A DNA stretch of 64,000 nt from Burkholderiaceae bacterium (lineage in GTDB: Bacteria; Pseudomonadota; Gammaproteobacteria; Burkholderiales; Burkholderiaceae_C): contig JAIESX010000002.1 in the NCBI GenBank assembly GCA_019745555.1, forward strand, positions 124,001 to 188,000. The letters are read 5' to 3'. The notes under the pieces are model-generated. The model saw nothing but the letters and a program-made list of their open reading frames with translations. It made no database searches and was not told where the DNA came from. Made by a program: the position numbers and the translations under genes. Numbering within the stretch: position 1 is the first letter of the stretch; every line of letters starts with the position of its first letter. This document shows positions 1 to 64,000 of this stretch, piece after piece.

Positions 1-1
1 G

Positions 2-274
2 CGTGTGGGCGGCCGCTACAGTGATGAATGGCATCGCCTGCACCTGATCAATCCGCGCGACCTCGTGCCCGAATCCAATATGCCGGCCTATCCCTGGCTG
101 GCGACGGACCTGGTCGACCACGCCTCGCTGCCGCGCCACATGAAGGCCCTGCGCGCGGTGGGCGTCCCTTATACCGACGAACAGATCGCCAAGGCCAGCG
201 AGGAGGTCAAGGGCAAGACCGAGATGGAAGCCCTGATCGCCTACCTGCAAGGCCTGGGCACGGCCCTCAAGTAA
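2..274 (+). CDS. ccoO: cbb3-type cytochrome c oxidase subunit II, C-terminal part
   Basis: This reading frame is open at the left edge of the window, so only the last 90 or so codons are present. The visible protein contains [17 protein letters not shown] followed by [10 protein letters not shown], which is the conserved region of CcoO/FixO, the membrane-anchored mono-heme cytochrome c subunit that passes electrons from CcoP to the catalytic CcoN subunit. The Met in NMPAYPW is the expected axial heme ligand; the CxxCH heme site lies upstream, outside the window. It is followed after 15 bases by ccoQ and then ccoP, the normal order of the operon. The assignment is secure although the gene is cut by the window edge and not by mutation. 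Confidence 0.95.
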
Positions 275-289
275 GACGGAGACCACACC

Positions 290-427
290 ATGGATGTCAA
301 CACCCTGCGCTCCATCGTCACCGTCGCCGGCCTCGTCTGCTTCATCGGCATTGTCTGGTGGGCCTGGTCGGGCCGCAACCGGGCTGACTTCGAGCAGGCC
401 GCGCGGCTGCCCTTCGAACAGGACTGA
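290..427 (+). CDS. ccoQ: cbb3-type oxidase small subunit CcoQ/FixQ
   Basis: This 45-residue protein has one membrane helix (about residues 8-26, containing AGLVCFIGIVWWAW) and a short charged tail ending in RNRADFEQAARLPFEQD, which is the usual form of CcoQ. CcoQ is a non-catalytic subunit thought to stabilise the interaction of CcoP with the core oxidase. It lies between ccoO (15-base gap) and ccoP (15-base gap) in the expected order. The ATG at 290 is preceded by the purine-rich stretch AGACGGAGA, a plausible ribosome site. The gene is too short for most automatic calls, but its position and composition make the identification firm. Confidence 0.9.
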   Translation: MDVNTLRSIVTVAGLVCFIGIVWWAWSGRNRADFEQAARLPFEQD

Positions 428-442
428 TCCCAAGGAAGAAAC

Positions 443-1360
443 ATGAGCGATTTCACAAGCAACTTCTGGTCGGTCTTCGTCGCGGCGTCGACCATCATCG
501 GCATCATTGCCTGCCTGCTGCTGCTGTGGTTCAGCGGCAAGGCCAAGGCCATGACCGCCAATGACAACACCACCGGCCACGTCTGGGACGGCGACCTGCG
601 CGAGATGAACAACCCCCTGCCGCGCTGGTGGGTCTGGCTCTTCGTCATCACCGTGGTCTTCAGCCTGCTCTATCTCTTCATGTACCCGGGCCTGGGCAGC
701 AGTCCCGGCAAGCTGGGCTGGAGCCAGCTCGGCCAGTACGAGGCCGAGATGGCCAAGGGCGAAAAGGAGGTGGCGCCGCTGTATGCCAAGTTCACCGCCA
801 TGAGCGCGCAGGACATGGCGCGCGATCCGCAGGCCATGGCCATCGGTGAGCGCCTGTTCATGAACAACTGTGCGCAGTGCCACGGCTCGGACGCACGCGG
901 CAGCAAGGGCTTCCCCAACCTGGCCGACGGTGACTGGCTCTGGGGCGGCGCGCCCGAACAGATCCACGAGACCCTGCTCAAGGGTCGCATGGGCAATATG
1001 CCGCCCATGGCTGCCGCGGTCGGCACACCCGACGACGTGAAGAACGTCGCGCATTACGTGCTGAGTCTGTCGGGCAGCCCGCACGACTCGCTGCGCGCCT
1101 CGCTGGGCAAGGCCAAGTTCGGGGCCTGTGCGGCCTGCCATGGCATGGACGGCAAGGGCAATGTGGCCCTGGGTGCCCCCAACCTGACCGATGACGTGTG
1201 GCTGCACGGCTACGGCGAGAACGCCATCGTCGCCATCGTCAACAACGGCAAGGTCAACCAGATGCCGGCGCAGGAGGGCAAGCTCAGTGCCGCCCAGATC
1301 CATGTGCTCACGGCCTATGTCTGGAGCCGCTCCGGCGGCGCCAAGGTGGCAGCGAAGTAA
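443..1360 (+). CDS. ccoP: cbb3-type cytochrome c oxidase subunit III (diheme CcoP)
   Basis: CcoP is the diheme cytochrome c subunit through which electrons enter the cbb3 oxidase, a high-affinity terminal oxidase used at low oxygen. The 305-residue protein has an N-terminal membrane helix (about residues 8-32), a second one near residues 60-80, the CcoP-specific WDGDLREMNNPLPRWW segment between them, and two CxxCH heme c sites (NNCAQCHG and CAACHG) in two tandem cytochrome c domains. Length is typical for the family. AAGGAAGAAAC just before the ATG is a good ribosome site. It closes the ccoNOQP structural operon and is followed at 36 bases by ccoG. Confidence 0.97.
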   Translation: MSDFTSNFWSVFVAASTIIGIIACLLLLWFSGKAKAMTANDNTTGHVWDGDLREMNNPLPRWWVWLFVITVVFSLLYLFMYPGLGSSPGKLGWSQLGQYEAEMAKGEKEVAPLYAKFTAMSAQDMARDPQAMAIGERLFMNNCAQCHGSDARGSKGFPNLADGDWLWGGAPEQIHETLLKGRMGNMPPMAAAVGTPDDVKNVAHYVLSLSGSPHDSLRASLGKAKFGACAACHGMDGKGNVALGAPNLTDDVWLHGYGENAIVAIVNNGKVNQMPAQEGKLSAAQIHVLTAYVWSRSGGAKVAAK

Positions 1361-1395
1361 GGGCGTGATGAGGGGCCGCCGGGCCAGGAGTTGAA

Positions 1396-2832
1396 TTGAG
1401 CGATATCGATCAACGCAAGACCATTCCCATTGTCCCGGCCGCCGTGGCCGATGACGCGGAGATGGTCTCGCTCTACCAGGCGCACCAGAAGATCTACCCG
1501 CGCAGCGTCAGCGGCCTGTTCGCCCGCTGGCGCTGGGTCTTCGTCTGGCTCACCCAGCTCGTGTTTTACGGCTTGCCCTGGCTGGAGTGGGGCCAGCGCC
1601 AGGCCGTGCTCTTCGACCTGGGCGCGCGGCGCTTCTACATCTTCGGCCTGGTCCTGTACCCGCAGGACTTCATCTACCTCACGGGCCTGCTGGTCATCTC
1701 GGCCCTGTTGCTCTTCCTGTTCACGGCTGTGGCCGGGCGCCAGTGGTGCGGCTATGCCTGCCCGCAGACGGTCTATACCGAGATCTTCCTGTGGATCGAG
1801 CGCAGGATCGAGGGTGACCGCTCCGCGCGCATGCGCCTTGACGCCGGTCCCTGGAACGCGAACCGGGTGCTGCGCAAGGCCGGCAAGCATGGCGCCTGGA
1901 TCCTGCTGTCGCTGTGGACCGGTTTCACCTTCGTCGGCTACTTCACGCCCATCACCGAGCTGGGGCGGGAAGTGCTGGAACTGCGCATGACGTCCTGGGA
2001 GATCTTCTGGGTCGTGTTCTACGGCTTTGCCACCTATGGCAACGCCGGCTTCATGCGCGAGCAGGTCTGCAAGTACATGTGCCCCTACGCGCGTTTCCAG
2101 AGTGCCATGTTCGACCGCGACACCCTGATCGTCTCCTACGACGAGCAGCGCGGCGAGCCGCGCGGTGCGCGTTCGCGCAAGGCCGATCCGGCAGCGCTGG
2201 GCCTGGGCTCCTGCATCGACTGCACGCTGTGCGTGCAGGTCTGCCCCACAGGGATCGACATCCGCAAAGGTCTGCAGTACGAGTGCATCAGCTGTGCGGC
2301 CTGCATCGATGTCTGTGACGACGTGATGGACAAGATGAACTACCCGCGCGGTCTCATCAAGTACACCACGCAGAATGCGCAGCAGGGTGGCTGGAGCCGG
2401 GCCCAGACCTGGCGCCGGGTTCTGCGTCCGCGCGTGCTGATCTACAGCGCCATCCTGGGCACCGTCTGCGTGGCCATGCTGGCCAGCCTGGTGCTGCGCA
2501 CGCCCTTCAAGGTCGACGTCGTGCGCGACCGCGGCGTGCTTGCGCGCATCGTGGCCGGCGGCATGATCGAGAACGTCTACCGCCTGCAGATCATGAACGC
2601 CACCGAGTCCGAGCAGAGCTACCGCATCACGGTCACCGGTCTGCCGGGCCTCACCGTGGCCTCCGAGGATCTGGCGACGGTCGGCCCCACGGAGTCGCGC
2701 TGGGTCGCCGTGCGCCTGCAGCTGCCCTATGAGGCGGCGGGCCCCGGCACCCATCCCATCCATTTCGAGATCACTGCCCAGGAAGGTGCCGCCTCGGTCC
2801 ACGAGAAGTCGGTCTTCCTGGTGCCCCGCTGA
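1396..2832 (+). CDS. ccoG: cytochrome c oxidase accessory protein CcoG/FixG
   Basis: CcoG is a polyferredoxin-like membrane protein involved in copper handling and maturation of the cbb3 oxidase. The 478-residue protein shows about five membrane helices, the conserved CGYACPQTVYTEIF segment, two four-Cys ferredoxin motifs (CIDCTLCVQVCP and CISCAACIDVCD) near residues 275-310, one more helix and a C-terminal Ig-like extracytoplasmic domain. The start is a TTG at 1396, chosen because CCAGGAG lies six bases upstream and no ATG is suitably placed. It follows ccoP directly and precedes the FixH-like gene by 11 bases, so these genes are probably cotranscribed. Confidence 0.93.
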   Translation: MSDIDQRKTIPIVPAAVADDAEMVSLYQAHQKIYPRSVSGLFARWRWVFVWLTQLVFYGLPWLEWGQRQAVLFDLGARRFYIFGLVLYPQDFIYLTGLLVISALLLFLFTAVAGRQWCGYACPQTVYTEIFLWIERRIEGDRSARMRLDAGPWNANRVLRKAGKHGAWILLSLWTGFTFVGYFTPITELGREVLELRMTSWEIFWVVFYGFATYGNAGFMREQVCKYMCPYARFQSAMFDRDTLIVSYDEQRGEPRGARSRKADPAALGLGSCIDCTLCVQVCPTGIDIRKGLQYECISCAACIDVCDDVMDKMNYPRGLIKYTTQNAQQGGWSRAQTWRRVLRPRVLIYSAILGTVCVAMLASLVLRTPFKVDVVRDRGVLARIVAGGMIENVYRLQIMNATESEQSYRITVTGLPGLTVASEDLATVGPTESRWVAVRLQLPYEAAGPGTHPIHFEITAQEGAASVHEKSVFLVPR

Positions 2833-2843
2833 GAAAGGCTGCC

Positions 2844-3131
2844 ATGACCCAGTTGCAACATCCGACAAGCGCTCAAGCCTGGTGGCGCTATGGCCATGTC
2901 TGGCTGATCATCGCCGGGCCGGCCATCGTGGTCGTCGCCGGCTTCATCACGCTCTGGCTCGCGATCCGCACGCCCGATCCTGTGATCACCCCGGACCAGT
3001 ACCGCCAGGGCCAGGATCTCTACAGGGCGCCGCAGGCCGATCCATCCAGCGTGGCACCGGCCATGCAGGCGCGCAACCATGCCCAGACCGGCGTACCCCC
3101 GGCGGCGGGCACCCCCGCGGCCAAGCCCTGA
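2844..3131 (+). CDS. short FixH-like cbb3 assembly protein
   Basis: The 95-residue protein has one N-terminal membrane helix (about residues 20-43, containing WLIIAGPAIVVVAGFITLW) followed by a short periplasmic part with the FixH-like segment PDPVITPDQYRQGQDLY. FixH/CcoH proteins help assemble the cbb3 oxidase. This one is shorter than the usual form of about 150 residues, lacking most of the C-terminal beta-rich domain; the tail is Pro/Ala-rich and low in complexity. The ribosome site is GAAAGG before the ATG at 2844. Position right after ccoG supports the call. I take it as a short FixH relative; its exact role is inferred from context. Confidence 0.75.
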   Translation: MTQLQHPTSAQAWWRYGHVWLIIAGPAIVVVAGFITLWLAIRTPDPVITPDQYRQGQDLYRAPQADPSSVAPAMQARNHAQTGVPPAAGTPAAKP

Positions 3132-3157
3132 ATGGATGCTGCGCAGGAGCAAGGTCT

Positions 3158-3451
3158 ATGAAACTGCAGAAGCTGATGTGGATCGCCTGGCCAGCCTTTC
3201 TGGTGGCCGGCCTGCTGGAGATGCTGGTGTTTGCCATGGTCGATCCGCAGGATCTGCACTGGTTCGGCCAGCCGCTGGAGCTGTCGCGACAGGGGATCTA
3301 CACCCTGGCTTTCTTTGTCTTCTGGGGGGTGACCATGCTTTCCAGCGCCCTGACCACCTTGCTGGCCATGTCGCCCTTCGAGCTCAACCAGTGCCCGCTG
3401 CCGGCACAGGAGCGGCCCGACGGCTGTCCCAAGCAGGACGGTTGCGGCTGA
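3158..3451 (+). CDS. small membrane protein with Cys-containing tail, cbb3 locus
   Basis: I do not recognise a named family for this 97-residue protein. It has two membrane helices (about residues 8-27 and 48-70), the first with the motif WIAWPAFLVAGLLEMLVF, and a C-terminal tail carrying three cysteines (C79, C90, C96) in Cys-Pro or Cys-Gly contexts. It sits 26 bases after the FixH-like gene and converges on the FNR regulator gene, so it is probably the last gene of the ccoG unit. The ATG at 3158 is preceded by GCAGGAGCAAGG, a good ribosome site. A role in oxidase or metal-centre assembly is only suggested by the neighbourhood and the Cys tail. Confidence 0.7.
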   Translation: MKLQKLMWIAWPAFLVAGLLEMLVFAMVDPQDLHWFGQPLELSRQGIYTLAFFVFWGVTMLSSALTTLLAMSPFELNQCPLPAQERPDGCPKQDGCG

Positions 3452-3458
3452 GCGTACA

Positions 3459-3487
3459 GGGCAGGGGCGCAGCGGCTGCGCCCGCCC
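3459..3487. terminator. hairpin between convergent genes
   Basis: Between the stop codons of the small membrane protein (3451) and the FNR regulator (3488) there is an inverted repeat: GGGC plus GGGCGCAG pairing with CTGCGCCC plus GCCC, a 12-bp stem with a two-base bulge and a three-base loop. There is no T-run on either strand, so it is not a textbook intrinsic terminator, but its position between two convergent genes suggests a bidirectional transcription end. Confidence 0.4.
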
Positions 3488-4234
3488 TCAGTGGCACTCG
3501 GTCTGGTGGTTCACCAGGCGAGCCAGTGCCTCGGTGTCGAGGATGCGCACGTGGCGCTGCTTGACCTCGATGATGCCGTCTTCCATGAACTTGGAGAAGG
3601 TCCGGCTCACCGTTTCCAGTTTGAGGCCGAGGTAGCTGCCGATCTCCTCGCGCGTCATGCGCAGGATCAGTTCGGATTGCGAGAAGCCGCGCGCATGCAG
3701 GCGCTGCACCAGGTTCAGCAGGAAGGCGGCCAGGCGCTCCTCGGCGCGCATGCTGCCGAGCAGCAGCATCACGCCGTGCTCGCGCACGATCTCGCGACTC
3801 ATGATCTTGTGCACATGGCGCTGCAGGCCGTTGATCTCGCGCGAGAGCTCTTCGATGCGGTCGAAGGGCATGACACAGACCTCGGCATCTTCCAGCGCCA
3901 CGGCGTCACAGCTGTGGTGGTCGTTGACGATGCCGTCCAGGCCGATGATCTCGCCCGCCATCTGGAAGCCGGTGACCTGGTCACGCCCGTCTTCCGAGGC
4001 CACGCAGGTCTTGAAGAAGCCGGTGCGGATGGCGTAGAGCGAGGTGAACTTCTCGCCGTTGCGAAACAGGGCGGTGCCGCGCTTGATCTTGCGACGGTTC
4101 GCGACCACGTTGTCGAGACGATCAATCTCTTCGGTGCTCAGACCCAGCGGCATGCAGAGCTCACGCAGATTGCAATTGGAACAGGCGACTTTGATCGTAT
4201 GCGGGTTCATACGCTGCATTTTGACATCGGTCAT
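3488..4234 (-). CDS. fnr: FNR-type oxygen-responsive transcriptional regulator
   Basis: The 248-residue protein is a CRP/FNR-family regulator. It has the four cysteines that bind the oxygen-labile [4Fe-4S] cluster of FNR (C18, C21, C27 in the N-terminal CSNCNLRELC segment, and C120 in EVCVMPF), a cNMP-like sensory domain (about residues 30-150), a long dimer helix and a C-terminal helix-turn-helix with MTREEIGSYLGLKLETVSRTFSKF, whose ExxSR recognition residues are those that read TTGAT-N4-ATCAA sites. A matching site lies 40 bases upstream of its own start, before divergent hemN. It most likely activates the cbb3 and hemN genes when oxygen is low. The symbol fnr is used in the broad sense (btr, anr and fixK-like names are also used in this group). 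Confidence 0.92.
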   Translation of the reverse strand: MTDVKMQRMNPHTIKVACSNCNLRELCMPLGLSTEEIDRLDNVVANRRKIKRGTALFRNGEKFTSLYAIRTGFFKTCVASEDGRDQVTGFQMAGEIIGLDGIVNDHHSCDAVALEDAEVCVMPFDRIEELSREINGLQRHVHKIMSREIVREHGVMLLLGSMRAEERLAAFLLNLVQRLHARGFSQSELILRMTREEIGSYLGLKLETVSRTFSKFMEDGIIEVKQRHVRILDTEALARLVNHQTECH

Positions 4235-4273
4235 GGAGGTCCCCCTGCGAACAGGTCATAACCTTAGCAGCTT

Positions 4274-4287
4274 TTGACCCACATCAA
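4274..4287. promoter_or_regulatory. FNR box between fnr and hemN
   Basis: The sequence TTGACCCACATCAA matches the FNR/ANR consensus TTGAT-N4-ATCAA at nine of ten positions. It lies 40 bases upstream of the fnr start and 50 bases upstream of the hemN start. Since the protein encoded next to it has the full FNR cluster and recognition helix, it is likely to be bound by it, for hemN activation and possibly fnr autoregulation. Confidence 0.8.
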
Positions 4288-4336
4288 GACAATAATTCCC
4301 TCGTCCGGCACAGTGGCAACATCCGAGGACGACTCC

Positions 4337-5734
4337 ATGAATGCCCAGACTGCCGCGCCCCTGACTCCCGAACTGCTGCGTCGCCATGACGTGGCCGGGC
4401 CGCGCTACACCTCCTACCCCACGGCCGATCGCTTCGTCGAGGCCTTCGGCCCCGACGACTACGTCCGCGCCCTGCAGCAGCGCCGCTCGGGCGCCGCTGC
4501 CATGGTGCTGCCCCTGTCGATCTATGTGCACGTGCCCTTCTGCGAGTCGCTGTGCTACTACTGCGCGTGTAACAAGATCATCACCAAGCACCACGACCGC
4601 GCGGCCGAGTACCTGCGCTATCTGGCCCGCGAGGTCGATCTGCACACGGCCCAGCTCGGTACCGGTCAGGTCGTGAGCCAGCTGCACCTGGGGGGCGGCA
4701 CCCCCACGTTTCTCAGCGACGCCGAACTGCGCGAGCTCATGGGCATGCTCAAGCGCAGCTTCACGCTGGCGCCCGGTGGCGAATACTCGATCGAGGTCGA
4801 TCCACGCACCATCGATGCCTCGCGTCTGGACACGCTGGCCGAGCTCGGCTTCAACCGCCTGAGCTTCGGCGTGCAGGACTTCGACCCGGCCGTGCAGAAG
4901 GCCGTGCACCGTGTGCAACCGGCCGAGCAGGTCTTTGCCCTGGTGCAGGCCGCGCGCGAGCGCGGCTTCGAGTCGGTCAATGTGGACCTGATCTACGGCC
5001 TGCCGCAGCAGACGCCCGAATCCTTCGCGCGCACCCTGCAACAGGTCAACGAGCTGCGGCCCGACCGCATCGCGCTCTATGCCTATGCGCATCTGCCCGA
5101 ACGCTTCAAGCCCCAGCGTCGCATCGCCACGGCCGAGCTGCCCGGCGCTGCGGCCAAGCTCAGCATGCTGGCTGATGCCATGGCGCGTTTCATGGGCGCG
5201 GGTTACGTCTATGTGGGCATGGACCACTTCGCCCTGCCCAACGACGCCCTGGCCGTGGCCCAGCGTCAAGGCCGTCTGCACCGCAACTTCCAGGGCTACA
5301 GCACGCAACCGGACTGTGACCTGATCGGCCTGGGCGTGTCCTCCATCGGTCGCATCGGTGCCACCTACAGCCAGAATGCCAAGACCCTGGAGGAGTACTA
5401 CGACGCCATCGACCATGGCCGCTTTGCCGTGGTGCGCGGGCTGGCGCTGTCGCGCGACGACCTGGTACGCCGCGCCGTCATCATGGCGCTGATGTGTCAG
5501 GGCGAGGTGCTCTACGAATCCATCAACCTGGCCTATCTGATCGACTTTCGCTCCTACTTCGCGGCCGAGATCGAGACCCTGCACGAACTGGAGGAGCAGG
5601 GCCTGGTGAGCCTGGACGCTGCGGGCATCCAGGTCACGCCCACGGGCTGGTTCTTCGTGCGCGCCGTGGCCATGGTCTTCGACCGCTACCTGCAGGCCGA
5701 CCGCAACCGCGCGCGTTTCTCCAAGATCATCTGA
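4337..5734 (+). CDS. hemN: oxygen-independent coproporphyrinogen III oxidase
   Basis: HemN is a radical-SAM enzyme that decarboxylates coproporphyrinogen III to protoporphyrinogen IX without oxygen, so it supplies heme for the cbb3 oxidase under microoxic conditions. The 465-residue protein has RYTSYPTADRF at its N terminus, the HemN-type radical-SAM motif CESLCYYCAC (CxxxCxxC), the glycine-rich LGGGTP segment and a C-terminal HemN domain; length is normal. The ATG at 4337 is preferred because an AGGA lies about ten bases before it and the family motif begins soon after. An FNR box lies at 4274-4287. Confidence 0.95.
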   Translation: MNAQTAAPLTPELLRRHDVAGPRYTSYPTADRFVEAFGPDDYVRALQQRRSGAAAMVLPLSIYVHVPFCESLCYYCACNKIITKHHDRAAEYLRYLAREVDLHTAQLGTGQVVSQLHLGGGTPTFLSDAELRELMGMLKRSFTLAPGGEYSIEVDPRTIDASRLDTLAELGFNRLSFGVQDFDPAVQKAVHRVQPAEQVFALVQAARERGFESVNVDLIYGLPQQTPESFARTLQQVNELRPDRIALYAYAHLPERFKPQRRIATAELPGAAAKLSMLADAMARFMGAGYVYVGMDHFALPNDALAVAQRQGRLHRNFQGYSTQPDCDLIGLGVSSIGRIGATYSQNAKTLEEYYDAIDHGRFAVVRGLALSRDDLVRRAVIMALMCQGEVLYESINLAYLIDFRSYFAAEIETLHELEEQGLVSLDAAGIQVTPTGWFFVRAVAMVFDRYLQADRNRARFSKII

Positions 5735-5774
5735 TCCGGGCCTGCGCCCGCGAAGCGCGGTCTACACTGCGGTC

Positions 5775-6452
5775 ATGCAAACCTCTCTGGCCCTGACGGC
5801 CCTGCTCATGGGGCTGGTGGGCGGCCCCCACTGCATCGCGATGTGCGGTGCCGCCTGTGCCGGCATCGGTCAGGCGGCCGGTGAGCGCCGCAACGAAGCG
5901 CTGTGGACTTTCCAGCTCGGCCGCGTGATCGGTTACGCGGCGCTGGGCGGTCTGGCCGCAGCCTCCATCCAGGGCCTGGGCTGGCTCACCATCCAGTCGG
6001 CGGCGCTGCGCCCGGTCTGGACCCTGTTTCATGTCGCCGCCATGCTGCTGGGCCTGCTGCTGCTGTGGCGCGCCCAGCAGCCGGTCTGGCTCGAAAGCGC
6101 CGCCCGCCGTCTCTGGCAGGGCGCGCGCGCCCTGGCCGCGGGCCGCGGGCGGGGCGCGCCGCTGGTGATGGGGGTGCTCTGGGCCCTCCTGCCCTGTGGC
6201 CTGCTGTACTCGGCCCTGCTGGTGGCGGCGATGACCGGGCAGGCGATCGAAGGAGCGGCGGTCATGGCCCTGTTTGCCGCGGGCACGGCGGTGTCCATGC
6301 TCGCCGGTCCCTGGCTCTGGTTGCGCCTGGGCGGGCAGGGGGCCTGGGGCGTGCGCCTGGCGGGCCTGGCGCTGGCGGCGAGCTCGGCCTGGGCGCTGTG
6401 GATGGGCCTGGCCCACGACGCGGCACCCTGGTGTGTCACGCCTGCAGTTTGA
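5775..6452 (+). CDS. TauE/SafE (UreH-like) family membrane protein
   Basis: This 225-residue protein has about six membrane helices and the signature GGPHCIAMCGAACAG near the N terminus, which marks the COG2836/UreH-like branch of the sulfite exporter TauE/SafE superfamily. Members of this branch often lie beside cbb3 oxidase genes, as here (41 bases after hemN), and have been suspected of moving metal or small ligands for oxidase assembly; that role is inferred and not shown by the sequence. There is no Shine-Dalgarno sequence; instead a TACACT hexamer at 5763-5768 ends six bases before the ATG, which could be a -10 element for a leaderless transcript. Confidence 0.75.
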   Translation: MQTSLALTALLMGLVGGPHCIAMCGAACAGIGQAAGERRNEALWTFQLGRVIGYAALGGLAAASIQGLGWLTIQSAALRPVWTLFHVAAMLLGLLLLWRAQQPVWLESAARRLWQGARALAAGRGRGAPLVMGVLWALLPCGLLYSALLVAAMTGQAIEGAAVMALFAAGTAVSMLAGPWLWLRLGGQGAWGVRLAGLALAASSAWALWMGLAHDAAPWCVTPAV

Positions 6453-6492
6453 TGCGCGCGGGGCGCGGGACGCTTTGCCATAATCCCCGCCC

Positions 6493-7275
6493 ATGTCTGA
6501 TGCACGCGGCCCCGAGCCTTCGACCACCCATCTGGTCCTGATCCCCACCTACAACGCCGGCGCCAAGGTGCTGGAGACTGTACGTGAGGCCCTGCAGCAC
6601 TGGGCTCCGGTCTGGGTGGTGGTGGACGGCAGCACCGATGGTACCGGTGCGCAGCTGCAGGCCCTGGCGCAGGAGCAGCCTCAGCTGCGGGTCTTCGTGC
6701 TCGAACACAACCAGGGCAAGGGTGCGGCCGTGCTGCACGGCCTGCAGGCCGCCCAGGCCGCCGGCTACACCCATGCCCTGACCATGGACTCGGACGGCCA
6801 GCACCCGGCGTACCTGATCCCGGCCTTCATGCAGGCTTCACAGGCGCAGCCTCGGTACATGATCCTGGGCAAGCCGGTCTTCGACGCCAGCGCGCCGGCC
6901 CTGCGCGTGCAGGGGCGCAAGGTCTCCAATGCCTGGGCCAATCTCGAGACCCTGTGGATGGGCATCGGGGACTCGCTCTACGGTTTTCGCGTCTACCCCG
7001 TCGCCCCGCTGGTGGAGATCATGCGCGGTCAGCGCTGGATGCGACGCTTCGACTTCGACATCGAGGCCGCGGTGCGGCTGTGCTGGCGTGGTGTCTGGCC
7101 GGTCAATCTCGACGCGCCGGTCAGGTACCTGCAGGCCGGCGAGGGCGGGGTCTCGCACTTCAACTACCTGCGCGACAACGCCTTGCTGACCTGGATGCAC
7201 ACCCGCCTCATGTGTGGTTTCCTGCTGCGCCTGCCGCTGCTCCTGGCCCGGCGCCTGTCCGGCCGGCCGGACTGA
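6493..7275 (+). CDS. glycosyltransferase family 2, probably part of the APE cluster
   Basis: The 260-residue protein is a GT-A fold glycosyltransferase of the dolichol-phosphate-mannosyltransferase type. Seen motifs are LIPTYNAG at the N terminus, VVVDGSTDGTG, NQGKGAAVLHG and the metal-binding DSDGQHP. A hydrophobic C-terminal segment (about residues 235-255) could hold it at the membrane. Its likely job is to transfer a sugar to a lipid or polyprenyl acceptor on the cytoplasmic face. It is in the same direction as the ACP and ketosynthase that follow, though separated by 183 bases. No Shine-Dalgarno sequence is seen; a CATAAT hexamer at 6479-6484 lies eight bases before the ATG. Confidence 0.82.
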   Translation: MSDARGPEPSTTHLVLIPTYNAGAKVLETVREALQHWAPVWVVVDGSTDGTGAQLQALAQEQPQLRVFVLEHNQGKGAAVLHGLQAAQAAGYTHALTMDSDGQHPAYLIPAFMQASQAQPRYMILGKPVFDASAPALRVQGRKVSNAWANLETLWMGIGDSLYGFRVYPVAPLVEIMRGQRWMRRFDFDIEAAVRLCWRGVWPVNLDAPVRYLQAGEGGVSHFNYLRDNALLTWMHTRLMCGFLLRLPLLLARRLSGRPD

Positions 7276-7306
7276 AGACTCGGGCTTACTCCCCATGGTT
7301 TGCGGG

Positions 7307-7326
7307 GGGATTTTGGATAAAATCCC
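7307..7326. repeat. perfect 8-bp inverted repeat before the first ACP gene
   Basis: GGGATTTTGGATAAAATCCC is a perfect inverted repeat (8-bp arms, 4-base spacer) in the 183-base gap between the glycosyltransferase and the ACP. It is AT-rich in its core compared with its surroundings. It could be an operator for the plus-strand arm of the cluster or an RNA hairpin; the sequence does not decide. A TATAAA at 7370-7375 downstream could be a -10 element, but no convincing -35 was found. Nothing else is recognised in this gap. Confidence 0.5.
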
Positions 7327-7458
7327 TCTCTTGTTCGCAGTTTCAGGACCTTCCTGCGCTGCGGCGTCCTATAAACACAATTCCCGGCACATCCGCGCGC
7401 CTGCCCATCCATCGGCAGCCGCCGGCAGGCCAGGGGAGGCCAGAGGGTAAGAGCCAGC

Positions 7459-7743
7459 ATGCTGCGTCAGATCATCCAGGACTTCGTGGTCCAGCAATTC
7501 AATGTCGATCCGGCCACGTTCGATCGTGCCGATCTCATGGTCAAGGATCTCGGGCTGGACTCGCTGGGCGTGGTGGAAATGCTCTTCGAGGTGGAAGACC
7601 TCTACGGCTTCCAGGTACACGATCCCGCGCGCTACAGCAGCATGAGCTTCAACGACATGGTGGCCGACATCGAGGCAACGATCCGCGCCGCCCACAACGG
7701 CCAGCTGCCCGAGCCCGCCTCATTGCAGGGCAAGGCGGCCTGA
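7459..7743 (+). CDS. acyl carrier protein (APE cluster)
   Basis: The 94-residue protein is an acyl carrier protein: four-helix size, and the phosphopantetheine attachment motif DLGLDSLGVVEM with Ser35 as the modified residue. It carries the growing polyene chain or a starter unit as a thioester. It precedes the ketosynthase by 20 bases and was probably duplicated relative to the second ACP at the other end of the cluster (21875-22147); APE systems usually have two ACPs. The start at 7459 follows AGAGGGTAAGAG, a good ribosome site. The C-terminal 15 residues are an unstructured Ala/Pro-rich tail. Confidence 0.92.
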   Translation: MLRQIIQDFVVQQFNVDPATFDRADLMVKDLGLDSLGVVEMLFEVEDLYGFQVHDPARYSSMSFNDMVADIEATIRAAHNGQLPEPASLQGKAA

Positions 7744-7763
7744 GCCTGACCGCTTCCTCCGGC

Positions 7764-9020
7764 ATGACGCACACGCTGCAGCGCGTCGTCGTCACGGGCA
7801 TCGGCCTGCTGACGCCTCTGGGCCTGACGCGCCAGGCCAGCTTCGAACGCCTGCTACGCGCCGAAGGCGCGGTACGCCCCGCGGCGGCCGAGATCACGCA
7901 ATGGCTGCCGAACGCCCTCTCGGCCGATGTCGACCCCGCTTTCGCGCAACAGCTGGACCGCAACGAACAGGGCCTGGACCGCGCCACGCAGCTCGCCTTG
8001 CTCGCCAGCCGCGAGGCCCTGGCCGATGCCCGGGCCGAGGCCTGGGATCTGGACCGCGACCGTATCGGGGTCTATGCCGGTATCGGCCTGGGCGGGGCGA
8101 CCACCGGCGAGGCGCTCTACAAGCGCCTGCACGAGAGCCTGCAGGCCGGACGCAACCCGACCGTGATGCATCCACTGTCGGTGCCGCGTCTCATGCCCAA
8201 TGCGGCCACGGCGGCCATTTCCATGGCGAACCAGTTCCGCGGCCCGACGCATACCTACAGCGTGGCCTGTTCCTCCTCGGCCATGGCCCTGGGCGAGGCC
8301 TGCCGCACCATCCGCCACGGCTATGCCGATGCCATCGTGGTCGTGGGGGCCGAGGCCATGAACGTGCCCGGCGTCTTCATGGCCTGGAATGCGCTGCGCG
8401 TCATGGCCAAGCCCCATCCCGACGACCCCGCCGCGAGCTGCCGTCCTTTCGACCAGGACCGCAGCGGCTTTGTACTGGCCGAAGGTGCGGCCGCCCTGGT
8501 GCTGGAAACGGCGGCGTCCGCCCTGCGCCGTGGCGCCAACATCTACGGTGAGCTCTGCGGCTACGGCAGCAGCAGCGACGCCGAGCACCTGACCCTGCCG
8601 TCGAGCGCGGGGCAGTACCGTGCCATCCGCATAGCGCTCGACGACGCGGGCCTGGCGCCCGAGGCCATCGACTACGTGAATGCCCATGGCACGGCCACCG
8701 AGGCCGGTGACGTGATCGAGAGCGAGACCTTGGCCCAGGTCTTCGGTGACCATGCCCGGCGCCTGCCCGTGAGTTCCACCAAGGCCCTGCACGGCCACCT
8801 GATCGGCGCGGCCGGTGCCACGGAGTTCGCCTTCAGCCTGCTGGCCCTGCGCAGCGGCAGCATCCCGCCGACCGCTTACCTGCACCAGCCGGACCCGCGT
8901 TGCACCCTGGACTACGTGCCGCGCGAGGCGCGCCACGGGCAGACCCTGCGTGCCGTGATGTCCAACTCCTTTGCCTTCGGCGGCAGCAACGTCTCGCTGA
9001 TCGCGCGGCGCTACGAATGA
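7764..9020 (+). CDS. FabF-like beta-ketoacyl-ACP synthase (APE cluster)
   Basis: This 418-residue condensing enzyme has the complete Cys-His-His triad of FabF-type ketosynthases: C169 in YSVACSSSAMALG, H308 in NAHGTATEAGD and H345 in KALHGHLIGAAG. It would catalyse decarboxylative condensation of malonyl-ACP with an acyl chain. It is the first of three KS-type proteins in the cluster; the other two (12182-12979 and 12976-14205) form a probable KS/chain-length-factor pair, so this one may do an extra or starter condensation, like ApeR of enterobacterial APE systems (inference). The ATG at 7764 is chosen because RVVVTGIGLLTPLG must be near the N terminus; the frame stays open far upstream but is not coding there. 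Confidence 0.92.
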   Translation: MTHTLQRVVVTGIGLLTPLGLTRQASFERLLRAEGAVRPAAAEITQWLPNALSADVDPAFAQQLDRNEQGLDRATQLALLASREALADARAEAWDLDRDRIGVYAGIGLGGATTGEALYKRLHESLQAGRNPTVMHPLSVPRLMPNAATAAISMANQFRGPTHTYSVACSSSAMALGEACRTIRHGYADAIVVVGAEAMNVPGVFMAWNALRVMAKPHPDDPAASCRPFDQDRSGFVLAEGAAALVLETAASALRRGANIYGELCGYGSSSDAEHLTLPSSAGQYRAIRIALDDAGLAPEAIDYVNAHGTATEAGDVIESETLAQVFGDHARRLPVSSTKALHGHLIGAAGATEFAFSLLALRSGSIPPTAYLHQPDPRCTLDYVPREARHGQTLRAVMSNSFAFGGSNVSLIARRYE

Positions 9021-9039
9021 ACCGGCGCAGGCAGGCGGC

Positions 9040-9555
9040 ATGAGCGAGGCCCTGGTCTACCCGATCGAACTCGACGCCGCCGGCATCTATGCCCTGCTGC
9101 CGCATCGCGGCGAGATGCAGCTAGTGCAGTCACTCACCGTGTGGGACCACGACCACTTCCAGGCCCGGGCCTGCTGGCCGGCCGACAGTGCCGTGCTGCG
9201 CGGCCATTTCCCCGGCCTGCCGCTGGTGCCCGGCGTGATGCTGGTCGAGCTGGTGGCCCAGGTGGCCGGGGCCGGCATGCGTGCGGGCTCGCCCGTGGCA
9301 CGCCGGCTCGAGGGCGAGTACGTGGGCCTGCTGGCCGGCATCCGCAAGTGCAGCTTCAAGCGGCCCGTGCTGCCGGGCGAGGTCGTCCAGGTGGACTTGC
9401 GCACACGCCCCATGTCCGAGACGGCCGCGGTGGCGTCGGCCCAGCTCACGGTGGCGGGCGTGGAGGCCGCACAGGTGGAGATCCTCGTGATCAACACGCC
9501 GCGCGCCGTGCTCGACGAGGCACTGTCTGCCACGCGCGACTCAGCCGCGGCCTGA
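9040..9555 (+). CDS. FabZ-like 3-hydroxyacyl-ACP dehydratase (APE cluster)
   Basis: The 171-residue protein is a hotdog-fold dehydratase. It has the FabZ-type LPHRGEMQLV segment and the motif GHFPGLPLVPGVMLVE, with catalytic His56 and Glu70 spaced as in FabZ. It would remove water from 3-hydroxyacyl-ACP to give the trans-2-enoyl chain; without an enoyl reductase in the cluster, the double bonds are kept. It follows the ketosynthase by 19 bases. Its last 15 bases overlap the end of the convergent acyltransferase gene. Confidence 0.88.
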   Translation: MSEALVYPIELDAAGIYALLPHRGEMQLVQSLTVWDHDHFQARACWPADSAVLRGHFPGLPLVPGVMLVELVAQVAGAGMRAGSPVARRLEGEYVGLLAGIRKCSFKRPVLPGEVVQVDLRTRPMSETAAVASAQLTVAGVEAAQVEILVINTPRAVLDEALSATRDSAAA

Positions 9556-10311
9556 CACGCGGTCCTTCAGTTCCTGCCGGAAATAGGCTTCCAGCCCGGC
9601 CAGTGCGGTTGCGGTGTATTCCGGCGGCTCGAAGCGCCGGCCCAGGCGCGCTCGGATGGTCAGGGGCAACGTGGGCGGACGCAGCAGCCCCCAGTGCTTG
9701 CCGAGGTAGGGGGTGGAGAATTCAAGGATCACGGCCTGCAGCGGCACCCGGCTCTGTTTGGACAGCAGGATGCAGGCGCTGCTCAGCGGGTTGAGCGGGA
9801 AGTCCGTGGTGCGCGTGCCCTCGGGAAAGAGGATGAACTGCGCGCCGTCCTGCAGCGTGTGCGTGGAGTCCCGGATCATCTGGCGCGGATCCTCGTTGCT
9901 CACATAGCCGGCCATGCGCGCGCCGACACCGAACAGCGGGTTGTGCAGCAGGGCGGCCTTGAGCACGCAGCTGGCGTTGGGCAGCATGCTGAGCAGCAGC
10001 ACGGCGTCGAGCAGCGAAGGGTGGTTGGCGATGACGATCAGCGGTGCCCGCTCATGCCGCAGCGGCTCGAGTTCGCGCAAATCGAGGCGTACCTGGCACA
10101 AGATGCGCAGCGCCGCCAGGTAGAGCCGGAAGCCCCAGTGGATGAGGCGGCGCGAGACCGGCCGGTGCCAGCGCCGCGGCAGCACCAGATAGAGCAGGGC
10201 GAAGAGCGGAATGCTGTGCAAGCAGCCCAGGGCCAGCAGGCCCAGGCCGACGACCATGGCTAACATTTCGTAGCCACGCCAGAGCAGGCGTACGAGGGGC
10301 CGCTCCATCAT
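9541..10311 (-). CDS. PlsC-like lysophospholipid/acyl acyltransferase (APE cluster)
   Basis: The 256-residue protein has two N-terminal membrane helices (about residues 14-46) and the acyltransferase motifs NHPSLLD (HX4D catalytic motif) and FPEGTR (acceptor binding), as in 1-acyl-glycerol-3-phosphate acyltransferases. In the context of an aryl polyene cluster it probably moves an acyl or polyene chain from ACP to a lipid acceptor. The frame is open upstream to 10377, but that would run into the divergent PAP2 gene; the ATG ATG pair at 10311/10308 fits the start of hydrophobic sequence. Its 3' end overlaps the convergent dehydratase by 15 bases. Confidence 0.85.
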   Translation of the reverse strand: MMERPLVRLLWRGYEMLAMVVGLGLLALGCLHSIPLFALLYLVLPRRWHRPVSRRLIHWGFRLYLAALRILCQVRLDLRELEPLRHERAPLIVIANHPSLLDAVLLLSMLPNASCVLKAALLHNPLFGVGARMAGYVSNEDPRQMIRDSTHTLQDGAQFILFPEGTRTTDFPLNPLSSACILLSKQSRVPLQAVILEFSTPYLGKHWGLLRPPTLPLTIRARLGRRFEPPEYTATALAGLEAYFRQELKDRVSGRG

Positions 10312-10349
10312 CGCTGGTACGATCTCATCACAGGGACCGATTATTGACC

Positions 10350-11021
10350 ATGACCACTGTTTCCCCGACGCCGGCACGCACGCTCAACCAATTGCTCTGG
10401 CGTCTGTGGTGGCTCAAGGCAGTGGGGTCCGCGGTCTTCATCTGGGGCTTCTTCCAGGGCTATTTCCTCCTGCTGCGCTATCCGCACGCCGAGGTCTTCG
10501 TCATGCCGCTGACCTGGCTCGACGAACTGACGCCCATGCAGGGCTGGGCCTGGATCCCCTATCTCTCGCTCTGGTTCTATACCTGCTTGCCGCCGGCCTT
10601 CATGCCGGCCTTGCGTTCCCTGGCCTATTACGGTCTGGCCGTGGGGCTGACCTGCCTCGCCGGTCTGCTGTGCTTCTACTTCTGGCCCACGGTCGTGCCG
10701 CCTTTTGAACGGCCTGCGGGCACCGGTCTGGCCATGCTCGAGGGGGTGGACACCGCGGGCAATGCCTGTCCCTCGCTGCACGTGGCCATCGCCTTCTACT
10801 CGGCCTTCTGGCTGCAGGCGCAATTGCGCGCCGTCGGTGCGGGGCGCGGCTGGCAGGCCGCCAACTGGCTTTGGTGCGCGCTCATCGTCTACTCGACGAT
10901 GGCGACCAAGCAGCATGTGTTCATCGATGTGCTCGGCGGCCTGCTGCTCGGTGGCGCCGGTGCCGTGCTGGCGTTGGCGGGCTATCGGCGCTGGTTCGGA
11001 AGTCGCTTTCTTCCGGTCTGA
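10350..11021 (+). CDS. PAP2-family membrane phosphatase (APE cluster)
   Basis: The 223-residue protein is a multi-spanning membrane protein of the PAP2 superfamily. The conserved phosphatase parts are seen near its C terminus: ACPSLHVAIAFYSAFW (the SGH-type motif, here SLH) and KQHVFIDVLGG (the SRxxxxxHxxxD-type motif, here with Lys-Gln-His and Asp). It may dephosphorylate a lipid phosphate or diphosphate, or accept a phosphoryl group in a transfer reaction. A TTG at 10344, better spaced from the CAGGGA upstream, is an alternative start. It is divergent from the PlsC-like gene and convergent with the ketoreductase, so it stands alone in direction inside the cluster. Confidence 0.8.
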   Translation: MTTVSPTPARTLNQLLWRLWWLKAVGSAVFIWGFFQGYFLLLRYPHAEVFVMPLTWLDELTPMQGWAWIPYLSLWFYTCLPPAFMPALRSLAYYGLAVGLTCLAGLLCFYFWPTVVPPFERPAGTGLAMLEGVDTAGNACPSLHVAIAFYSAFWLQAQLRAVGAGRGWQAANWLWCALIVYSTMATKQHVFIDVLGGLLLGGAGAVLALAGYRRWFGSRFLPV

Positions 11022-11024
11022 GCT

Positions 11025-11744
11025 TCAGATCATGCCGCCGTTGACCGAGATCACCTGGCCGGTGATGTAGGCCGACTGGTCCGAGGCGAGAAAGCCGACG
11101 AGAGCCGCCACTTCCTCGGGCCGGCCGGCACGCTTCATGGGCACCAGGCGCGCGATGTCCTCGGCGCCGAAGGCCTCCTGGCTCATCTCCGAGGCGATGA
11201 TGCCCGGCGCGATGGCGTTGACCGTGATGCCACGGCTGGCCAGCTCCAGCGCCAGCGTCTTGCTGGCCGCGTGCAGTCCGCTCTTGGCCGCCGCGTAATT
11301 GCTCTGGCCGCGGTTGCCCGTGATGCCGGCAATCGAGGTGATGGTGATGATGCGGCCCCAGCGTGTGCGGATCATGGGCATGGTGAGCGGCTGCGTGACG
11401 TGGAAGAAGCCGTGCAGCGACACATCGATCACCCGGTGCCATTGCGCGCTCGTCATGCCGGGGAAGACGGCATCGTCGTGGATGCCGGCGTTGTTGACCA
11501 GCACCTGGACAGGCTGCTGCGCCACCAGGGCTTCGAGTGCGGCCCGCGTGGCGGCCTCGTCGGCCACGTCGAAGACCACGGTGGAGGCCGAGCCGCCGCC
11601 GGCGACGATCTCCTCGCGCAGCGCTTCGGCTGCAGCCGCATTGCGGTTGGCGTGGATGATGACGTGCAGGCCGTCGGCCGCAAGTCGGCGGCAGATGGCC
11701 GCGCCGATGGCGCCGCTGCCGCCGGTGACGAGTGCGTGTTTCAT
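11025..11744 (-). CDS. FabG-like 3-oxoacyl-ACP reductase (APE cluster)
   Basis: This 239-residue short-chain dehydrogenase has the NADPH-binding TGGSGAIG motif near residue 8, the NNAG motif, and the catalytic Ser-Tyr-Lys set (TSIAGITG followed by NYAAAK). It would reduce the 3-keto group formed by the ketosynthases, matching ApeQ of known APE clusters. It is the last gene of the long minus-strand operon and follows the hotdog protein by 19 bases. The C-terminal NGGMI is typical of FabG enzymes. Confidence 0.92.
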   Translation of the reverse strand: MKHALVTGGSGAIGAAICRRLAADGLHVIIHANRNAAAAEALREEIVAGGGSASTVVFDVADEAATRAALEALVAQQPVQVLVNNAGIHDDAVFPGMTSAQWHRVIDVSLHGFFHVTQPLTMPMIRTRWGRIITITSIAGITGNRGQSNYAAAKSGLHAASKTLALELASRGITVNAIAPGIIASEMSQEAFGAEDIARLVPMKRAGRPEEVAALVGFLASDQSAYITGQVISVNGGMI

Positions 11745-11763
11745 CGTGGTTCCGGAAGAGGAT

Positions 11764-12207
11764 TCAGACGCTGAGCATGACGCTGGCGCGCCCGCTCAGT
11801 ACCGTGCGGCCCGCCGCTTCGAGGCGAAAGCCGTAGAGGATGGTGTGCGCATCGCCCGAGAGGCGTTCGGCATGCACCTGCAGCTCGGGGCCGAGTTCGT
11901 CCAGACGCGTGCCTTCCCACTGCACGTCGCGCACGCTGGTCAGGAAACCGGCGGCCGGCGCGGTCTCGCTGCCCGCAAGCAGGGCGCCGTGAACGGCCAT
12001 GGCCTGGGCCGCGTACTCGATGCCGTTGGCCATGCCCAGCGTGCCGGCGTGGGCCAGCGGGTGGCCGGCTCCGGTGTGGCTGGTGGCCAGGCAATGGATG
12101 TGCGCCGCGTCCCAGGCCAGCACGCGCTCGAGCAGGCACATGCTGCCCGCATGCGGGATGCGTGCGGCGATCCAGGCCTGGTCAGGCAGCGGGCCGGATG
12201 CTGACAT
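11764..12207 (-). CDS. ApeP-like hotdog dehydratase (APE cluster)
   Basis: The 147-residue protein belongs to the hotdog family seen in aryl polyene clusters (ApeP type). It begins with IPHAGSMCLLERV, the counterpart of the FabZ N-terminal helix region, and has GIEYAAQAMAVHGAL, a signature of this group. ApeP and ApeI are thought to work as a pair of dehydratases in the E. coli system; the ApeI counterpart here is the 96-residue protein at 18088-18378. The ATG at 12207 lies inside the end of the upstream chain-length-factor gene (26-base overlap), which suggests translational coupling. A longer frame is open but gives no family-like sequence. Confidence 0.8.
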   Translation of the reverse strand: MSASGPLPDQAWIAARIPHAGSMCLLERVLAWDAAHIHCLATSHTGAGHPLAHAGTLGMANGIEYAAQAMAVHGALLAGSETAPAAGFLTSVRDVQWEGTRLDELGPELQVHAERLSGDAHTILYGFRLEAAGRTVLSGRASVMLSV

Positions 12208-12979
12208 CGAGCGACATCCCCTCAAGGTATTCCAGCGCCACGTCTCCGCGTGCGCCCCGGGCGATACCCTGCAGCAGCGGCAGGCTGCGCGCGGCCGGCG
12301 CACCCAGGCGCAACGCGTCGAGCGCGGCATCGTCCATGCCCTTTGGCGCTTGCTGGCTCAGTGCCAGATCGAGCGTGGCCAGCGTGCCGGGTGTCGGGGT
12401 GGGCGCCAGCAGCAGGGCCAGGCCGAAGGGCTGGCTGATGCGGCGCGAGGCGCCCAGCGGGCCGGGGTAGGGCGTGTCATAGGTCAGCAGCAGGCAGGGC
12501 TCCTGCGCGCTGCGCACCTGGGTGGCAGCCTCGAGCAGACCGGCGGCGAACGAGCCGTCGTAGGCGCAGAGGCTGGTCGTGGTGGCGCGGCAGGCCGTGG
12601 CGATGCTCCAGTAGCCCGAGGGCGCGTTGTGCACCGAGTTGTGGAAGCGCGTGGGCGAGACCGCACGGTCGGCCGAAGCCAGGGTCTCGAGGATGGCGTG
12701 GCAGTTGTCGCAGTCGCCCCCGCTGGACGTGAAGACCGAGCGCAGGGTGGACGCATCGGCACCGGCCTGACGTATGGCTTCGAAGCCCACGGCAAAGGCC
12801 AGCTTGATGGTGGTGCCGGCACGGCGGCGCTCCGCCGCGGGCAGGGCTTCGGGCGCGGGCAGCTGGATGGGCGCACTCGCGTAAGCGCTGCGCCCGGCCA
12901 GCACCTCGGCCGTCTGGGCCCAGCCCGTGAGGCCGGGGCCGTAGACGCCGATGCCCTGCAGATGGACGGTCAGGGTCAT
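12182..12979 (-). CDS. beta-ketoacyl synthase chain-length factor (APE cluster)
   Basis: The 265-residue protein matches the short ketosynthase-like family (Ketoacyl-synt_2) to which ApeC belongs. It contains FHNSVHNAPSGYWSIATAC and SLCAYDGSFAAGLLEA. It covers only the N-terminal half of a thiolase fold and has no His-His pair, so it is expected to be a non-condensing partner that pairs with the ketosynthase encoded just upstream and sets chain length. A Cys (C130) sits where the nucleophile of an active ketosynthase would be, which is unusual for a chain-length factor. It overlaps the ketosynthase gene by four bases (ATGA) and the following hotdog gene by 26. Confidence 0.85.
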   Translation of the reverse strand: MTLTVHLQGIGVYGPGLTGWAQTAEVLAGRSAYASAPIQLPAPEALPAAERRRAGTTIKLAFAVGFEAIRQAGADASTLRSVFTSSGGDCDNCHAILETLASADRAVSPTRFHNSVHNAPSGYWSIATACRATTTSLCAYDGSFAAGLLEAATQVRSAQEPCLLLTYDTPYPGPLGASRRISQPFGLALLLAPTPTPGTLATLDLALSQQAPKGMDDAALDALRLGAPAARSLPLLQGIARGARGDVALEYLEGMSLDVSIRPAA

Positions 12980-14205
12980 GCTGCACCCCCCGCCTTGCTG
13001 AGCACCATGCTGCAGTTGCTGCCACCGAAACCGAAGGAATTGCTCAGCACGTGTTGCAGGGGTTGCTCGAGGTTACGCAGCAGGTAGCGTGCCTTGAGCC
13101 GCGGGTCGAGTTCCTCGGTGCCGCAGCCGCCGGGGGCGAGGTTGTACTTCAGCGCGAGGGCACAGATGACGGCCTCGATACCGCCAGCCGCGCCCAGGGT
13201 GTGGCCGGTGTGGCCCTTGGTCGAACTGCAGGGGGTCTCGGTGCCGAAGAGGCCGGTCACACCCTGGTCCTCGGCCGCGTCATTGCTGGGCGTGGCTGTG
13301 CCGTGCAGATTGATGTAGTCGATCTGTGCGGGCTGGAGGCCGGCCATGTCCAGCGCCTGCTGCATGGCCAGGCGCGCGCCCAGGCCCTCGGGGTGCGGGC
13401 TGGACATGTGGTGTGCGTCGCTCGATTCACCGATGCCGCTCATCAAGATGTCACCCGCCACCACGCGGTCCGCGCGTTCGACCAGCACAAAGGCCGCGGC
13501 CTCGCCGATGGAGATGCCGTCGCGCTGCGCGTCGTAGGGGCGGCAGGGCTGGCGCGAGACCAGCTGCAGGGAGTTGAAGCCGTAGAGCGTGGTCAGGCAC
13601 AGGCTGTCGACGCCGCCGACGATGGCCGCGTCGATCAGGCCGCTGTCCATCATGCGCTGGGCATTGCCGAAGACCTTGGCGCTGGAGGAGCAGGCGGTGG
13701 AGACCACGAAGGCCGGTCCCTGCAGCCCGAAATAGCTGCGCACGAAATCGGCCACCGAGTAGCTGTTGTGCGTGCGCCGGTAGTCCAGCGGCTGCGTGAA
13801 GTCACCCGTGGCCGGATCGCGCTGGCGGTAGGCCAGCTCCGAACTCAGGATGCCCGAGGTGCTGGTGCCCAGGAAGACGCCGATGCGCTGCGCGCCATGC
13901 CGTGCCATGGCGGCCCGCACGGCGGCGACGAAACCGTCCTGTTCCAGCCCGAGCTGGGCCAGCCGGTTGTTGCGGCAGTCGTAGGCGGCGAGATCGGGGC
14001 GCAGGGTCAGCGTGTCGACCTCGGGTACTTCGCCGATGCAGGTGTCCAGATCCACGGTTTCCCAGCGTCGGGCGCGCACGCCGCTGCGCTGATCGCGCAG
14101 GGCCTGCAGGGTGGGGGCCAGACCGGCGCCCAGGGCGCTGGTCATGGTGTAGGCGGCAAGATGGAGGGCGGGCATGAAGGGGAGGGAGGCAGCGGGCGAG
14201 GACAC
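12976..14205 (-). CDS. beta-ketoacyl-ACP synthase, ApeO-like (APE cluster)
   Basis: The 409-residue condensing enzyme has all three catalytic residues: C172 in VVSTACSSSAKVFG, H301 in NLHGTATPSND and H335 in GHTGHTLGAAGG. It probably forms the main heterodimeric polyene elongase with the chain-length factor encoded next (four-base overlap), like ApeO/ApeC. The polar loop around residues 125-150 and the preserved TSTSGI segment are typical of this group. The gene follows the MMPL exporter by five bases within the minus-strand operon. Confidence 0.92.
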   Translation of the reverse strand: MSSPAASLPFMPALHLAAYTMTSALGAGLAPTLQALRDQRSGVRARRWETVDLDTCIGEVPEVDTLTLRPDLAAYDCRNNRLAQLGLEQDGFVAAVRAAMARHGAQRIGVFLGTSTSGILSSELAYRQRDPATGDFTQPLDYRRTHNSYSVADFVRSYFGLQGPAFVVSTACSSSAKVFGNAQRMMDSGLIDAAIVGGVDSLCLTTLYGFNSLQLVSRQPCRPYDAQRDGISIGEAAAFVLVERADRVVAGDILMSGIGESSDAHHMSSPHPEGLGARLAMQQALDMAGLQPAQIDYINLHGTATPSNDAAEDQGVTGLFGTETPCSSTKGHTGHTLGAAGGIEAVICALALKYNLAPGGCGTEELDPRLKARYLLRNLEQPLQHVLSNSFGFGGSNCSMVLSKAGGAA

Positions 14206-14210
14206 CCGGC

Positions 14211-16574
14211 TCAGGACGGCGATTTTACCGGGGCGGTCTGGGTCGAAGGGCTGGCCAGCACGGCCGAGAACAGCAAGGCCAGCATGGTGCCCAGACCCAC
14301 GGTGACGCCCAGGATGGTGAGCACCGGGACGCTGGACAGCGCCAGCATGCCGAAGCTGCCGACGATGGTCAGGTTGGCCGTGACGAGAGAGATCAGGGTC
14401 TGGCGCTGTTCCAGCGGGCTGGCCGCGGCGTTGCTGCTGTCGAAGAAGAGCGCGTAGTTGGAGCCGATGGCGACGACCAGCAGCAGGCCCACGAGGTGCA
14501 GGATGGTCAGCGCGGTGCCGGCCAGCAGCAGAGCCCCCGTGACGCCAAGCACGGCGCAGACCAGGGGCAGGGCCACGCGCAGGGCGCGCACGAGCGAGCG
14601 CAGCATGAAGAGCAGCAGGGCCAGGATGGCCAGGCAGCCCAGGCCCGAGTAGACCAGGGCCTCGTGCAGGTAGCTGTCGAACAGGGCGTTGGTCTCGGCC
14701 AGCAGGTCGATCACCGTGGCCTGGGCCAGGCCCTCGGCGTGCAGTGCGGCGTCGATGCGGTCCAGGTCCAGCGTGGCTTCGCCCTCGCGCAGCACGGGGC
14801 GCAGCGGCAGCAGCACAAGCACGTCGCGTTCGCGCTGCACCAGCAGGGTGTCGTAGAGCAGGGCGGCGGCCGTGCCGTCGAGGTCGGCGCGCGTCAGCAG
14901 GGGGCGGGTGCGGTTGCGCTCGGCGTCGGCCACAAAGCCCTGCAGGCGTTCGGGTTTGAGCGGCTGGCCGGCCAGGGCGGCGGCCAGGCGGCGTTGCAGC
15001 TCGGCGGCCTCGGGCAGGGCCGCTTGGCGAGCCTGCTGGCTGGCGCGGCTGGGCAGGACCTGGCTGGGCGCGCTGTAGCCGGCAAGCAGCCCTTCGCGGC
15101 TCAGCGCCTGCAGCACGCGGCTGGCGCGCTCGGACTGCTGCAGGCCCTGCTCGGCATCGGGGGCGGTGAGCACGGCCAGGTAGCGCAGCTCGGAGGCGCC
15201 GAGGTCGCGGCGCAGTTCTTCGTCGAGCTGCTGTGCGGCGCGCGGCACGGGGTTGAGCGCCGAGATGCTGCGGTTCCAGATGCGCTCGGCGTGCAGGGCC
15301 ACCACGGCCAGCATGGTGGCTACGAAAAGCAGCAGCAGGCCGCGCAGGCGCGGTGCCAGCTGCACGGCGCGCTGCAGCAAGGCACCGGTGCGCGGCAGGT
15401 CGATAGCGGGCAGCTGCGCGGGCATCAGCGGCGGCAGCACGTAGCGCGTGACCAGCACGGCGGCCAGCAGGCCGGCTGTGGAGTACAGGCCCAGCTGCAC
15501 CAGGCCCGGAAAGCCCGAGCCCAGCAGGGCCAGGAAGCCCGCGACCGAGGTCAGCAGGCCGAGCCAGAGCGTGCGCCAGAACGCGCGCCGGGCCGCGGGG
15601 CCGGGGCGTTGCACGAAGAGGTAGATGGCGTAGTCCACGGCCTCGCCGATCATGGTGGTGCCGAAGCCCAGGGTGATGCCGTGCACCTCGCCATAGACCA
15701 GGCTCACGGCCGTGATGCCCGCCAGCGTGCCCGTGAGCATGGGCAGCAGGTTGAGGCCGAGCAGGCGCCAGGAGCGGTAGACCAGCCAGAGCAGGCCCAC
15801 GACCAGCACCAGGCTGGCGATGGCCAGGCGCCGCACCTCGCTCTGGATCAGGCCGCGCGACTGCACCGAGAACACACCCGTGCCCGTCATGAGCAGGCGG
15901 GTCTCGGCCTGGCGCTGCGGGATGGCCTCGAAGGCCTGGCGCACCGCGGCCAGCGCCTGTGCCTGTGCCTCGAGGTCCGAGCCCTCGGCGCGGGTCTGCA
16001 GCAGCAACAGGGCACGGCTGCCGTCGCGCGTGGACCAGACCCCCTCGGTGCTGGGCGGCTGCTCGCCGCCTTCGAAGGCGGCGAGCAGTTCGCGGATCTC
16101 GCCCGTGGGATCGCGCGGCAGCAGCTGCTTGATCAGCATGCCGGCGCTGCCCGAGATGTCCGCCAGCGTGGCACCGATCGCATCGCGCAGGCCGGCTTCG
16201 CTGTAGCGCTCGGGCGTGACGGCGGGGCTGAGCAGGTAGCGGTTCTCGAAGAAGTAGTGGCGGTCACGCGCCTGTTCCTCGGCGCTGCCGTTCTGCACGC
16301 CGATGAACTCGGGCTGCGGGCGCAAGGTGTCGGCCAGCGCGCGCGAAAGGCGGGCACGCTCGGCGGCGTCACCGCCCTCGATGCCCACGATGACCAGGCG
16401 GGCGATGATGCCTTCCTTGAACTGGTCCACCAGCATCTGCTGGCGTTCGCTGGGCGCGCTGGGCATGAAGGCCGAGAGGTCGGTGACCACGGGCGTGCGC
16501 AGGATCACGGCGCCAAAGCCCGCGAGTACGGCGAGCCAGAGCAGGATGGGCAGATGACGACGCAGGAAATGCAT
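14211..16574 (-). CDS. MMPL/RND-family lipid exporter (APE cluster)
   Basis: The 787-residue protein has the two-fold repeated topology of MMPL transporters: one helix, a large extracytoplasmic domain (about residues 30-245), a five- to six-helix bundle, then a second helix, domain and bundle. GFGTTMIGEAVDYAIYLF and IGSNYALFFDSSN are the paired GxxxDY/F-type motifs of the proton relay. In APE clusters such a protein is thought to move the finished polyene lipid across the inner membrane or hand it to the LolA-like carrier. The ATG at 16574 is one base after the stop of the LolA-like gene. Confidence 0.88.
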   Translation of the reverse strand: MHFLRRHLPILLWLAVLAGFGAVILRTPVVTDLSAFMPSAPSERQQMLVDQFKEGIIARLVIVGIEGGDAAERARLSRALADTLRPQPEFIGVQNGSAEEQARDRHYFFENRYLLSPAVTPERYSEAGLRDAIGATLADISGSAGMLIKQLLPRDPTGEIRELLAAFEGGEQPPSTEGVWSTRDGSRALLLLQTRAEGSDLEAQAQALAAVRQAFEAIPQRQAETRLLMTGTGVFSVQSRGLIQSEVRRLAIASLVLVVGLLWLVYRSWRLLGLNLLPMLTGTLAGITAVSLVYGEVHGITLGFGTTMIGEAVDYAIYLFVQRPGPAARRAFWRTLWLGLLTSVAGFLALLGSGFPGLVQLGLYSTAGLLAAVLVTRYVLPPLMPAQLPAIDLPRTGALLQRAVQLAPRLRGLLLLFVATMLAVVALHAERIWNRSISALNPVPRAAQQLDEELRRDLGASELRYLAVLTAPDAEQGLQQSERASRVLQALSREGLLAGYSAPSQVLPSRASQQARQAALPEAAELQRRLAAALAGQPLKPERLQGFVADAERNRTRPLLTRADLDGTAAALLYDTLLVQRERDVLVLLPLRPVLREGEATLDLDRIDAALHAEGLAQATVIDLLAETNALFDSYLHEALVYSGLGCLAILALLLFMLRSLVRALRVALPLVCAVLGVTGALLLAGTALTILHLVGLLLVVAIGSNYALFFDSSNAAASPLEQRQTLISLVTANLTIVGSFGMLALSSVPVLTILGVTVGLGTMLALLFSAVLASPSTQTAPVKSPS

Positions 16575-16575
16575 G

Positions 16576-17169
16576 TCAGGGTCGCAGCGGCGTGATCTGC
16601 ATCTCGGAGCGGTCACCGTCGGCGTGGTCGTAGGCCACACTGAGCACTTCACCCTGGCTGCCGCCGATGCGGATGCGGCTGATGATGCGGCTTATGGCCG
16701 CCTCGCGCGGCACCAGCAGCAGCTGCCAGCGCGCAGCGCTGCCGATCAGGTGCACCTGGTAGACGCGTTCCAGCGCCTGGCGGTCGCCGGCCAGGGTGCC
16801 GCGTATGCCTTCGACAAAGGCCGCCACCTCGGGGTAGGACTGCAGGCTCACGGTGCGCGTGCGTCCATCCTGCGCCATGGTCAGGCGGTTGCCGTCGAGC
16901 AGCAGCGATTGCTTCTTGGGGCGCAGGGTGCGCATCTCCATGCGGTCGGGCGCGGTGAAGGAGAGTTCGCCCGCGGACTCGACCGGTTTGTCCAGCAGGG
17001 CGATGTACTTGCGCTCGACGAAGCGGGCCTGGGCGTTCTTGACCTGGGCCAGCTGCTGCATCAGGTCGGCCAGTTGCCAGTCGGCGGCTTGCGCGGCCGG
17101 CAGGGCGGTGAGCAGCGGCGCGAGCAGCAGCGCGCGTCGCAGGGGAGCTTCAGTGGGACGCACGGGCAT
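16576..17169 (-). CDS. LolA-like periplasmic carrier (APE cluster)
   Basis: The 197-residue protein has an N-terminal signal peptide (about residues 1-28, ending ALPAAQA) and then the LolA/LolB-like fold seen in APE clusters, starting ADLMQQLAQVKNAQARFVERKY. LolA proteins shield lipoprotein acyl chains in the periplasm; this relative probably ferries the polyene lipid to the outer membrane. It lies between the LpxL-like acyltransferase (20-base overlap) and the MMPL exporter (1-base gap), consistent with a shared export step. Confidence 0.85.
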   Translation of the reverse strand: MPVRPTEAPLRRALLLAPLLTALPAAQAADWQLADLMQQLAQVKNAQARFVERKYIALLDKPVESAGELSFTAPDRMEMRTLRPKKQSLLLDGNRLTMAQDGRTRTVSLQSYPEVAAFVEGIRGTLAGDRQALERVYQVHLIGSAARWQLLLVPREAAISRIISRIRIGGSQGEVLSVAYDHADGDRSEMQITPLRP

Positions 17170-18091
17170 CTCCCTTCCAGAAGTCGTAGAAGTTGAACCA
17201 GTTGCAGGGCGCAGCGCGGGCGTGCTGCTCGATCAGCGCGGCGTAGCGTTCGATGGCCGCGCGCAGGGCGACATCGCGCTGGCCTGCGGGCACGGCGCTG
17301 AAATCGGCCAGACGTTCGAAATGGATGTCGTAACGGTTGCCGCCGCGGTACAGGCCCGTCATGAAGCAGACCGGTCGGCGCAGGATGGCGGCCAGACGAA
17401 AGGGGCCAAGCGGGAAGGGGGCCGGCTCGCCGAACAGGGGCACGGCCAGGTGGGTATCCGGCCCCACGGCGCGGTCGGCCAGCAGGGCCACCATGGCGCC
17501 GGCCTCGATGCGCTCGTTGAGCTGGAAGATGGAGTCGATGCGGCCCAGCGGGATGATGTCGAGCACCACCTCGGCGTTGACCCGGGCCAGCATGCTGTTG
17601 AGCAGGCGGGCGTTCTCCGGGTACATGGCGGCGCAGACCCGCTGCCGGCTGTCGCGCCGCGCGATGGCACGCAGCACCTCGAAGCTGCCCAGGTGGGCGC
17701 CGAAGATCAGGAAGCCGCCCTGCGGTGCATCCGGGCCCTGGAAGATGTCCTGGCCGTGGATGCGCAGATCGAAGAGCTCGTGCCGGTCGTTGAGCAGGTA
17801 GACGCGGTCGTGGATGGTGCTGGCGAAGGCCAGGATGTGGCGGTACAGATCGCCCCAGCGTGCGGGGCGGCCGAGCGCGCGGCGCAGGTAGTCGCGCGAG
17901 GCGCGACGCGCCGCCGGGACGGCCAGCAGGAAGTAGAGCGCGATGCCGTAGACGATGGGCCGTGTGAGGCGCCGGCCCAGCGTGAGCGAAAGCCAGGTCA
18001 TGAGGCGCAGCAGCAACTGGCTGCCGCGCTCCTTGCGCTGCAGCCAGGCGGGTGTGCTGCCGGCGGTCGGCTCCTGCGGCGTACTGTTCAT
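17150..18091 (-). CDS. LpxL/HtrB-like acyltransferase (APE cluster)
   Basis: This 313-residue protein is of the lipid A lauroyl/myristoyl acyltransferase superfamily. It has an N-terminal membrane segment (about residues 47-60) and the catalytic GAHLGSFEVLRAI motif (HX4E), followed by the LADRAVGPDTHLAVPLFGEPAPFPLGP region typical of the family in split form. It would acylate a sugar or lipid acceptor with an ACP-bound chain. It overlaps the FabA-like hotdog gene by four bases and the LolA-like gene by 20 bases, so the three are tightly coupled. It is distinct from the PlsC-type acyltransferase at 9541-10311, giving the cluster two different acyltransferase folds. Confidence 0.85.
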   Translation of the reverse strand: MNSTPQEPTAGSTPAWLQRKERGSQLLLRLMTWLSLTLGRRLTRPIVYGIALYFLLAVPAARRASRDYLRRALGRPARWGDLYRHILAFASTIHDRVYLLNDRHELFDLRIHGQDIFQGPDAPQGGFLIFGAHLGSFEVLRAIARRDSRQRVCAAMYPENARLLNSMLARVNAEVVLDIIPLGRIDSIFQLNERIEAGAMVALLADRAVGPDTHLAVPLFGEPAPFPLGPFRLAAILRRPVCFMTGLYRGGNRYDIHFERLADFSAVPAGQRDVALRAAIERYAALIEQHARAAPCNWFNFYDFWKGDARASH

Positions 18092-18378
18092 GGCGTGGCG
18101 AGGCTGTAGCGCCCGCTGGCGACGCGGCGCGTGCCGCAGCGGATCTCGAAACGCAGGCCGGCAGCACCGGCCTCATAGTCCAGTTCCAGCGCTTCGCCCG
18201 GCGTCACCGGGCTGAGGAACTTGGCCTGGGCCAGACCGGTGATGTGGCATTGACACGCGGCCTCGAGTGCACGCTGTGCGCGGTCGAGCAGCACCACCCC
18301 CGGCAGGATAGGCCGGCCCGGGAAGTGGCCGGCATAGGCCGGGTGATCGTGTTCGATGGGCAGCGGCAGCGTGTGCAT
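18088..18378 (-). CDS. FabA-like hotdog dehydratase, ApeI-like (APE cluster)
   Basis: The 96-residue protein is a short single hotdog domain. It has YAGHFPGRPILPGVVLLD, where His18 and Asp32 correspond in kind and spacing to the catalytic His and Asp of FabA (FabZ has Glu at the second position). It is probably the ApeI counterpart that pairs with the ApeP-like protein. A longer reading frame exists upstream but lies over the methyltransferase gene; the ATG at 18378 is four bases after that gene's stop codon. It overlaps the acyltransferase start by four bases (ATGA). Confidence 0.82.
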   Translation of the reverse strand: MHTLPLPIEHDHPAYAGHFPGRPILPGVVLLDRAQRALEAACQCHITGLAQAKFLSPVTPGEALELDYEAGAAGLRFEIRCGTRRVASGRYSLATP

Positions 18379-18382
18379 GGGC

Positions 18383-19111
18383 TCAGGCCGGCTTGCGGGC
18401 GACCAGCAGGATGTTGGCGAACGGCGTGCCGGCATGCATGGGGATGGTGTCCACGGCAAAACCCAGGCCCTGCAGCAGCGCCTGCCATGCAGCAAGGGGG
18501 CGGCAGTAGAGGCGCGAGATCCCGTGGCCGCGCGCGAAGAAGACCACCGCGTCGACCCAGTTGCTGATCTTGAAGGGCAGGCCGGCCGCGGCGTCGCCCA
18601 CGCGCAGCAGCAGCACGCCGCCAGGCGCCAGCGCGTCGCGCACGCGGCGCAGCACATCTTCCTGGGCTGTCTCGTTCACGTAATGCAGCACGTCGAGGAT
18701 GACCACGGCGTCGGCCGGGGTGAACGGCGTCGTGCACATATCGCCCAGCGTGAAGCGGGCGCGCTCGCCGAGATGGCCCAGGGCCTGTTGCGCGCGTTCG
18801 ACGTCACGCGGCATGAGCTCGATGCCGTGCACCTGCACGCCGGTGGGCGGCGGGGCCCAGCCCGAGGGCCAGACGCGTTCGGCCGGTGAGTCGCCCGTGA
18901 GGCTGCCCAGCAGGGCGGCCAGCAGGCCCTGGCCGCAGCCGATGTCGAGCACGCGCGCGCGCGCCGGAATCAGGCCGCGTTGCAGCAGTCCGGCAAAGGC
19001 CGGGTCGCCGCCGAGCTTGCCGCGCGCGAAATGCCAGGCGAACTTGCCCAGCGGGCGGTAGGGCGCGGTGGCTTGTTCAAGCAGGGCGGGGGGCAGCGGG
19101 ACTTTGGACAT
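18383..19111 (-). CDS. class I SAM-dependent methyltransferase (APE cluster)
   Basis: The 242-residue protein has the SAM-binding motif VLDIGCGQGLLAALL near residue 56, an acidic second motif (HGIELMPRDVERA), the LGDM and VVILDVLHYV segments, and the LAPGGVLLLRVGD motif. It probably methylates the aromatic head of the polyene, as known aryl polyenes carry methyl or O-methyl groups on the ring (inference). The start at 19111 is chosen over an in-frame ATG at 19138 because the family begins near MSKVPLPP; the upstream ATG cannot be excluded, and no ribosome site distinguishes them. Confidence 0.85.
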   Translation of the reverse strand: MSKVPLPPALLEQATAPYRPLGKFAWHFARGKLGGDPAFAGLLQRGLIPARARVLDIGCGQGLLAALLGSLTGDSPAERVWPSGWAPPPTGVQVHGIELMPRDVERAQQALGHLGERARFTLGDMCTTPFTPADAVVILDVLHYVNETAQEDVLRRVRDALAPGGVLLLRVGDAAAGLPFKISNWVDAVVFFARGHGISRLYCRPLAAWQALLQGLGFAVDTIPMHAGTPFANILLVARKPA

Positions 19112-19159
19112 GGAGGGGCAGGCACCAGAGTGGCGCATTGTAGGTGGGGGCGTCTCGGC

Positions 19160-21325
19160 TCAGACCCGTTCCGGGCTGAGCCGCACGGTCTGAAGCCCGC
19201 GTTCGCGCAGTGTGGCGAGCAACGGCGGCAGCACGTCCAGCAGCACGGGCCGGCCTTGCGGCGTGCGTGCGGCGTGGTGGTCGTGCAGCAGCAGGATGTC
19301 GCCCGCGGCAAGATGGCGCGTGAGGCGGCGCAGCACCAGGGCGGCGTCGCCCGTTCGGGTGTCGAAGCCGCGGCGCGTCCAGCTGGCCAGGCGCAGGTCC
19401 AGCGCGTGCAGCACGGGGTCGAGGAAGATGTTGCGCAGCCCGGCGGGTGCGCGGAAGAAGGCTGGCTTCACACCCGTGACCTGGGCGATGCTGTCCTGCG
19501 CGGTGCCGATCTCGCGCCGCAGGGCGCCGGGCCCCATGAGCGAGAAGCGGTGGCTGTGGTGCTGGCTGTGGTTGCCGATGGCGTGCCCGCGGCGTACGAT
19601 CTCGCGCGCCAGCGCCGGGTGCTGCTGCACGTGTGCGCCCAGGCAGAAGAAGGTCGCCACGGCGCCGTGCTGCTCCAGCAGGTCCAGCACGGCCGGCGTG
19701 ACCTCGGGATCGGGGCCGTCGTCGATGGTGATGGCCACCTCGGGCCGATGGCGCGGCAGATGCAGCAGATTGGGCCCCAGCCAGGTGCTGCGCGGCCACA
19801 GGCCGGTGCTGGCAATCACGGCGTGGTTGGCGACCAGGGCCCCCACGCTCCAGGGCCAGGCCGGCGTGAAGAGGCCGGCGGCCGCCACGGCGTGCAGGCC
19901 CAGCGAGCCGCTGACCAGGGGCGTGGGCTTCCAGCGCGGCCGCACGGAGGTGGCGGGATTGACCGGGTGCTGCAGCTGGCGCGCGAGTTCGGCCAGGGCC
20001 TGCTGCGGCAGCTTGCCCGTGGCATTGCGCGGCAGGGCGGCGACGAAATGGATGGGGCGCGGCAGGAAGGCCGGGTCGATGCGCTCGCGCAGCGCATGCT
20101 GCAGCGCGGTTTCGTCCAGGCCCGGGGCGACGACAAAGGCGATCGGGCGCTGGATGCGGGCCTGCGCGTCGTGGGCCGCGTCCTGCGGCCAGTAGAGCGC
20201 GCCGTCGAGTACGCCGGGGATGCTGTTGAGCTGGTGGTTCAGATAGGCCAGCGAGGTGCGTTTGCCGGCGATGTTGACCATGTCGGTATGCCGGCCCAGC
20301 AACGCAAAGCGCGTGGGCGACTGCAGCTCCAGCACGTCGGACAGCGGCACCACGCCCTCCACATGGCCGCCGCTGGCGGCAAAGCGCAGTTCCTCGCCCG
20401 CGGGTGTGGGCAGGGCCTGGACCTGCACGCCATTGAGGGTCTGCCAGAGCTCGCCGGCCGAGCCGCGGCGCGTGGCGATCTGGCCGGTCTCGGTGCTGCC
20501 ATAGATCTCCAGCAGCGGCGCACCGAGGCGCTCCTCGGCCTGGCGCGCGAGCTGGGGCGCCAGCGGCGCGGTCGCGCTGAGCAGCAGGGCCAGCGGTGGC
20601 ACGGCCAGGCCCGACTCGATCAGGGTGCGCAGATGGAAAGGCGTGCTGACCAGCAGGCGCGGCCCGGGCGTGGCCTCGAGCGCCTGCACGATGTCGGCCG
20701 GATAGAAGGGGTGGCTGGCGTCGATGATGCCCTCGTTGAGCAGGGGCAGCAGCACCGTGGACTCGAAGCCGTACATGTGCTGGGCCGGCACGGTACCCGT
20801 GACGGTGAAGGGCGCGTCCGTGCCCAGCCACTCGCGCACGCGCCGGCCCGCGCCCTGGGCGTTCTCGACCAGCAGGCCCCAGTGCTTGACATGGGGCACG
20901 GGGTCGCCGGTGGAGCCCGAGGTGAAGACGTAGGCCGCGACCTGCTTCGACGGGATGTCGGGCACCTCGAAGGCGTCACCGGGCGCGGCGACGGGGCCGC
21001 GCTCGTAGATGATTTGCGGCAGGCCGCCGCTGTCGCCCGGCGCATCGACCACGGCCTGCAGGCCGGGGTGCTGCTTGCCCAGGCGCTGCAGCATCTCGGG
21101 CGTGCGGGTCGAGGGCAGCAGCAGGGGCACGCCGCGCAGCAGCGCGGCGGCCAGCACTACGGCGAAATGGTGGCGCTTGCTGCAGAGGTTGAGCACCGGA
21201 CAGCCCTCGGGCAGGCGTGCGGCCATGTGGCGCGCGGCAGCCAGGACGTCCTGCGCGGTGATGGCGCGGCCCTTGGTCCAGGCCATCACGGCCTGGGGCG
21301 AGCGATGCGAGAACAGGGCGGGCAT
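19160..21325 (-). CDS. fusion of acyl-adenylating enzyme and NodB-type deacetylase (APE cluster)
   Basis: This 721-residue protein joins two enzymes in one uninterrupted frame. Residues 1-455 are an ANL adenylation domain: P-loop FTSGSTG (134-140), YGSTETG (275-281), the ATP-ribose Asp348 in GRHTDMVNIAGKR and the C-terminal catalytic Lys438 in RNATGKLP. It would activate an aryl acid for loading on ACP, like ApeH. Residues 470-515 are hydrophobic (likely two membrane helices). Residues 525-721 are a polysaccharide deacetylase domain with all motifs: TIDDGPDP (Asp536, Asp537), GNHSQHH (His586, His590), FFRAPAG (Arg625) and LLHDHH (His681). If the two helices form a hairpin, the deacetylase would stay cytoplasmic. 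The start at 21325 is two bases after the upstream membrane gene's stop. Confidence 0.85.
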   Translation of the reverse strand: MPALFSHRSPQAVMAWTKGRAITAQDVLAAARHMAARLPEGCPVLNLCSKRHHFAVVLAAALLRGVPLLLPSTRTPEMLQRLGKQHPGLQAVVDAPGDSGGLPQIIYERGPVAAPGDAFEVPDIPSKQVAAYVFTSGSTGDPVPHVKHWGLLVENAQGAGRRVREWLGTDAPFTVTGTVPAQHMYGFESTVLLPLLNEGIIDASHPFYPADIVQALEATPGPRLLVSTPFHLRTLIESGLAVPPLALLLSATAPLAPQLARQAEERLGAPLLEIYGSTETGQIATRRGSAGELWQTLNGVQVQALPTPAGEELRFAASGGHVEGVVPLSDVLELQSPTRFALLGRHTDMVNIAGKRTSLAYLNHQLNSIPGVLDGALYWPQDAAHDAQARIQRPIAFVVAPGLDETALQHALRERIDPAFLPRPIHFVAALPRNATGKLPQQALAELARQLQHPVNPATSVRPRWKPTPLVSGSLGLHAVAAAGLFTPAWPWSVGALVANHAVIASTGLWPRSTWLGPNLLHLPRHRPEVAITIDDGPDPEVTPAVLDLLEQHGAVATFFCLGAHVQQHPALAREIVRRGHAIGNHSQHHSHRFSLMGPGALRREIGTAQDSIAQVTGVKPAFFRAPAGLRNIFLDPVLHALDLRLASWTRRGFDTRTGDAALVLRRLTRHLAAGDILLLHDHHAARTPQGRPVLLDVLPPLLATLRERGLQTVRLSPERV

Positions 21326-21327
21326 GG

Positions 21328-21855
21328 TCAGGGCTTGGGCGGAGCGACGGCGTCGGCCGCACGGCGCTCGTCGCGGTAGAGGGTGAAGCTGCGCGCCAGC
21401 GGCACATGTGCGATGCCGCGCAGGCACCAGCGTCGCGCCGCGTACTCGGCCAAGAACATGAGGCCCAGCAGCGGCAGCGAGATCACGTTGACGAAGAAGG
21501 AGAACACCTCGACCGAGGTCCAGGCAAAGAGCGCGATGGGAATCAGCACCATGGCCACGAAAAAGAGCGTCCAGGCCCAGGTGGCCTGGCGTGCGTAGCG
21601 CGCGATGCGCGGGCTGTAGTCGGCGCCGTGGATGCGGCGCGCGAAACGCGCGATCAGGGGCTCATGGCCGGGACGCAGGGTGAGGCCGAAGAAGAGCGCC
21701 AGCAGCAGCTGCATACCCACGTTCTGCGCGAGGCTGAACCAGGCCAGGGCTGCATGGGACCAGGACGAGGCGGTGAGCAGCCAGTGCATGCCCAGCGGGT
21801 AGCCCAGCACCAGCAGGGCGGCCAGAGCCAGCTTGAACCAGAGTCCGGTCTTCAT
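21328..21855 (-). CDS. COG4648-type integral membrane protein (APE cluster)
   Basis: The 175-residue protein has about four membrane helices (near residues 5-25, 35-55, 85-105 and 110-130) with the segment YSPRIARYARQATWAWTLFF, typical of the COG4648 family found in aryl polyene clusters and often mislabelled in databases. Its biochemical role is unknown to me. It lies between the second ACP gene (19-base gap) and the adenylation-deacetylase gene. The ATG at 21855 is the only one that gives a sensible N terminus; the upstream open frame lies over the ACP gene. Confidence 0.78.
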   Translation of the reverse strand: MKTGLWFKLALAALLVLGYPLGMHWLLTASSWSHAALAWFSLAQNVGMQLLLALFFGLTLRPGHEPLIARFARRIHGADYSPRIARYARQATWAWTLFFVAMVLIPIALFAWTSVEVFSFFVNVISLPLLGLMFLAEYAARRWCLRGIAHVPLARSFTLYRDERRAADAVAPPKP

Positions 21856-21874
21856 GGCCAGGCGGGCGGCGCGC

Positions 21875-22147
21875 TCAGACCCGGTGCGAGGCGATGTGGG
21901 CAGCCAGATTGCGCAGGGAGCTGAAGATGGTGACGTTGTCGGGATCGTCCGAGCGCATCTGGAAGCCGTACTGCTTGGAGACCGCCAGCGCGATCTCCAG
22001 CACGTCGATCGAGTCCAGGCCCAGGCCCTCGCCATACAGCGGGTCCGTCGGCGAGATCTGGTCGGGGGTGACCTCCAGGTTCAGCGTGGTGACGATGAAC
22101 TGGGCAATCTCGCGCTCGAAATCGGTCAGGGTGGCGGTGGTGCTCAT
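21875..22147 (-). CDS. second acyl carrier protein (APE cluster)
   Basis: The 90-residue protein is an acyl carrier protein with the phosphopantetheine motif GEGLGLDSIDVLEIA and Ser46 as the modified residue. It is the first gene of the minus-strand operon and is transcribed away from dusA. The sequence differs clearly from the ACP at 7459-7743, so the two probably carry different intermediates, as proposed for ApeE and ApeF. A possible -10 hexamer TAAAAT on the minus strand lies at 22192-22197, about 45 bases upstream of the start. Confidence 0.9.
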   Translation of the reverse strand: MSTTATLTDFEREIAQFIVTTLNLEVTPDQISPTDPLYGEGLGLDSIDVLEIALAVSKQYGFQMRSDDPDNVTIFSSLRNLAAHIASHRV

Positions 22148-22222
22148 GGGCAGGCGGCGACGGTGGGGTTGCAGGATGAGGAAAACCAAAGATTTTAGCC
22201 GGCGGCCGGGGATAATCAGGGC

Positions 22223-23230
22223 ATGCCCTTGCCTCTGTCCATTGCTGCCGGCTGGCGCCTGTCGGTCGCGCCCATGATCGACTGGACCGACCGGCACTGC
22301 CGCTACTTCCACCGCTTGCTGAGCCGCCACGCCCGCCTGTACACCGAGATGATCACCACCGGTGCGTTGCTCCATGGCGACGTGGCGCGGCATCTGCGTT
22401 TCAACGCCCAGGAGCACCCGGTGGCCCTGCAGCTCGGCGGCAGCGAGCCCGCCGACCTGGCGGCCTGTGCCCGGCTCGGTGAGCAGTGGGGCTATGACGA
22501 GATCAACCTCAACTGTGGCTGCCCCAGCGAGCGTGTGCAGCGCGGGGCTTTCGGCGCCTGCCTGATGGCCGAGCCGCAACTGGTGGCCGACGGGGTCAAG
22601 GCCATGCGCGACGCCGTGTCCATTCCGGTCACGGTCAAGCACCGCATCGGCATCGACCGCGTGGAGCGCTACGAGTTCGTGCGCGACTTCGTCGGCACGG
22701 TGGCCGAGGCCGGCTGCACCACCTTCATTGTCCACGCGCGCAATGCCTGGCTGCAGGGGCTCAGTCCCAAAGAGAACCGCGAGATCCCGCCGCTGCGCTA
22801 CGAGCTGGTGCACCGGCTCAAGCACGACTTTCCGCAGCTCACCATCGTCATCAACGGCGGCCTCCAGAGCGACGAGCAGCTGGACCGCGAGCTGCGCCTG
22901 CTCGACGGCGCCATGATCGGCCGCGAGGCCTATCACAACCCCTGGTGGCTGGCGTCCTGGGATGAACGCTACTTCGGCGCCGAGCCCTCGATGCTGACGC
23001 GCGAGGATGTGGAAGCGCAGATGGTGGACTACATGCTGCGCGTGATGGCCGAGGAAGGCCAGTCCTGGTATGGCGTGGCGCGTCACATGCTGGGCCTGCG
23101 CCACGGCCTGCCGGGGGCGCGGCGCTGGCGCCAGGTCTGGAGCGACCACCGCCTCAAGGCGCGGGACCCGCGCGAGGTCATGGCCCTGGCCCATGGCCGT
23201 GACGACGCGCGCGAGCCGGTCGCTGCCTGA
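22223..23230 (+). CDS. dusA: tRNA-dihydrouridine synthase A
   Basis: DusA is an FMN enzyme that reduces uridines 20 and 20a in the D-loop of tRNAs. The 335-residue protein has the N-terminal SVAPMIDWTDRHCRYF, the INLNCGCPSERVQRGAFGA segment with the catalytic Cys, VTVKHRIGID and the phosphate-binding INGGLQS and IGREAYHNPW motifs that mark the DusA subfamily. Length is normal. There is no Shine-Dalgarno sequence; a GATAAT hexamer at 22211-22216 ends six bases before the ATG, so the transcript may start at or next to the start codon. Confidence 0.93.
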   Translation: MPLPLSIAAGWRLSVAPMIDWTDRHCRYFHRLLSRHARLYTEMITTGALLHGDVARHLRFNAQEHPVALQLGGSEPADLAACARLGEQWGYDEINLNCGCPSERVQRGAFGACLMAEPQLVADGVKAMRDAVSIPVTVKHRIGIDRVERYEFVRDFVGTVAEAGCTTFIVHARNAWLQGLSPKENREIPPLRYELVHRLKHDFPQLTIVINGGLQSDEQLDRELRLLDGAMIGREAYHNPWWLASWDERYFGAEPSMLTREDVEAQMVDYMLRVMAEEGQSWYGVARHMLGLRHGLPGARRWRQVWSDHRLKARDPREVMALAHGRDDAREPVAA

Positions 23231-23259
23231 GCTCGCCGGGGGGCGTGCGGGCCCAGGTT

Positions 23260-25857
23260 TCAGGTCTGGGCCACGGTCCGCTGTGCCAGATAGCGTTCGG
23301 TCTCTGCGGCCGGCATGGGCCGCGCGTACAGGTAACCCTGGGCTTCGTCGCAGCCGAAGCCGCGCAACTGCTGCAGCAGTTCCGCGGTCTCCACGCCTTC
23401 GGCGATGGCCCGCAGGCCCAGGCTGTGGGCCATCTGGATGATGGCGCGCACGATGGCCGCGTCGTCCGGGTCGCTGGCCAGGTCGCGGATGAAGCTCTGG
23501 TCGATCTTGAGCTTGTCGATGTCGAAACGCTTCAGATAGGACAGGCTGGAGTAGCCTGTGCCGAAGTCGTCGATGGCCAGCTGCACGCCCAGCTGCTTGA
23601 GGCGCTGCACCGTCGCGAGCACCTGTTCGACGTCCTGCAGCAGGATGGATTCGGTGAGCTCCAGCTCCAGCAGGGCCGGCACCAGGCCGCTGCGCTGCAG
23701 GGCCTGGGCGACGGTGTCCTCGATGCCGCTGCGGCGGAACTGTGCTGCCGAGAGGTTGACGGCCATCACCAGGTCCGGCAGGCCCGCGCGGCGCCAGACC
23801 ATGGCCTGGCGGCAGGCCTCTTCGATGACCCAGGCGCCGATGGGCACGATCAGTCCGCTTTCCTCGGCCACGGGGATGAAGCGACCCGGCTGGACCAGGC
23901 CGAATTCCGGGTGCTCCCAGCGCAGCAGGGCCTCGACGCCGACCACGCGACCGCTGGCGATGTCGACCTGCGGCTGGTAGTGCAGCACGAACTCGCCACG
24001 CTCGATGGCGCGGCGCAGGCCGCTGCGCATGAGCAGGTGTTCGACGGCCTCCTCGTCCATGGCCTCGTCGAAGAAGCGGTAGGTGTTGCGGCCGGCCTCC
24101 TTGGCGCGATACATGGCCATGTCCGCCTTCTTGCGCAGGATGTCGAAGCAGTTCCCGTCCTGCGGGTAGAGCGCCACGCCCATGGAGGCCGAGGTGGAGA
24201 GCTCGTTGCCCTCGCAGACAAAGGGCTCCTGCAGGGTTTCCATGATCTTGGTCAGCACCGGCAGGCTGCCTTCGGCACCGTGCAGACCGCCAAGCACGAG
24301 CACGAACTCGTCACCGCCCTGGCGGCTGATGGTGTCGGTGTCGCGCACGCAACGCTTGAGGCGTGCGGCGACCTCCTTGAGCAGGGCGTCGCCCGTGGCA
24401 TGGCCCAGCGAGTCGTTGATCTTCTTGAAGTTGTCCAGGTCCATGAAGACCAGGGCCAGGCCGTGGTGGCTGCGTTCGGCCTGGGCGATGGCCTGTTCCA
24501 GCCGGTCTTCGAGCAGCACGCGGTTGGGCAGGCCCGTGAGCGGGTCGTGGTAGGCCAGGAACTCGATGCGCTGCGCGGTGAGCTTTCGTTCGGTGATGTC
24601 CGAGCCCGTGCCGCGGTAGCCGGTGAAGACGCCGTCCTCGAACACGGGCTTGCCGCTGACCGAGCACCAGCGCATTTCACCGTTGCGCGCGCGAAGCTGA
24701 TACGTGAAGTCCCGGAAGGGCAGCCGAGCCTGGAGCTGGCGGCGGTGTTCGTCCCATTGCTCGGGCGTGACACCTGACACCGGCAGCTCCCAGCGGCACT
24801 TGCCCAACGGGCTGTCCGGCTGGCCGGCGGGGGTGGGTGCCATCAGGCCACCGCCCGAGACTTCGGTGAAACGCATCTCGGTGTCGGTCTCCCAGAACCA
24901 GTCCGAAGTCATCTCCGTCAGGTCGCGAAAGCGTGCCTCGCTCGCGCGCAGATGCTGCTCGGCCGAGCGGCGTTCGGCCACCTCGTGCTGCAGCTGGCGG
25001 TTGATGCGGGCCAGCTCCTCGGTGCGCTCCTGCACGCGGCGTTCCAGCTCGTGGTGGGCCACGGCCAATGCTTCCTGGGCGTCCTTCTGGGCGCTGATGT
25101 CCTCGCTGATCCAGATGGCGCCCTGGCTGCCGTCGAAATTGGGCAGGGCCTTGGCCAGGTGCCGGCTCCAGATCAGCACTCCGTCATGGCGGCGGCGGTG
25201 CCGCCACTCGATGTCCACGAGTTCGCCGCGGGCCAGCCGCGGTCCTACCGCGGCGCCAAAGGCCTGGTAGTCAGCTTCACCGTCGAAGAAGGCCCGCGCA
25301 GACTGGCCGACCATGGTGCCCGGCGCCCAGCCGTAGATGGCTTCCATGCGCGGGTTGCAGTGCACGATCTGCCCGTTGCGCGTGAACAGGATGCCGACCG
25401 AGGCGTTTTCGAGGATGGCCTGCTGGCGCTGCAGCAGCTCGGCCAGCCGGGCCTGTTCTGCCCGCTGCGCGGTCACGTCCTCGACGATCCAGATCGTGCC
25501 CGCGCTGGTGTCGGCCGGATTGATGGCCTTGGCACGTACGCGGCAGAGCACGGCGCTGCCGTCCTTGCGGCGCATGGACGTCTCGGTGTCCAGCAACTGG
25601 CCGGCGGCGAGCACGGGCGCTGCCCGCCGCCCCATGGCTTCGTAATCCTCGGTACTGAAGTAGAAGATGGCACCGGGCTGGCCCACGAGCTCCGCGGGGC
25701 TCCAGCCGTAGATCTCGCTGAAGCGCGGGTTGCAGTGCACGACCTGGCGGTCGCGCGTGAAGAGGATGCCGACCGAGGCATTCTCCAGAATGGCCTGGTA
25801 CTCCAGCAGGGTCTGCTGGAGCGCACCATCTTTGGTATTGCTTGCCGCCTTGGCCAT
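23260..25857 (-). CDS. PAS-PAS-PAS-GGDEF-EAL cyclic-di-GMP signalling protein
   Basis: The 865-residue protein has no clear membrane segment. It has two closely similar N-terminal PAS domains (each starting near AILENASVGILFTR, about residues 20-135 and 145-260), a coiled-coil link (about 270-310), a third PAS-PAC domain, a GGDEF domain with intact GGDEF at about 513-517, and an EAL domain with EALLRWEH (Glu642), LELTES, IDDFGTGYSS, KIDQSF and AEGVET. Both cyclase and phosphodiesterase active sites look complete, so which activity dominates cannot be read from the sequence. The duplicated PAS domains suggest an internal tandem duplication. It follows the GntR gene by 58 bases and converges on dusA. 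Confidence 0.92.
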   Translation of the reverse strand: MAKAASNTKDGALQQTLLEYQAILENASVGILFTRDRQVVHCNPRFSEIYGWSPAELVGQPGAIFYFSTEDYEAMGRRAAPVLAAGQLLDTETSMRRKDGSAVLCRVRAKAINPADTSAGTIWIVEDVTAQRAEQARLAELLQRQQAILENASVGILFTRNGQIVHCNPRMEAIYGWAPGTMVGQSARAFFDGEADYQAFGAAVGPRLARGELVDIEWRHRRRHDGVLIWSRHLAKALPNFDGSQGAIWISEDISAQKDAQEALAVAHHELERRVQERTEELARINRQLQHEVAERRSAEQHLRASEARFRDLTEMTSDWFWETDTEMRFTEVSGGGLMAPTPAGQPDSPLGKCRWELPVSGVTPEQWDEHRRQLQARLPFRDFTYQLRARNGEMRWCSVSGKPVFEDGVFTGYRGTGSDITERKLTAQRIEFLAYHDPLTGLPNRVLLEDRLEQAIAQAERSHHGLALVFMDLDNFKKINDSLGHATGDALLKEVAARLKRCVRDTDTISRQGGDEFVLVLGGLHGAEGSLPVLTKIMETLQEPFVCEGNELSTSASMGVALYPQDGNCFDILRKKADMAMYRAKEAGRNTYRFFDEAMDEEAVEHLLMRSGLRRAIERGEFVLHYQPQVDIASGRVVGVEALLRWEHPEFGLVQPGRFIPVAEESGLIVPIGAWVIEEACRQAMVWRRAGLPDLVMAVNLSAAQFRRSGIEDTVAQALQRSGLVPALLELELTESILLQDVEQVLATVQRLKQLGVQLAIDDFGTGYSSLSYLKRFDIDKLKIDQSFIRDLASDPDDAAIVRAIIQMAHSLGLRAIAEGVETAELLQQLRGFGCDEAQGYLYARPMPAAETERYLAQRTVAQT

Positions 25858-25915
25858 GGCGCTCAGGATAGAGTAATTCGCAAGGTCCGGCCAGCGCCCC
25901 GGGCAGCGTCCAGTC

Positions 25916-26551
25916 TCAGGTCGCGGCCTCGAGCCCGTTGTGGAAGTGGTCGAGCATTGCGCGGGTGGCGGCCTTGTTGTCCCGGGCCTGCAGCGCAGCC
26001 ATGATGGCGCGGTGCTCGGCCAGCGATTCGGCAATGCGGCCGGACTTGAAGAGCGAATGATGCCGGTTGAGCTTCATCACCTTGCGCAGGTCGGCCACCA
26101 TCTGCTTGCGCCAGCGGTTGTCGGCGACCTCCAGCAGGCGCATGTGGAAACGCTCATTGACCTCGAAGAAGCGCTCGCGCTGGGCCGTGGCGCCTTCGAG
26201 CTCGTCGTGGATGGCCTGCAGCTCCTGCAGCTCCTCGGCCGTGGCGCGGGCAGCCACCTCACCGGCCGCATCGCTTTCGAGCAGACCCAGCAGGTGGTAG
26301 ATGTCGCCCATGTCCTTTTCGTCGACCTCGGTCACATAAGCGCCGCGACGCACTTTCATCGTGACCAGGCCCTCGGCGGCCAGTACCTTGAGCGCTTCGC
26401 GCAGCGGGGTGCGGCTGATGCCGTAGTCCTCGGCGATCTTGAGCTCGTCGATCCAGCTGCCGGGTTCGAGCTCGCGCCGGAAGATGCGCTGGCGCAGGAG
26501 CTCGGCCACCTCTTCATAGAGGGCGCGCGGGGACAGGGAGACGGCAGACAT
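25916..26551 (-). CDS. GntR-family (FCD) transcriptional regulator
   Basis: The 211-residue protein has an N-terminal winged helix (about residues 10-75: LREALKVLAAEGLV and RRGAYVTEV are typical of FadR-type GntR proteins) and an all-helical FCD effector domain whose metal-binding His and Asp residues can be seen (ERFHMRLLEVADN, HRAIMAAL). It is divergent from the methylmalonyl-CoA mutase operon, with an inverted repeat between them, so it is probably the local regulator of that operon, with a short-chain acyl or organic acid effector (inference). The ATG at 26551 is preferred over upstream alternatives (26584 ATG, 26587 TTG) because TACAAT on the minus strand at 26559-26564 lies seven bases before it and the family alignment starts soon after. 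Confidence 0.85.
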   Translation of the reverse strand: MSAVSLSPRALYEEVAELLRQRIFRRELEPGSWIDELKIAEDYGISRTPLREALKVLAAEGLVTMKVRRGAYVTEVDEKDMGDIYHLLGLLESDAAGEVAARATAEELQELQAIHDELEGATAQRERFFEVNERFHMRLLEVADNRWRKQMVADLRKVMKLNRHHSLFKSGRIAESLAEHRAIMAALQARDNKAATRAMLDHFHNGLEAAT

Positions 26552-26579
26552 GGGCGGGATTGTAGGGGAAAAGAAATTT

Positions 26580-26604
26580 TGCATCAATAATTATGAATGA
26601 TGTA
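26580..26604. promoter_or_regulatory. imperfect palindrome, candidate GntR operator
   Basis: TGCATCA and TGATGTA form an inverted repeat with an 11-base AT-rich centre; across the 25 bases nine of twelve symmetric positions pair. It lies 29 bases upstream of the chosen GntR start and 56 bases before the methylmalonyl-CoA mutase start, in an AT-rich island within GC-rich DNA. Shape and position suit an operator for the divergent FadR-type regulator. Confidence 0.5.
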
Positions 26605-26659
26605 AACTCCGCGCCACATTCAATCCCGCTGGCGCCCAGGCGCCGGCCGCCGCTTTGCC

Positions 26660-28819
26660 ATGAGCCAGAAACAGCCCGAATTCCAGCCTGCCAGCCTTGA
26701 AGCCTGGCACAAAGCCGCCGCCAAATCCGCTCCCGGTGGCCAGGTCGATGCCCTGAACTGGCGCACGCCCGACGGCATCACGGTCAAGCCGCTCTATACC
26801 GCGGCCGATCTGCAGGGCCTGCCGCATGCTGACACCCTGCCGGGTTTCGAGCCCTATCTGCGCGGCCCGCAGGCCACCATGTACGCCGTGCGCCCCTGGA
26901 CCATCCGCCAGTACGCGGGTTTCTCCACGGCCGAGGAGTCCAACGCCTTCTATCGCAAGGCGCTGGCCGCCGGCGGGCAGGGCGTGAGCGTGGCCTTCGA
27001 CCTGGCCACGCACCGCGGCTACGACAGCGACCATCCGCGCGTGACCGGTGACGTGGGCAAGGCTGGCGTGGCCATCGACTCGGTGGAGGACATGAAGATC
27101 CTCTTCAACGAGATCCCGCTCGACAAGGTTTCGGTGTCCATGACCATGAACGGCGCCGTGCTGCCGGTGCTGGCGGGTTATGTGGTGGCGGCGGAAGAGC
27201 AGGGCGTGTCGCAAGACAAATTGAGCGGAACCATCCAGAACGACATCCTCAAGGAGTTCATGGTCCGCAACACCTATATCTACCCGCCCGAGCCCTCGAT
27301 GAAGATCATCGGCGACATCATCGAGTACACGAGCAAGAACATGCCGAAGTTCAACTCGATCTCGATATCGGGTTACCACATGCAGGAGGCCGGGGCCAAC
27401 CAGGCGCTGGAACTGGCTTTCACCCTGGCCGATGGCAAGGAGTATGTGAAGACGGCCCTGGCCAAGGGCATGGACGTGGACGACTTCGCGGGCCGCCTGA
27501 GCTTCTTCTGGGCCGTGGGCATGAACTTCTATCTGGAGATCGCCAAGATGCGCGCGGCGCGCCTGCTCTGGTGCCGCATCATGAAGGGCTTCAACGCGAA
27601 GAACCCCAAGAGCCTGATGCTGCGCACGCACAGCCAGACCAGCGGCTGGAGCCTGACCGAGCAGGACCCGTACAACAACATCGTGCGCACCACCATCGAG
27701 GCCATGGCCGCGGTCTTCGGTGGCACACAGAGCCTGCACACCAACAGCTTCGACGAGGCCATCGCACTGCCTACCGAGTTTTCCGCCCGCATCGCGCGCA
27801 ACACCCAGCTCATCATCCAGGAAGAGACCCATATCACCAACGTGATCGATCCCTGGGCCGGCAGCTACATGATGGAGAAGCTGACCCAGGACATGGCGGA
27901 TACCGCCTGGAAGATCATCGAGGAGGTCGACGCCATGGGCGGCATGACCAAGGCCGTGGACAGCGGCTGGGCCAAGCTCAAGATCGAGGCCGCAGCGGCC
28001 GAGAAGCAGGCGCGCATCGACAGCGGCAAGGATGTGATCGTCGGCGTCAACAAGTACAAACTGGCCAAGGAAGACCCGATCGAGATTCTGGAGGTGGACA
28101 ACGTCAAGGTGCGTGAGGGCCAGATCGCACGCCTCAAGACCATCAAGGCCAAACGCGACAGCCAGGCCGTGCAGGCGGCGCTCGACGCGCTGACTGCCGC
28201 CGCCGAGTCGGGCAGTGGTAACCTGCTGGACCTGAGCATCCGGGCCATCCGCCTGCGCGCGACGGTGGGTGAGGTCAGCGATGCGCTGGAAAAGGTTTAC
28301 GGGCGCCATCGCGCCGATACGCAGAAGGTGACCGGTGTGTACGCAGCTGCCTATGACTCCGCCGAAGGCTGGGACAAACTGAAGGCCGAGATCGCCCAGT
28401 TCGCCGAGGCGCATGGTCGCCGTCCGCGCGTGATGATCTCCAAGCTCGGCCAGGACGGCCACGACCGTGGCGCCAAGGTGGTGGCCACGGCCTACGCCGA
28501 TCTGGGCTTTGATGTGGACATGGGCCCGCTGTTCCAGACGCCCGAGGAATGCGCGCGCCAGGCCATCGAGAACGACGTGCACGCCGTGGGTGTCTCCACC
28601 CTGGCCGCGGGCCACAAGACCCTGGTGCCGGCCATCATCGCGGAGCTGAAGAAGCAGGGCGCGGACGACATCATCGTCTTCGTCGGTGGCGTGATTCCGC
28701 GGCAGGACTACGACTTCCTCTACGAGGCCGGCGTCAAGGGCATCTACGGCCCGGGCACGCCGATCCCGGCCAGCGCCAAGGATGTGCTGGAGCAGATCAA
28801 GAAGGCGCAGAAGGCCTGA
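26660..28819 (+). CDS. scpA: methylmalonyl-CoA mutase (single-chain)
   Basis: This B12-dependent enzyme interconverts methylmalonyl-CoA and succinyl-CoA. The 719-residue protein has the catalytic (beta/alpha)8 domain (about residues 30-530; [18 protein letters not shown] and [11 protein letters not shown] are signature segments) and the C-terminal cobalamin-binding domain (about 580-715) with DGHDRG, His601 being the lower axial cobalt ligand, then GVSTLAAGH and FVGGVIP. Length matches single-chain homodimeric mutases. It leads an operon with meaB, pccB, pccA and an epimerase-like gene, which together convert propionyl-CoA to succinyl-CoA. The symbol could equally be mcm or mutB. Confidence 0.96.
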
Positions 28820-28820
28820 C

Positions 28821-29834
28821 GTGACGGGCATCCCGCATCTGGATGACATCCTGCAGGGCACACCGGCCCGGCAGCGCCGTGCCATGGCCAAGGCCATCAC
28901 CTTGCTGGAGTCCACGCGGGCCGACCACCGCGCCCAGGGCGACGAGCTGCTCACGGCCCTGTTGCCGTACACGGGCCACGCCTTTCGCCTGGGCATCAGC
29001 GGCGTGCCCGGCGTGGGCAAGTCCACCTTCATCGAGGCCCTGGGGCTGTACCTGATCGAGCACGGCCATCGCGTGGCCGTGCTGGCGGTCGATCCCTCGT
29101 CCAGTGTGTCCGGCGGCTCCATCCTGGGCGACAAGACGCGGATGGAGAAGCTCTCCGTCCATGAAAAAGCCTATATCCGCCCCAGCCCGAGCAGCGGCAC
29201 GCTGGGCGGCGTGGCCGAGAAGACGCGCGAGGCCATGCTGGTCTGTGAGGCCGCAGGCTATGACGTGGTGATCGTCGAGACCGTCGGTGTGGGCCAGAGC
29301 GAAACCGCGGTGGCGAGCATGACCGACATGTTCGTGCTGATGCAGCTGCCCAATGCGGGCGACGACCTGCAGGCCATCAAGAAGGGCGTGATGGAACTGG
29401 CCGACCTGGTGGTGATCAACAAGGCCGACCTGGATGCTGCCGCCGCCACGCGCGCGCAAGCCCAGATCACCTCGTCGCTGCGTCTGCTGGGCCAGCACGG
29501 CAACCCGGAGCATGCCCACCACGATGAAAAGATCTGGCATCCACAGGTGATCCAGCTCAGCGCCCTGCTGGGCCAGGGTGTGGATGTCTTCTGGGCGGCC
29601 GTTACGCGATTCCGCTCGCTGCAGACCGACTGCGGCAGGCTGGCGAAGCGCCGCGAACAGCAGGCCCAGGCCTGGATGTGGGAGCGCATCGACTCGGGGC
29701 TGAAGCAGGCCTTCCGCGCCCATCCCCAGGTGCGCCAGCTGCTGCCGCAGCTCGGTGCCGACGTCATTGCCGGCCGTCTGGCCGCCTCCACCGCCGCGCG
29801 GCAGTTGCTGCAGGCCTACGAACACAAGAACTGA
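28821..29834 (+). CDS. meaB: MeaB/ArgK-type G-protein chaperone of methylmalonyl-CoA mutase
   Basis: MeaB is a GTPase that protects the mutase and gates cobalamin loading. The 337-residue protein has Walker [10 protein letters not shown] (about residues 61-69), [19 protein letters not shown], the switch region ETVGVGQSE, and the base-recognition motif NKAD. The start is a GTG at 28821, one base after the mutase stop; earlier starts in frame would lie inside the mutase gene. Tight spacing to the mutase reflects their partnership. Confidence 0.93.
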
Positions 29835-29860
29835 CAAGTCAAGACCACAGAGGACGAACC

Positions 29861-31393
29861 ATGCACGACATCCTGGAGCAACTGGAAAAGAAGCGCGCCG
29901 CAGCCCGCCTGGGCGGCGGCGAGAAGCGCATCGCCGCGCAACACGCCAAGGGCAAGCTCACCGCGCGCGAGCGCCTGGAGGTGCTGCTCGACGAGGGCAC
30001 TTTCGAGGAATGGGACATGTTCGTCGAGCACCGCTGCGTGGACTTCGGCATGCAGGACAACAAGATTCCGGGTGATGGCGTGGTCACGGGCTACGGCATG
30101 ATCAACGGCCGCCTGGTCTTCGTCTACAGCCAGGACTTCACGGTCTTCGGGGGAGCGTTGTCGGAGGCCCATGCCGAGAAGATCTGCAAGATCATGGACC
30201 AGGCCATGAAGGTCGGCGCACCGGTGATCGGTCTCAACGACTCGGGCGGCGCGCGCATCCAGGAGGGCGTGGCCTCGCTCGGCGGCTATGCTGAGGTCTT
30301 CCAGCGCAATGTCAGCGCCTCGGGTGTGATTCCGCAGATCAGCATGATCATGGGACCGAGCGCGGGTGGTGCCGTCTACAGCCCGGCCATTACCGACTTC
30401 ATCTTCATGGTCAAGGATTCGTCCTACATGTTCGTGACCGGCCCCGATGTGGTGAAGACGGTGACGCACGAGGAGGTCACGGCCGAGGAGCTGGGCGGTG
30501 CGCTGACCCACACGACCAAGAGCGGCGTGGCCGACCTGGCCTTCGAGAACGATGTGGAGGCGCTGCTCATGCTGCGCCGTCTCTACAACTACCTGCCGCT
30601 CAACAACCGCGAGAAGGCCCCGGTGCGCAAGAGCGGCGACCCGATCGACCGCATGGAGCTGGGCCTGGACACGCTGGTGCCGGACAACCCGAACAAGCCC
30701 TATGACATGAAGGAGCTGATCGTCAAGACGGTGGACGACGGCGACTTTTTCGAGATCCAGCCCGAGTACGCCAAGAACATCCTCATCGGCTTCGCGCGCA
30801 TGGACGGCCAGACTGTGGGCATCGTGGCCAACCAGCCCCTGGTGCTGGCCGGCTGTCTGGATATCAAGAGCAGCATCAAGGCGGCGCGCTTCGTGCGTTT
30901 CTGCGATGCCTTCAACATCCCGGTCATCACCTTCGTGGACGTGCCTGGCTTCATGCCTGGCACTTCCCAGGAGTACGGGGGCATCATCAAGCACGGTGCC
31001 AAGCTGCTCTACGCCTACGCCGAGTGCACGGTGCCCAAGATCACGGTGATCACCCGCAAGGCCTACGGCGGCGCCTACGACGTGATGGCCTCCAAGCACC
31101 TGCGTGGCGACGTGAACTTCGCCTGGCCCAACGCCGAGATCGCGGTCATGGGCGCCAAGGGCGCGGTGGAGATCATCTTCCGCGAGGACAAGGGTGATCC
31201 GGCCAAACTGGCGGCCAAGGAGGCCGAGTACAAGTCCCGTTTTGCCAACCCCTTTGTGGCCGGCGCACGGGGTTATATCGACGATGTGATCCTGCCGCAC
31301 GAGACCCGCAAGCGCATCTGCCGTTCGCTGGTGATGCTGAAAGACAAGAAGTTGGACAACCCGTGGCGCAAGCACGGGAACATCCCGCTCTGA
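29861..31393 (+). CDS. pccB: propionyl-CoA carboxylase beta chain (carboxyltransferase)
   Basis: This 510-residue subunit transfers the carboxyl group from carboxybiotin to propionyl-CoA, giving methylmalonyl-CoA. It has the two crotonase-like halves of biotin-dependent carboxyltransferases, with [26 protein letters not shown] and, in the C-terminal half, [27 protein letters not shown] split over conserved oxyanion regions, and [10 protein letters not shown]. Length is typical. A ribosome site GAGGA lies ahead of the ATG at 29861. It follows meaB by 26 bases and precedes the alpha chain by 20. Confidence 0.95.
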
Positions 31394-31413
31394 GTGCCCG
31401 AGGAGATAAGAGC

Positions 31414-33461
31414 ATGTTCAAGAAGATCCTGATTGCCAACCGCGGCGAGATCGCCTGCCGCGTCATTGCGACGGCGAAAAAGATGGGCATCGCCACGGTG
31501 GCTGTCTATTCCGAAGCTGACCGCGATGCCCGCCATGTGATGCTGGCGGATGAGTCCGTGTTGTTGGGCCCTGCGCCCAGCCGCGAGTCCTATCTGGTGG
31601 CGGACAAGATCATCGCCGCCGCCAAGCAGACCGGGGCCCAGGCCATCCACCCCGGCTACGGCTTCCTGTCCGAGAACGAGGACTTCGCCAGGCGCGTGGA
31701 AGAGGAGGGCCTGGTCTTCATCGGTCCGAAGCACTATTCCATCGCGGCCATGGGCGACAAGATCGCGTCCAAGAAGCTGGCCACGGAAGCCAAGGTCAGC
31801 ACGATTCCCGGCCACAACGAGCCCATCCTCACACCCGAGGAGGCGGTGAGAATCGCGCAGAAGATCGGCTACCCCGTGATGATCAAGGCCTCGGCCGGTG
31901 GCGGCGGCAAAGGCCTGCGCGTGGCCTACAACGACAAGGAATGCTTCGAGGGCTTCACATCCTGCCGCAACGAGGCGCGCAACAGCTTCGGCGATGACCG
32001 CGTCTTCATGGAGAAGTTCGTCCAGGAGCCGCGCCACATCGAGATCCAGGTGCTGGGCGATGCTCATGGCAATGTGATCTACCTGAACGAGCGCGAGTGC
32101 TCGATCCAGCGCCGCCACCAGAAGGTGATCGAGGAGGCGCCGAGCCCCTTCATCAGCGAGGCCACGCGCAAGGCCATGGGCGAGCAGGCGGTGGCCCTGG
32201 CCAAGGCCGTGAAGTACCAGAGCGCCGGCACGGTGGAGTTCGTGGTCGGCAAGGACCAGGACTTCTATTTCCTCGAGATGAACACCCGCCTGCAGGTGGA
32301 ACACCCCGTGACCGAGTGCATCACGGGTCTGGACCTGGTGGAGCTCATGATCCGTGTCGCGGCCGGCGAGAAGCTGCCGCTGACGCAGGCCGAGGTGCAG
32401 CGCAAGGGCTGGGCTATCGAATGCCGCATCAATGCGGAAGACCCGTTCCGCAACTTCCTGCCGTCCACGGGGCGCCTGGTGCGTTTCATCCCGCCGCAGC
32501 AGAGCATGTGGCAGGGGCAGACCCAGCCGCTCATGGGGGTGCGCGTGGACACCGGCGTGCAGGAAGGCGGCGAGATCCCCATGTACTACGACTCGATGAT
32601 CGCCAAGCTCATCGTGCATGGCAAGGATCGCAACGAGGCGATCGCCAAGATGCGTGAGGCGCTCAACGGTTTCGTGATCCGCGGCATCAGCTCCAACATT
32701 CCCTTCCAGGCCGCGCTGCTGGCGCACCCGGAGTTCGTGGCCGGCAAGTTCAATACGGGCTTCATCGCCCAGTACTACGGCAAGGGTTTTTCGTCGGAAG
32801 ATGTCCCGCACGAGGACCCGAGTTTCCTCGTGGCGCTTGCAGCCTTCGTGCGACGCAAGTCGCGCGAACGCACGACCACCATCACCGGCCAGCTGCCGGG
32901 TTACGCGGTGGACGTGGGCAAGGACTATGTGGTCATCACGCTCGCCGCGGACGGCCAGCACAGCCACACGCCCGTGCACGTCGACGAGTTCGTGGGCGAG
33001 ACCGGCAAGGCCCGCGTGCGCGTCGGCGCCCAGACCTATGAGATCGTCAGCAACTCGCGCCTCAACGACGTGATCATCGCCGGCACGGTCAACGGTCAGC
33101 CCTTCACCGCGCAAGCGGAGCGCGGCACGCCCAAGAACCCCCTGGCCCTGCGGCTGCAGCACAACGGCACCAAGATCGATGCCCTGGTGATCTCGCCGCG
33201 CATGGCCGAGCTGCACCGGCTGATGCCCTACAAGGCTCCGCCAGACCTGAGCCGCTACGTGCTTTCGCCCATGCCCGGCCTGCTGGTCGACGTGGCCGTG
33301 CAGCCGGGCCAGAAGGTGCAGGCCGGCGAGCGCGTGGCGGTGATCGAGGCCATGAAGATGGAGAACGTGCTGTTTGCCGCGGCCGATGGCGTGGTGGCCA
33401 AGGTGCTGGCGGGCAAGGGCGAAAGCCTGAGCGTCGATCAACCCATTGTCGAGTTCGAGGC

Positions 33462-33465
<4 letters not shown>
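31414..33465 (+). CDS. pccA: propionyl-CoA carboxylase alpha chain (biotin carboxylase)
   Basis: The 683-residue subunit carries biotin carboxylase and biotin carrier functions. Domains in order: biotin carboxylase N-terminal domain ([15 protein letters not shown]), ATP-grasp domain with the glycine-rich loop ASAGGGGKG and [14 protein letters not shown]-terminal carboxylase domain, the linking BT domain of acyl-CoA carboxylases, and a biotinyl domain with EAMKMEN where Lys648 takes biotin. AGGAGATAAGAGC precedes the ATG at 31414. Its last four bases overlap the start of the epimerase-like gene. Confidence 0.95.
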
Positions 33466-33926
<461 letters not shown>

Positions 33927-34033
33927 TAGGTGCAAACCCCGTAAGGTACCCATCAGGCCTGTCCCTATACTGGCGCGACTCTTAGAAACTGCGCGCCGGT
34001 CATGTCCCGGTGCGACGACCGGATCGATACGTC

Positions 34034-35521
34034 ATGGGACCCATTCAACGCCCGCTCAGCCCCGGCATCTGGCTGATGCGTCGCCTGCCGCTGGCCGGCA
34101 AGCTGCTGGTGCTGCTGGCGGTGGTGCTGCTGGCCCTGCTCATTGGCCATTACTGGGGGCTGGCCGCGGGTCTGGCGGTGTTGGCTGTGCTGGCCTATCT
34201 GGTGCTGGCCTTCTACGTCAGCTTCATCGCCGATCTGCGGCGGGTGATGCATGTGATGGAGCAGACCGCGCAGGGCAATCTGCGCGAAACCCTGCAACTG
34301 CAGGGCAGTGACGAGGTTGCCGCCATGGCGCAGGCCCTGAAGGTCATGGTGGGTAGCCTCTCGTCCATGGTGGCGAGCATCCGAAGCAACTCGGCACTGG
34401 TCGCTCACGCGGGCCAGAGCCTGGCGGCGGGCAACCGCGAGCTTTCGGACCGCACCGAACAGCAGGCCGCCAATCTGGAGCAGACCTCGGCCAGCGTGCA
34501 GGAACTCTCCAGCACCGTGCAGGGCAATGCGGGCACGACCCAGCAGGCCAACAGCCGCGCCGCCCAGGTGCGCGACGTGGCCGACCGCGGCGCCCAGGCC
34601 ATGGCCGAGGCCGTGCGCACCGTGGAGGCCAGTCTGGGAAGCGCGCAGCGCATGAACGAGATCATCGGCGTGATCGACGGTCTGGCTTTCCAGACCAACA
34701 TCCTCGCGCTCAACGCCGCGGTAGAGGCGGCGCGTGCCGGTGAGGCCGGACGGGGCTTTGCCGTGGTCGCGGCCGAGGTGCGCACGCTGGCCCAGCGCAG
34801 TGCCGAGTCGGCGAAAGAGATCCGCCAGCTCATCAACACCTCGTCCAGCCAGGTCACAGCCAGCGTGCAGCAGATCCGGGCTGCGGGCAGCAACATCGGC
34901 GAGATCGTCTCAGGCATCCGCGGCGTGGCCGAAAGCATGTCCAGCATTTCGGTGTCCAGCGCCGAGCAGAGCACGGCGCTCAGCGAGATCACCTCGGCGA
35001 TCCGCCAGCTCGACGAGATCACCCAGCGCAATGCCGCCATGGTGGAGCATGCGGTGGAGCAGGCCGTGAAGCTGGAGCATCGCGCCTCCACGCTGGCCGA
35101 GGCCGTGGCGGCCTTCCGCCTGCAGCAGGGCACGGCCGACGAGGCGCTGGCCCTGGTGCAGAAGGCCGTGCAGTTCCGCCAGCAGACCACGCGCGAAGGC
35201 TTTGTGCGCGACCTGACCAACCCGGCCCAGGGCTTCCACGACCGCGACATGTACATCTTCGCGCTCGACCGGGCGGGCCATTACAGGGCCTTCGGCGGTA
35301 ACCCGGCCAAGGTGGGCACGCGCGTGCAGGACATCCCGGGCATCGACGGCCAGGGCCTGCTCGAGGCCATCGTGGCCCAGGCCGAGCGCGAGCCGGGCTG
35401 GGTGGAGTACGACATTACCAACCCGGCCACGGGTGCCGTGCAGACCAAGATGTCCTACGTGCTGAGGGTCGATGACCTGTACGTGGGCTGTGGCGTCTAC
35501 AAGAATCTGGTCGCGTCCTGA
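34034..35521 (+). CDS. methyl-accepting chemotaxis protein with C-terminal Cache-like domain
   Basis: The 495-residue protein has two N-terminal membrane helices separated by almost no periplasmic loop (about residues 22-39 and 42-63), a HAMP-like segment (65-115), and the MCP signalling domain with the hairpin tip [20 protein letters not shown] and the conserved [12 protein letters not shown]. After this, residues about 375-495 form an extra domain ([52 protein letters not shown]) that resembles a single Cache/sCache_2 ligand domain. Cache domains are usually periplasmic and N-terminal; here it would be cytoplasmic and follow the signalling domain. No CheR-binding pentapeptide is seen at the C terminus. 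A GTG at 34010 is an alternative start. Confidence 0.85.
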
Positions 35522-35530
35522 AGCCGGGGC

Positions 35531-36190
35531 TCAGGTACTGCCTGCGCGGCGCGCGCGGGCACGGGCCAGTGCGGCTTCGATCACGGCACGTTTCCGGTCC
35601 AGCACGGCCGGGTCGGTGTGCTGGCTGTGGGCCGGCAGATCGGCCAGCTTGGCCTGCGCCTTGGCTTCGAGCCGCAGCGCATTCTCGGCTTCGTCGCGCT
35701 GCAGGCGCAGCACATGGAAGTCGTAGCGCTGGCGCGCCGTGTCAGCCTGCTGCGACGACCAGGCGGCCCAGCCCGTGCGTTCGCCGCTGACGTTCTCCAT
35801 GCGGATGCAGTCCACCGGACAGACCGGGATGCAGAGTTCGCAGCCCGTGCAGTAACTCTCGATCACTGTGTGCATGCGCTTGTTGGCGCCCAGGATGGCG
35901 TCGGTGGGGCAGACCTTGAGGCAGAGCGTGCAGCCTATGCACCAGTCCTCGTCGATCACGGCCACCGTCATCGGGCCTTCGCTGCCGAACTCGGGGTTGA
36001 GTGCTTGCACGGGCTGTCCCGTCAGGGCGGCCAGGCGGGCCACGCCTTCGGCGCCGCCCGGCGGGCACTGGTTGATGGCAGCCTTGCCATCCGCAATCGC
36101 CTGCGCATAGGCCGCGCAGTCCGGGTAGCCACAGCGTGTGCACTGGGTCTGGGGCAGGGCGTCGAGAATCTGGGTGGCGGTCGCGGGCAT
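35531..36190 (-). CDS. rsxB: RnfB/RsxB-like ferredoxin without membrane anchor
   Basis: The 219-residue protein has the RnfB Fe-S domain (CTRCGYPDC with a further Cys in NQCPPGG, about residues 17-42) followed by two [4Fe-4S] ferredoxin motifs ([12 protein letters not shown] and [12 protein letters not shown], about 84-126) and a charged, helical C-terminal tail. RnfB of the Rnf/Rsx complex has an N-terminal membrane helix, which is missing here. No other rnf genes are nearby. It probably acts as a soluble electron carrier. It follows the PHA depolymerase gene by 23 bases on the same strand, yet GATAAT on the minus strand at 36200-36205 lies nine bases before its ATG and no Shine-Dalgarno is seen, so it may have its own promoter. 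Confidence 0.85.
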
Positions 36191-36213
36191 GGCGGCCCGA
36201 TTATCCTGTGTCG

Positions 36214-37521
36214 TCAGACCGTGGAGCGGGCGTTCTTGCGACTGCCGGCCTTGACCGGAGTGTTGTGGTCAAGGATGAAGGCGCGCACCTCGGGATAGAC
36301 CCGCTCGCGCCAGCGCCGGCCCGAGAAGATGCCATAATGGCCGGCCCCCTCGGCCTCGTAGTGCCGCTGTCGGCTGGCCGGCACGCCGGAGCAGAGATCG
36401 TGCACGGCGCGTGTCTGGCCCGAACCCGAGATGTCGTCAAGTTCGCCTTCGACCGAGAGCAGGGCCGTGGTCCGGATATCCTGCGGTCGTACGCGCTCAA
36501 GCTCCCCCTGGGCGTTTTTCACGTCCCAGGTGCCGTGTACCAGACTGTAGTCCTGGAACACGGTTCGGATGGTCTCCAGATAGTAGTCTGCATCCATGTC
36601 GAGCACCGCGTTGTACTCGTCGTAGAACTGGCGGTGCGCCTCGGCGCTGGCGTCGTCGCCCTTGATCAGGTGTTCGAAGTAGTCGTAGTGGCTCTGAGCA
36701 TGGTGCTCGGGGTTCATGGCCACGAAGCCTGCGTGCTGCAGAAAGCCCGGGTAGACCTTGCGACCCGCGCCGGGATAGTTGCTGGGCACGCGGTAGATCA
36801 CGTTGTGCTCGAACCAGCTGTGGCTCTTGGTCATGGCCAGGTTGTTGACGGCCGTGGGTGATTTGCGGGCGTCAATGGGGCCACCCATCATGATCGTGGA
36901 CAGGGGTGTGGTCTCGCCCCGGCTGGCCATCAGCGAGATGGCGGCCAGCACGGGCACCGTGGGCTGGCACACGCTCATGACATGGCAATTGCCGTATTCC
37001 TGCTGCAGGTGGCGGATGAACTCCTGCACGTAGTTGACATAGTCGTCCAGATGGAATTCGCCCTCGGACAGCGGCACCATGCGCGCGTTCTTCCAGTCGG
37101 TGATGTAGACCTTGTGGTCCTTGAGCATGGTGCGCACCGTGTCGCGCAGCAGCGTGGCGTAGTGGCCCGAGAGCGGGGCTACGATGAGCACCACGGGCTG
37201 GGTCTTTAGCCGGGCCAGCGTGGCCGGGTCGTCGGAGAAGCGCTTGAAGCGGCGCAGCTCGCAGAAGGGCTTGTCGACTTCGACGCGCTCGTGGATGGCG
37301 ACCTGGACGCCATCCACATCCACGGTGCGGATGCCGAACTCGGGTTTCTCGTAGTCCTTGCCCAGCCGGTGCAGCAGGGCGTAGCCGGCCGCCATGCGCT
37401 GGGCATGCGGCAGATGGGCCAGGGGCGAGAGCGGGTTGTTGAAGGCCTTGGCCGTGGCCTGGGCCAGATCGGCAAAGGGCTCCATCAGGGAGCGCTGGGC
37501 TTCGTAGAGCTGGTAGAGCAT
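36214..37521 (-). CDS. phaZ: intracellular polyhydroxyalkanoate depolymerase
   Basis: The 435-residue protein is a PhaZ-type intracellular depolymerase of the alpha/beta-hydrolase fold, which degrades stored PHB/PHA granules in the cytoplasm. It starts with [16 protein letters not shown], contains [18 protein letters not shown] (the oxyanion region) and the lipase-box variant SVCQPTVP, in which Cys185 takes the place of the usual nucleophilic Ser, as in PhaZ1 of Cupriavidus. [14 protein letters not shown] near the C terminus carries the catalytic His. GGGAG lies before the ATG at 37521. The gene implies that the organism stores PHA. Confidence 0.94.
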
Positions 37522-37647
37522 GGGGGCTCCCTTTTTTGGGTATGCTGCAGTGCAATATAACAGCTGCGTCCGGTTTGTGCATCCGTAGAAGTGCGGGGCC
37601 GGTCCGCAACGTCACTCGCCGAACGATCCGCCTACGCCGGAGCCACC

Positions 37648-38517
37648 ATGAACAGCATCGCCGGGGCATCGAGCCTCTCCTCCCTTCAGGGTCTGCAGCC
37701 CAGCCCGCGCATGCCGGTGCTCTTCATCGGCCATGGCAGCCCGATGAACGTGATCGAACCCAACGCGTTCCGTCCTGAGTGGGAGGCCCTGGGTCTGGCC
37801 TTCGGCGAGGGCCCGGGCGCGCGCTGGCCCCGGCCTCAGCTCATCCTGTGCATCTCGGCGCACTGGATCACACGCGGCTGGTGGCTCACGGCCATGGAGA
37901 AGCCGCCGACCATCCACGACTTTGGCGGCTTCCCGCAGGCCCTGTTTGACCAGCAGTACCCGGCTCCGGGCGCGCCCGCCGTGGCCCGGACGCTGAGCAG
38001 CGAACTCCAGGACCCGACCCAGGGGCAGCCGCTGGGCCTGGACGACCACGCGTGGGGCCTGGACCACGGCGCCTGGTCGGTGCTCAAGCCCATGTTTCCG
38101 GCGGCGGACATCCCCGTGCTGCAGCTGAGCCTGGACTACAGCCGGCCGCCGGCCGAGCACCAGGCGCTGGGACGGCAGCTGCGCGCGCTGCGCGAGCGCG
38201 GCGTACTCATCGTGGGCAGCGGCAACATCGTGCACAACCTGCGCACCATGCGTCGCGGCGTCGGCAACGACCAGGCCTATGACTGGGCGCTGGAGTTCGA
38301 TCAGCGCATGGGCGGGCACATCGCCGAGGGCCGGCTCGATGCGCTGGCCGACTTCCTGCAGCTCGGTGAGCTGGCCCGTCTGGCCCATCCCACGCATGAT
38401 CACTTCCTGCCCCTGCTGCATGCGGCAGGGGCTGTGCAGCCCGGTGAAGCACCGAGTTTCTTCAACGAGAAATTTCAGGGCGCCTCGATTTCCATGCGCT
38501 CGGTGGTGTGGTCCTAG
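37648..38517 (+). CDS. ygiD: LigB/DODA-type extradiol ring-cleavage dioxygenase
   Basis: The 289-residue protein belongs to the class III extradiol dioxygenases related to 4,5-DOPA dioxygenase. It has the metal-binding motifs PVLFIGHGSPMN (His), ISAHWITRGW (His) and, further on, SGNIVHNLRT and HPTHDHFLPLL with the remaining His residues. YgiD-like enzymes open catecholic rings; the natural substrate here is unknown. The ATG at 37648 is chosen because CCGGAG lies about six bases upstream; a longer frame starts at 37591. It is divergent from phaZ. Confidence 0.88.
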   Translation: MNSIAGASSLSSLQGLQPSPRMPVLFIGHGSPMNVIEPNAFRPEWEALGLAFGEGPGARWPRPQLILCISAHWITRGWWLTAMEKPPTIHDFGGFPQALFDQQYPAPGAPAVARTLSSELQDPTQGQPLGLDDHAWGLDHGAWSVLKPMFPAADIPVLQLSLDYSRPPAEHQALGRQLRALRERGVLIVGSGNIVHNLRTMRRGVGNDQAYDWALEFDQRMGGHIAEGRLDALADFLQLGELARLAHPTHDHFLPLLHAAGAVQPGEAPSFFNEKFQGASISMRSVVWS

Positions 38518-38563
38518 AAGTCGCCGTGCACAGCACCCAGCGTAAGCTTCTGTAAGCCGGCCA

Positions 38564-38605
38564 GCATAGGCTCTTCACTCTGACATCAAGATGAGGAGCC
38601 TATGC
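38564..38605 (+). promoter_or_regulatory. inverted repeat covering ribosome site and start codon
   Basis: Bases 38564-38577 pair with 38592-38605 over 14 positions (13 Watson-Crick pairs and one G-T/U pair), leaving a 14-base loop. The 3' arm contains the Shine-Dalgarno GAGGAG and the ATG at 38602-38604 of the chalcone-isomerase-like gene. If the 5' arm is in the mRNA, the hairpin would hide the ribosome site; if not, the repeat may act as a DNA operator. Confidence 0.6.
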
Positions 38606-39192
38606 GTCGAGTTCTGAAAACGCTGCTGTTGTGCGGTCTGGGCCTGCTGTCCCTGCAGGTTCCGGCCCGGGAAGTCCAGGGCGTGAAATACGAGGAAAGC
38701 ATCGAGCTGGCGGGCAGCCGCCTGCAGCTCAATGGCGCGGGCACCCGCTTCAAGGCTGTGTTCAAGGTCTACACGGCCGGCCTGTACCTGAGCCGCAAGG
38801 CCGCCAGTACGGCCGAGGTGCAGGCCGCGCCCGGCCCCAAGCGGCTGACCCTGACCTTTGTGCGCGAGATCGGCTCCGAGGAGCTCGGGCGCCTCTTCAT
38901 CAAGGGCATCAAGTCCAACACCCCCAACGAGGAATACACACGCATCGTGGGCAGCGTGATGCGCATGAGCCAGGTGTTCTACGAGGCGCGCAGGATGAAG
39001 GTGGGCGAGGTGATCAACATGGACTGGGTGCCGGGCAAGGGCACGGTGATCAGCATCCGGGACGTGCCCGTGGGCGACCCTTTCCCCGAGCCGGAGTTCT
39101 ACAGCGCGCTGCTGCGCATCTGGATCGGCGCCGATCCGGCCGACTGGCAGCTCAAGGAAGCGCTGCTGGGCGGACAGACCGCTCCGAAGTGA
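38602..39192 (+). CDS. secreted chalcone-isomerase-like protein
   Basis: The 196-residue protein has a signal peptide (about residues 1-22: MRRVLKTLLLCGLGLLSLQVPA) followed by a chalcone isomerase-like domain: EVQGVKYEESIELAGSRL, GAGTRFKAVFKVYTAGLYLS and LTFVREIGSEELGRLFIKG are typical of the bacterial members. The bacterial family has no established flavonoid activity and may bind fatty acids or other small ligands, so the function is open. The start is fixed by the signal peptide and by AGGAG just upstream, and it lies within a strong hairpin (38564-38605). Confidence 0.82.
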   Translation: MRRVLKTLLLCGLGLLSLQVPAREVQGVKYEESIELAGSRLQLNGAGTRFKAVFKVYTAGLYLSRKAASTAEVQAAPGPKRLTLTFVREIGSEELGRLFIKGIKSNTPNEEYTRIVGSVMRMSQVFYEARRMKVGEVINMDWVPGKGTVISIRDVPVGDPFPEPEFYSALLRIWIGADPADWQLKEALLGGQTAPK

Positions 39193-39936
39193 TCACAGCA
39201 GCGAACGCAGCAGCAGGCTGCTGCCCGTAAGCAGCAGCACGCCGTGCAGCAGCTGCAGGAAACGCTGACGGTTCAGGCGCAGGCTGACATGGTGGCCGAT
39301 CCACAGGCCCAGCGCTACGGCCGGCAACAGGCACAGCACCAGCCAGAGCAGTTCGGGATCGAGCAGGCGGCCGGCCAGCAGGAAGAGCGCGACTCGGATC
39401 ACCGAGCTGAACATCAGCACCGCGGTCTGCGTGGCGCGGATCTGCTGCACATCATCCAGGCGGCGCAGCAGGTAGATGGAATAGACCCAGCCGCCGGCCC
39501 CGAAGAGGGCGCTGAAGACCCCGCCCGTGCTGCCATACCACCAGGCCCAGCGCGCATCCAGTTCCCCGCGTGGCGCTGCGGCGGGCTGCCGCAGGCCGCG
39601 CAGGGCGTAGAGCACGACAAAAGCGCCCAGCAAAGGCATGAGCAGTCGCACAGGCAGGGTAAACAGCAGCCAGGCGCCCAGCGCGCTGCCCGCGCAAAGC
39701 CAGGGCACGAGACGCCAGAGCTCGCGCCGCGCCACATGCTCGCTCAGGCGCCAGCCGTTGGACCAGGAGGCTGCCATGTCGGTCAGGGCCAGCGTGGGCA
39801 CGACGGTGGAAACCGGCAGGAGGTGGGCCAGCAGCGGGGCGCTGACCAGGGTGGAGCCGAAGCCCACGAGGCCGAAGACCACATAGGCGAAGGTGATCAC
39901 GGGTTCGGCGTAGAGCAGGGTGAGCAGATCGGGCAT
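39193..39936 (-). CDS. TSUP (TauE/SafE) family permease
   Basis: The 247-residue protein has seven to eight membrane helices and the repeated TSUP motifs GLVGFGSTLVSAPLL near the N terminus and GGVFSALFGAGGWVYSIYLLRR in the middle, separated over two halves. TSUP proteins export or import sulfite, organosulfonates or other anions; the substrate is not evident. The start at 39936 gives the family N terminus MPDLLTLLY; the longer open frame runs over the divergent patatin gene. The gene ends directly after the chalcone-isomerase-like gene and converges on it, with no space for a terminator. Confidence 0.82.
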   Translation of the reverse strand: MPDLLTLLYAEPVITFAYVVFGLVGFGSTLVSAPLLAHLLPVSTVVPTLALTDMAASWSNGWRLSEHVARRELWRLVPWLCAGSALGAWLLFTLPVRLLMPLLGAFVVLYALRGLRQPAAAPRGELDARWAWWYGSTGGVFSALFGAGGWVYSIYLLRRLDDVQQIRATQTAVLMFSSVIRVALFLLAGRLLDPELLWLVLCLLPAVALGLWIGHHVSLRLNRQRFLQLLHGVLLLTGSSLLLRSLL

Positions 39937-39979
39937 GGCGCGACTGTATACCGTGGCCGGTGGTATCTTTGACGTCGTG

Positions 39980-40915
39980 ATGACTGACTCGAAACCCTTG
40001 CCTTCTTCTTCGCGCCCGCGCATCGGCCTGGCCCTGGGCAGCGGCTCGGCCCGTGGCTGGTCGCACATCGGTGCCATTCGTGCGCTGGAGCGAGCGGGCA
40101 TCGTGCCTGATATCGTCTGCGGCACCTCCATCGGCGCCCTCGTGGGCGCGGTCTATGCTGCGGGCGAGCTCGACCGCTTCGAGCCCTGGGTCCGCACCTT
40201 GACCTGGAAGTCCGTGCTCGGGCTCATGGACCTCAAGATGGGAGGCGGTCTGATCGAAGGCGGCAAGCTGCTCGACTTCTTCCGCAACCGCTACGAGGAC
40301 CGCGGCATCGAGGGCCTGGGCAAGCCCTACGCCTGCGTCGCCACCGAGCTCTACAGCGGCCGCGAAATCTGGCTGCGCGACGGGCCGGTGATCGATGCGG
40401 TGCGCGCCTCCATCGCCCTGCCGGGCCTGTTCACGCCGGCGCAGCACGAGGGGCGGCTGCTGGTGGACGGGGGCCTGGTCAACCCGGTGCCAGTCTCGCT
40501 GTGTCGCGCCATGGGCGCCGACATCGTGATTGCCGTCGACCTCAACTGGGACATCATGCTGCGGCACAACCGCGTGGCCGGTCGCGCGAGTGCTGCCGAG
40601 GAGGCCGACGCGACCGAGGGCTCGGCCGGCCTGCTGCAGGCCATCGTGGCGCGCCTGCGGCCGGCCCGCAATGGCAAGGACAACGGTCGACCCATGCCGT
40701 CCATGCTGGACGTGCTCACCACCAGCCTCAACATCATGCAGATGCGCATCACCCAGAGTCGTCTGGCCGGCGAGCCTGCGGACGTGCTGATCCGGCCGCG
40801 CCTCAACGAGGTGGCCCCCATGGACTACCACCTCGCGGCCTCGACCATCGCCGAGGGCGAGCGCGCGGCGGAGTTCGCCCTGCCCCAGATCCGGGACGTG
40901 CTGGGCGGCCCCTGA
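39980..40915 (+). CDS. patatin-like phospholipase (RssA/NTE type)
   Basis: The 311-residue protein is a patatin-like acyl hydrolase with a Ser-Asp dyad. It shows the oxyanion hole GSGSARGWSHIG, the nucleophile elbow GTSIG and the DGG motif in LVDGGLVNPVPVS that carries the catalytic Asp. The bacterial RssA/YchK branch is cytoplasmic or membrane-associated and hydrolyses lysophospholipids or other acyl esters. The start is ATG at 39980; a GTG directly before it is possible. It is divergent from the TSUP gene with a 43-base gap and is followed by the MgtE-like gene. Confidence 0.88.
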   Translation: MTDSKPLPSSSRPRIGLALGSGSARGWSHIGAIRALERAGIVPDIVCGTSIGALVGAVYAAGELDRFEPWVRTLTWKSVLGLMDLKMGGGLIEGGKLLDFFRNRYEDRGIEGLGKPYACVATELYSGREIWLRDGPVIDAVRASIALPGLFTPAQHEGRLLVDGGLVNPVPVSLCRAMGADIVIAVDLNWDIMLRHNRVAGRASAAEEADATEGSAGLLQAIVARLRPARNGKDNGRPMPSMLDVLTTSLNIMQMRITQSRLAGEPADVLIRPRLNEVAPMDYHLAASTIAEGERAAEFALPQIRDVLGGP

Positions 40916-40959
40916 GCCGCTGCCATCCTGCGCCACCGCCCCAGCCGGGAGTCGTCACG

Positions 40960-41979
40960 ATGCCGCAATCCGTACGAGCCACCGAGGATCCTTCCGCCGC
41001 CGTCCATCACGGCTTGCGCCAGCGTGCAGAGACGGCTGGCGAACAATTCGTGGCCCGCGTGCCTCGGGCGCGGCTGGAAGAGCCGGTGGCGGCCGTGCTC
41101 GAGAAGGTGCTGGGCCAGCCCCATGACAGCGTGGACATCGTCTGTGTGCTGGACGAGCGCGAGCGGCTGTGCGGCGTGGTCCCGCTGGCGCGTCTGCTGG
41201 CGGTGCCGCGCCACACTCTTATGGCCGCGCTGATCGACAGCGACTTTCCGCGCGTTCATCCGGGCACGGACCAGGAGCGGGTGGCGTCGCTGGCCCTGCA
41301 CCATGCGCTCGCCGCCATCCCTGTGATCGATGCGAACGAACGCCTGCTCGGCGTCGTACCCTCCGAGGCGCTGCTGCGCATCCTGCGGCGTGAGCATGTG
41401 GAGGACCTGCACCTCCTGGCCGGCATCACACGCGAGACCCAGCGCGCGCGGGAGGCCATGGAGGCGCCGCCGCTGCGCCGCCTGCGCCACCGGCTGCCCT
41501 GGCTGCTGCTCGGCCTGCTGGGCAGCACGGTGGCGACCTTCATCGTGGCCCGCTTCGAGTCGGCGCTGGCCCTGCACCCGGCCATCGTCTTCTTCGTGCC
41601 CGGGCTGGTCTATCTGGCCGATGCCATCGGGACCCAGACCGAAGCGGTGGCTGTGCGCGGCATGTCGCTCAGCCACGCCCGGCTGTCTTCCCTGGTGGCG
41701 GGAGAACTGCGCACCGGCCTGCTCATCGGCCTGGTGCTGGGGGGACTGACCCTGCCGGCCGTCTGGTGGGTATTCGGCAATTTCGAGCTGGCGCTGGCCG
41801 TCGCCGCCTCCCTGTTGGCGGCGGGCGCCATCGCGACCACCATCGGCCTGCTGCTGCCCTGGCTGCTGGGCCGCCTGGGCAGCGATCCGGCCTATGGCAG
41901 CGGCCCGCTCGCGACCATCGTGCAGGACCTGCTGAGCCTGCTCACCTATTTTCTGATCATCAGCCTGGTGGTGCTCTAG
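40960..41979 (+). CDS. MgtE-like magnesium transporter without N-terminal sensor domain
   Basis: The 339-residue protein has two CBS-like repeats (about residues 35-165, with IVCVLDERERLCGVVPLARLL and IPVIDANERLLGVVPSEALL) followed by a five-helix membrane domain (about 180-339) containing FFVPGLVYLADAIGTQTEAVAVRG, the counterpart of the MgtE pore segment. Canonical MgtE is about 450 residues and starts with a superhelical N domain that senses magnesium; it is missing here. The ion carried is therefore likely to be a divalent cation such as magnesium, but gating must differ. It follows the patatin gene by 44 bases. Confidence 0.82.
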   Translation: MPQSVRATEDPSAAVHHGLRQRAETAGEQFVARVPRARLEEPVAAVLEKVLGQPHDSVDIVCVLDERERLCGVVPLARLLAVPRHTLMAALIDSDFPRVHPGTDQERVASLALHHALAAIPVIDANERLLGVVPSEALLRILRREHVEDLHLLAGITRETQRAREAMEAPPLRRLRHRLPWLLLGLLGSTVATFIVARFESALALHPAIVFFVPGLVYLADAIGTQTEAVAVRGMSLSHARLSSLVAGELRTGLLIGLVLGGLTLPAVWWVFGNFELALAVAASLLAAGAIATTIGLLLPWLLGRLGSDPAYGSGPLATIVQDLLSLLTYFLIISLVVL

Positions 41980-41991
41980 CCCGATGGCCTC

Positions 41992-42021
41992 AAAAAAGAA
42001 GCCGCCCGCAGGCGGCTTCTT
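41992..42021 (-). terminator. intrinsic terminator of the aminotransferase gene
   Basis: AAGAAGCCGCC and GGCGGCTTCTT form a perfect 11-bp stem with a four-base loop, and on the minus strand the stem is followed by a run of six T. It lies 21 bases after the aminotransferase stop codon (42043), so it is an intrinsic terminator for that gene. The stem may also stop transcription from the convergent MgtE-like gene. Confidence 0.9.
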
Positions 42022-42042
42022 GGCGGCATCGAGGTCGACGGC

Positions 42043-43239
42043 TTACATGACCTTGGCGATGGCCTGGCAGACGTAGTCGATGTTCTTGCTGTTGAGCGCG
42101 GCCACGCACATGCGGCCGGTGTCGGTGCCATAGACGCCGAACTCGCTGCGCAGACGCACCATCTGGTCCTTCGTTAGGCCTGAATAGCTGAACATGCCGA
42201 TCTGCTGGGTGATGAAGCTCATGTCCTGCTTCACGCCCGCAGCCTTGAGACCGTCGACCAGCTTCTGGCGCATGGCCTTGATGCGCACGCGCATCTCGCC
42301 CAGCTCCTTCTCCCACAGGGCGCGCAGCTCGGGGTTATTGAGCACGGCCGCCACCACGGCGCCCCCATGGGTGGGCGGGTTGCTGTAGTTGGTGCGGATG
42401 ACGATCTTGAGCTGGGAGAGCACGCGGTCGGCTTCTTCCTTGCTCTCGCACAGCACGGACAGGGCGCCCACGCGCTCGCCATAGAGGCTGAAGCTCTTGG
42501 AGAAGCTGGTGGAGACGAAGAAGGTCAGGCCGGCGGCGACGAACTTGCCGATCACGGCACCGTCCTCGGCGATACCGTTGCCGAAACCCTGGTAGGCCAT
42601 GTCCAGGAAGGCCACGAGGTTCTTGCTCTTGATGGCGGCGATGACCTGGTCCCACTGGGCGGCGCTGATGTCGTAGCCCGTGGGGTTGTGGCAGCAGGCG
42701 TGCAGCAGCACGATGGTGCCGGCCGGTGCGGCCTGGATGTCGGCCAGCATGCCGGAGAAATCCACACCACGCTTGGCGGCATCGTAATAACGGTAGGTGC
42801 CGACCTCGAAGCCGGCGTTGGTGAAGAGCGCGCGGTGGTTCTCCCAGCTCGGGTCGGAGATCAGCACCTTGGCCTTGGGGTTGAGCTTCTTGAGGAAGTC
42901 GGCACCGATCTTGAGGCCGCCGGTGCCGCCGATGCCCTGCACGGTGGCCACGCGGCCGCTCTTGACGGGTTCGCTGTCGGCGCCGAAGACCAGGCTCTTG
43001 ACGGCGGCGTCATAGGCGGCGATACCGTCGATGGGCAGGTAGCCGCGCGCGGTGGGCTTGTCCATCATGGCTTTTTCGGCGGCCTGCACGCATTGCAGCA
43101 GGGGCAGCTTGCCGTTGTCGTCGAAATAGACGCCCACGCCGAGGTTGACCTTGCTGGGGTTGGTGTCGGCGTTGAACTGCTCGTTCAGACCCAGGATGGG
43201 GTCGCGCGGTGCCATCTCGACGGCGGAGAACAGGGACAT
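42043..43239 (-). CDS. tyrB: aromatic/aspartate aminotransferase (class I)
   Basis: The 398-residue PLP enzyme has the features of the AspC/TyrB family: [11 protein letters not shown] near the N terminus, [10 protein letters not shown] (PLP-binding Asn), [12 protein letters not shown], and [14 protein letters not shown] with the Schiff-base Lys, followed by the substrate-binding Arg near the C terminus. It transfers amino groups between aromatic amino acids or aspartate and 2-oxoglutarate. I cannot separate TyrB from AspC by sequence alone, so the symbol is tentative. AAGGAA lies upstream of the ATG and a terminator follows at 41992-42021. It is divergent from uvrB. Confidence 0.9.
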
Positions 43240-43358
43240 GTCGATTCCTTGGAAAAGTCAGTTGGGGGAGGAGCTCGCAGACCGCTGACACCAGCCAGCG
43301 GAATGGCGTATTCTTATTGGTTGCCCGCAATTTTACCGGTCCGACGGATCAGCTTTCC

Positions 43359-45464
43359 ATGACCAACGCATCAGTGGCCCCCGTGGTGGACAAACCTGCG
43401 GATGAAACGCCGACCGGCCAGTTCGTGACTTTTCCCGGTTCGCCCTTTGAGCTCTACCAGCCCTATCCGCCGGCCGGCGACCAGCCTCTGGCTATCGATC
43501 AGCTGGTGGAGGGGGTGGAAAACGGCGAGGTCTTCCAGACCCTGCTGGGCGTGACGGGCTCGGGCAAGACCTACACCATGGCCAACGTGATCGCCCGGCT
43601 CGGGCGGCCGGCCATCGTCTTCGCGCCCAACAAGACGCTGGCGGCGCAGCTCTACAGCGAGTTCCGCGAGTTCTTCCCGAAGAACGCCGTGGAATACTTC
43701 GTCAGCTATTACGACTACTACCAGCCCGAGGCCTATGTGCCGCAGCGTGACCTCTTCATCGAAAAGGACAGCGCGATCAACGAGCACATCGAGCAGATGC
43801 GCCTGTCGTGCACCAAGAGCTTGCTGGAGCGGCGCGATGTGGTCATCGTGGCCACGGTGTCGGCCATCTACGGTATCGGCAAGCCCGAGGACTACCACCA
43901 GATGATCCTGACGCTGCGCGCCGGTGACAAGCTGGGCCAGCGCGACGTCATCGCCCAGCTGGTGCGCATGCAGTACCAGCGCAACGACATGGAGTTCTCG
44001 CGCGGCACCTTCCGCGTGCGTGGCGACACCATCGACGTCTTCCCGGCCGAGCATTCCGAATTGGCCCTGCGCATTGAGCTCTTCGACGAGGAGATCGAGA
44101 CCCTGCAGCTGTTCGACCCGCTGACCGGCCGCATCAAGCAGAAGATCGCGCGCTTCACGGTCTACCCGAGCAGCCATTACGTGACACCGCGCGAGCAGGT
44201 GCTCAAGGCCGTGGAGACCATCAAGGTCGAGCTGGCCGAACGGCTCAAGGAACTGGTCGCCATGGGCAAGCTGGTGGAAGCCCAGCGCCTGGAGCAGCGC
44301 ACGCGCTTCGACCTGGAGATGCTGTCCGAGGTGGGGCACTGCAAGGGCATCGAGAACTACACCCGTCACCTCAGTGGCGCCGCCCCGGGCGACCCGCCGC
44401 CCACGCTGACCGACTACCTGCCGCGCGATGCGCTGATGTTCCTGGACGAAAGCCATGTGCTGATCGGACAGCTCGGGGGCATGTACAACGGCGACCGCGC
44501 GCGCAAGACCACGCTGGTGGAGTACGGTTTCCGCCTGCCGAGTGCGCTGGACAACCGGCCGCTGAAGTTCGAGGAGTTCGAGACCAAGATGCGCCAGGCG
44601 GTCTTCGTCTCGGCCACGCCGGGCGACTGGGAGAAGGCGCACGCCGGCGCCGTGGTGGAGCAGGTGGTGCGACCGACCGGTCTGGTGGACCCCGAGTTCG
44701 AGGTGCGTCCGGCCACCCACCAGGTGGACGACGTGCTGCAGGAGATCCGCCTGCGCGTGGAGAAGCAGGAGCGCGTGCTGATCACCGTGCTGACCAAGCG
44801 CATGGCCGAGCAGCTGACGGATTACCTGACGGATAACGGCGTCAAGGTGCGCTACCTGCACAGCGACGTGGACACGGTGGAGCGGGTCGAGATCATCCGC
44901 GACCTGCGCCTGGGGGCTTTCGACGTGCTGGTGGGCATCAACCTGCTGCGCGAGGGCCTGGACATTCCCGAGGTCTCCCTGGTGGCCATCCTGGACGCGG
45001 ACAAGGAGGGCTTCCTGCGTTCCGAGCGCTCGCTGATCCAGACCGTGGGCCGGGCCGCGCGGAATCTGAACGGCAAGGCCATCCTGTATGCCGACCGGGT
45101 GACGGACTCCATGGCGCGCGCCATCGGCGAGACCGAGCGTCGCCGCAGCAAGCAGACGGCGCACAACCAGGCCCACGGCATCACGCCGCGCGCCATCGTC
45201 AAGCAGGTGCGCGACCTGATCGATGGCGTCTACAGCGAGAAGGCTGGCCGCGAGGCCGAGCGCCTGGAGCAGGAGGCCATGGCCCGCGCCCAGGTCGAGG
45301 ACATGAGCGAGAAGGACGTGGCACGTGAGATCAAGCGGCTGGAAAAGCAGATGCTGGAACACGCCCGCAACCTGGAATTCGAGCAGGCGGCTCGCATCCG
45401 GGACCAGCTCGGCCTGCTCAAGTCACGCGCCTTCGGTGCCGCCGTGCCCGACCGGGCAGCCTGA
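43359..45464 (+). CDS. uvrB: excinuclease ABC subunit B
   Basis: UvrB is the helicase-like damage verification subunit of nucleotide excision repair. The 701-residue protein has Walker [14 protein letters not shown], the beta-hairpin region [15 protein letters not shown] that probes DNA strands, DESH-type motif LDESHV, helicase motif GRAARN and the C-terminal UVR domain (about residues 660-695: [20 protein letters not shown]) that binds UvrC. The start at 43359 gives an N terminus of normal length; the frame is open upstream without family-like sequence. I see no LexA-like CTGT-N8-ACAG box in the 119-base gap before it. Confidence 0.96.
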
Positions 45465-45532
45465 AAATCCTTTGCTGACAAGGACTTGCATGAATTCCCG
45501 GTGATCCCGAGCGAGCCGCTGGGTTTTTTGGT

Positions 45533-45557
45533 AAACTTGAGTCCGTTACTCGGAAAA
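45533..45557 (+). promoter_or_regulatory. candidate IscR type 1 operator before iscR
   Basis: The segment ACTTGAGTCCGTTACTCGG within this range resembles type 1 IscR sites, which have a TTGACT-like left part and an ACTCGG-like right part. It ends 10 bases before the iscR ATG, overlapping the expected promoter, and would let [2Fe-2S]-IscR repress its own operon. The assignment rests on similarity to remembered consensus elements and gene context. Confidence 0.5.
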
Positions 45558-45567
45558 GGAGCTTGCC

Positions 45568-46104
45568 ATGCGCCTCACGACCAAAGGCCGCTTTGCGGTC
45601 ACCGCCATGATCGATCTGGCCCTGCGCCAGAACAATGGTCCTGTGACCCTGGCCGCCATCAGCCAGCGGCAGCAGATTTCCCTGTCCTATCTGGAGCAGC
45701 TTTTCGGCAAGCTGCGCCGCCATGAGCTCGTCGAATCCACCCGCGGACCGGGTGGCGGCTATACCCTGGCGCGCAAGGCGGCCGACATCACGGTGGCCGA
45801 CATCATCCTGTCGGTGGATGAGCCCATCGATGCCACCCAGTGCGGTGGCAAGGAAAACTGCCTGGGCGAGGGCGGCCGCTGCATGACGCACGAGCTCTGG
45901 GCTACCCTGAACACCCGCATGGTCGAGTTCCTGGACTCGGTCACGCTGCAGAAGCTGGTCGACGACCAGCTGGCCAAGGGCATCACCATCGAGGACAAGC
46001 CGGCCGTCAAGCGCGCCATCTCGGCGGCGCCCGTGGTCAAGCCGGTGCGCGTGAATGCGCCCAACTCGGTGTTCGCCCTGGGCAACGCCTTTTCCAAGTC
46101 CTGA
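45568..46104 (+). CDS. iscR: Fe-S cluster assembly regulator IscR
   Basis: IscR is an Rrf2-family regulator that senses Fe-S cluster status by binding a [2Fe-2S] cluster. The 178-residue protein has the winged helix ([50 protein letters not shown]) and the three cluster cysteines in [14 protein letters not shown] (about residues 92-105). It leads the isc operon. The start is preceded by AAAAGGAG. The C-terminal tail (about 140-178) is longer and more Ala/Val/Pro-rich than in E. coli. Confidence 0.96.
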
Positions 46105-46132
46105 TTCTTTCGACGTTTCTCTGTTTTTTCCC

Positions 46133-47353
46133 ATGGACATGACGCCCCACTTCCCGATCTATATGGACTACGGCGCCACCACGCCTTGCGACCCGCGCGT
46201 GGTGGACGCCATGATCCCCTGGTTGCGCGAGCACTTCGGCAACCCGGCTTCACGCAGCCACGCCTGGGGCTGGGAGGCCGAGGAGGCCGTGGAGACCGCG
46301 CGTGGTCACGTGGCAGCCCTGATCGGTGCCGACCCGCGTGAGATCGTCTGGACCTCCGGCGCCACCGAATCCAACAACCTCGCGCTCAAGGGCGCGGCCC
46401 ACTTCTACAAGGGCAAGGGCAAGCACCTGATCACGGTGAAGACCGAGCACAAGGCCGTGCTCGACACCATGCGCGAGCTCGAGCGTCAGGGCTTCGAGGT
46501 GAGCTATCTGGATGTGCAGGAAGACGGCCTGCTGGATTTCGAGGCGCTCAAGGCCGCGATCCGCCCCGACACCATCCTGATCAGCGTGATGTACGTCAAC
46601 AACGAGATCGGCGTGATCCAGGACATCCCGGCCATTGGCAAGCTTTGCCGCGAGAAGGGGATCATCTTCCACGTGGACGCGGCCCAGGCCACGGGCAAGG
46701 TCGAGATCGACCTCAACACCCTGCCGGTCGACCTGATGAGCCTGGCGTCCCACAAGACCTACGGGCCCAAGGGCATCGGTGCGCTCTATGTACGCCGCAA
46801 GCCGCGCGTGCGCCTGGAGGCACAGATGCACGGCGGCGGCCACGAGCGCGGCATGCGCTCGGGCACGCTGCCCACCCACCAGTGCGTGGGCATGGGCGAG
46901 GCCTTCCGCATCGCCAAAGTGGAGATGGCACAGGATCTGGCCAAGGCCCGCAAGCTGCAGCAGCGCCTGCTCGACGGCCTCAAGGATGTGGAACAGGTCT
47001 ACGTGAACGGCCACCTGGAAAAGCGCGTGCCGCACAACCTCAACATGAGCTTCAACTTTGTCGAGGGTGAGTCGCTGATCATGGGCATCAAGGGCCTGGC
47101 GGTGTCGTCCGGCTCGGCCTGCACCTCGGCCAGCCTGGAGCCCAGCTATGTGCTGCGCGCCCTGGGCCGCAGCGACGAGCTGGCCCACAGCAGCCTGCGC
47201 ATGACCATCGGCCGTTTCACGACCGAGGAAGAGATCGACTACGCGATCACCACCATCAAGCACAACGTAGCCAAGCTGCGTGAGCTCAGCCCGCTCTGGG
47301 AAATGTTCCAGGACGGTGTGGACCTCAGCACGATTCAATGGGCGGCTCACTGA
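46133..47353 (+). CDS. iscS: cysteine desulfurase IscS
   Basis: IscS is the PLP enzyme that takes sulfur from cysteine for Fe-S cluster building on IscU and for tRNA thiolation. The 406-residue protein has [33 protein letters not shown], the PLP Lys in [11 protein letters not shown] and the mobile-loop catalytic Cys in [10 protein letters not shown]. Two starts are possible (46133 or 46139). No Shine-Dalgarno sequence is present; the 28 bases between iscR and iscS are pyrimidine-rich (TTTCTCTGTTTTTTCCC), unlike the other operon members. Confidence 0.95.
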
Positions 47354-47371
47354 GCCCGAAGGAGAAAAATC

Positions 47372-47758
47372 ATGGCATACAGCGAAAAAGTCATCGACCA
47401 CTACGAAAACCCGCGCAACGTCGGCTCCTTTGACAAGGGCGACGACACGGTCGGCACCGGCATGGTGGGCGCGCCCGCCTGCGGCGACGTGATGAAGCTG
47501 CAGATCAAGGTGAACCCGGCCACCGGCGTCATCGAGGACGCGCGCTTCAAGACCTATGGCTGCGGTTCGGCCATCGCCTCGAGTTCGCTCGTGACCGAAT
47601 GGGTCAAGGGCAAGACCCTGGACGAGGCCGCCGCATTGAAGAACAGCCAGATCGCCGAAGAGCTGGCCCTGCCGCCGGTCAAGATCCACTGCTCCATCCT
47701 GGCCGAAGACGCCATCAAGGCCGCCGTGGACGACTACCGCAAGAAGCACCTGAACTGA
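47372..47758 (+). CDS. iscU: Fe-S cluster scaffold IscU
   Basis: IscU is the scaffold on which [2Fe-2S] clusters are built. The 128-residue protein has the three ligand cysteines in [20 protein letters not shown] and KIHCSILAE, the conserved Asp in the first motif, and LPPVK, the sequence recognised by HscA. Length is normal. AAGGAG precedes the ATG at 47372. It lies between iscS and iscA as expected. Confidence 0.97.
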
Positions 47759-47759
47759 G

Positions 47760-48083
47760 ATGGCCGTTTCCCTGACTGAAGCCGCCGCCCGGCATGTGAC
47801 CCGCTACCTCGCCAAGCGCGGCAAGGGCGTGGGGGTGCGTCTGGGGGTGAAGACCACCGGCTGCTCGGGCCTGGCCTACAAGCTGGAGTACGTGGACGAA
47901 ATCGCTCCTGAGGACATCGTCTTCGAGGGGCACGGCGTCAAGGTGCTGGTCGACCCCAAGAGCCTGTCCTACATCGACGGGACCGAGCTGGATTTCGTGC
48001 GCGAAGGTCTGAACGAGGGCTTCAAGTTCAACAACCCGAACGAGCGCGATCGTTGCGGGTGTGGTGAATCGTTCCGCGTGTGA
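47760..48083 (+). CDS. iscA: Fe-S cluster carrier IscA
   Basis: The 107-residue protein is an A-type carrier that receives Fe-S clusters and passes them to target proteins. It has the three conserved cysteines: one in [15 protein letters not shown] and two in DRCGCGESF near the C terminus. The ATG overlaps the end of iscU by none and begins one base after its stop codon. Its end overlaps the GTG start of hscB by four bases. Confidence 0.96.
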
Positions 48084-48607
48084 ACCTGCAGTCCGACGAT
48101 TTCGAGCTGTTCGGCCTGCCGCGGCGGTACGCGCAGGACCGTGCCGCCATCGATGCGCGCTGGAAGGACCTGCAGCGTGAGGCCCATCCGGACAAGTTCG
48201 CCGCCCAGGGCGCAGCGGCCCAGCGTGTGGCCATGCAGTGGTCGGTGCGCATCAACGAGGCCTACCAGCGCCTCAAGGATCCGCTGCGACGCGCGGCCTA
48301 TCTTTGTGAGCTGCACGGTGTACCGGTGAACGCGGAGAACAACACGGCCATGCCGGCTGAGTTCCTGATGCAGCAGATGGAATGGCGCGAGGCGCTCGAA
48401 GAGGCGCAGGATGTCGAAGCCCTCGATGCCCTGGGTGCCGAAGTCGGCCGCAGTCGCCAGGCCTTGCTCCAGCGCTGCGAGCAGCTGATCGACGGGGCGC
48501 GGGACTACGCTGCTGCCGTGGCCCAGGTACGGGCCCTGATGTTCATCGAGCGTTTTGCGCAGGACATCGACAAGCACTACGAGAAGATGGAGAGCCGGGC
48601 CGGGTGA
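48080..48607 (+). CDS. hscB: Fe-S co-chaperone HscB (J-domain)
   Basis: HscB brings IscU to HscA and stimulates its ATPase. The 175-residue protein has an N-terminal J-domain (about residues 5-75) with the HPD motif in REAHPDKF, and a C-terminal three-helix IscU-binding domain (about 90-170). The start is GTG at 48080, overlapping the iscA stop as GTGA; no ATG is found near the family N terminus. Length is normal. Confidence 0.94.
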
Positions 48608-48645
48608 CAATAACGGCCTCCCTCCCGGTACAGAACAGAACAACG

Positions 48646-50502
48646 ATGGCATTGCTGCAGATTTCCGAACCCGGCCAGGCCCCCGATCCGCACCAGCGGC
48701 GCATCGCGGTGGGCATCGACCTGGGCACCACGCATTCGCTGGTGGCCGCCGTGCGCCACGGTGTGGCCGAATGCCTGCCCGATGCACAGGGCCACGTCTT
48801 GCTGCCGTCTGTGGTGCGCTATCTGCAGGGCAACGGCCGCCAGATCGGCGCCGAGGCGCTGGCGCAGCAGATCCACGATCCGGGCAACACCATCGTCTCG
48901 GTCAAACGCCTCATGGGCCGTGGCCTGTCCGATATTGCCGATGCGGGCAAGCTGCCTTACGCGCTGGTCGACGGTCCGGGCATGGTGCGCGTGCGGACCA
49001 TTGCAGGCGAGAAGACGCCGGTGGAAGTCAGTGCCGAGATCCTGGCGACGCTGCGCTACCGCGCCGAGGACAGTTTCAACGCCGACCTCTATGGTGCCGT
49101 GATCACGGTGCCGGCCTATTTCGACGATGCTCAGCGCCAGGCCACCAAGGACGCGGCCCAGCTTGCCGGTCTCAACGTGCTGCGCCTGATCAACGAGCCC
49201 ACGGCCGCAGCCATCGCCTACGGCCTGGACAACGCCAGCGAAGGTGTCTACGCGGTCTATGACCTGGGCGGCGGCACTTTCGACATCTCCGTCCTGCGCC
49301 TTTCGCGGGGTGTGTTCGAGGTCATCGCCACCGGTGGCGACTCGGCTCTGGGGGGCGATGACTACGACCGTGCCCTGGCCGAGTGGATGCTGGCCGAGAC
49401 CGGCCTCACAGCGGACACGCCCGAGGACCAGGCCCGCATTCTGGCCGAGGCACGCACGGCCAAGGAGGCCCTGTCGGACGAGGAGATCGTCACGGCCGAG
49501 ATCGAGCTTTCCAGCGGCGCTGCAGACCTGTCGCTCAACCGCGACCAGTTCGAGGCCTGCACGGCTGCGCTGACGGCGCGCACCATGACCGCCGTGCGCA
49601 AGGTCTTGCGTGACGCGCGACTGGGGGCAGACGAGGTGCAGGGCGTGGTCATGGTCGGGGGCTCCACCCGCATGCCCGTGGTCCGGCGTGCGGCTGGCGA
49701 GTTCTTCGGCCGCGAGCCGCTGACGAATCTGAACCCGGACGAGGTTGTGGCGCTCGGCGCTGCCATCCAGGCCAACCAGCTCGCAGGCAACAACCCGGCC
49801 GGCGATCTGCTGCTGCTGGACGTGATCCCGCTCTCGCTGGGCATCGAGACCATGGGTGGCCTGGTGGAGCGCATCGTGCCGCGCAACCAGACCATCCCGA
49901 CCGCGATGGCGCAGGACTTCACCACCTACAAGGACGGTCAGACCGCCCTGGCCCTGCATGTGGTGCAAGGCGAGCGGGACCTGGTGGCGGATTGCCGCAG
50001 CCTCGCGAGATTTGAATTGCGCGGCATCCCGCCGATGGCGGCCGGTGCCGCCCGCATCCGCGTGACCTTCACCATCGATGCCGACGGCCTGCTCCAAGTC
50101 TCCGCTCGCGAGCAGACCAGCGGTGTCGAGGCCAGCATTGCCGTCAAGCCCTCCTATGGCCTGGGAGACGACCAGATCGCCCGGATGCTGCAGGAAAGCT
50201 TCTCGACCGCGCAGGCCGACATGAAGGCGAGGGCGCTCGTCGAGGCCCGCGTCGAGGCCGAGCGCATGCTCATGGCCACGCGCACCGCCTTGGCCGCCGA
50301 TGGTGACCTGCTCTCGGCCGCTGAGCGCACCGCCATTGATGCGCTGATGGCCGCGCTCGACAGCATCCGCACCCAGGAGGACGCGGCGGCGATCGACGCC
50401 GCCACCGAGGCCCTGGCCAGGGGGACCGAGGCCTTCGCCGCCTTGCGCATGAACCGCGGTATCCGCCAGGCCCTGGCCGGCAAGAACATCGAGGCCGTCT
50501 GA
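48646..50502 (+). CDS. hscA: Fe-S chaperone HscA (Hsp70 family)
   Basis: HscA is the specialised Hsp70 that remodels IscU for cluster release. The 618-residue protein has the actin-like ATPase domain ([36 protein letters not shown]) and the substrate-binding domain (about residues 390-618) that recognises the LPPVK motif. It is shorter than DnaK and lacks the DnaK C-terminal tail, as expected. It follows hscB by 38 bases. Confidence 0.95.
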
Positions 50503-50523
50503 GCCCGTACGGAAAGAAGCAGC

Positions 50524-50862
50524 ATGCCCGTCATCAAGATCCTGCCCCATCCCGAATACTGCCCGCAAGGCGCCCAGATCAGTGCGCCCGCCGGCACCTC
50601 GATCTGTGAGGCCCTGCTCGATAACCACATCAACATCGAACACGCCTGCGACATGAGTTGCGCCTGCACGACCTGCCACGTCATCGTGCGCCAGGGCTAT
50701 GACTCGCTCAACGAAGCGGACGAGAACGAGGAAGACCTGCTGGACCGCGCCTGGGGCCTGGAGCCGCAGTCGCGCCTGAGCTGCCAGGCCATCCTGGCGC
50801 AGCAGGATCTGGTGGTGGAGATTCCCAAGTACTCCATCAACCACGCCAAGGAAAACCACTGA
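50524..50862 (+). CDS. fdx: isc-type [2Fe-2S] ferredoxin
   Basis: The 112-residue adrenodoxin-like ferredoxin supplies electrons to cluster assembly. It has the ligand set CDMSCACTTCHV (three Cys) and the distant Cys in RLSCQAIL. Length and position after hscA are normal. It is the last visible gene of the isc operon; the small gene iscX, which often follows it, is absent. The next 131 bases to dnaQ are GC-rich and hold no open frame I can support. Confidence 0.95.
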   Translation: MPVIKILPHPEYCPQGAQISAPAGTSICEALLDNHINIEHACDMSCACTTCHVIVRQGYDSLNEADENEEDLLDRAWGLEPQSRLSCQAILAQQDLVVEIPKYSINHAKENH

Positions 50863-50993
50863 CTCCGCGAGAGCCGCGCTAGGCGGTCTTGCCGTGCTTA
50901 CCGGGTGTTCAACCGGTTGCGCGCGGCGCCTGGCCCCGAGAGGGGGCGCGGAGGGCTGCTTCTTTGTTGGTTTGTGGCGGCTATGATTGACGT

Positions 50994-51695
50994 ATGCGTC
51001 AGATCGTCCTCGATACCGAAACCACAGGCCTGTCCGCCGAGAACGGCGACCGCATCATCGAACTGGGTTGCGTGGAGCTGCTCAACCGCAAGCTGACCGG
51101 CAATAACCTGCATTTCTATTTCAACCCCGGGCGCGACAGCCACGAGGACGCGCTGCGCGTGCACGGCATCAGCAACGAGTTCCTGCGCGACAAGCCCAGG
51201 TTCGCGGAGTTGGCCGAAGAGATCCTGGCCTACCTGCAGGGCGCCGAGATCATCATCCACAACGCGGCCTTCGATGTCGGTTTTCTCAACAAGGAGCTCG
51301 AGCTGATCGGCAAGCCGCGCTTCGCCGACTTCGTCGCAGGCATCACGGACACCCTGGCCATGGCCAAGGAGATGTACCCGGGTAAGCGCAACTCCCTCGA
51401 TGCCTTGTGCGACCGCCTGGGCGTGGACAACTCGGGCCGCACGCTGCACGGTGCGCTGCTCGACGCCGAACTGCTGGCCGACGTCTACATCAACCTCACG
51501 CGCGGACAGGACGCGCTGCTGATCGACGCGGTGGAGACCAGCGCGGCCGGCGGCAGCTTCGAGCGGGTCGACCTCAGCGCTTTCGTGCTGCCCGTGATCA
51601 CGGCGTCGGAGCAGGAACTGGCCGCGCACGAGGACCTGCTGAGCCAGCTCGACAAGGCCAGTGGCGGCAAGACCGTCTGGCGCGCGGCAGCCTGA
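50994..51695 (+). CDS. dnaQ: DNA polymerase III epsilon subunit (proofreading exonuclease)
   Basis: The 233-residue protein is a DEDDh 3'-5' exonuclease: ExoI VLDTETTGL (Asp, Glu), ExoII HNAAFDVGF (Asp) and ExoIII HGALLDAELLA (His, Asp). The C-terminal part after residue 180 would link to the polymerase alpha subunit, with EQELAAHEDLL near the end. The start lacks a Shine-Dalgarno sequence; TATGAT at 50982-50987 ends six bases before the ATG, so the message could be leaderless. It is separated from fdx by 131 bases. Confidence 0.94.
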   Translation: MRQIVLDTETTGLSAENGDRIIELGCVELLNRKLTGNNLHFYFNPGRDSHEDALRVHGISNEFLRDKPRFAELAEEILAYLQGAEIIIHNAAFDVGFLNKELELIGKPRFADFVAGITDTLAMAKEMYPGKRNSLDALCDRLGVDNSGRTLHGALLDAELLADVYINLTRGQDALLIDAVETSAAGGSFERVDLSAFVLPVITASEQELAAHEDLLSQLDKASGGKTVWRAAA

Positions 51696-51715
51696 GGCCC
51701 GCCCGAGACTTGTGG

Positions 51716-51721
51716 CATAAT
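51716..51721 (+). promoter_or_regulatory. possible -10 element of tRNA-Val
   Basis: CATAAT in the context TTGTGGCATAATTC lies about 42 bases before the tRNA 5' end, right for a -10 element with a short 5' leader. The leader contains a six-pair hairpin (AAGACG, CAAA loop, CGTCTT). No good -35 hexamer is seen. Confidence 0.35.
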
Positions 51722-51763
51722 TCTGGTTTTCCTGAAGACGCAAACGTCTTGCGCACGGATTCA

Positions 51764-51838
51764 GGGCGATTAGCTCAGCGGTAGAGCACTGCATTCACAC
51801 TGCAGGGGTCACATGTTCGATCCATGTATCGCCCACCA
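51764..51838 (+). tRNA. tRNA-Val (anticodon CAC)
   Basis: The sequence folds as a tRNA: 7-bp acceptor stem GGGCGAT/ATCGCCC, D arm with AGCTCAGCGGTAGAGC, anticodon stem CTGCA/TGCAG with loop TTCACAC giving anticodon CAC at 51796-51798, and T arm with GTTCGATCC. The CCA end is encoded (51836-51838). It decodes the valine codon GTG, which is very common in GC-rich genomes. Length is 75 bases. Confidence 0.97.
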
Positions 51839-51843
51839 ACAAG

Positions 51844-51874
51844 AAAGCCCGCAGTCCAACGACTGCGGGCTTTT
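51844..51874 (+). terminator. intrinsic terminator after tRNA-Val
   Basis: AAAGCCCGCAGTC pairs with GACTGCGGGCTTT (13 bp, four-base loop CAAC), followed by TTTTGCTTT on the plus strand, six bases after the tRNA CCA end. It is a clear rho-independent terminator for the tRNA and also faces the end of the convergent YdjM-like gene. Confidence 0.9.
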
Positions 51875-51887
51875 GCTTTGCTGGTCT

Positions 51888-52901
51888 TCAGCGCGGCGGT
51901 GGCAGCGGTTCGCCGCGCAGGCGGGCCCAGAGCCAGGGCAGCGCGCGCGCCAGCTCGGGCCGCCGCCCGCGTGCCTGGGCGGGCTCCGGAGCGGCCGCGG
52001 GGCCGGCCGCCGGACCGATGTCGAAGGTGAAGGAGTAGGTCGGCGTCTGTCCCATGCGCAGGTCGCTGAGGTGGGCGCGGCCGTCCACGGCCTGCAGGGC
52101 GACCAGGCCCTTGGCGAAGCGGTTCAGTCGTTCGTAGCCCGGATGACCGGCGTAGGCCTGTATGAGTTCGGCGCCGCGCGCGTGGGTCTCCCAGAGCGGC
52201 TCGGCTTGCGCGTCCAGCAGCGAATAGAAGCCCTCGTGGTAGTGCGTCGGTGTGGTGGCCACCACGCGCCAGAGCACGCTGTTGAAGGCGGTGGGCGTGA
52301 CCAGCAGGGCATCGGCGCGCAGGCCCTGGCGGTCCAGCGAGGCCTGGGCAATGCCGCGTACATGCTGCTGCACGGCCATGCCCCAGAGCAGATAGACCGT
52401 GCTCAGCGCCAGACCCGCAGTATTGGCCCGCAACGCGAAGCCAGGGCGCTGCCGGCAGGCCAGAGCAAGCAGCAGGCCCAGCAGCAGAGGCAGGGTGTAC
52501 AGCGGGTCGATGACGAAGACGCTGCCCAGGCCATAGGGATGGTTGCTGAAGGGCAGGGCCAGCTGGGTGCCGTAGATGGTCAGCGTGTCCAGCAGCGTGT
52601 GGGTGATCAGGATCAACCAGGCGGCCAGCCACCAGCGGCGCCACAGCGGCCATTCGCCATGCAGACGTGCAATGCCGGCGGCGAACAGCGGCGCGCACAG
52701 CGTGAGCCAGAAGAGGGCATGGCTCTCGGCCCGGTGCCGGACCATGTTGAGCATGGGGTCGCCATGGTCGATGAAGACATCGAGGTCGGGCAGGGTGCCC
52801 AGAACGGCGCCCCAGCCGGCGGCCTTGGCGACGGAGGTGCGCCGGCCCATGACGGCCACGCCCACGGCGGCGCCCAGCGCCAGTTGAGAGACGGAATCCA
52901 T
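51888..52901 (-). CDS. YdjM-like membrane protein (metal-dependent hydrolase family)
   Basis: The protein (337 residues from this start) has an N-terminal membrane part with about four to five helices and the conserved segments LGTLPDLDVFIDHGDPM, HRAESHALFWL and THTLLDTLTIYGTQL, which carry the His and Asp residues of the YdjM (DUF457) family; these are annotated as membrane-bound metal-dependent hydrolases, though a substrate is not known. The C-terminal 130 residues are extracytoplasmic or cytoplasmic and end in an Ala/Pro/Arg-rich tail. I chose the ATG at 52901, which gives the family N terminus; CATGAT on the minus strand lies seven bases before it. An ATG at 52913 is the alternative. Confidence 0.75.
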   Translation of the reverse strand: MDSVSQLALGAAVGVAVMGRRTSVAKAAGWGAVLGTLPDLDVFIDHGDPMLNMVRHRAESHALFWLTLCAPLFAAGIARLHGEWPLWRRWWLAAWLILITHTLLDTLTIYGTQLALPFSNHPYGLGSVFVIDPLYTLPLLLGLLLALACRQRPGFALRANTAGLALSTVYLLWGMAVQQHVRGIAQASLDRQGLRADALLVTPTAFNSVLWRVVATTPTHYHEGFYSLLDAQAEPLWETHARGAELIQAYAGHPGYERLNRFAKGLVALQAVDGRAHLSDLRMGQTPTYSFTFDIGPAAGPAAAPEPAQARGRRPELARALPWLWARLRGEPLPPPR

Positions 52902-52945
52902 GCGCCCGATCATGTCAGATCGGGTGTGGCGCCGTGCTCGCAGGG

Positions 52946-53587
52946 CTATGAGAGCGCGAGCACGATGGGGAAGCGTGCCTGCAGCCCCTGGGCGCCGGAC
53001 AGGAAGGGCACGGTCAGGGCTGCGCGGTCGGCGTCGGAGCGGAGCTGGCGCCAGAGAAAGTCCCGGGCATTGCCCGGATCGCCGGCCACATAGAGCTGGG
53101 TGGTCAGCAGTTCGCGCGTGCCGAGACTGACCTTGACATGGATATGGGGTGTGCGGCCGCTGTAGGGGGCGGGGCGCAGCGTGCGGAAGCGGTAGCGCCC
53201 CTCGCTGTCCACGAGGACGCGACCATAGCCCTGGAAGGCGGGGTCGGCCCGGCCGCCATCACCCGGGTGGTGGTAATGCCCCTGGTGGTCACATTGCCAG
53301 ATCTCGATCTGGGCGCCGCGCACCGGGGTGCCGGCCGTGTCGGTGATGACGCCGTCGAGCCAGGCCGGGGTGCCATGGCGGTAGTCGACGGTTCCGTTGC
53401 GCAGCAGATCACCGTCCTGGTCCTGGGGGCGCTGGACCGGATAGAAGGGGCCCTCGCTCTGGGCAGGCGTCGGGTGCAGGGCGCGCGCGGGCCGGGACCG
53501 GGCCGGTGTGAGCCAGACCGGCCCGGCCACGGCCGAGGCCAGGCCCAGTCGCAGCAGGCGCCGGCGGTCGGGACGAGGAAAGTTCAT
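52946..53587 (-). CDS. secreted intradiol ring-cleavage dioxygenase
   Basis: The 213-residue protein is an intradiol dioxygenase of the protocatechuate 3,4-dioxygenase/catechol 1,2-dioxygenase fold, with the four non-heme Fe(III) ligands visible: Tyr105 in HQGHYHHPGD, Tyr132 in GRYRFRTLRP, and His148 and His150 in TPHIHVKV. The N terminus has RPDRRRLLRLGLASAVAG, a twin-arginine-like signal, so the enzyme is probably exported in folded form. The ATG at 53587 is chosen because AAGGAG lies six bases before it; an adjacent upstream ATG (53590) is possible. It is divergent from the TetR-RND operon. Confidence 0.87.
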   Translation of the reverse strand: MNFPRPDRRRLLRLGLASAVAGPVWLTPARSRPARALHPTPAQSEGPFYPVQRPQDQDGDLLRNGTVDYRHGTPAWLDGVITDTAGTPVRGAQIEIWQCDHQGHYHHPGDGGRADPAFQGYGRVLVDSEGRYRFRTLRPAPYSGRTPHIHVKVSLGTRELLTTQLYVAGDPGNARDFLWRQLRSDADRAALTVPFLSGAQGLQARFPIVLALS

Positions 53588-53660
53588 CATGTACTCCTTG
53601 GTCATGCGCGGCCCGGGGCGTCCGGCCGCCGTTTGCGCAACTTGACGGTTCCTGTCATGC

Positions 53661-53680
53661 ACTAGACTCATGAGTCTAGT
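53661..53680. promoter_or_regulatory. perfect 20-bp palindrome, candidate TetR operator
   Basis: ACTAGACTCATGAGTCTAGT is a perfect palindrome located 65 bases before the TetR-family gene and 73 bases before the divergent intradiol dioxygenase. Length and symmetry match operators bound by TetR-type dimers, so the adjacent regulator is the likely ligand. TATGAT at 53680-53685 overlaps its right end and may be part of the regulator promoter. Confidence 0.75.
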
Positions 53681-53745
53681 ATGATCGCCAGTCCTGACCT
53701 GACCGGTGCATCCGACCGCCCGGCTCTCCGCCATCCCTTGCCCAT

Positions 53746-54336
53746 ATGACCGCCGACACCCGTGCCCGCATCCTTGAGGCGGCCCTGGACACTTTTTGCG
53801 AAAAGGGCTACGACGCCTGCGTGGACGATATCGCGCGCCGCGCCGGCGTGGTCAAGCAGACCCTGTATCACCACTATGGCAGCAAGGAGAGCCTGTTCCG
53901 CGAGGCCCTGACCGGCCTGGTCCATGTGCTGCTGGTGGACCTGGGCGCGCGCTCCGGCTCGCTGCGTGAAGACCTGCTGCGTTTTGCCGAGTCCTTCCAG
54001 GGCCAGGCCATGAGCGAGCAGGGCCTGGCCCTGCACCGCATGCTGGTGGCTGAATCGCCGCGTTTTCCCGAACTGGCCCGCGCGGTGTACGAGACCTGGC
54101 AATTGGCCGGCACGGAGCTGGCGCGTTTGTTGCGTGAAGCCATGGCACGCGGTGAACTCCGCCAGGACGACCCGGAGTTCGCCGCCGACATGCTGATCAG
54201 CCTGCTGACCGGCACCCAGCGCGATCTGCGCCTGCTGGGCATGCCCGTGGAATGTGCACAGCGGAGCGGACGCACGGTCAGGATCGTCGATTGTTTTCTG
54301 CAGGCATACGCACCGGCGGGTGCACGCAAGTCTTGA
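53746..54336 (+). CDS. TetR/AcrR-family repressor of the RND operon
   Basis: The 196-residue protein has the N-terminal TetR helix-turn-helix (about residues 5-50: RARILEAALDTFCEKGY, VDDIARRAGVVKQTLYHHYGSKESLF) and an all-helical ligand domain with a C-terminal TetR_C-like part (MLVAESPRFPELARAVYE is typical of AcrR/TtgR-like regulators). It directly precedes the three RND efflux genes (20-base gap to the adaptor), so it most likely represses them and itself by binding the palindrome at 53661-53680 until a pump substrate is bound. Confidence 0.9.
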   Translation: MTADTRARILEAALDTFCEKGYDACVDDIARRAGVVKQTLYHHYGSKESLFREALTGLVHVLLVDLGARSGSLREDLLRFAESFQGQAMSEQGLALHRMLVAESPRFPELARAVYETWQLAGTELARLLREAMARGELRQDDPEFAADMLISLLTGTQRDLRLLGMPVECAQRSGRTVRIVDCFLQAYAPAGARKS

Positions 54337-54356
54337 AGGTTGAAGGGGAAAAACAA

Positions 54357-55493
54357 ATGAAAGCTGTCCACTATCGTGTCACGGCCCTGGCGGCCGTCCT
54401 CGCCCTGCTGCTCAGCGGCTGCGGCAAATCAGAAGCGCCCAAAGGTGGCGCCGCTCCCGGCGGTGCGCCGCCGCCCACCGAGGTGGCCGTGGTCGTGGCA
54501 CAGCCGGGCGAAGCCTTGCTGACCAAGGAGCTGCCGGGCCGCTTGCAGGCCTGGCGTACGGCCCAGGTCCGCGCGCGGGTCGAGGGCATCGTCGAGCAAC
54601 GCCTGTTCGAGGAAGGCTCGGACGTCAAGGCGGGTATGCCGCTGTACCGGATCGACGCACGCACCTACCGTACCAGCCACGCGGCGGCCAAGGCCGAGCT
54701 GGCTGCAGCGCAGGCGGTGGTCAACCGTTACCGGCCGCTGGTCGAGATGAAGGCCGTGAGCCAGCAGGAGCTGGATGCCGCCGAGGCCCGCCTGCGTCAG
54801 GCCGAGGCCGCGCTGGCCCGCGCCGAACTGGACCTGGAGAACACCACCGTACCGGCGCCGATCTCCGGCCGCATCGGACGCTCGCTCGTCACCGAGGGCG
54901 CCTTGGTGGGGCGCGGCGAGGCCACGCAGCTGGCGACCATCGAGCAGATCGATCCCATCTACGTGAACTTCACCCAGAGCAGCGTGGAACTGCTGGCCCT
55001 GCGTGAGGCCATCGCCAGCGGCCGCTGGAAGAAGGCGGACACCCGGCGCATGGAGCTGGTGCTGGAGAACGACAGCGTCTATCCTCTGCAGGGCAAGCTG
55101 CTCTTCTCGGACCTCTCGGTGGACCCGAACACGGGCGCTGTCTCGCTGCGCGCCGAGTTCCCGAATCCGAAGAAGGAGCTGCTGCCCGGCATGTTCGTGC
55201 GCGTGCGTTACCCGCAGGCCAAGGCGGACCAGCTCATCACGCTGCCGCAGCGCGCCGTCCAGCTGTCGCCGGCCGGGGCCTCGGTGATGGTCGTGGGCGA
55301 GGGCAACAAGCTCGTGCCGCGGCCGGTCAAGCTCGGTGGCATGAGTGGCACACGCTGGACCATCCTTAGCGGCCTGCAGGGCGGCGAGCAGGTCATGGTG
55401 GAAGGGCACATGAAGGCCTATCCGGGCAGCGTGGTCAAGCCTGTGCCCTGGACGCCGACGCCGGCTGCTGCACCTGCCACCCAGGGGAAGTAA
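54357..55493 (+). CDS. RND efflux periplasmic adaptor (MexA/AcrA type)
   Basis: The 378-residue protein is a membrane fusion protein. It has a lipoprotein signal (LLLSGC with Cys22), a lipoyl-like half (TAQVRARVEGIVEQRLFEEG), an alpha-helical hairpin (about residues 100-165, ELAAAQAVVNRYRPLVEMKAVSQ), the second lipoyl half (NTTVPAPISGRIGRS) and a beta-barrel (DPIYVNFTQS, ELLPGMFVRVR). It joins the inner membrane pump to the outer membrane channel. AAGGGGAAAAAC precedes the ATG at 54357. It follows the TetR gene and precedes the pump gene by six bases. Confidence 0.95.
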   Translation: MKAVHYRVTALAAVLALLLSGCGKSEAPKGGAAPGGAPPPTEVAVVVAQPGEALLTKELPGRLQAWRTAQVRARVEGIVEQRLFEEGSDVKAGMPLYRIDARTYRTSHAAAKAELAAAQAVVNRYRPLVEMKAVSQQELDAAEARLRQAEAALARAELDLENTTVPAPISGRIGRSLVTEGALVGRGEATQLATIEQIDPIYVNFTQSSVELLALREAIASGRWKKADTRRMELVLENDSVYPLQGKLLFSDLSVDPNTGAVSLRAEFPNPKKELLPGMFVRVRYPQAKADQLITLPQRAVQLSPAGASVMVVGEGNKLVPRPVKLGGMSGTRWTILSGLQGGEQVMVEGHMKAYPGSVVKPVPWTPTPAAAPATQGK

Positions 55494-55499
55494 AACATC

Positions 55500-58400
55500 A
55501 TGGCCAAATTCTTTGTAGACCGTCCGGTCTTCGCCTGGGTGATCGCACTGGTCATCCTGCTGGCCGGCGCACTGGCCCTGCGGCAGCTGCCCGTGGCCCA
55601 GTACCCCGAGGTCGCGCCGCCGGCGCTGGCCGTCAACGTGACCTACCCGGGCGCCTCCGCCAAGGTGATCGAGGACACCGTGGTGGCCCTGATCGAGCAG
55701 GAGATGAACGGCATCGAGAACCTGCTCTACATGGACTCGACCTCCGAGCAGAGCACGGGCACGATCAACCTGACCTTCCGTACCGGCACGAACATCGAGA
55801 TCGCCTCGGTCGAGACGCAGAACCGCATCAAGCGCGTGGAGGCGCGCCTGCCCGACGAGGTCAGGCGCCTGGGCGTGACCGTGACCAAGACGCGGCGCAA
55901 CTTCCTGATGTTCATCACGCTGTATTCGCCGGACAAGAGCCTCAAGTCCGTGGATCTGGCCAGCTACACGGCGGCCAGCGTGATCGATGAACTGCGTCGC
56001 GTTCCCGGCGTGGGCGAGGCCCAGCTCTTCGGCTCCGAGTACGCCATGCGTCTGTGGGTGGATCCCGACAAGCTCGCGGCCTACCGCCTGACGCCCGGCG
56101 AAGTCATCGCCGCCGTGCGGGCGCAGAACGTGCTGCTGGCCGTGGGTGAGCTGAACCAGCCGCCTGCGCCCACGGGCATGGAATACGCCGCCACGGTGAT
56201 CACGCGCGGTCGCCTGGCCACGCCGGAGGAGTTCGGCAATGTGGTGGTACGCGCCCAGGGCGACGGCTCGCTGGTGCGCGTGCGCGACGTGGCGCGCGTC
56301 GAACTCGGGGCGCAGGACTACTCCATCTTCGCGCGCCTGGACAGCCAGCCTACCGCGGCTGTGGGCGTCAAGGTTTCGCCGGGCGCCAATGCCCTGGACA
56401 CGGCCAAGGCCGTGCGCGCGCGCATGGAGGAGCTCTCGCGCTACTTCCCGCAGGGCATCGCCTGGGACGTGCCCTACGACACCACGCCCTTCATCGACAT
56501 CTCGATCAGCGAAGTGGTCAAGACCCTGTTCGAGGCGGTGCTGCTGGTCTTCATCGTGATGTACCTCTTCCTCGAGAACTTCCGTGCCACCCTGATCCCG
56601 ACCATCGTGGTGCCGATCTCCCTGATCGGTGCGGCGCTGGGCTTGTACGTGCTCGGCTACTCGATCAACGTGCTCACGTTGTTCGCCATGGTGCTGGCCA
56701 TCGGTATCGTGGTGGATGACGCCATCGTGGTGGTAGAGAACGTCGAGCGCATCATGAGCGAGGAACATCTCTCGCCACGAGATGCCACGGCCAAGGCCAT
56801 GGACCAGATCGTGGGCGCCATCATCGGCATCACCGTGGTGCTGTCGGCGGTGTTCATCCCCATGGCCTTCTTCTCGGGTTCGGTGGGTGCGATCTACCGC
56901 CAGTTCGCCGTCACCCTGGTGCTGACCATGCTGTTCTCGGCCCTGATGGCCCTGACGCTGACGCCGGCCCTGTGTGCCACGCTGCTCAAACCCCACAAGC
57001 AGGGCGAGGCGGGCGTGCTGCCCACGACCGGTTTCTTCGGCTGGTTCAACCGCGGCTTCGCCGCGGCCACACGCGGCTATATCCGCAAGGTGACCGGCAT
57101 GCTGGGCCGCCCGGGCCGTTGGCTCATCGTCTACGGTGCCATCATCGCGGCCACGGTCTGGATGTTCGCCAAGCTGCCGGGCAGCTTCCTGCCGGAGGAG
57201 GACCAGGGCTACTTCATCAGCATGGTGATGTTGCCGCCGGGCGCGACCCAGGAGCGCACGGTGGAGGTGATCCGTCAGGCCGAGGAGTTCTTCCTGGCGC
57301 AGCCCGAGGTGGAGCACACCGTGGGCGTGGTCGGCTTCTCCTTCTTCGGCCGCGGCCAGAACGCCGGCCTGATCTTCACGCGTCTGAAGAACTGGGACGA
57401 GCGCAAGGCCAAGGAGAGCAGTGCCACGGCGGTGGTGCAGCGTGCCAACATGGCGCTGTTCGGCCTCAAACAGGCCTTCATCTTCAGCGTCAATCCGCCA
57501 CCCATCCCCGAGCTGGCGGCCGTCGGTGGCTTCGACTTCCGCCTGCAGGACCGCGGCGGCCTGGGCCGCGACAAGCTGGCCGAGGCCCAGGCCCTGGCCG
57601 TGCAGCTGGCCGGCGCCAATCCGGCCCTGGCCGGCGTGCGCATGGAGGGCATGGCGCCGGGTCCTCAGCTGCTGCTACAGGTCGACCGCGAGAAGGCCCA
57701 GACCCTGGGCGTGGACATGGCCACGCTCAACGAGACCCTGCAGACCCTGTTCGGCGTGGCCTACATCAACGACTTCGAGCGCCAGGGCCGCATCCTGCGC
57801 GTGCAGATGCAGGCCGATCCGTCCGTGCGCAGCAGCCCCGAGGCCATGCTGCGTGTGCAGGTGCGCAACCGCCAGGGCACCATGGTCAGCCTGTCCGAAC
57901 TGGTCAAGCCGCTGTGGATGGTGGGCGCGCCCCGCCTGGACCGCTACAACGGCGTGCCTTCGGTCAAGCTCTCGGGCAACCCGTCGCCCGGTCGCAGTAC
58001 GGGCGAGGCCATGCAGGCCATGGGTGAGGTGGCCGGCCAGTTGCCCACGGGCATCGGCTACGCCTGGTCGGGGACGTCTTTCGAGGAAAGCCTTTCGGGC
58101 TCGCAGGCGCCGCTGCTCTTTGCCGTGTCGCTGATCGTGGTGTTCCTTTGCCTGGCGGCCCTTTACGAGAGCTGGACCATCCCGTTCTCGGTCATGCTGG
58201 TGGTGCCGCTCGGCGTGTTTGGCGCGCTGCTGGCGGTCTATCTGCGCGGCCTGCCCAATGACGTCTACTTCAAGGTGGGCCTGATCGCGACCATCGGTCT
58301 GTCCTCCAAGAACGCCATCCTGATCATCGAGTTCGCACGCACCCTGCAGGACCAGGGCATGGCGCTCAAGGACGCCATCCTGGAGGCCTGTCGCCTGCGC

Positions 58401-58643
58401 CTGCGGCCCATCCTGATGACCTCGATCGCCTTCATCGTGGGCGTGCTGCCGCTGGCCATCTCCAGCGGTGCGGGCGCGCAGAGCCGCCACGCCATCGGCA
58501 CCGGCGTGATGGGCGGGATGATTGCCGCGACGGTGCTGGCCATCTTCCTGGTACCCGTTTTCTATCTGGTCGTTAGCCGCCTGTTCCCCGGCCACAGCCG
58601 CGGGCACGCGACGAATGCTGGCGAGGGAGGCCACCATGGCTAA
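55500..58643 (+). CDS. RND efflux inner membrane pump (HAE-1 family, MexB/AcrB type)
   Basis: The 1047-residue protein is a proton-driven multidrug pump. It begins with MAKFFVDRPVFAWVIAL, has twelve membrane helices and two large periplasmic loops, and keeps the proton relay Asp pair in AIGIVVDDAIVVVENVERI and the SSKNAILIIEFA segment of the second half. FFNR-type and DEDQGY-like periplasmic motifs are also present (EEDQGYFISMVM). Length is typical of HAE-1 pumps. It overlaps the outer membrane gene by eight bases. Confidence 0.97.
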   Translation: MAKFFVDRPVFAWVIALVILLAGALALRQLPVAQYPEVAPPALAVNVTYPGASAKVIEDTVVALIEQEMNGIENLLYMDSTSEQSTGTINLTFRTGTNIEIASVETQNRIKRVEARLPDEVRRLGVTVTKTRRNFLMFITLYSPDKSLKSVDLASYTAASVIDELRRVPGVGEAQLFGSEYAMRLWVDPDKLAAYRLTPGEVIAAVRAQNVLLAVGELNQPPAPTGMEYAATVITRGRLATPEEFGNVVVRAQGDGSLVRVRDVARVELGAQDYSIFARLDSQPTAAVGVKVSPGANALDTAKAVRARMEELSRYFPQGIAWDVPYDTTPFIDISISEVVKTLFEAVLLVFIVMYLFLENFRATLIPTIVVPISLIGAALGLYVLGYSINVLTLFAMVLAIGIVVDDAIVVVENVERIMSEEHLSPRDATAKAMDQIVGAIIGITVVLSAVFIPMAFFSGSVGAIYRQFAVTLVLTMLFSALMALTLTPALCATLLKPHKQGEAGVLPTTGFFGWFNRGFAAATRGYIRKVTGMLGRPGRWLIVYGAIIAATVWMFAKLPGSFLPEEDQGYFISMVMLPPGATQERTVEVIRQAEEFFLAQPEVEHTVGVVGFSFFGRGQNAGLIFTRLKNWDERKAKESSATAVVQRANMALFGLKQAFIFSVNPPPIPELAAVGGFDFRLQDRGGLGRDKLAEAQALAVQLAGANPALAGVRMEGMAPGPQLLLQVDREKAQTLGVDMATLNETLQTLFGVAYINDFERQGRILRVQMQADPSVRSSPEAMLRVQVRNRQGTMVSLSELVKPLWMVGAPRLDRYNGVPSVKLSGNPSPGRSTGEAMQAMGEVAGQLPTGIGYAWSGTSFEESLSGSQAPLLFAVSLIVVFLCLAALYESWTIPFSVMLVVPLGVFGALLAVYLRGLPNDVYFKVGLIATIGLSSKNAILIIEFARTLQDQGMALKDAILEACRLRLRPILMTSIAFIVGVLPLAISSGAGAQSRHAIGTGVMGGMIAATVLAIFLVPVFYLVVSRLFPGHSRGHATNAGEGGHHG

Positions 58644-60030
58644 AACGATGCATTACCTCACCGCTTTCGCGGCCGCGCTGGTGCTGGCCGGCTGTTCCAT
58701 GACACCGGAGTACCAGCGTCCGGTGTTGCCCGTCCCCGAGGCCTGGCCGGCCGATGCGCCGGCCACAGCCGCTGCGAGCAAGCCCGTGGACTGGGCCAGC
58801 TTTTTCCCGGACGAGCGCCTGCGTGCCCTGATCAAGCTGTCGCTGGAACACAACCGCGATCTGCGCATCGCCACGGCCCGGGTGGCCGAGGCGCAGGCGC
58901 TCTATGGCATCCAGCGCGCCGACCGCCTGCCTACGGTCAACGTCGGGGGCTCGCTGGCGCGCAGCCGCACGCCGGCCGATCTCTCGGCCACCGGTACGTC
59001 CATCGTGAGCCAGCGCGCCGACCTCAACGTCGGCCTGCCGGCCTTCGAGCTGGACTTCTGGGGGCGCGTAGCCAGTCTCAGCGAATCGGCCAAGGCCAGC
59101 TATCTGGCCACCGAACAGGCTGAACGCAGCTTCCGTCTCTCGCTGATCGCCAGCGTGGCCGATGCCTACCTGGCCCTGGCCGAGGCGCAGGAACGCTATG
59201 TGCTGGCCCAGGCCACGCTCGAGAGCCGCGCCCAGACGCGCGAGCTGGTCGATCGCCGCCGCCAGGCCGGCCTGGCGGGAGACCTGGACTTCCTGCAGGC
59301 CGATGCGGCCTACGAGGGTGCACGCGCCGAGCTTGCGGCCCTGCAGCGCCAGCAGTCGGCGGCGCGCAACTATCTGCGGGCCCTCGTGGGCGTCGAACCC
59401 AAGGAGCTGCCGGCGGGCAAGGCCCTGGCCGAGCAGGGCATCACGCTGGAACAGCAGGCCGATCTGCCAGCGCAGGTGCTGGTGCGCCGCCCCGATGTGC
59501 TCGCGGCAGAGCAGCGCCTGCTGGCCGCCAACGCCAACATCGGCGCGGCGCGCGCGGCCTTCTTCCCGCGCATCGCACTCACGGCTTCCGCCGGCACCGC
59601 GAGCCGCGAGCTTGATGGCCTGTTCAAGGACGGCTCCGAGGCCTGGAGCTTCACGCCCAGCATCACCCTGCCCATCTTCGACTACGGCCGGCGCAGCGCC
59701 AACCTGGACCTGGCCACGGTGCGCAAGGACATCGCGGTGGCCGAGTACGAGCGCACGGTGCAGCAGGCCTTCCGTGAGGTGGCGGACCTGCTGGTGGCAC
59801 GCGGGCAGCTGGCCGAGCAGCTCAAGGCCGTGGAAGCGCAGGAACGCTCGCAACAGCGCGCCGCCGACATCGCCGAGGCGCGCTACCGTCAGGGTGTGGG
59901 CAGCTTCCTCGAAGTGCTGGACGCCCAGCGCCAGCTTTTCGCCGTGCGCCAGGGCCTGATCCAGTTGCGGCGCACGCAGTGGTCGACTGCGGCCCAGCTC
60001 TACAAGGCGCTGGGCGGCGAGGAGGGCTGA
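58636..60030 (+). CDS. RND outer membrane efflux lipoprotein (OprM/NodT type)
   Basis: The 464-residue protein is an outer membrane factor with a lipoprotein signal (LVLAGC, Cys20), then two repeated OEP domains of coiled helices: ELDFWGRV and RRPDVLAAEQRLLAANANIGAARAAFFPR are the family signatures, and LPIFDYGRR marks the second repeat. It forms the trimeric channel of the pump. The ATG at 58636 overlaps the pump gene by eight bases; GAGGGAGGCC is a good ribosome site. Confidence 0.95.
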   Translation: MAKTMHYLTAFAAALVLAGCSMTPEYQRPVLPVPEAWPADAPATAAASKPVDWASFFPDERLRALIKLSLEHNRDLRIATARVAEAQALYGIQRADRLPTVNVGGSLARSRTPADLSATGTSIVSQRADLNVGLPAFELDFWGRVASLSESAKASYLATEQAERSFRLSLIASVADAYLALAEAQERYVLAQATLESRAQTRELVDRRRQAGLAGDLDFLQADAAYEGARAELAALQRQQSAARNYLRALVGVEPKELPAGKALAEQGITLEQQADLPAQVLVRRPDVLAAEQRLLAANANIGAARAAFFPRIALTASAGTASRELDGLFKDGSEAWSFTPSITLPIFDYGRRSANLDLATVRKDIAVAEYERTVQQAFREVADLLVARGQLAEQLKAVEAQERSQQRAADIAEARYRQGVGSFLEVLDAQRQLFAVRQGLIQLRRTQWSTAAQLYKALGGEEG

Positions 60031-60069
60031 CCCCGGCGCCTGCTCGCTTATGCTCAAGGCTTTTCCGGC

Positions 60070-61188
60070 ATGAGGAGCGGGGCAGTGGAGCAGGTGGATA
60101 CGGTGGTGGTGGGCGCGGGCGTCGTCGGGCTGGCGGTGGCGCGTGCCTTGGCCCTGAGCGGGCGCGAGGTACTGGTGCTGGAGGCCACCGAGGCCATAGG
60201 CACCCAGACCAGCGCGCGCAACAGCGAGGTCATCCACGCCGGCATCTACTACCCGCAGGGCTCGCTCAAGGCGCAGCTCTGCGTGCGCGGCAAGCAGCTG
60301 CTCTACGCCTACTGCACTGAACGCGGCATCGGGCACCGGCGCTGCGGCAAGCTCATCGTGGCGACCTCGCAGGCGCAGGTGGTCCAGCTTCAGGGCATCA
60401 TCGCCAAGGCTGCGGCCAATGGCGTGGATGATCTGGTCCTGCTCACACGTGATGAGGCGCGCGCGCTGGAGCCTGCGCTCGAGTGCGTGGCCGCTGTCCA
60501 TTCGCCGAGCACGGGCATCGTCGACAGCCATGGTCTGATGCTGGCATTGCAAGGCGATCTGGAGCATGCCGGCGGTATGCTGGCCTTCAATTCCCCGCTG
60601 GCATCGGCATGCGTCACCGCGCAGGGCATTGAACTCTGTGCCCGCGACGGCACGCAGCTGCGCGCACGCACGGTCGTCAATGCGGCCGGCGTGCATGCGC
60701 CGACGCTGGCGCGTCACTTCGAGGGGCTAGACCCCGCCCACATCCCCGGCGAGTACTACGCCAAGGGCAACTATTTCACCCTCGCAGGCCGTTCGCCGTT
60801 CAATCGCCTGATCTACCCCGTGCCCGAGGCAGCGGGCCTGGGCGTGCACCTGACCATCGACCTGGGTGGCCAGGCCAAGTTCGGGCCGGACGTGCAGTGG
60901 GTCGAGACGCCGGACGATCTGGTGGTGGATCCGGCGCGCGGCCTGGCCTTCTATGCCGAGGTACGCAAGTACTGGCCGGGCCTGCCCGAGGGGGCGCTGC
61001 AGCCGGGCTACGCCGGGATCCGGCCCAAGATCAGCGGGCCGGGTGAGGCGGCACGCGATTTCCTGATCCAGGGGCCGGCCGAACATGGTGTGCCGGGGCT
61101 TGTCAACCTCTTCGGCATCGAGTCGCCGGGCCTGACCAGCAGCCTGGCGATCGGCGAGCATGTTGCCGATCTGCTATCGGATCAGTAG
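60070..61188 (+). CDS. FAD-dependent oxidoreductase, L-2-hydroxyglutarate oxidase-like
   Basis: The 372-residue protein is a DAO-type flavoenzyme with the Rossmann motif [20 protein letters not shown] at the N terminus, then [20 protein letters not shown], which is characteristic of the LhgO group (L-2-hydroxyglutarate oxidase/dehydrogenase), and a C-terminal [11 protein letters not shown] and [16 protein letters not shown] that close the FAD site. It may oxidise a 2-hydroxy acid with electrons passed to quinone or oxygen. The start codon ATG at 60070 is the first plausible one; no strong ribosome site is seen. It follows the efflux operon by 39 bases in the same direction. Confidence 0.82.
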
Positions 61189-61194
61189 CAAATC

Positions 61195-62244
61195 TCAGCG
61201 ACCGCGGTTCTTGATGGCGAGGGCCGCCGCGTGGACCAGGGACGGCCCCTGGTAGATCAGGCCGGTGTAGATCTGCACCAGATCCGCGCCGGCGTCGATC
61301 TTGCTCACGGCGTCCTGCGCGCTCAGGATGCCGCCGACGCCGATGATGGGAAAGTCCCGCCCCAGCGCAGCACGCAGCTGGCGGATCACGCGGTTGCTCG
61401 CCTCCAGCACCGGTGTGCCTGAAAGTCCGCCAGTCTCCTCCGCATGCGGCAGGCCCTGCACCGCTTCGCGGCTCAGCGTGGTGTTGGTGGCGATCACGCC
61501 GTCCATACCGTGGCGCTGCAAGGTCGCAGCGATGACCTGGATCTGCGCCTCGTCCAGATCGGGTGCGATCTTCACGAACACCGGCACACGCTTGCCGTGC
61601 TCTTGCGCCAGGGCCTCGCGCTTGCCGGCGATGGCGCCGAGCAGGGCGTCGAGTGCCTCGTCGCTCTGTAGCGCCCGCAGATTCTTGGTGTTGGGGCTGG
61701 AGATGTTGACCGTGACGTAGTCGGCGTGCGGGTAAACCCCGGCCAGTCCGATGAGGTAGTCGTCGGTCGCGCGCTCGATGGGCGTGGCCGCGTTCTTGCC
61801 GATGTTCAGACCCAGCAGCAGGGGCCTGCCGTCGCGGCGGAAGCGGGCGCGCTGCACATTGGCAAGGAAAGTCTCCAGGCCTTCGTTGTTGAAGCCCATG
61901 CGGTTGATCAGCGCGTTCGCGGCCGGCAGCCGGAACATACGTGGCCTGGGGTTGCCCGGCTGGGGCAGGGGCGTGACGGTACCGACCTCGACGAAGCCGA
62001 AGCCCATGGCGCCCAGGCCGTCGATGCAGCGCGCGTTCTTGTCCAGGCCGGCAGCCATGCCCACGCGGTTGGGAAAGCGCAGGCCGGCGACGGTGACGGG
62101 GTCATCGACGCGGGTCTGGCCATAGGCACAGGCGAGCGGCGTGTTCTGGGTGCGCGCCAGCAGGTCGATGGTGAAGTCGTGCGCGGCTTCGGGGTCCATG
62201 CGGAAGAGCACGGCGCGGGAGAGGGGGTAGGGGATGAGAGACAT
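61195..62244 (-). CDS. pyrD: dihydroorotate dehydrogenase (quinone), class 2
   Basis: PyrD oxidises dihydroorotate to orotate with electrons going to quinone in the inner membrane. The 349-residue protein has the N-terminal membrane-associating helices ([19 protein letters not shown]) of class 2 enzymes, [26 protein letters not shown] (FMN phosphate site, in two parts), FVEVGTVTP and [11 protein letters not shown] with the catalytic Ser. The ATG at 62244 is the conserved start. The divergent rpiA gene begins at 62301. Confidence 0.94.
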
Positions 62245-62300
62245 TGGATAATTCGCAGCTGTCCGGTCATTTTCCCAGATCAAACTTAACCACCTCTCCC

Positions 62301-62975
62301 ATGCTCAGCCAAGACGAACTCAAGACCCTGGTCGGCCAGGCCGCCCTGCAATACGTGATCCCCGGCGAGATCGTCGGTGTGGGAACGGGGTCCACAGTCA
62401 ACAAGTTCATCGACGCGCTGGCGACGATGAAAGACCGCATTCCGGGCGCCGTGTCCAGCTCCGAAGCCAGCACCCAGCGCCTGCAGTCCCTGGGAATCCG
62501 GGTCTTCGATGCCAACGAGGTCGGCGAACTAGCGGTCTATATCGACGGCGCCGACGAGATCGACGGCCGCGGCTGCATGATCAAGGGCGGCGGTGCCGCG
62601 CTGACGCGCGAAAAGATCGTGGCGGCCCAGGCGCGCCGTTTCGTCTGTATTGCCGACGAGTCCAAGCGTGTCGAGGTGCTGGGCCGCTACCCCTTGCCCG
62701 TGGAGGTGATCCCCATGGCTACGCAGCGCCTGGTGCGCCAGTTCGCCAGCCTGGGAGGCCAGGCCAGGGTACGGCTCAAGGACGGCCAGCCGCTGGTGAC
62801 CGACAACGGGCAGCACATCCTGGACGTGACCGGCCTGCAGATACCTGACCCGCTGGCATTCGAGTCGGAGGTCAACCAGTGGCCGGGCGTGGTGACGGTA
62901 GGCGTGTTCGCGCATCAGCGCGCCCAGGTCTGCCTGCTGGGAACGGCCAGCGGGGTGCGGACGCTAGGTTTCTGA
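62301..62975 (+). CDS. rpiA: ribose-5-phosphate isomerase A
   Basis: RpiA interconverts ribose-5-phosphate and ribulose-5-phosphate in the pentose phosphate pathway. The 224-residue protein has [15 protein letters not shown] (phosphate loop), YIDGADEID and [12 protein letters not shown] (catalytic Asp, Glu, Lys), and ends in VRTLGF, typical of bacterial RpiA. The ATG at 62301 gives the standard length. Confidence 0.95.
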
Positions 62976-63026
62976 TATCAGTCCAGAGAAGGGTTCCACC
63001 GGTCTGCCCCCGTTTTGCAGCGTGAA

Positions 63027-63674
63027 CTAAAAAACGATGCCAGACGGATTGGGTGGGGGAGGCGGTAGTACAGATTCGGGTGCTGGCGACGGCTGAGTAG
63101 CTGGTACTGGCGTGGCCACGGGGGCTTGAGGGAGTGGCACCAGCGGACTGGCGGGAGGGTTGCGATAGCTGGAGGGAAGGCGCAAGGCGCTGGAGTAGCC
63201 AGCGGCATCCAGATACTGGTTCCACTCCGCGTTGAGGAAGCCCTTTAAACGCTGGCCACCGATGGTCAAAACTGGGACGGTCGAGCCCCCACTGATCTCC
63301 TGCAACGCTTGCACGTCCATTGGCGTTTTGACCGTTTTTTCGGTGTAGGGAACCCCCCGCGTCGCCAGTAGATTCCTGCCTGCAACACAGGGGGCGCAAT
63401 CGTCACCAGTGTAGAGCGTGACAGGATAGCGGCTCATTACCTGGCGGAGTTCGAACGGCAATTCGCCGCTCGTGAGGCTTTCGGCTGATCGCCCACTGGG
63501 GCTCAACGCCGTGGCCTTCTCGCTGGCCGCCGGCGGTTTGTCCGAGAACGTCACCCGCCCGTCCGGTCCGACGATACGGTAGATGGCCTGTGCCGGCGCG
63601 AGGGCCGGCAGCAGGGCCAGGATGGCGGCCACGGCCAGCTGGGCCGTGCGGTGCGGACGGTGTGCGTTCTTCAT
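63027..63674 (-). CDS. secreted DUF4124-glutaredoxin protein
   Basis: The 215-residue protein has a signal peptide (about residues 1-29, ending LAPAQA), then a short DUF4124 domain (IYRIVGPDGRVTFSDKPPA), then a glutaredoxin-like thioredoxin-fold domain (about 84-160) with CAPC at Cys93-Cys96, TVPVLTIGGQRLKGF, and a Pro-rich tail (about 170-215). It is probably periplasmic and redox-active, with a glutaredoxin that functions outside the cytoplasm; its partner is unknown. It starts 28 bases after the M3 peptidase gene. Confidence 0.82.
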   Translation of the reverse strand: MKNAHRPHRTAQLAVAAILALLPALAPAQAIYRIVGPDGRVTFSDKPPAASEKATALSPSGRSAESLTSGELPFELRQVMSRYPVTLYTGDDCAPCVAGRNLLATRGVPYTEKTVKTPMDVQALQEISGGSTVPVLTIGGQRLKGFLNAEWNQYLDAAGYSSALRLPSSYRNPPASPLVPLPQAPVATPVPATQPSPAPESVLPPPPPNPSGIVF

Positions 63675-63701
63675 GGTGCCGAGAATTCCCTACGCTTTGC
63701 T

Positions 63702-64000
63702 CTATGGATGGGCCATGCCCTGGTGTCGCAACAGGGCGTCCAGGCTGGGTTCACGCCCGCGAAACGCCTTGAAGGACTCGAGGGCCGGGCGGCTGCCGCC
63801 GGCCTCCAGGATGGCCTGCCGGTATTTTCGCCCGGTTTCCACGTTCGGCAAGCCCTTGTTACCCGCGGTTTCCTCGAAAGCCGCGTAAGCGTCCGCGCTG
63901 AGCACCTCGGCCCATTTGTAGCTGTAGTAGCCGGCCGCATAGCCGCCGGCGAAGATGTGGCTGAAGGTGTGCGGCGTGCGGCTCCAGGCCGGCGGACGCA
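63702..64000 (-). CDS. prlC: M3-family oligopeptidase A, C-terminal end
   Basis: The frame is open at the right edge of the window, so only the last ~98 codons are seen. They read HTFSHIFAGGYAAGYYSYKWAE followed by VLSADAYAAFEE in two parts and end in ALLRHQGMAHP, matching the C terminus of oligopeptidase A (thimet oligopeptidase family, zinc metallopeptidase). The HExxH site lies outside. The gene is truncated only by the window edge. Confidence 0.9.
   Translation of the reverse strand, partial: RPPAWSRTPHTFSHIFAGGYAAGYYSYKWAEVLSADAYAAFEETAGNKGLPNVETGRKYRQAILEAGGSRPALESFKAFRGREPSLDALLRHQGMAHP

Follow-up and report, generated by a model that had tools for sequence, protein, structure and literature searches.

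An in-frame fusion of a starter ligase and a CE4-type deacetylase in an aryl polyene type gene cluster, best read as a recent joining of two neighbours

A single open reading frame in the DNA analyzed here joins an aryl adenylating ligase to a polysaccharide deacetylase, which raises the question of whether this fusion signals that activation of the aryl starter is linked to deacetylation, as a reading of the sequence alone had proposed, or whether two ordinary neighbors of a pigment cluster have run together. The window, by which we mean the whole 64,000-nucleotide stretch from a Burkholderiaceae bacterium (assembly GCA_019745555.1, contig JAIESX010000002.1), carries the fused gene on its minus strand with an ATG at 21325, a stop ending at 19160 and 721 codons that contain no internal stop, for a predicted protein of about 77.5 kDa (Table 1). 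Pfam matches AMP-binding to residues 17-286 (61.7 bits versus a cut-off of 29.9), AMP-binding_C to residues 389-438 (29.2 versus 24.5) and Polysacc_deac_1 (PF01522) to residues 525-637 (97.0 versus 23.1). Specifically, both ANL profiles (PF00501/PF13193) score above their curated cut-offs and are accompanied by the core motifs and the C-terminal lysine, and the CE4/NodB profile, also above its curated cut-off, is accompanied by an Asp-His-His metal site as well as other residues of the family motifs. The sequence-only reading is thus borne out on this point: within a cluster of aryl polyene type, one uninterrupted frame joins an ApeH/ArcT-like ligase to a NodB-type deacetylase.

That reading had also held that the motifs for both activities are visible, and alignments agree. 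Among 86 complete ligases of 420-560 amino acids, the window's included, the ligase half shares the conserved TSGSTG (135), YGSTETG (275), GRxxDxxNxAGKR (344) and LPRNATGK (431), which we take to serve the ANL roles assigned to such motifs. The last lysine, within LPRNATGK, is present in all 86, and a cruder text search found [STA]G[KR] within the last 60 residues in 88 of 125 ligases. For the deacetylase half, D535, D536, H586, H590, R625, W649, D655 and H681 are conserved in 70 of 71 aligned rows, with the remaining row (L063) having a gap at these residues since it was shortened by the start rule used; D535/D536, H586, H590 and the other conserved positions presumably are the CE4 metal site and motif residues. 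The metal site is therefore retained in the relatives as well.

Table 1. Positions of the fused gene, its parts and the neighboring genes within the window
Feature	Positions	Strand	Basis
Fused gene, 721 aa, ApeH/ArcT-like aryl adenylating ligase plus CE4 deacetylase	19160..21325	minus	frame, Pfam, relatives
Ligase domain, residues 1-448, ANL superfamily, AMP-binding plus AMP-binding_C	19982..21325	minus	Pfam, motifs, structure matches
Junction linker, residues 449-465	19931..19981	minus	model confidence, dN/dS, alignment to separate genes
Hydrophobic two-helix hairpin, residues 469-484 and 490-508	19802..19921	minus	model, alignment; also in separate deacetylases
CE4/NodB deacetylase domain, residues 525-721 plus stop	19160..19753	minus	Pfam, motifs, model, structure matches
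Acyl carrier protein, ApeF-like	21875..22147	minus	Pfam, relatives
Protein at ApeG position, without Pfam match; ApeG/COG4648 name by position, E. coli table of PMC8253772	21328..21855	minus	
SAM methyltransferase, after the deacetylase here and in split L009 and L013	18383..19138	minus	Pfam
ApeI-like dehydratase (FabA-like), first gene of seemingly replaced block	18088..18387	minus	Pfam, tblastn
LpxL-type acyltransferase of seemingly replaced block	17150..18091	minus	Pfam, tblastn
LolA-like carrier of seemingly replaced block	16576..17169	minus	Pfam, tblastn
MMPL-type exporter of seemingly replaced block; start codon chosen, open frame reaches 16652	14211..16571	minus	Pfam, tblastn
Ketosynthase, ApeO-like	12976..14205	minus	Pfam, tblastn
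Short ketosynthase-like protein / chain-length factor, ApeC-like	12182..12979	minus	Pfam, tblastn
Dehydratase, ApeP-like; by position and translation, without Pfam match	11764..12225	minus	
Ketoreductase, ApeQ-like	11025..11744	minus	Pfam, tblastn
Family 2 glycosyltransferase, candidate maker of the deacetylase substrate	6493..7275	plus	Pfam

The genes surrounding the fused gene include, standing together, a ketosynthase pair, a ketoreductase, dehydratases, an acyl carrier protein (ACP), the ligase, LolA, an MMPL exporter and an acyltransferase. There is also another acyltransferase on the minus strand, and ketosynthase, dehydratase and PAP2 genes accompany the glycosyltransferase on the plus strand. 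These assignments are based on Pfam, except for the ApeP-like dehydratase and the ApeG-position protein, whose names come from where they lie and from homologous loci, and the Ape names follow by analogy the E. coli table in the available part of PMC8253772. The gene content is that of an aryl polyene cluster of the xanthomonadin/arcuflavin kind, and the predicted product is an aryl polyene lipid, a pigment of the outer membrane. Note that hydroxybenzoate is the expected starter, though chorismate lyase (PF04345) was not found in the window's own genome (G000, 88.6% complete).

We asked how common the fused state is by applying a single classification rule to all 79 related loci of a genome scan. 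Three loci are fused (L005, L006 and L007), one has overlapping genes (L008), 62 have the two genes apart on one strand, one has them on opposite strands (L032) and 12 have no deacetylase in the available stretch. In 10 of these 12 loci no more than 3.8 kb of sequence is available beyond the ligase, and no deacetylase is present in the 5.2 and 10.0 kb next to the ligase in L035 and L036, respectively. In the 62 one-strand split loci, the ligase stop is separated by 4,024-5,056 bases from the point at which deacetylase homology begins. Thus, split forms dominate over fused forms, and the deacetylase is a regular gene of such clusters and not an added activity. A domain added to the ligase for new chemistry is ruled out, given that most such clusters encode the deacetylase on its own.

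Searches of wider genome samples, which overlap one another, gave matches to the fused protein in 104 of 399 family-level genomes at E<=1e-50, in 65 of 369 class-level genomes at 1e-40, in 16 of 299 phylum-level genomes at 1e-30 and in 109 of 300 order-level genomes at 1e-10, with many of the order-level matches being weak ones to unrelated ligases or deacetylases. Among the matches listed for the family sample, a single match over residues 1-721 occurs only in G000 and in G437, which by its coordinates is L005; among those listed for the order, class and phylum samples, both domains are spanned only in G000. Five other genomes of the window's genus are listed in the family sample. G437 matches, and G313, G520, G589 and G649 gave nothing at 1e-50 with the fused gene as query, so gain and loss of the cluster within the genus may be common. 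A plasmid search returned six records at 1e-40, none of which covers 80% of the query in one place, and thus no additional fusion came from plasmids. A second fusion suggested by a match to residues 6-556 in G652 is ruled out, as the ligase and deacetylase there are ~4.0 kb apart (L132). Within the genomes searched, the fusion is confined to one group, and it is not named in the titles or abstract openings listed by searches of open-access literature on aryl polyene, xanthomonadin, flexirubin and arcuflavin pigments.

Other arrangements were also seen. L133 (G351) and L134 (G143) are compact, unfused clusters with ligase-deacetylase gaps of 1.1 kb and 0.36 kb, respectively; the exporter and LolA genes of L133 are not located between ligase and deacetylase, and the exporter match of G351 is on another contig. 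Two ligase-like stretches occur in tandem at G928:C32:19442-21763 (open frame of 802 aa) and at G1044:C1:450482-453061 (open frame of 888 aa), and these are possible ligase-ligase fusions.

We compared the composition of the cluster with split relatives using best tblastn segments. In L009 and L013 the dehydratase, acyltransferase, LolA and exporter genes sit between ligase and deacetylase, whereas in the window this block is downstream of the methyltransferase. The window's ligase, deacetylase, methyltransferase, ACP and family 2 glycosyltransferase (GT2) are 77-83% identical to those of L009/L013. In contrast, its dehydratase I, acyltransferase, LolA and exporter are only 39-49% identical to those of L009/L013 versus 55-63% to those of L150/L151 (genomes G418 and G325). 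The ketosynthase, chain-length factor, ApeP-like dehydratase and ketoreductase are 57-76% identical to G418/G325 versus 52-69% to L009/L013, with the lean of the chain-length factor being weak (58-61 versus 56-58). Overall, the eight genes at 11025-18387 lean to G418/G325 rather than to L009/L013, the chain-length factor weakly, and seven lean to L009/L013 (ACP, ApeG-position gene, ligase, deacetylase, methyltransferase, GT2 and PAP2). The ApeG-position gene, at 85% identity to L013, 57% to L009 and 53% to L008, misfits a simple two-source mosaic. A plain deletion of the intervening genes is ruled out, since the dehydratase, acyltransferase, LolA and exporter genes persist, diverged, downstream of the methyltransferase.

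The junction DNA exhibits three states. Ligase and deacetylase are separate in L009 and L013, the ligase stop and deacetylase start overlap as ATGA in L008, and the junctions of the window, L005, L006 and L007 read through, lacking both that ATG and that stop. L008 (MAG SKS4.bin78) already has the new order, ligase-deacetylase-methyltransferase-dehydratase, with halves 79 and 83% identical to those of the window and a dehydratase 75% identical, but unlike the window it uses two reading frames. The four fused rows group together on both trees, with support of 100/100 for the ligase (34 chosen rows) and of 99/97 for the deacetylase (30 rows), and a single origin of the fusion may be proposed as compatible with these trees, short of demonstrated. 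L008 falls outside L009/L013 on the ligase tree (95/80) and in an unresolved group with L013 and the fused rows on the deacetylase tree; because it branches differently on the two trees we do not claim an exact path. Split, overlapping and fused would thus be an order of states, short of a proven line of descent.

The hydrophobic stretch between the two domains, which had been pointed out from the sequence alone, is indeed present at residues 469-508. However, it is not a linker made by the fusion. The fused deacetylase is 45-80% identical to 29 separate ones from ligase-bearing loci, N-terminal helices included, and because the homology takes in the hairpin as well as residues ahead of it, this stretch corresponds to the N-terminus of the separate deacetylase. 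WPWALGA, GLWPRS, LGPN and RLP are majority features of the 30 aligned deacetylase rows. In the separate proteins, the counterpart of the linker at 449-465 is the C-terminal tail of the ligase together with the very beginning of the deacetylase.

The junction frame is also open in the three other fused assemblies. The open frame of L005 has 721 codons, that of L006 has 587 codons beginning at residue 135, and that of L007 has 508 codons running from residue 102 to the contig end. Over the stretches compared these three share 91-97% protein identity with the window, and their junction codons differ. The ligase of L007 (Curvibacter UBA7973, 10001-12150) is in two pieces out of frame, with residues 1-109 ~0.3 kb off in a different frame, which may reflect an insertion, a pseudogene or an assembly fault. 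Because its ligase start lies apart in another frame, L007 backs the junction and not an intact gene.

Comparison of the window with L005, L006 and L007, the latter two being partial, gave dN/dS values of 0.05-0.11 for the ligase and 0.12-0.14 for the deacetylase domain, a pattern that points to purifying selection on both enzyme domains. The hairpin gave 0.33 against L007 but 0.04-0.09 against the other two, and the 17-residue junction gave 0.18-0.87 on small counts of 9 to 19 changes. By these measures the junction appears to drift yet stays in frame. Synonymous divergence among the fused copies is dS 0.19-0.33 with the frame retained, which would also fit a fusion that is maintained by selection. 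In regards to internal starts, no in-frame ATG occurs over residues 441-500 in any of the four fused copies, an in-frame GTG at 461, near the start of the separate genes, is present in the window copy only, and in-frame GTGs at 480 and 494, inside the helices, are shared by the window, L005 and L006. With no ATG, and with the GTG at 461 unshared, no start has been retained at the old place. An internal start that yields an additional separate deacetylase therefore lacks support at that place, although the GTGs at 480 and 494 would formally allow one.

Our best reading is that of a recent fusion of neighbors rather than a sign of coupling between starter activation and deacetylation. Specifically, we consider it quite probable that this is a clade-specific in-frame fusion of two ordinary neighbors, a by-product of block replacement, in which the halves act independently and the deacetylase is cytoplasmic. 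The resident dehydratase-acyltransferase-LolA-exporter block would have been lost from between ligase and deacetylase, which are usually 4-5 kb apart, and a diverged version of the block would have been sited downstream of the methyltransferase, making ligase and deacetylase adjacent. The two genes would then have come to overlap (ATGA, as in L008), and a small frame change would have joined them. In the resulting protein the ligase half may adenylate an aromatic acid such as hydroxybenzoate, an activity that is known for ArcT, and load it onto the ACP, by which the polyene would be started. Anchored by its hairpin at the cytoplasmic face of the inner membrane, the deacetylase half would remove an acetyl group from the amino sugar of a lipid head group, putatively made by the cluster glycosyltransferase, before export. 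The two activities probably work independently, and lasting effects of the fusion would be equal dosage and a ligase tethered to the membrane.

A different explanation, which we regard as unlikely, is that the fusion was selected since membrane tethering of the starter ligase, or joining of the deacetylase to it, raises the flow into a pigment that is anchored in the membrane. This would agree with a junction frame that is kept in four assemblies under purifying selection on both halves, with both enzymes coming from one cluster and with a hairpin that would anchor the ligase. However, starter activation and the lipid head group are at opposite ends of the expected pathway, the fusion is found in one group only, each half would be constrained even in a neutral fusion, and the junction evolves fast, though on few changes. 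The earlier proposal that the fusion itself is a sign of deacetylation linked to aryl starter activation is therefore not supported, given a deacetylase that is usually separate, a hydrophobic stretch that is the deacetylase's own N-terminus, a single fused group and a cluster with signs of block swapping, and no observation here connects the two steps. That the product contains a deacetylated amino sugar remains plausible, but what speaks for this is the presence of a deacetylase gene in the cluster and not the fusion. More speculative, and in our estimate improbable, is a scheme in which the fusion yields a starter enzyme tethered to the membrane, the polyene of this clade is begun at the inner membrane beside the place of head-group deacetylation, and the amine freed by the deacetylase accepts the finished polyene, such that one protein governs both ends.

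The cytoplasmic placement of the deacetylase in the neighbor-fusion reading draws on structure models and hairpin topology. The whole-protein model (mean pLDDT 88.7, pTM 0.61) predicts two domains on a loose linker, with residues 449-460 under 50. Further stretches with pLDDT <50 (348-357, 418-434 and 437-439) are all in the C-terminal part of the ligase, and at 418-434 and 437-439 the alignment fed to the model was faulty. A model of the last 266 residues (mean pLDDT 94.4) has two helices preceding the NodB fold at fragment positions 14-29 and 35-53, which are residues 469-484 and 490-508 of the fused protein. The hairpin loop lacks K/R in 23 of 30 deacetylase rows, the C-terminal flank has 2-5 K/R in all 30 rows and the N-terminal flank has at least one in 27 of 30. 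Two helices would put both hairpin ends on one side of the membrane, and since the ligase needs ATP and is joined via this hairpin, the deacetylase half is read as cytoplasmic; hairpin, flank charges and ATP need together suggest this location. In the window, however, the two helices are only mildly hydrophobic, with mean Kyte-Doolittle values of 1.21 and 0.78, and might thus associate with the membrane in a monotopic or peripheral manner.

It could instead be argued that the helices are a signal anchor and that the deacetylase is periplasmic, with peptidoglycan or exopolysaccharide as its substrate and no part in the pigment. ANL ligases (MatB, MenE and benzoate-CoA ligases) are the top structure matches of the whole fused protein, and the solved structures closest to the deacetylase part are CE4 enzymes that act on peptidoglycan, xylan and chitin, with 7fbw at the top (TM 0.92 by target length). 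Such CE4 enzymes mostly act outside the cell. Both 7fbw and 4l1g share the NodB fold with the window over about 190-200 aligned columns but differ in that the deacetylase domain alone is matched, without a ligase and with other substrates. ArnD (8t0j, rank 40 among the matches) has the same NodB fold in a sugar-lipid enzyme and works on the cytoplasmic side. The available text of PMC3992019, on flexirubin, groups the gene with possible export functions. Nevertheless, a periplasmic location seems very improbable against two helices rather than one, positive flanks at both ends, the covalent link to an ATP-using enzyme, the polyene genes alongside in the compared loci and the ArnD precedent.

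Finally, an artefact in which a lost stop or a frameshift fakes one gene from two overlapping ones is scarcely credible, for although the window genome is a draft (57 contigs, 88.6% complete), L008 has two overlapping genes and the L007 ligase is broken upstream, the junction is open in L005, L006 and L007 with differing codons and without the ATG or stop of L008. No stop or frameshift between the domains was seen in the window, L005 or L006. The fusion is confirmed as real and not a chance occurrence, with sequencing error very unlikely.

A separate deacetylase in such clusters is already known from the accessible portions of PMC3949708 and PMC3992019, where it is merely listed or given a possible export role, and the fused form is a variant of this arrangement. 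In the portion of PMC3949708 that covers the arcuflavin cluster of Azoarcus sp. BH72, ArcT adenylates 3-hydroxybenzoate in vitro and an arcT mutant is colorless. Like the window, this polyene cluster contains an AMP-ligase (arcT) and a polysaccharide deacetylase (arcN) together with methyltransferase, exporter, LolA, acyltransferase, dehydratase and ACP genes, but arcT and arcN are separate with five genes (arcO-arcS) between them, a likeness drawn by description (PMC3949708). Measured against arcN, again by description, the window's deacetylase has the whole-length homology to separate deacetylases but lacks a reading frame of its own apart from the ligase. In flxP-flxU of the Chitinophaga pinensis flexirubin cluster, a putative polysaccharide deacetylase is beside acyltransferase, LolA, glycosyltransferase and exporter genes as in the window; also likened by description, it differs in being a separate function and in belonging to the Bacteroidetes (PMC3992019, in part). 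ApeH of the E. coli and Xenorhabdus doucetiae APE clusters adenylates 4-hydroxybenzoate and loads the ACP without a CoA intermediate, and unlike the fused protein it is an acyl-ACP synthetase alone (PMC8253772, in part). The word stem 'deacetyl' is absent from the main text of PMC8253772 as far as that text was available, and the available part of PMC12664062 has nothing on the lipid or on a deacetylase.

The fusion is thus modest in meaning, and its main use is as evidence on the cytoplasmic side of the deacetylase. It is a probable case of cluster block swapping creating a two-enzyme protein, with close relatives in the separate and overlapping states. It also acts as a natural topology probe, since a deacetylase attached via a two-helix hairpin to a ligase that needs ATP should itself be cytoplasmic. 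A cytoplasmic deacetylase would in turn place deacetylation of such pigments before export, and this points to an N-acetylated amino sugar in the head group that is freed on the inner face of the membrane.
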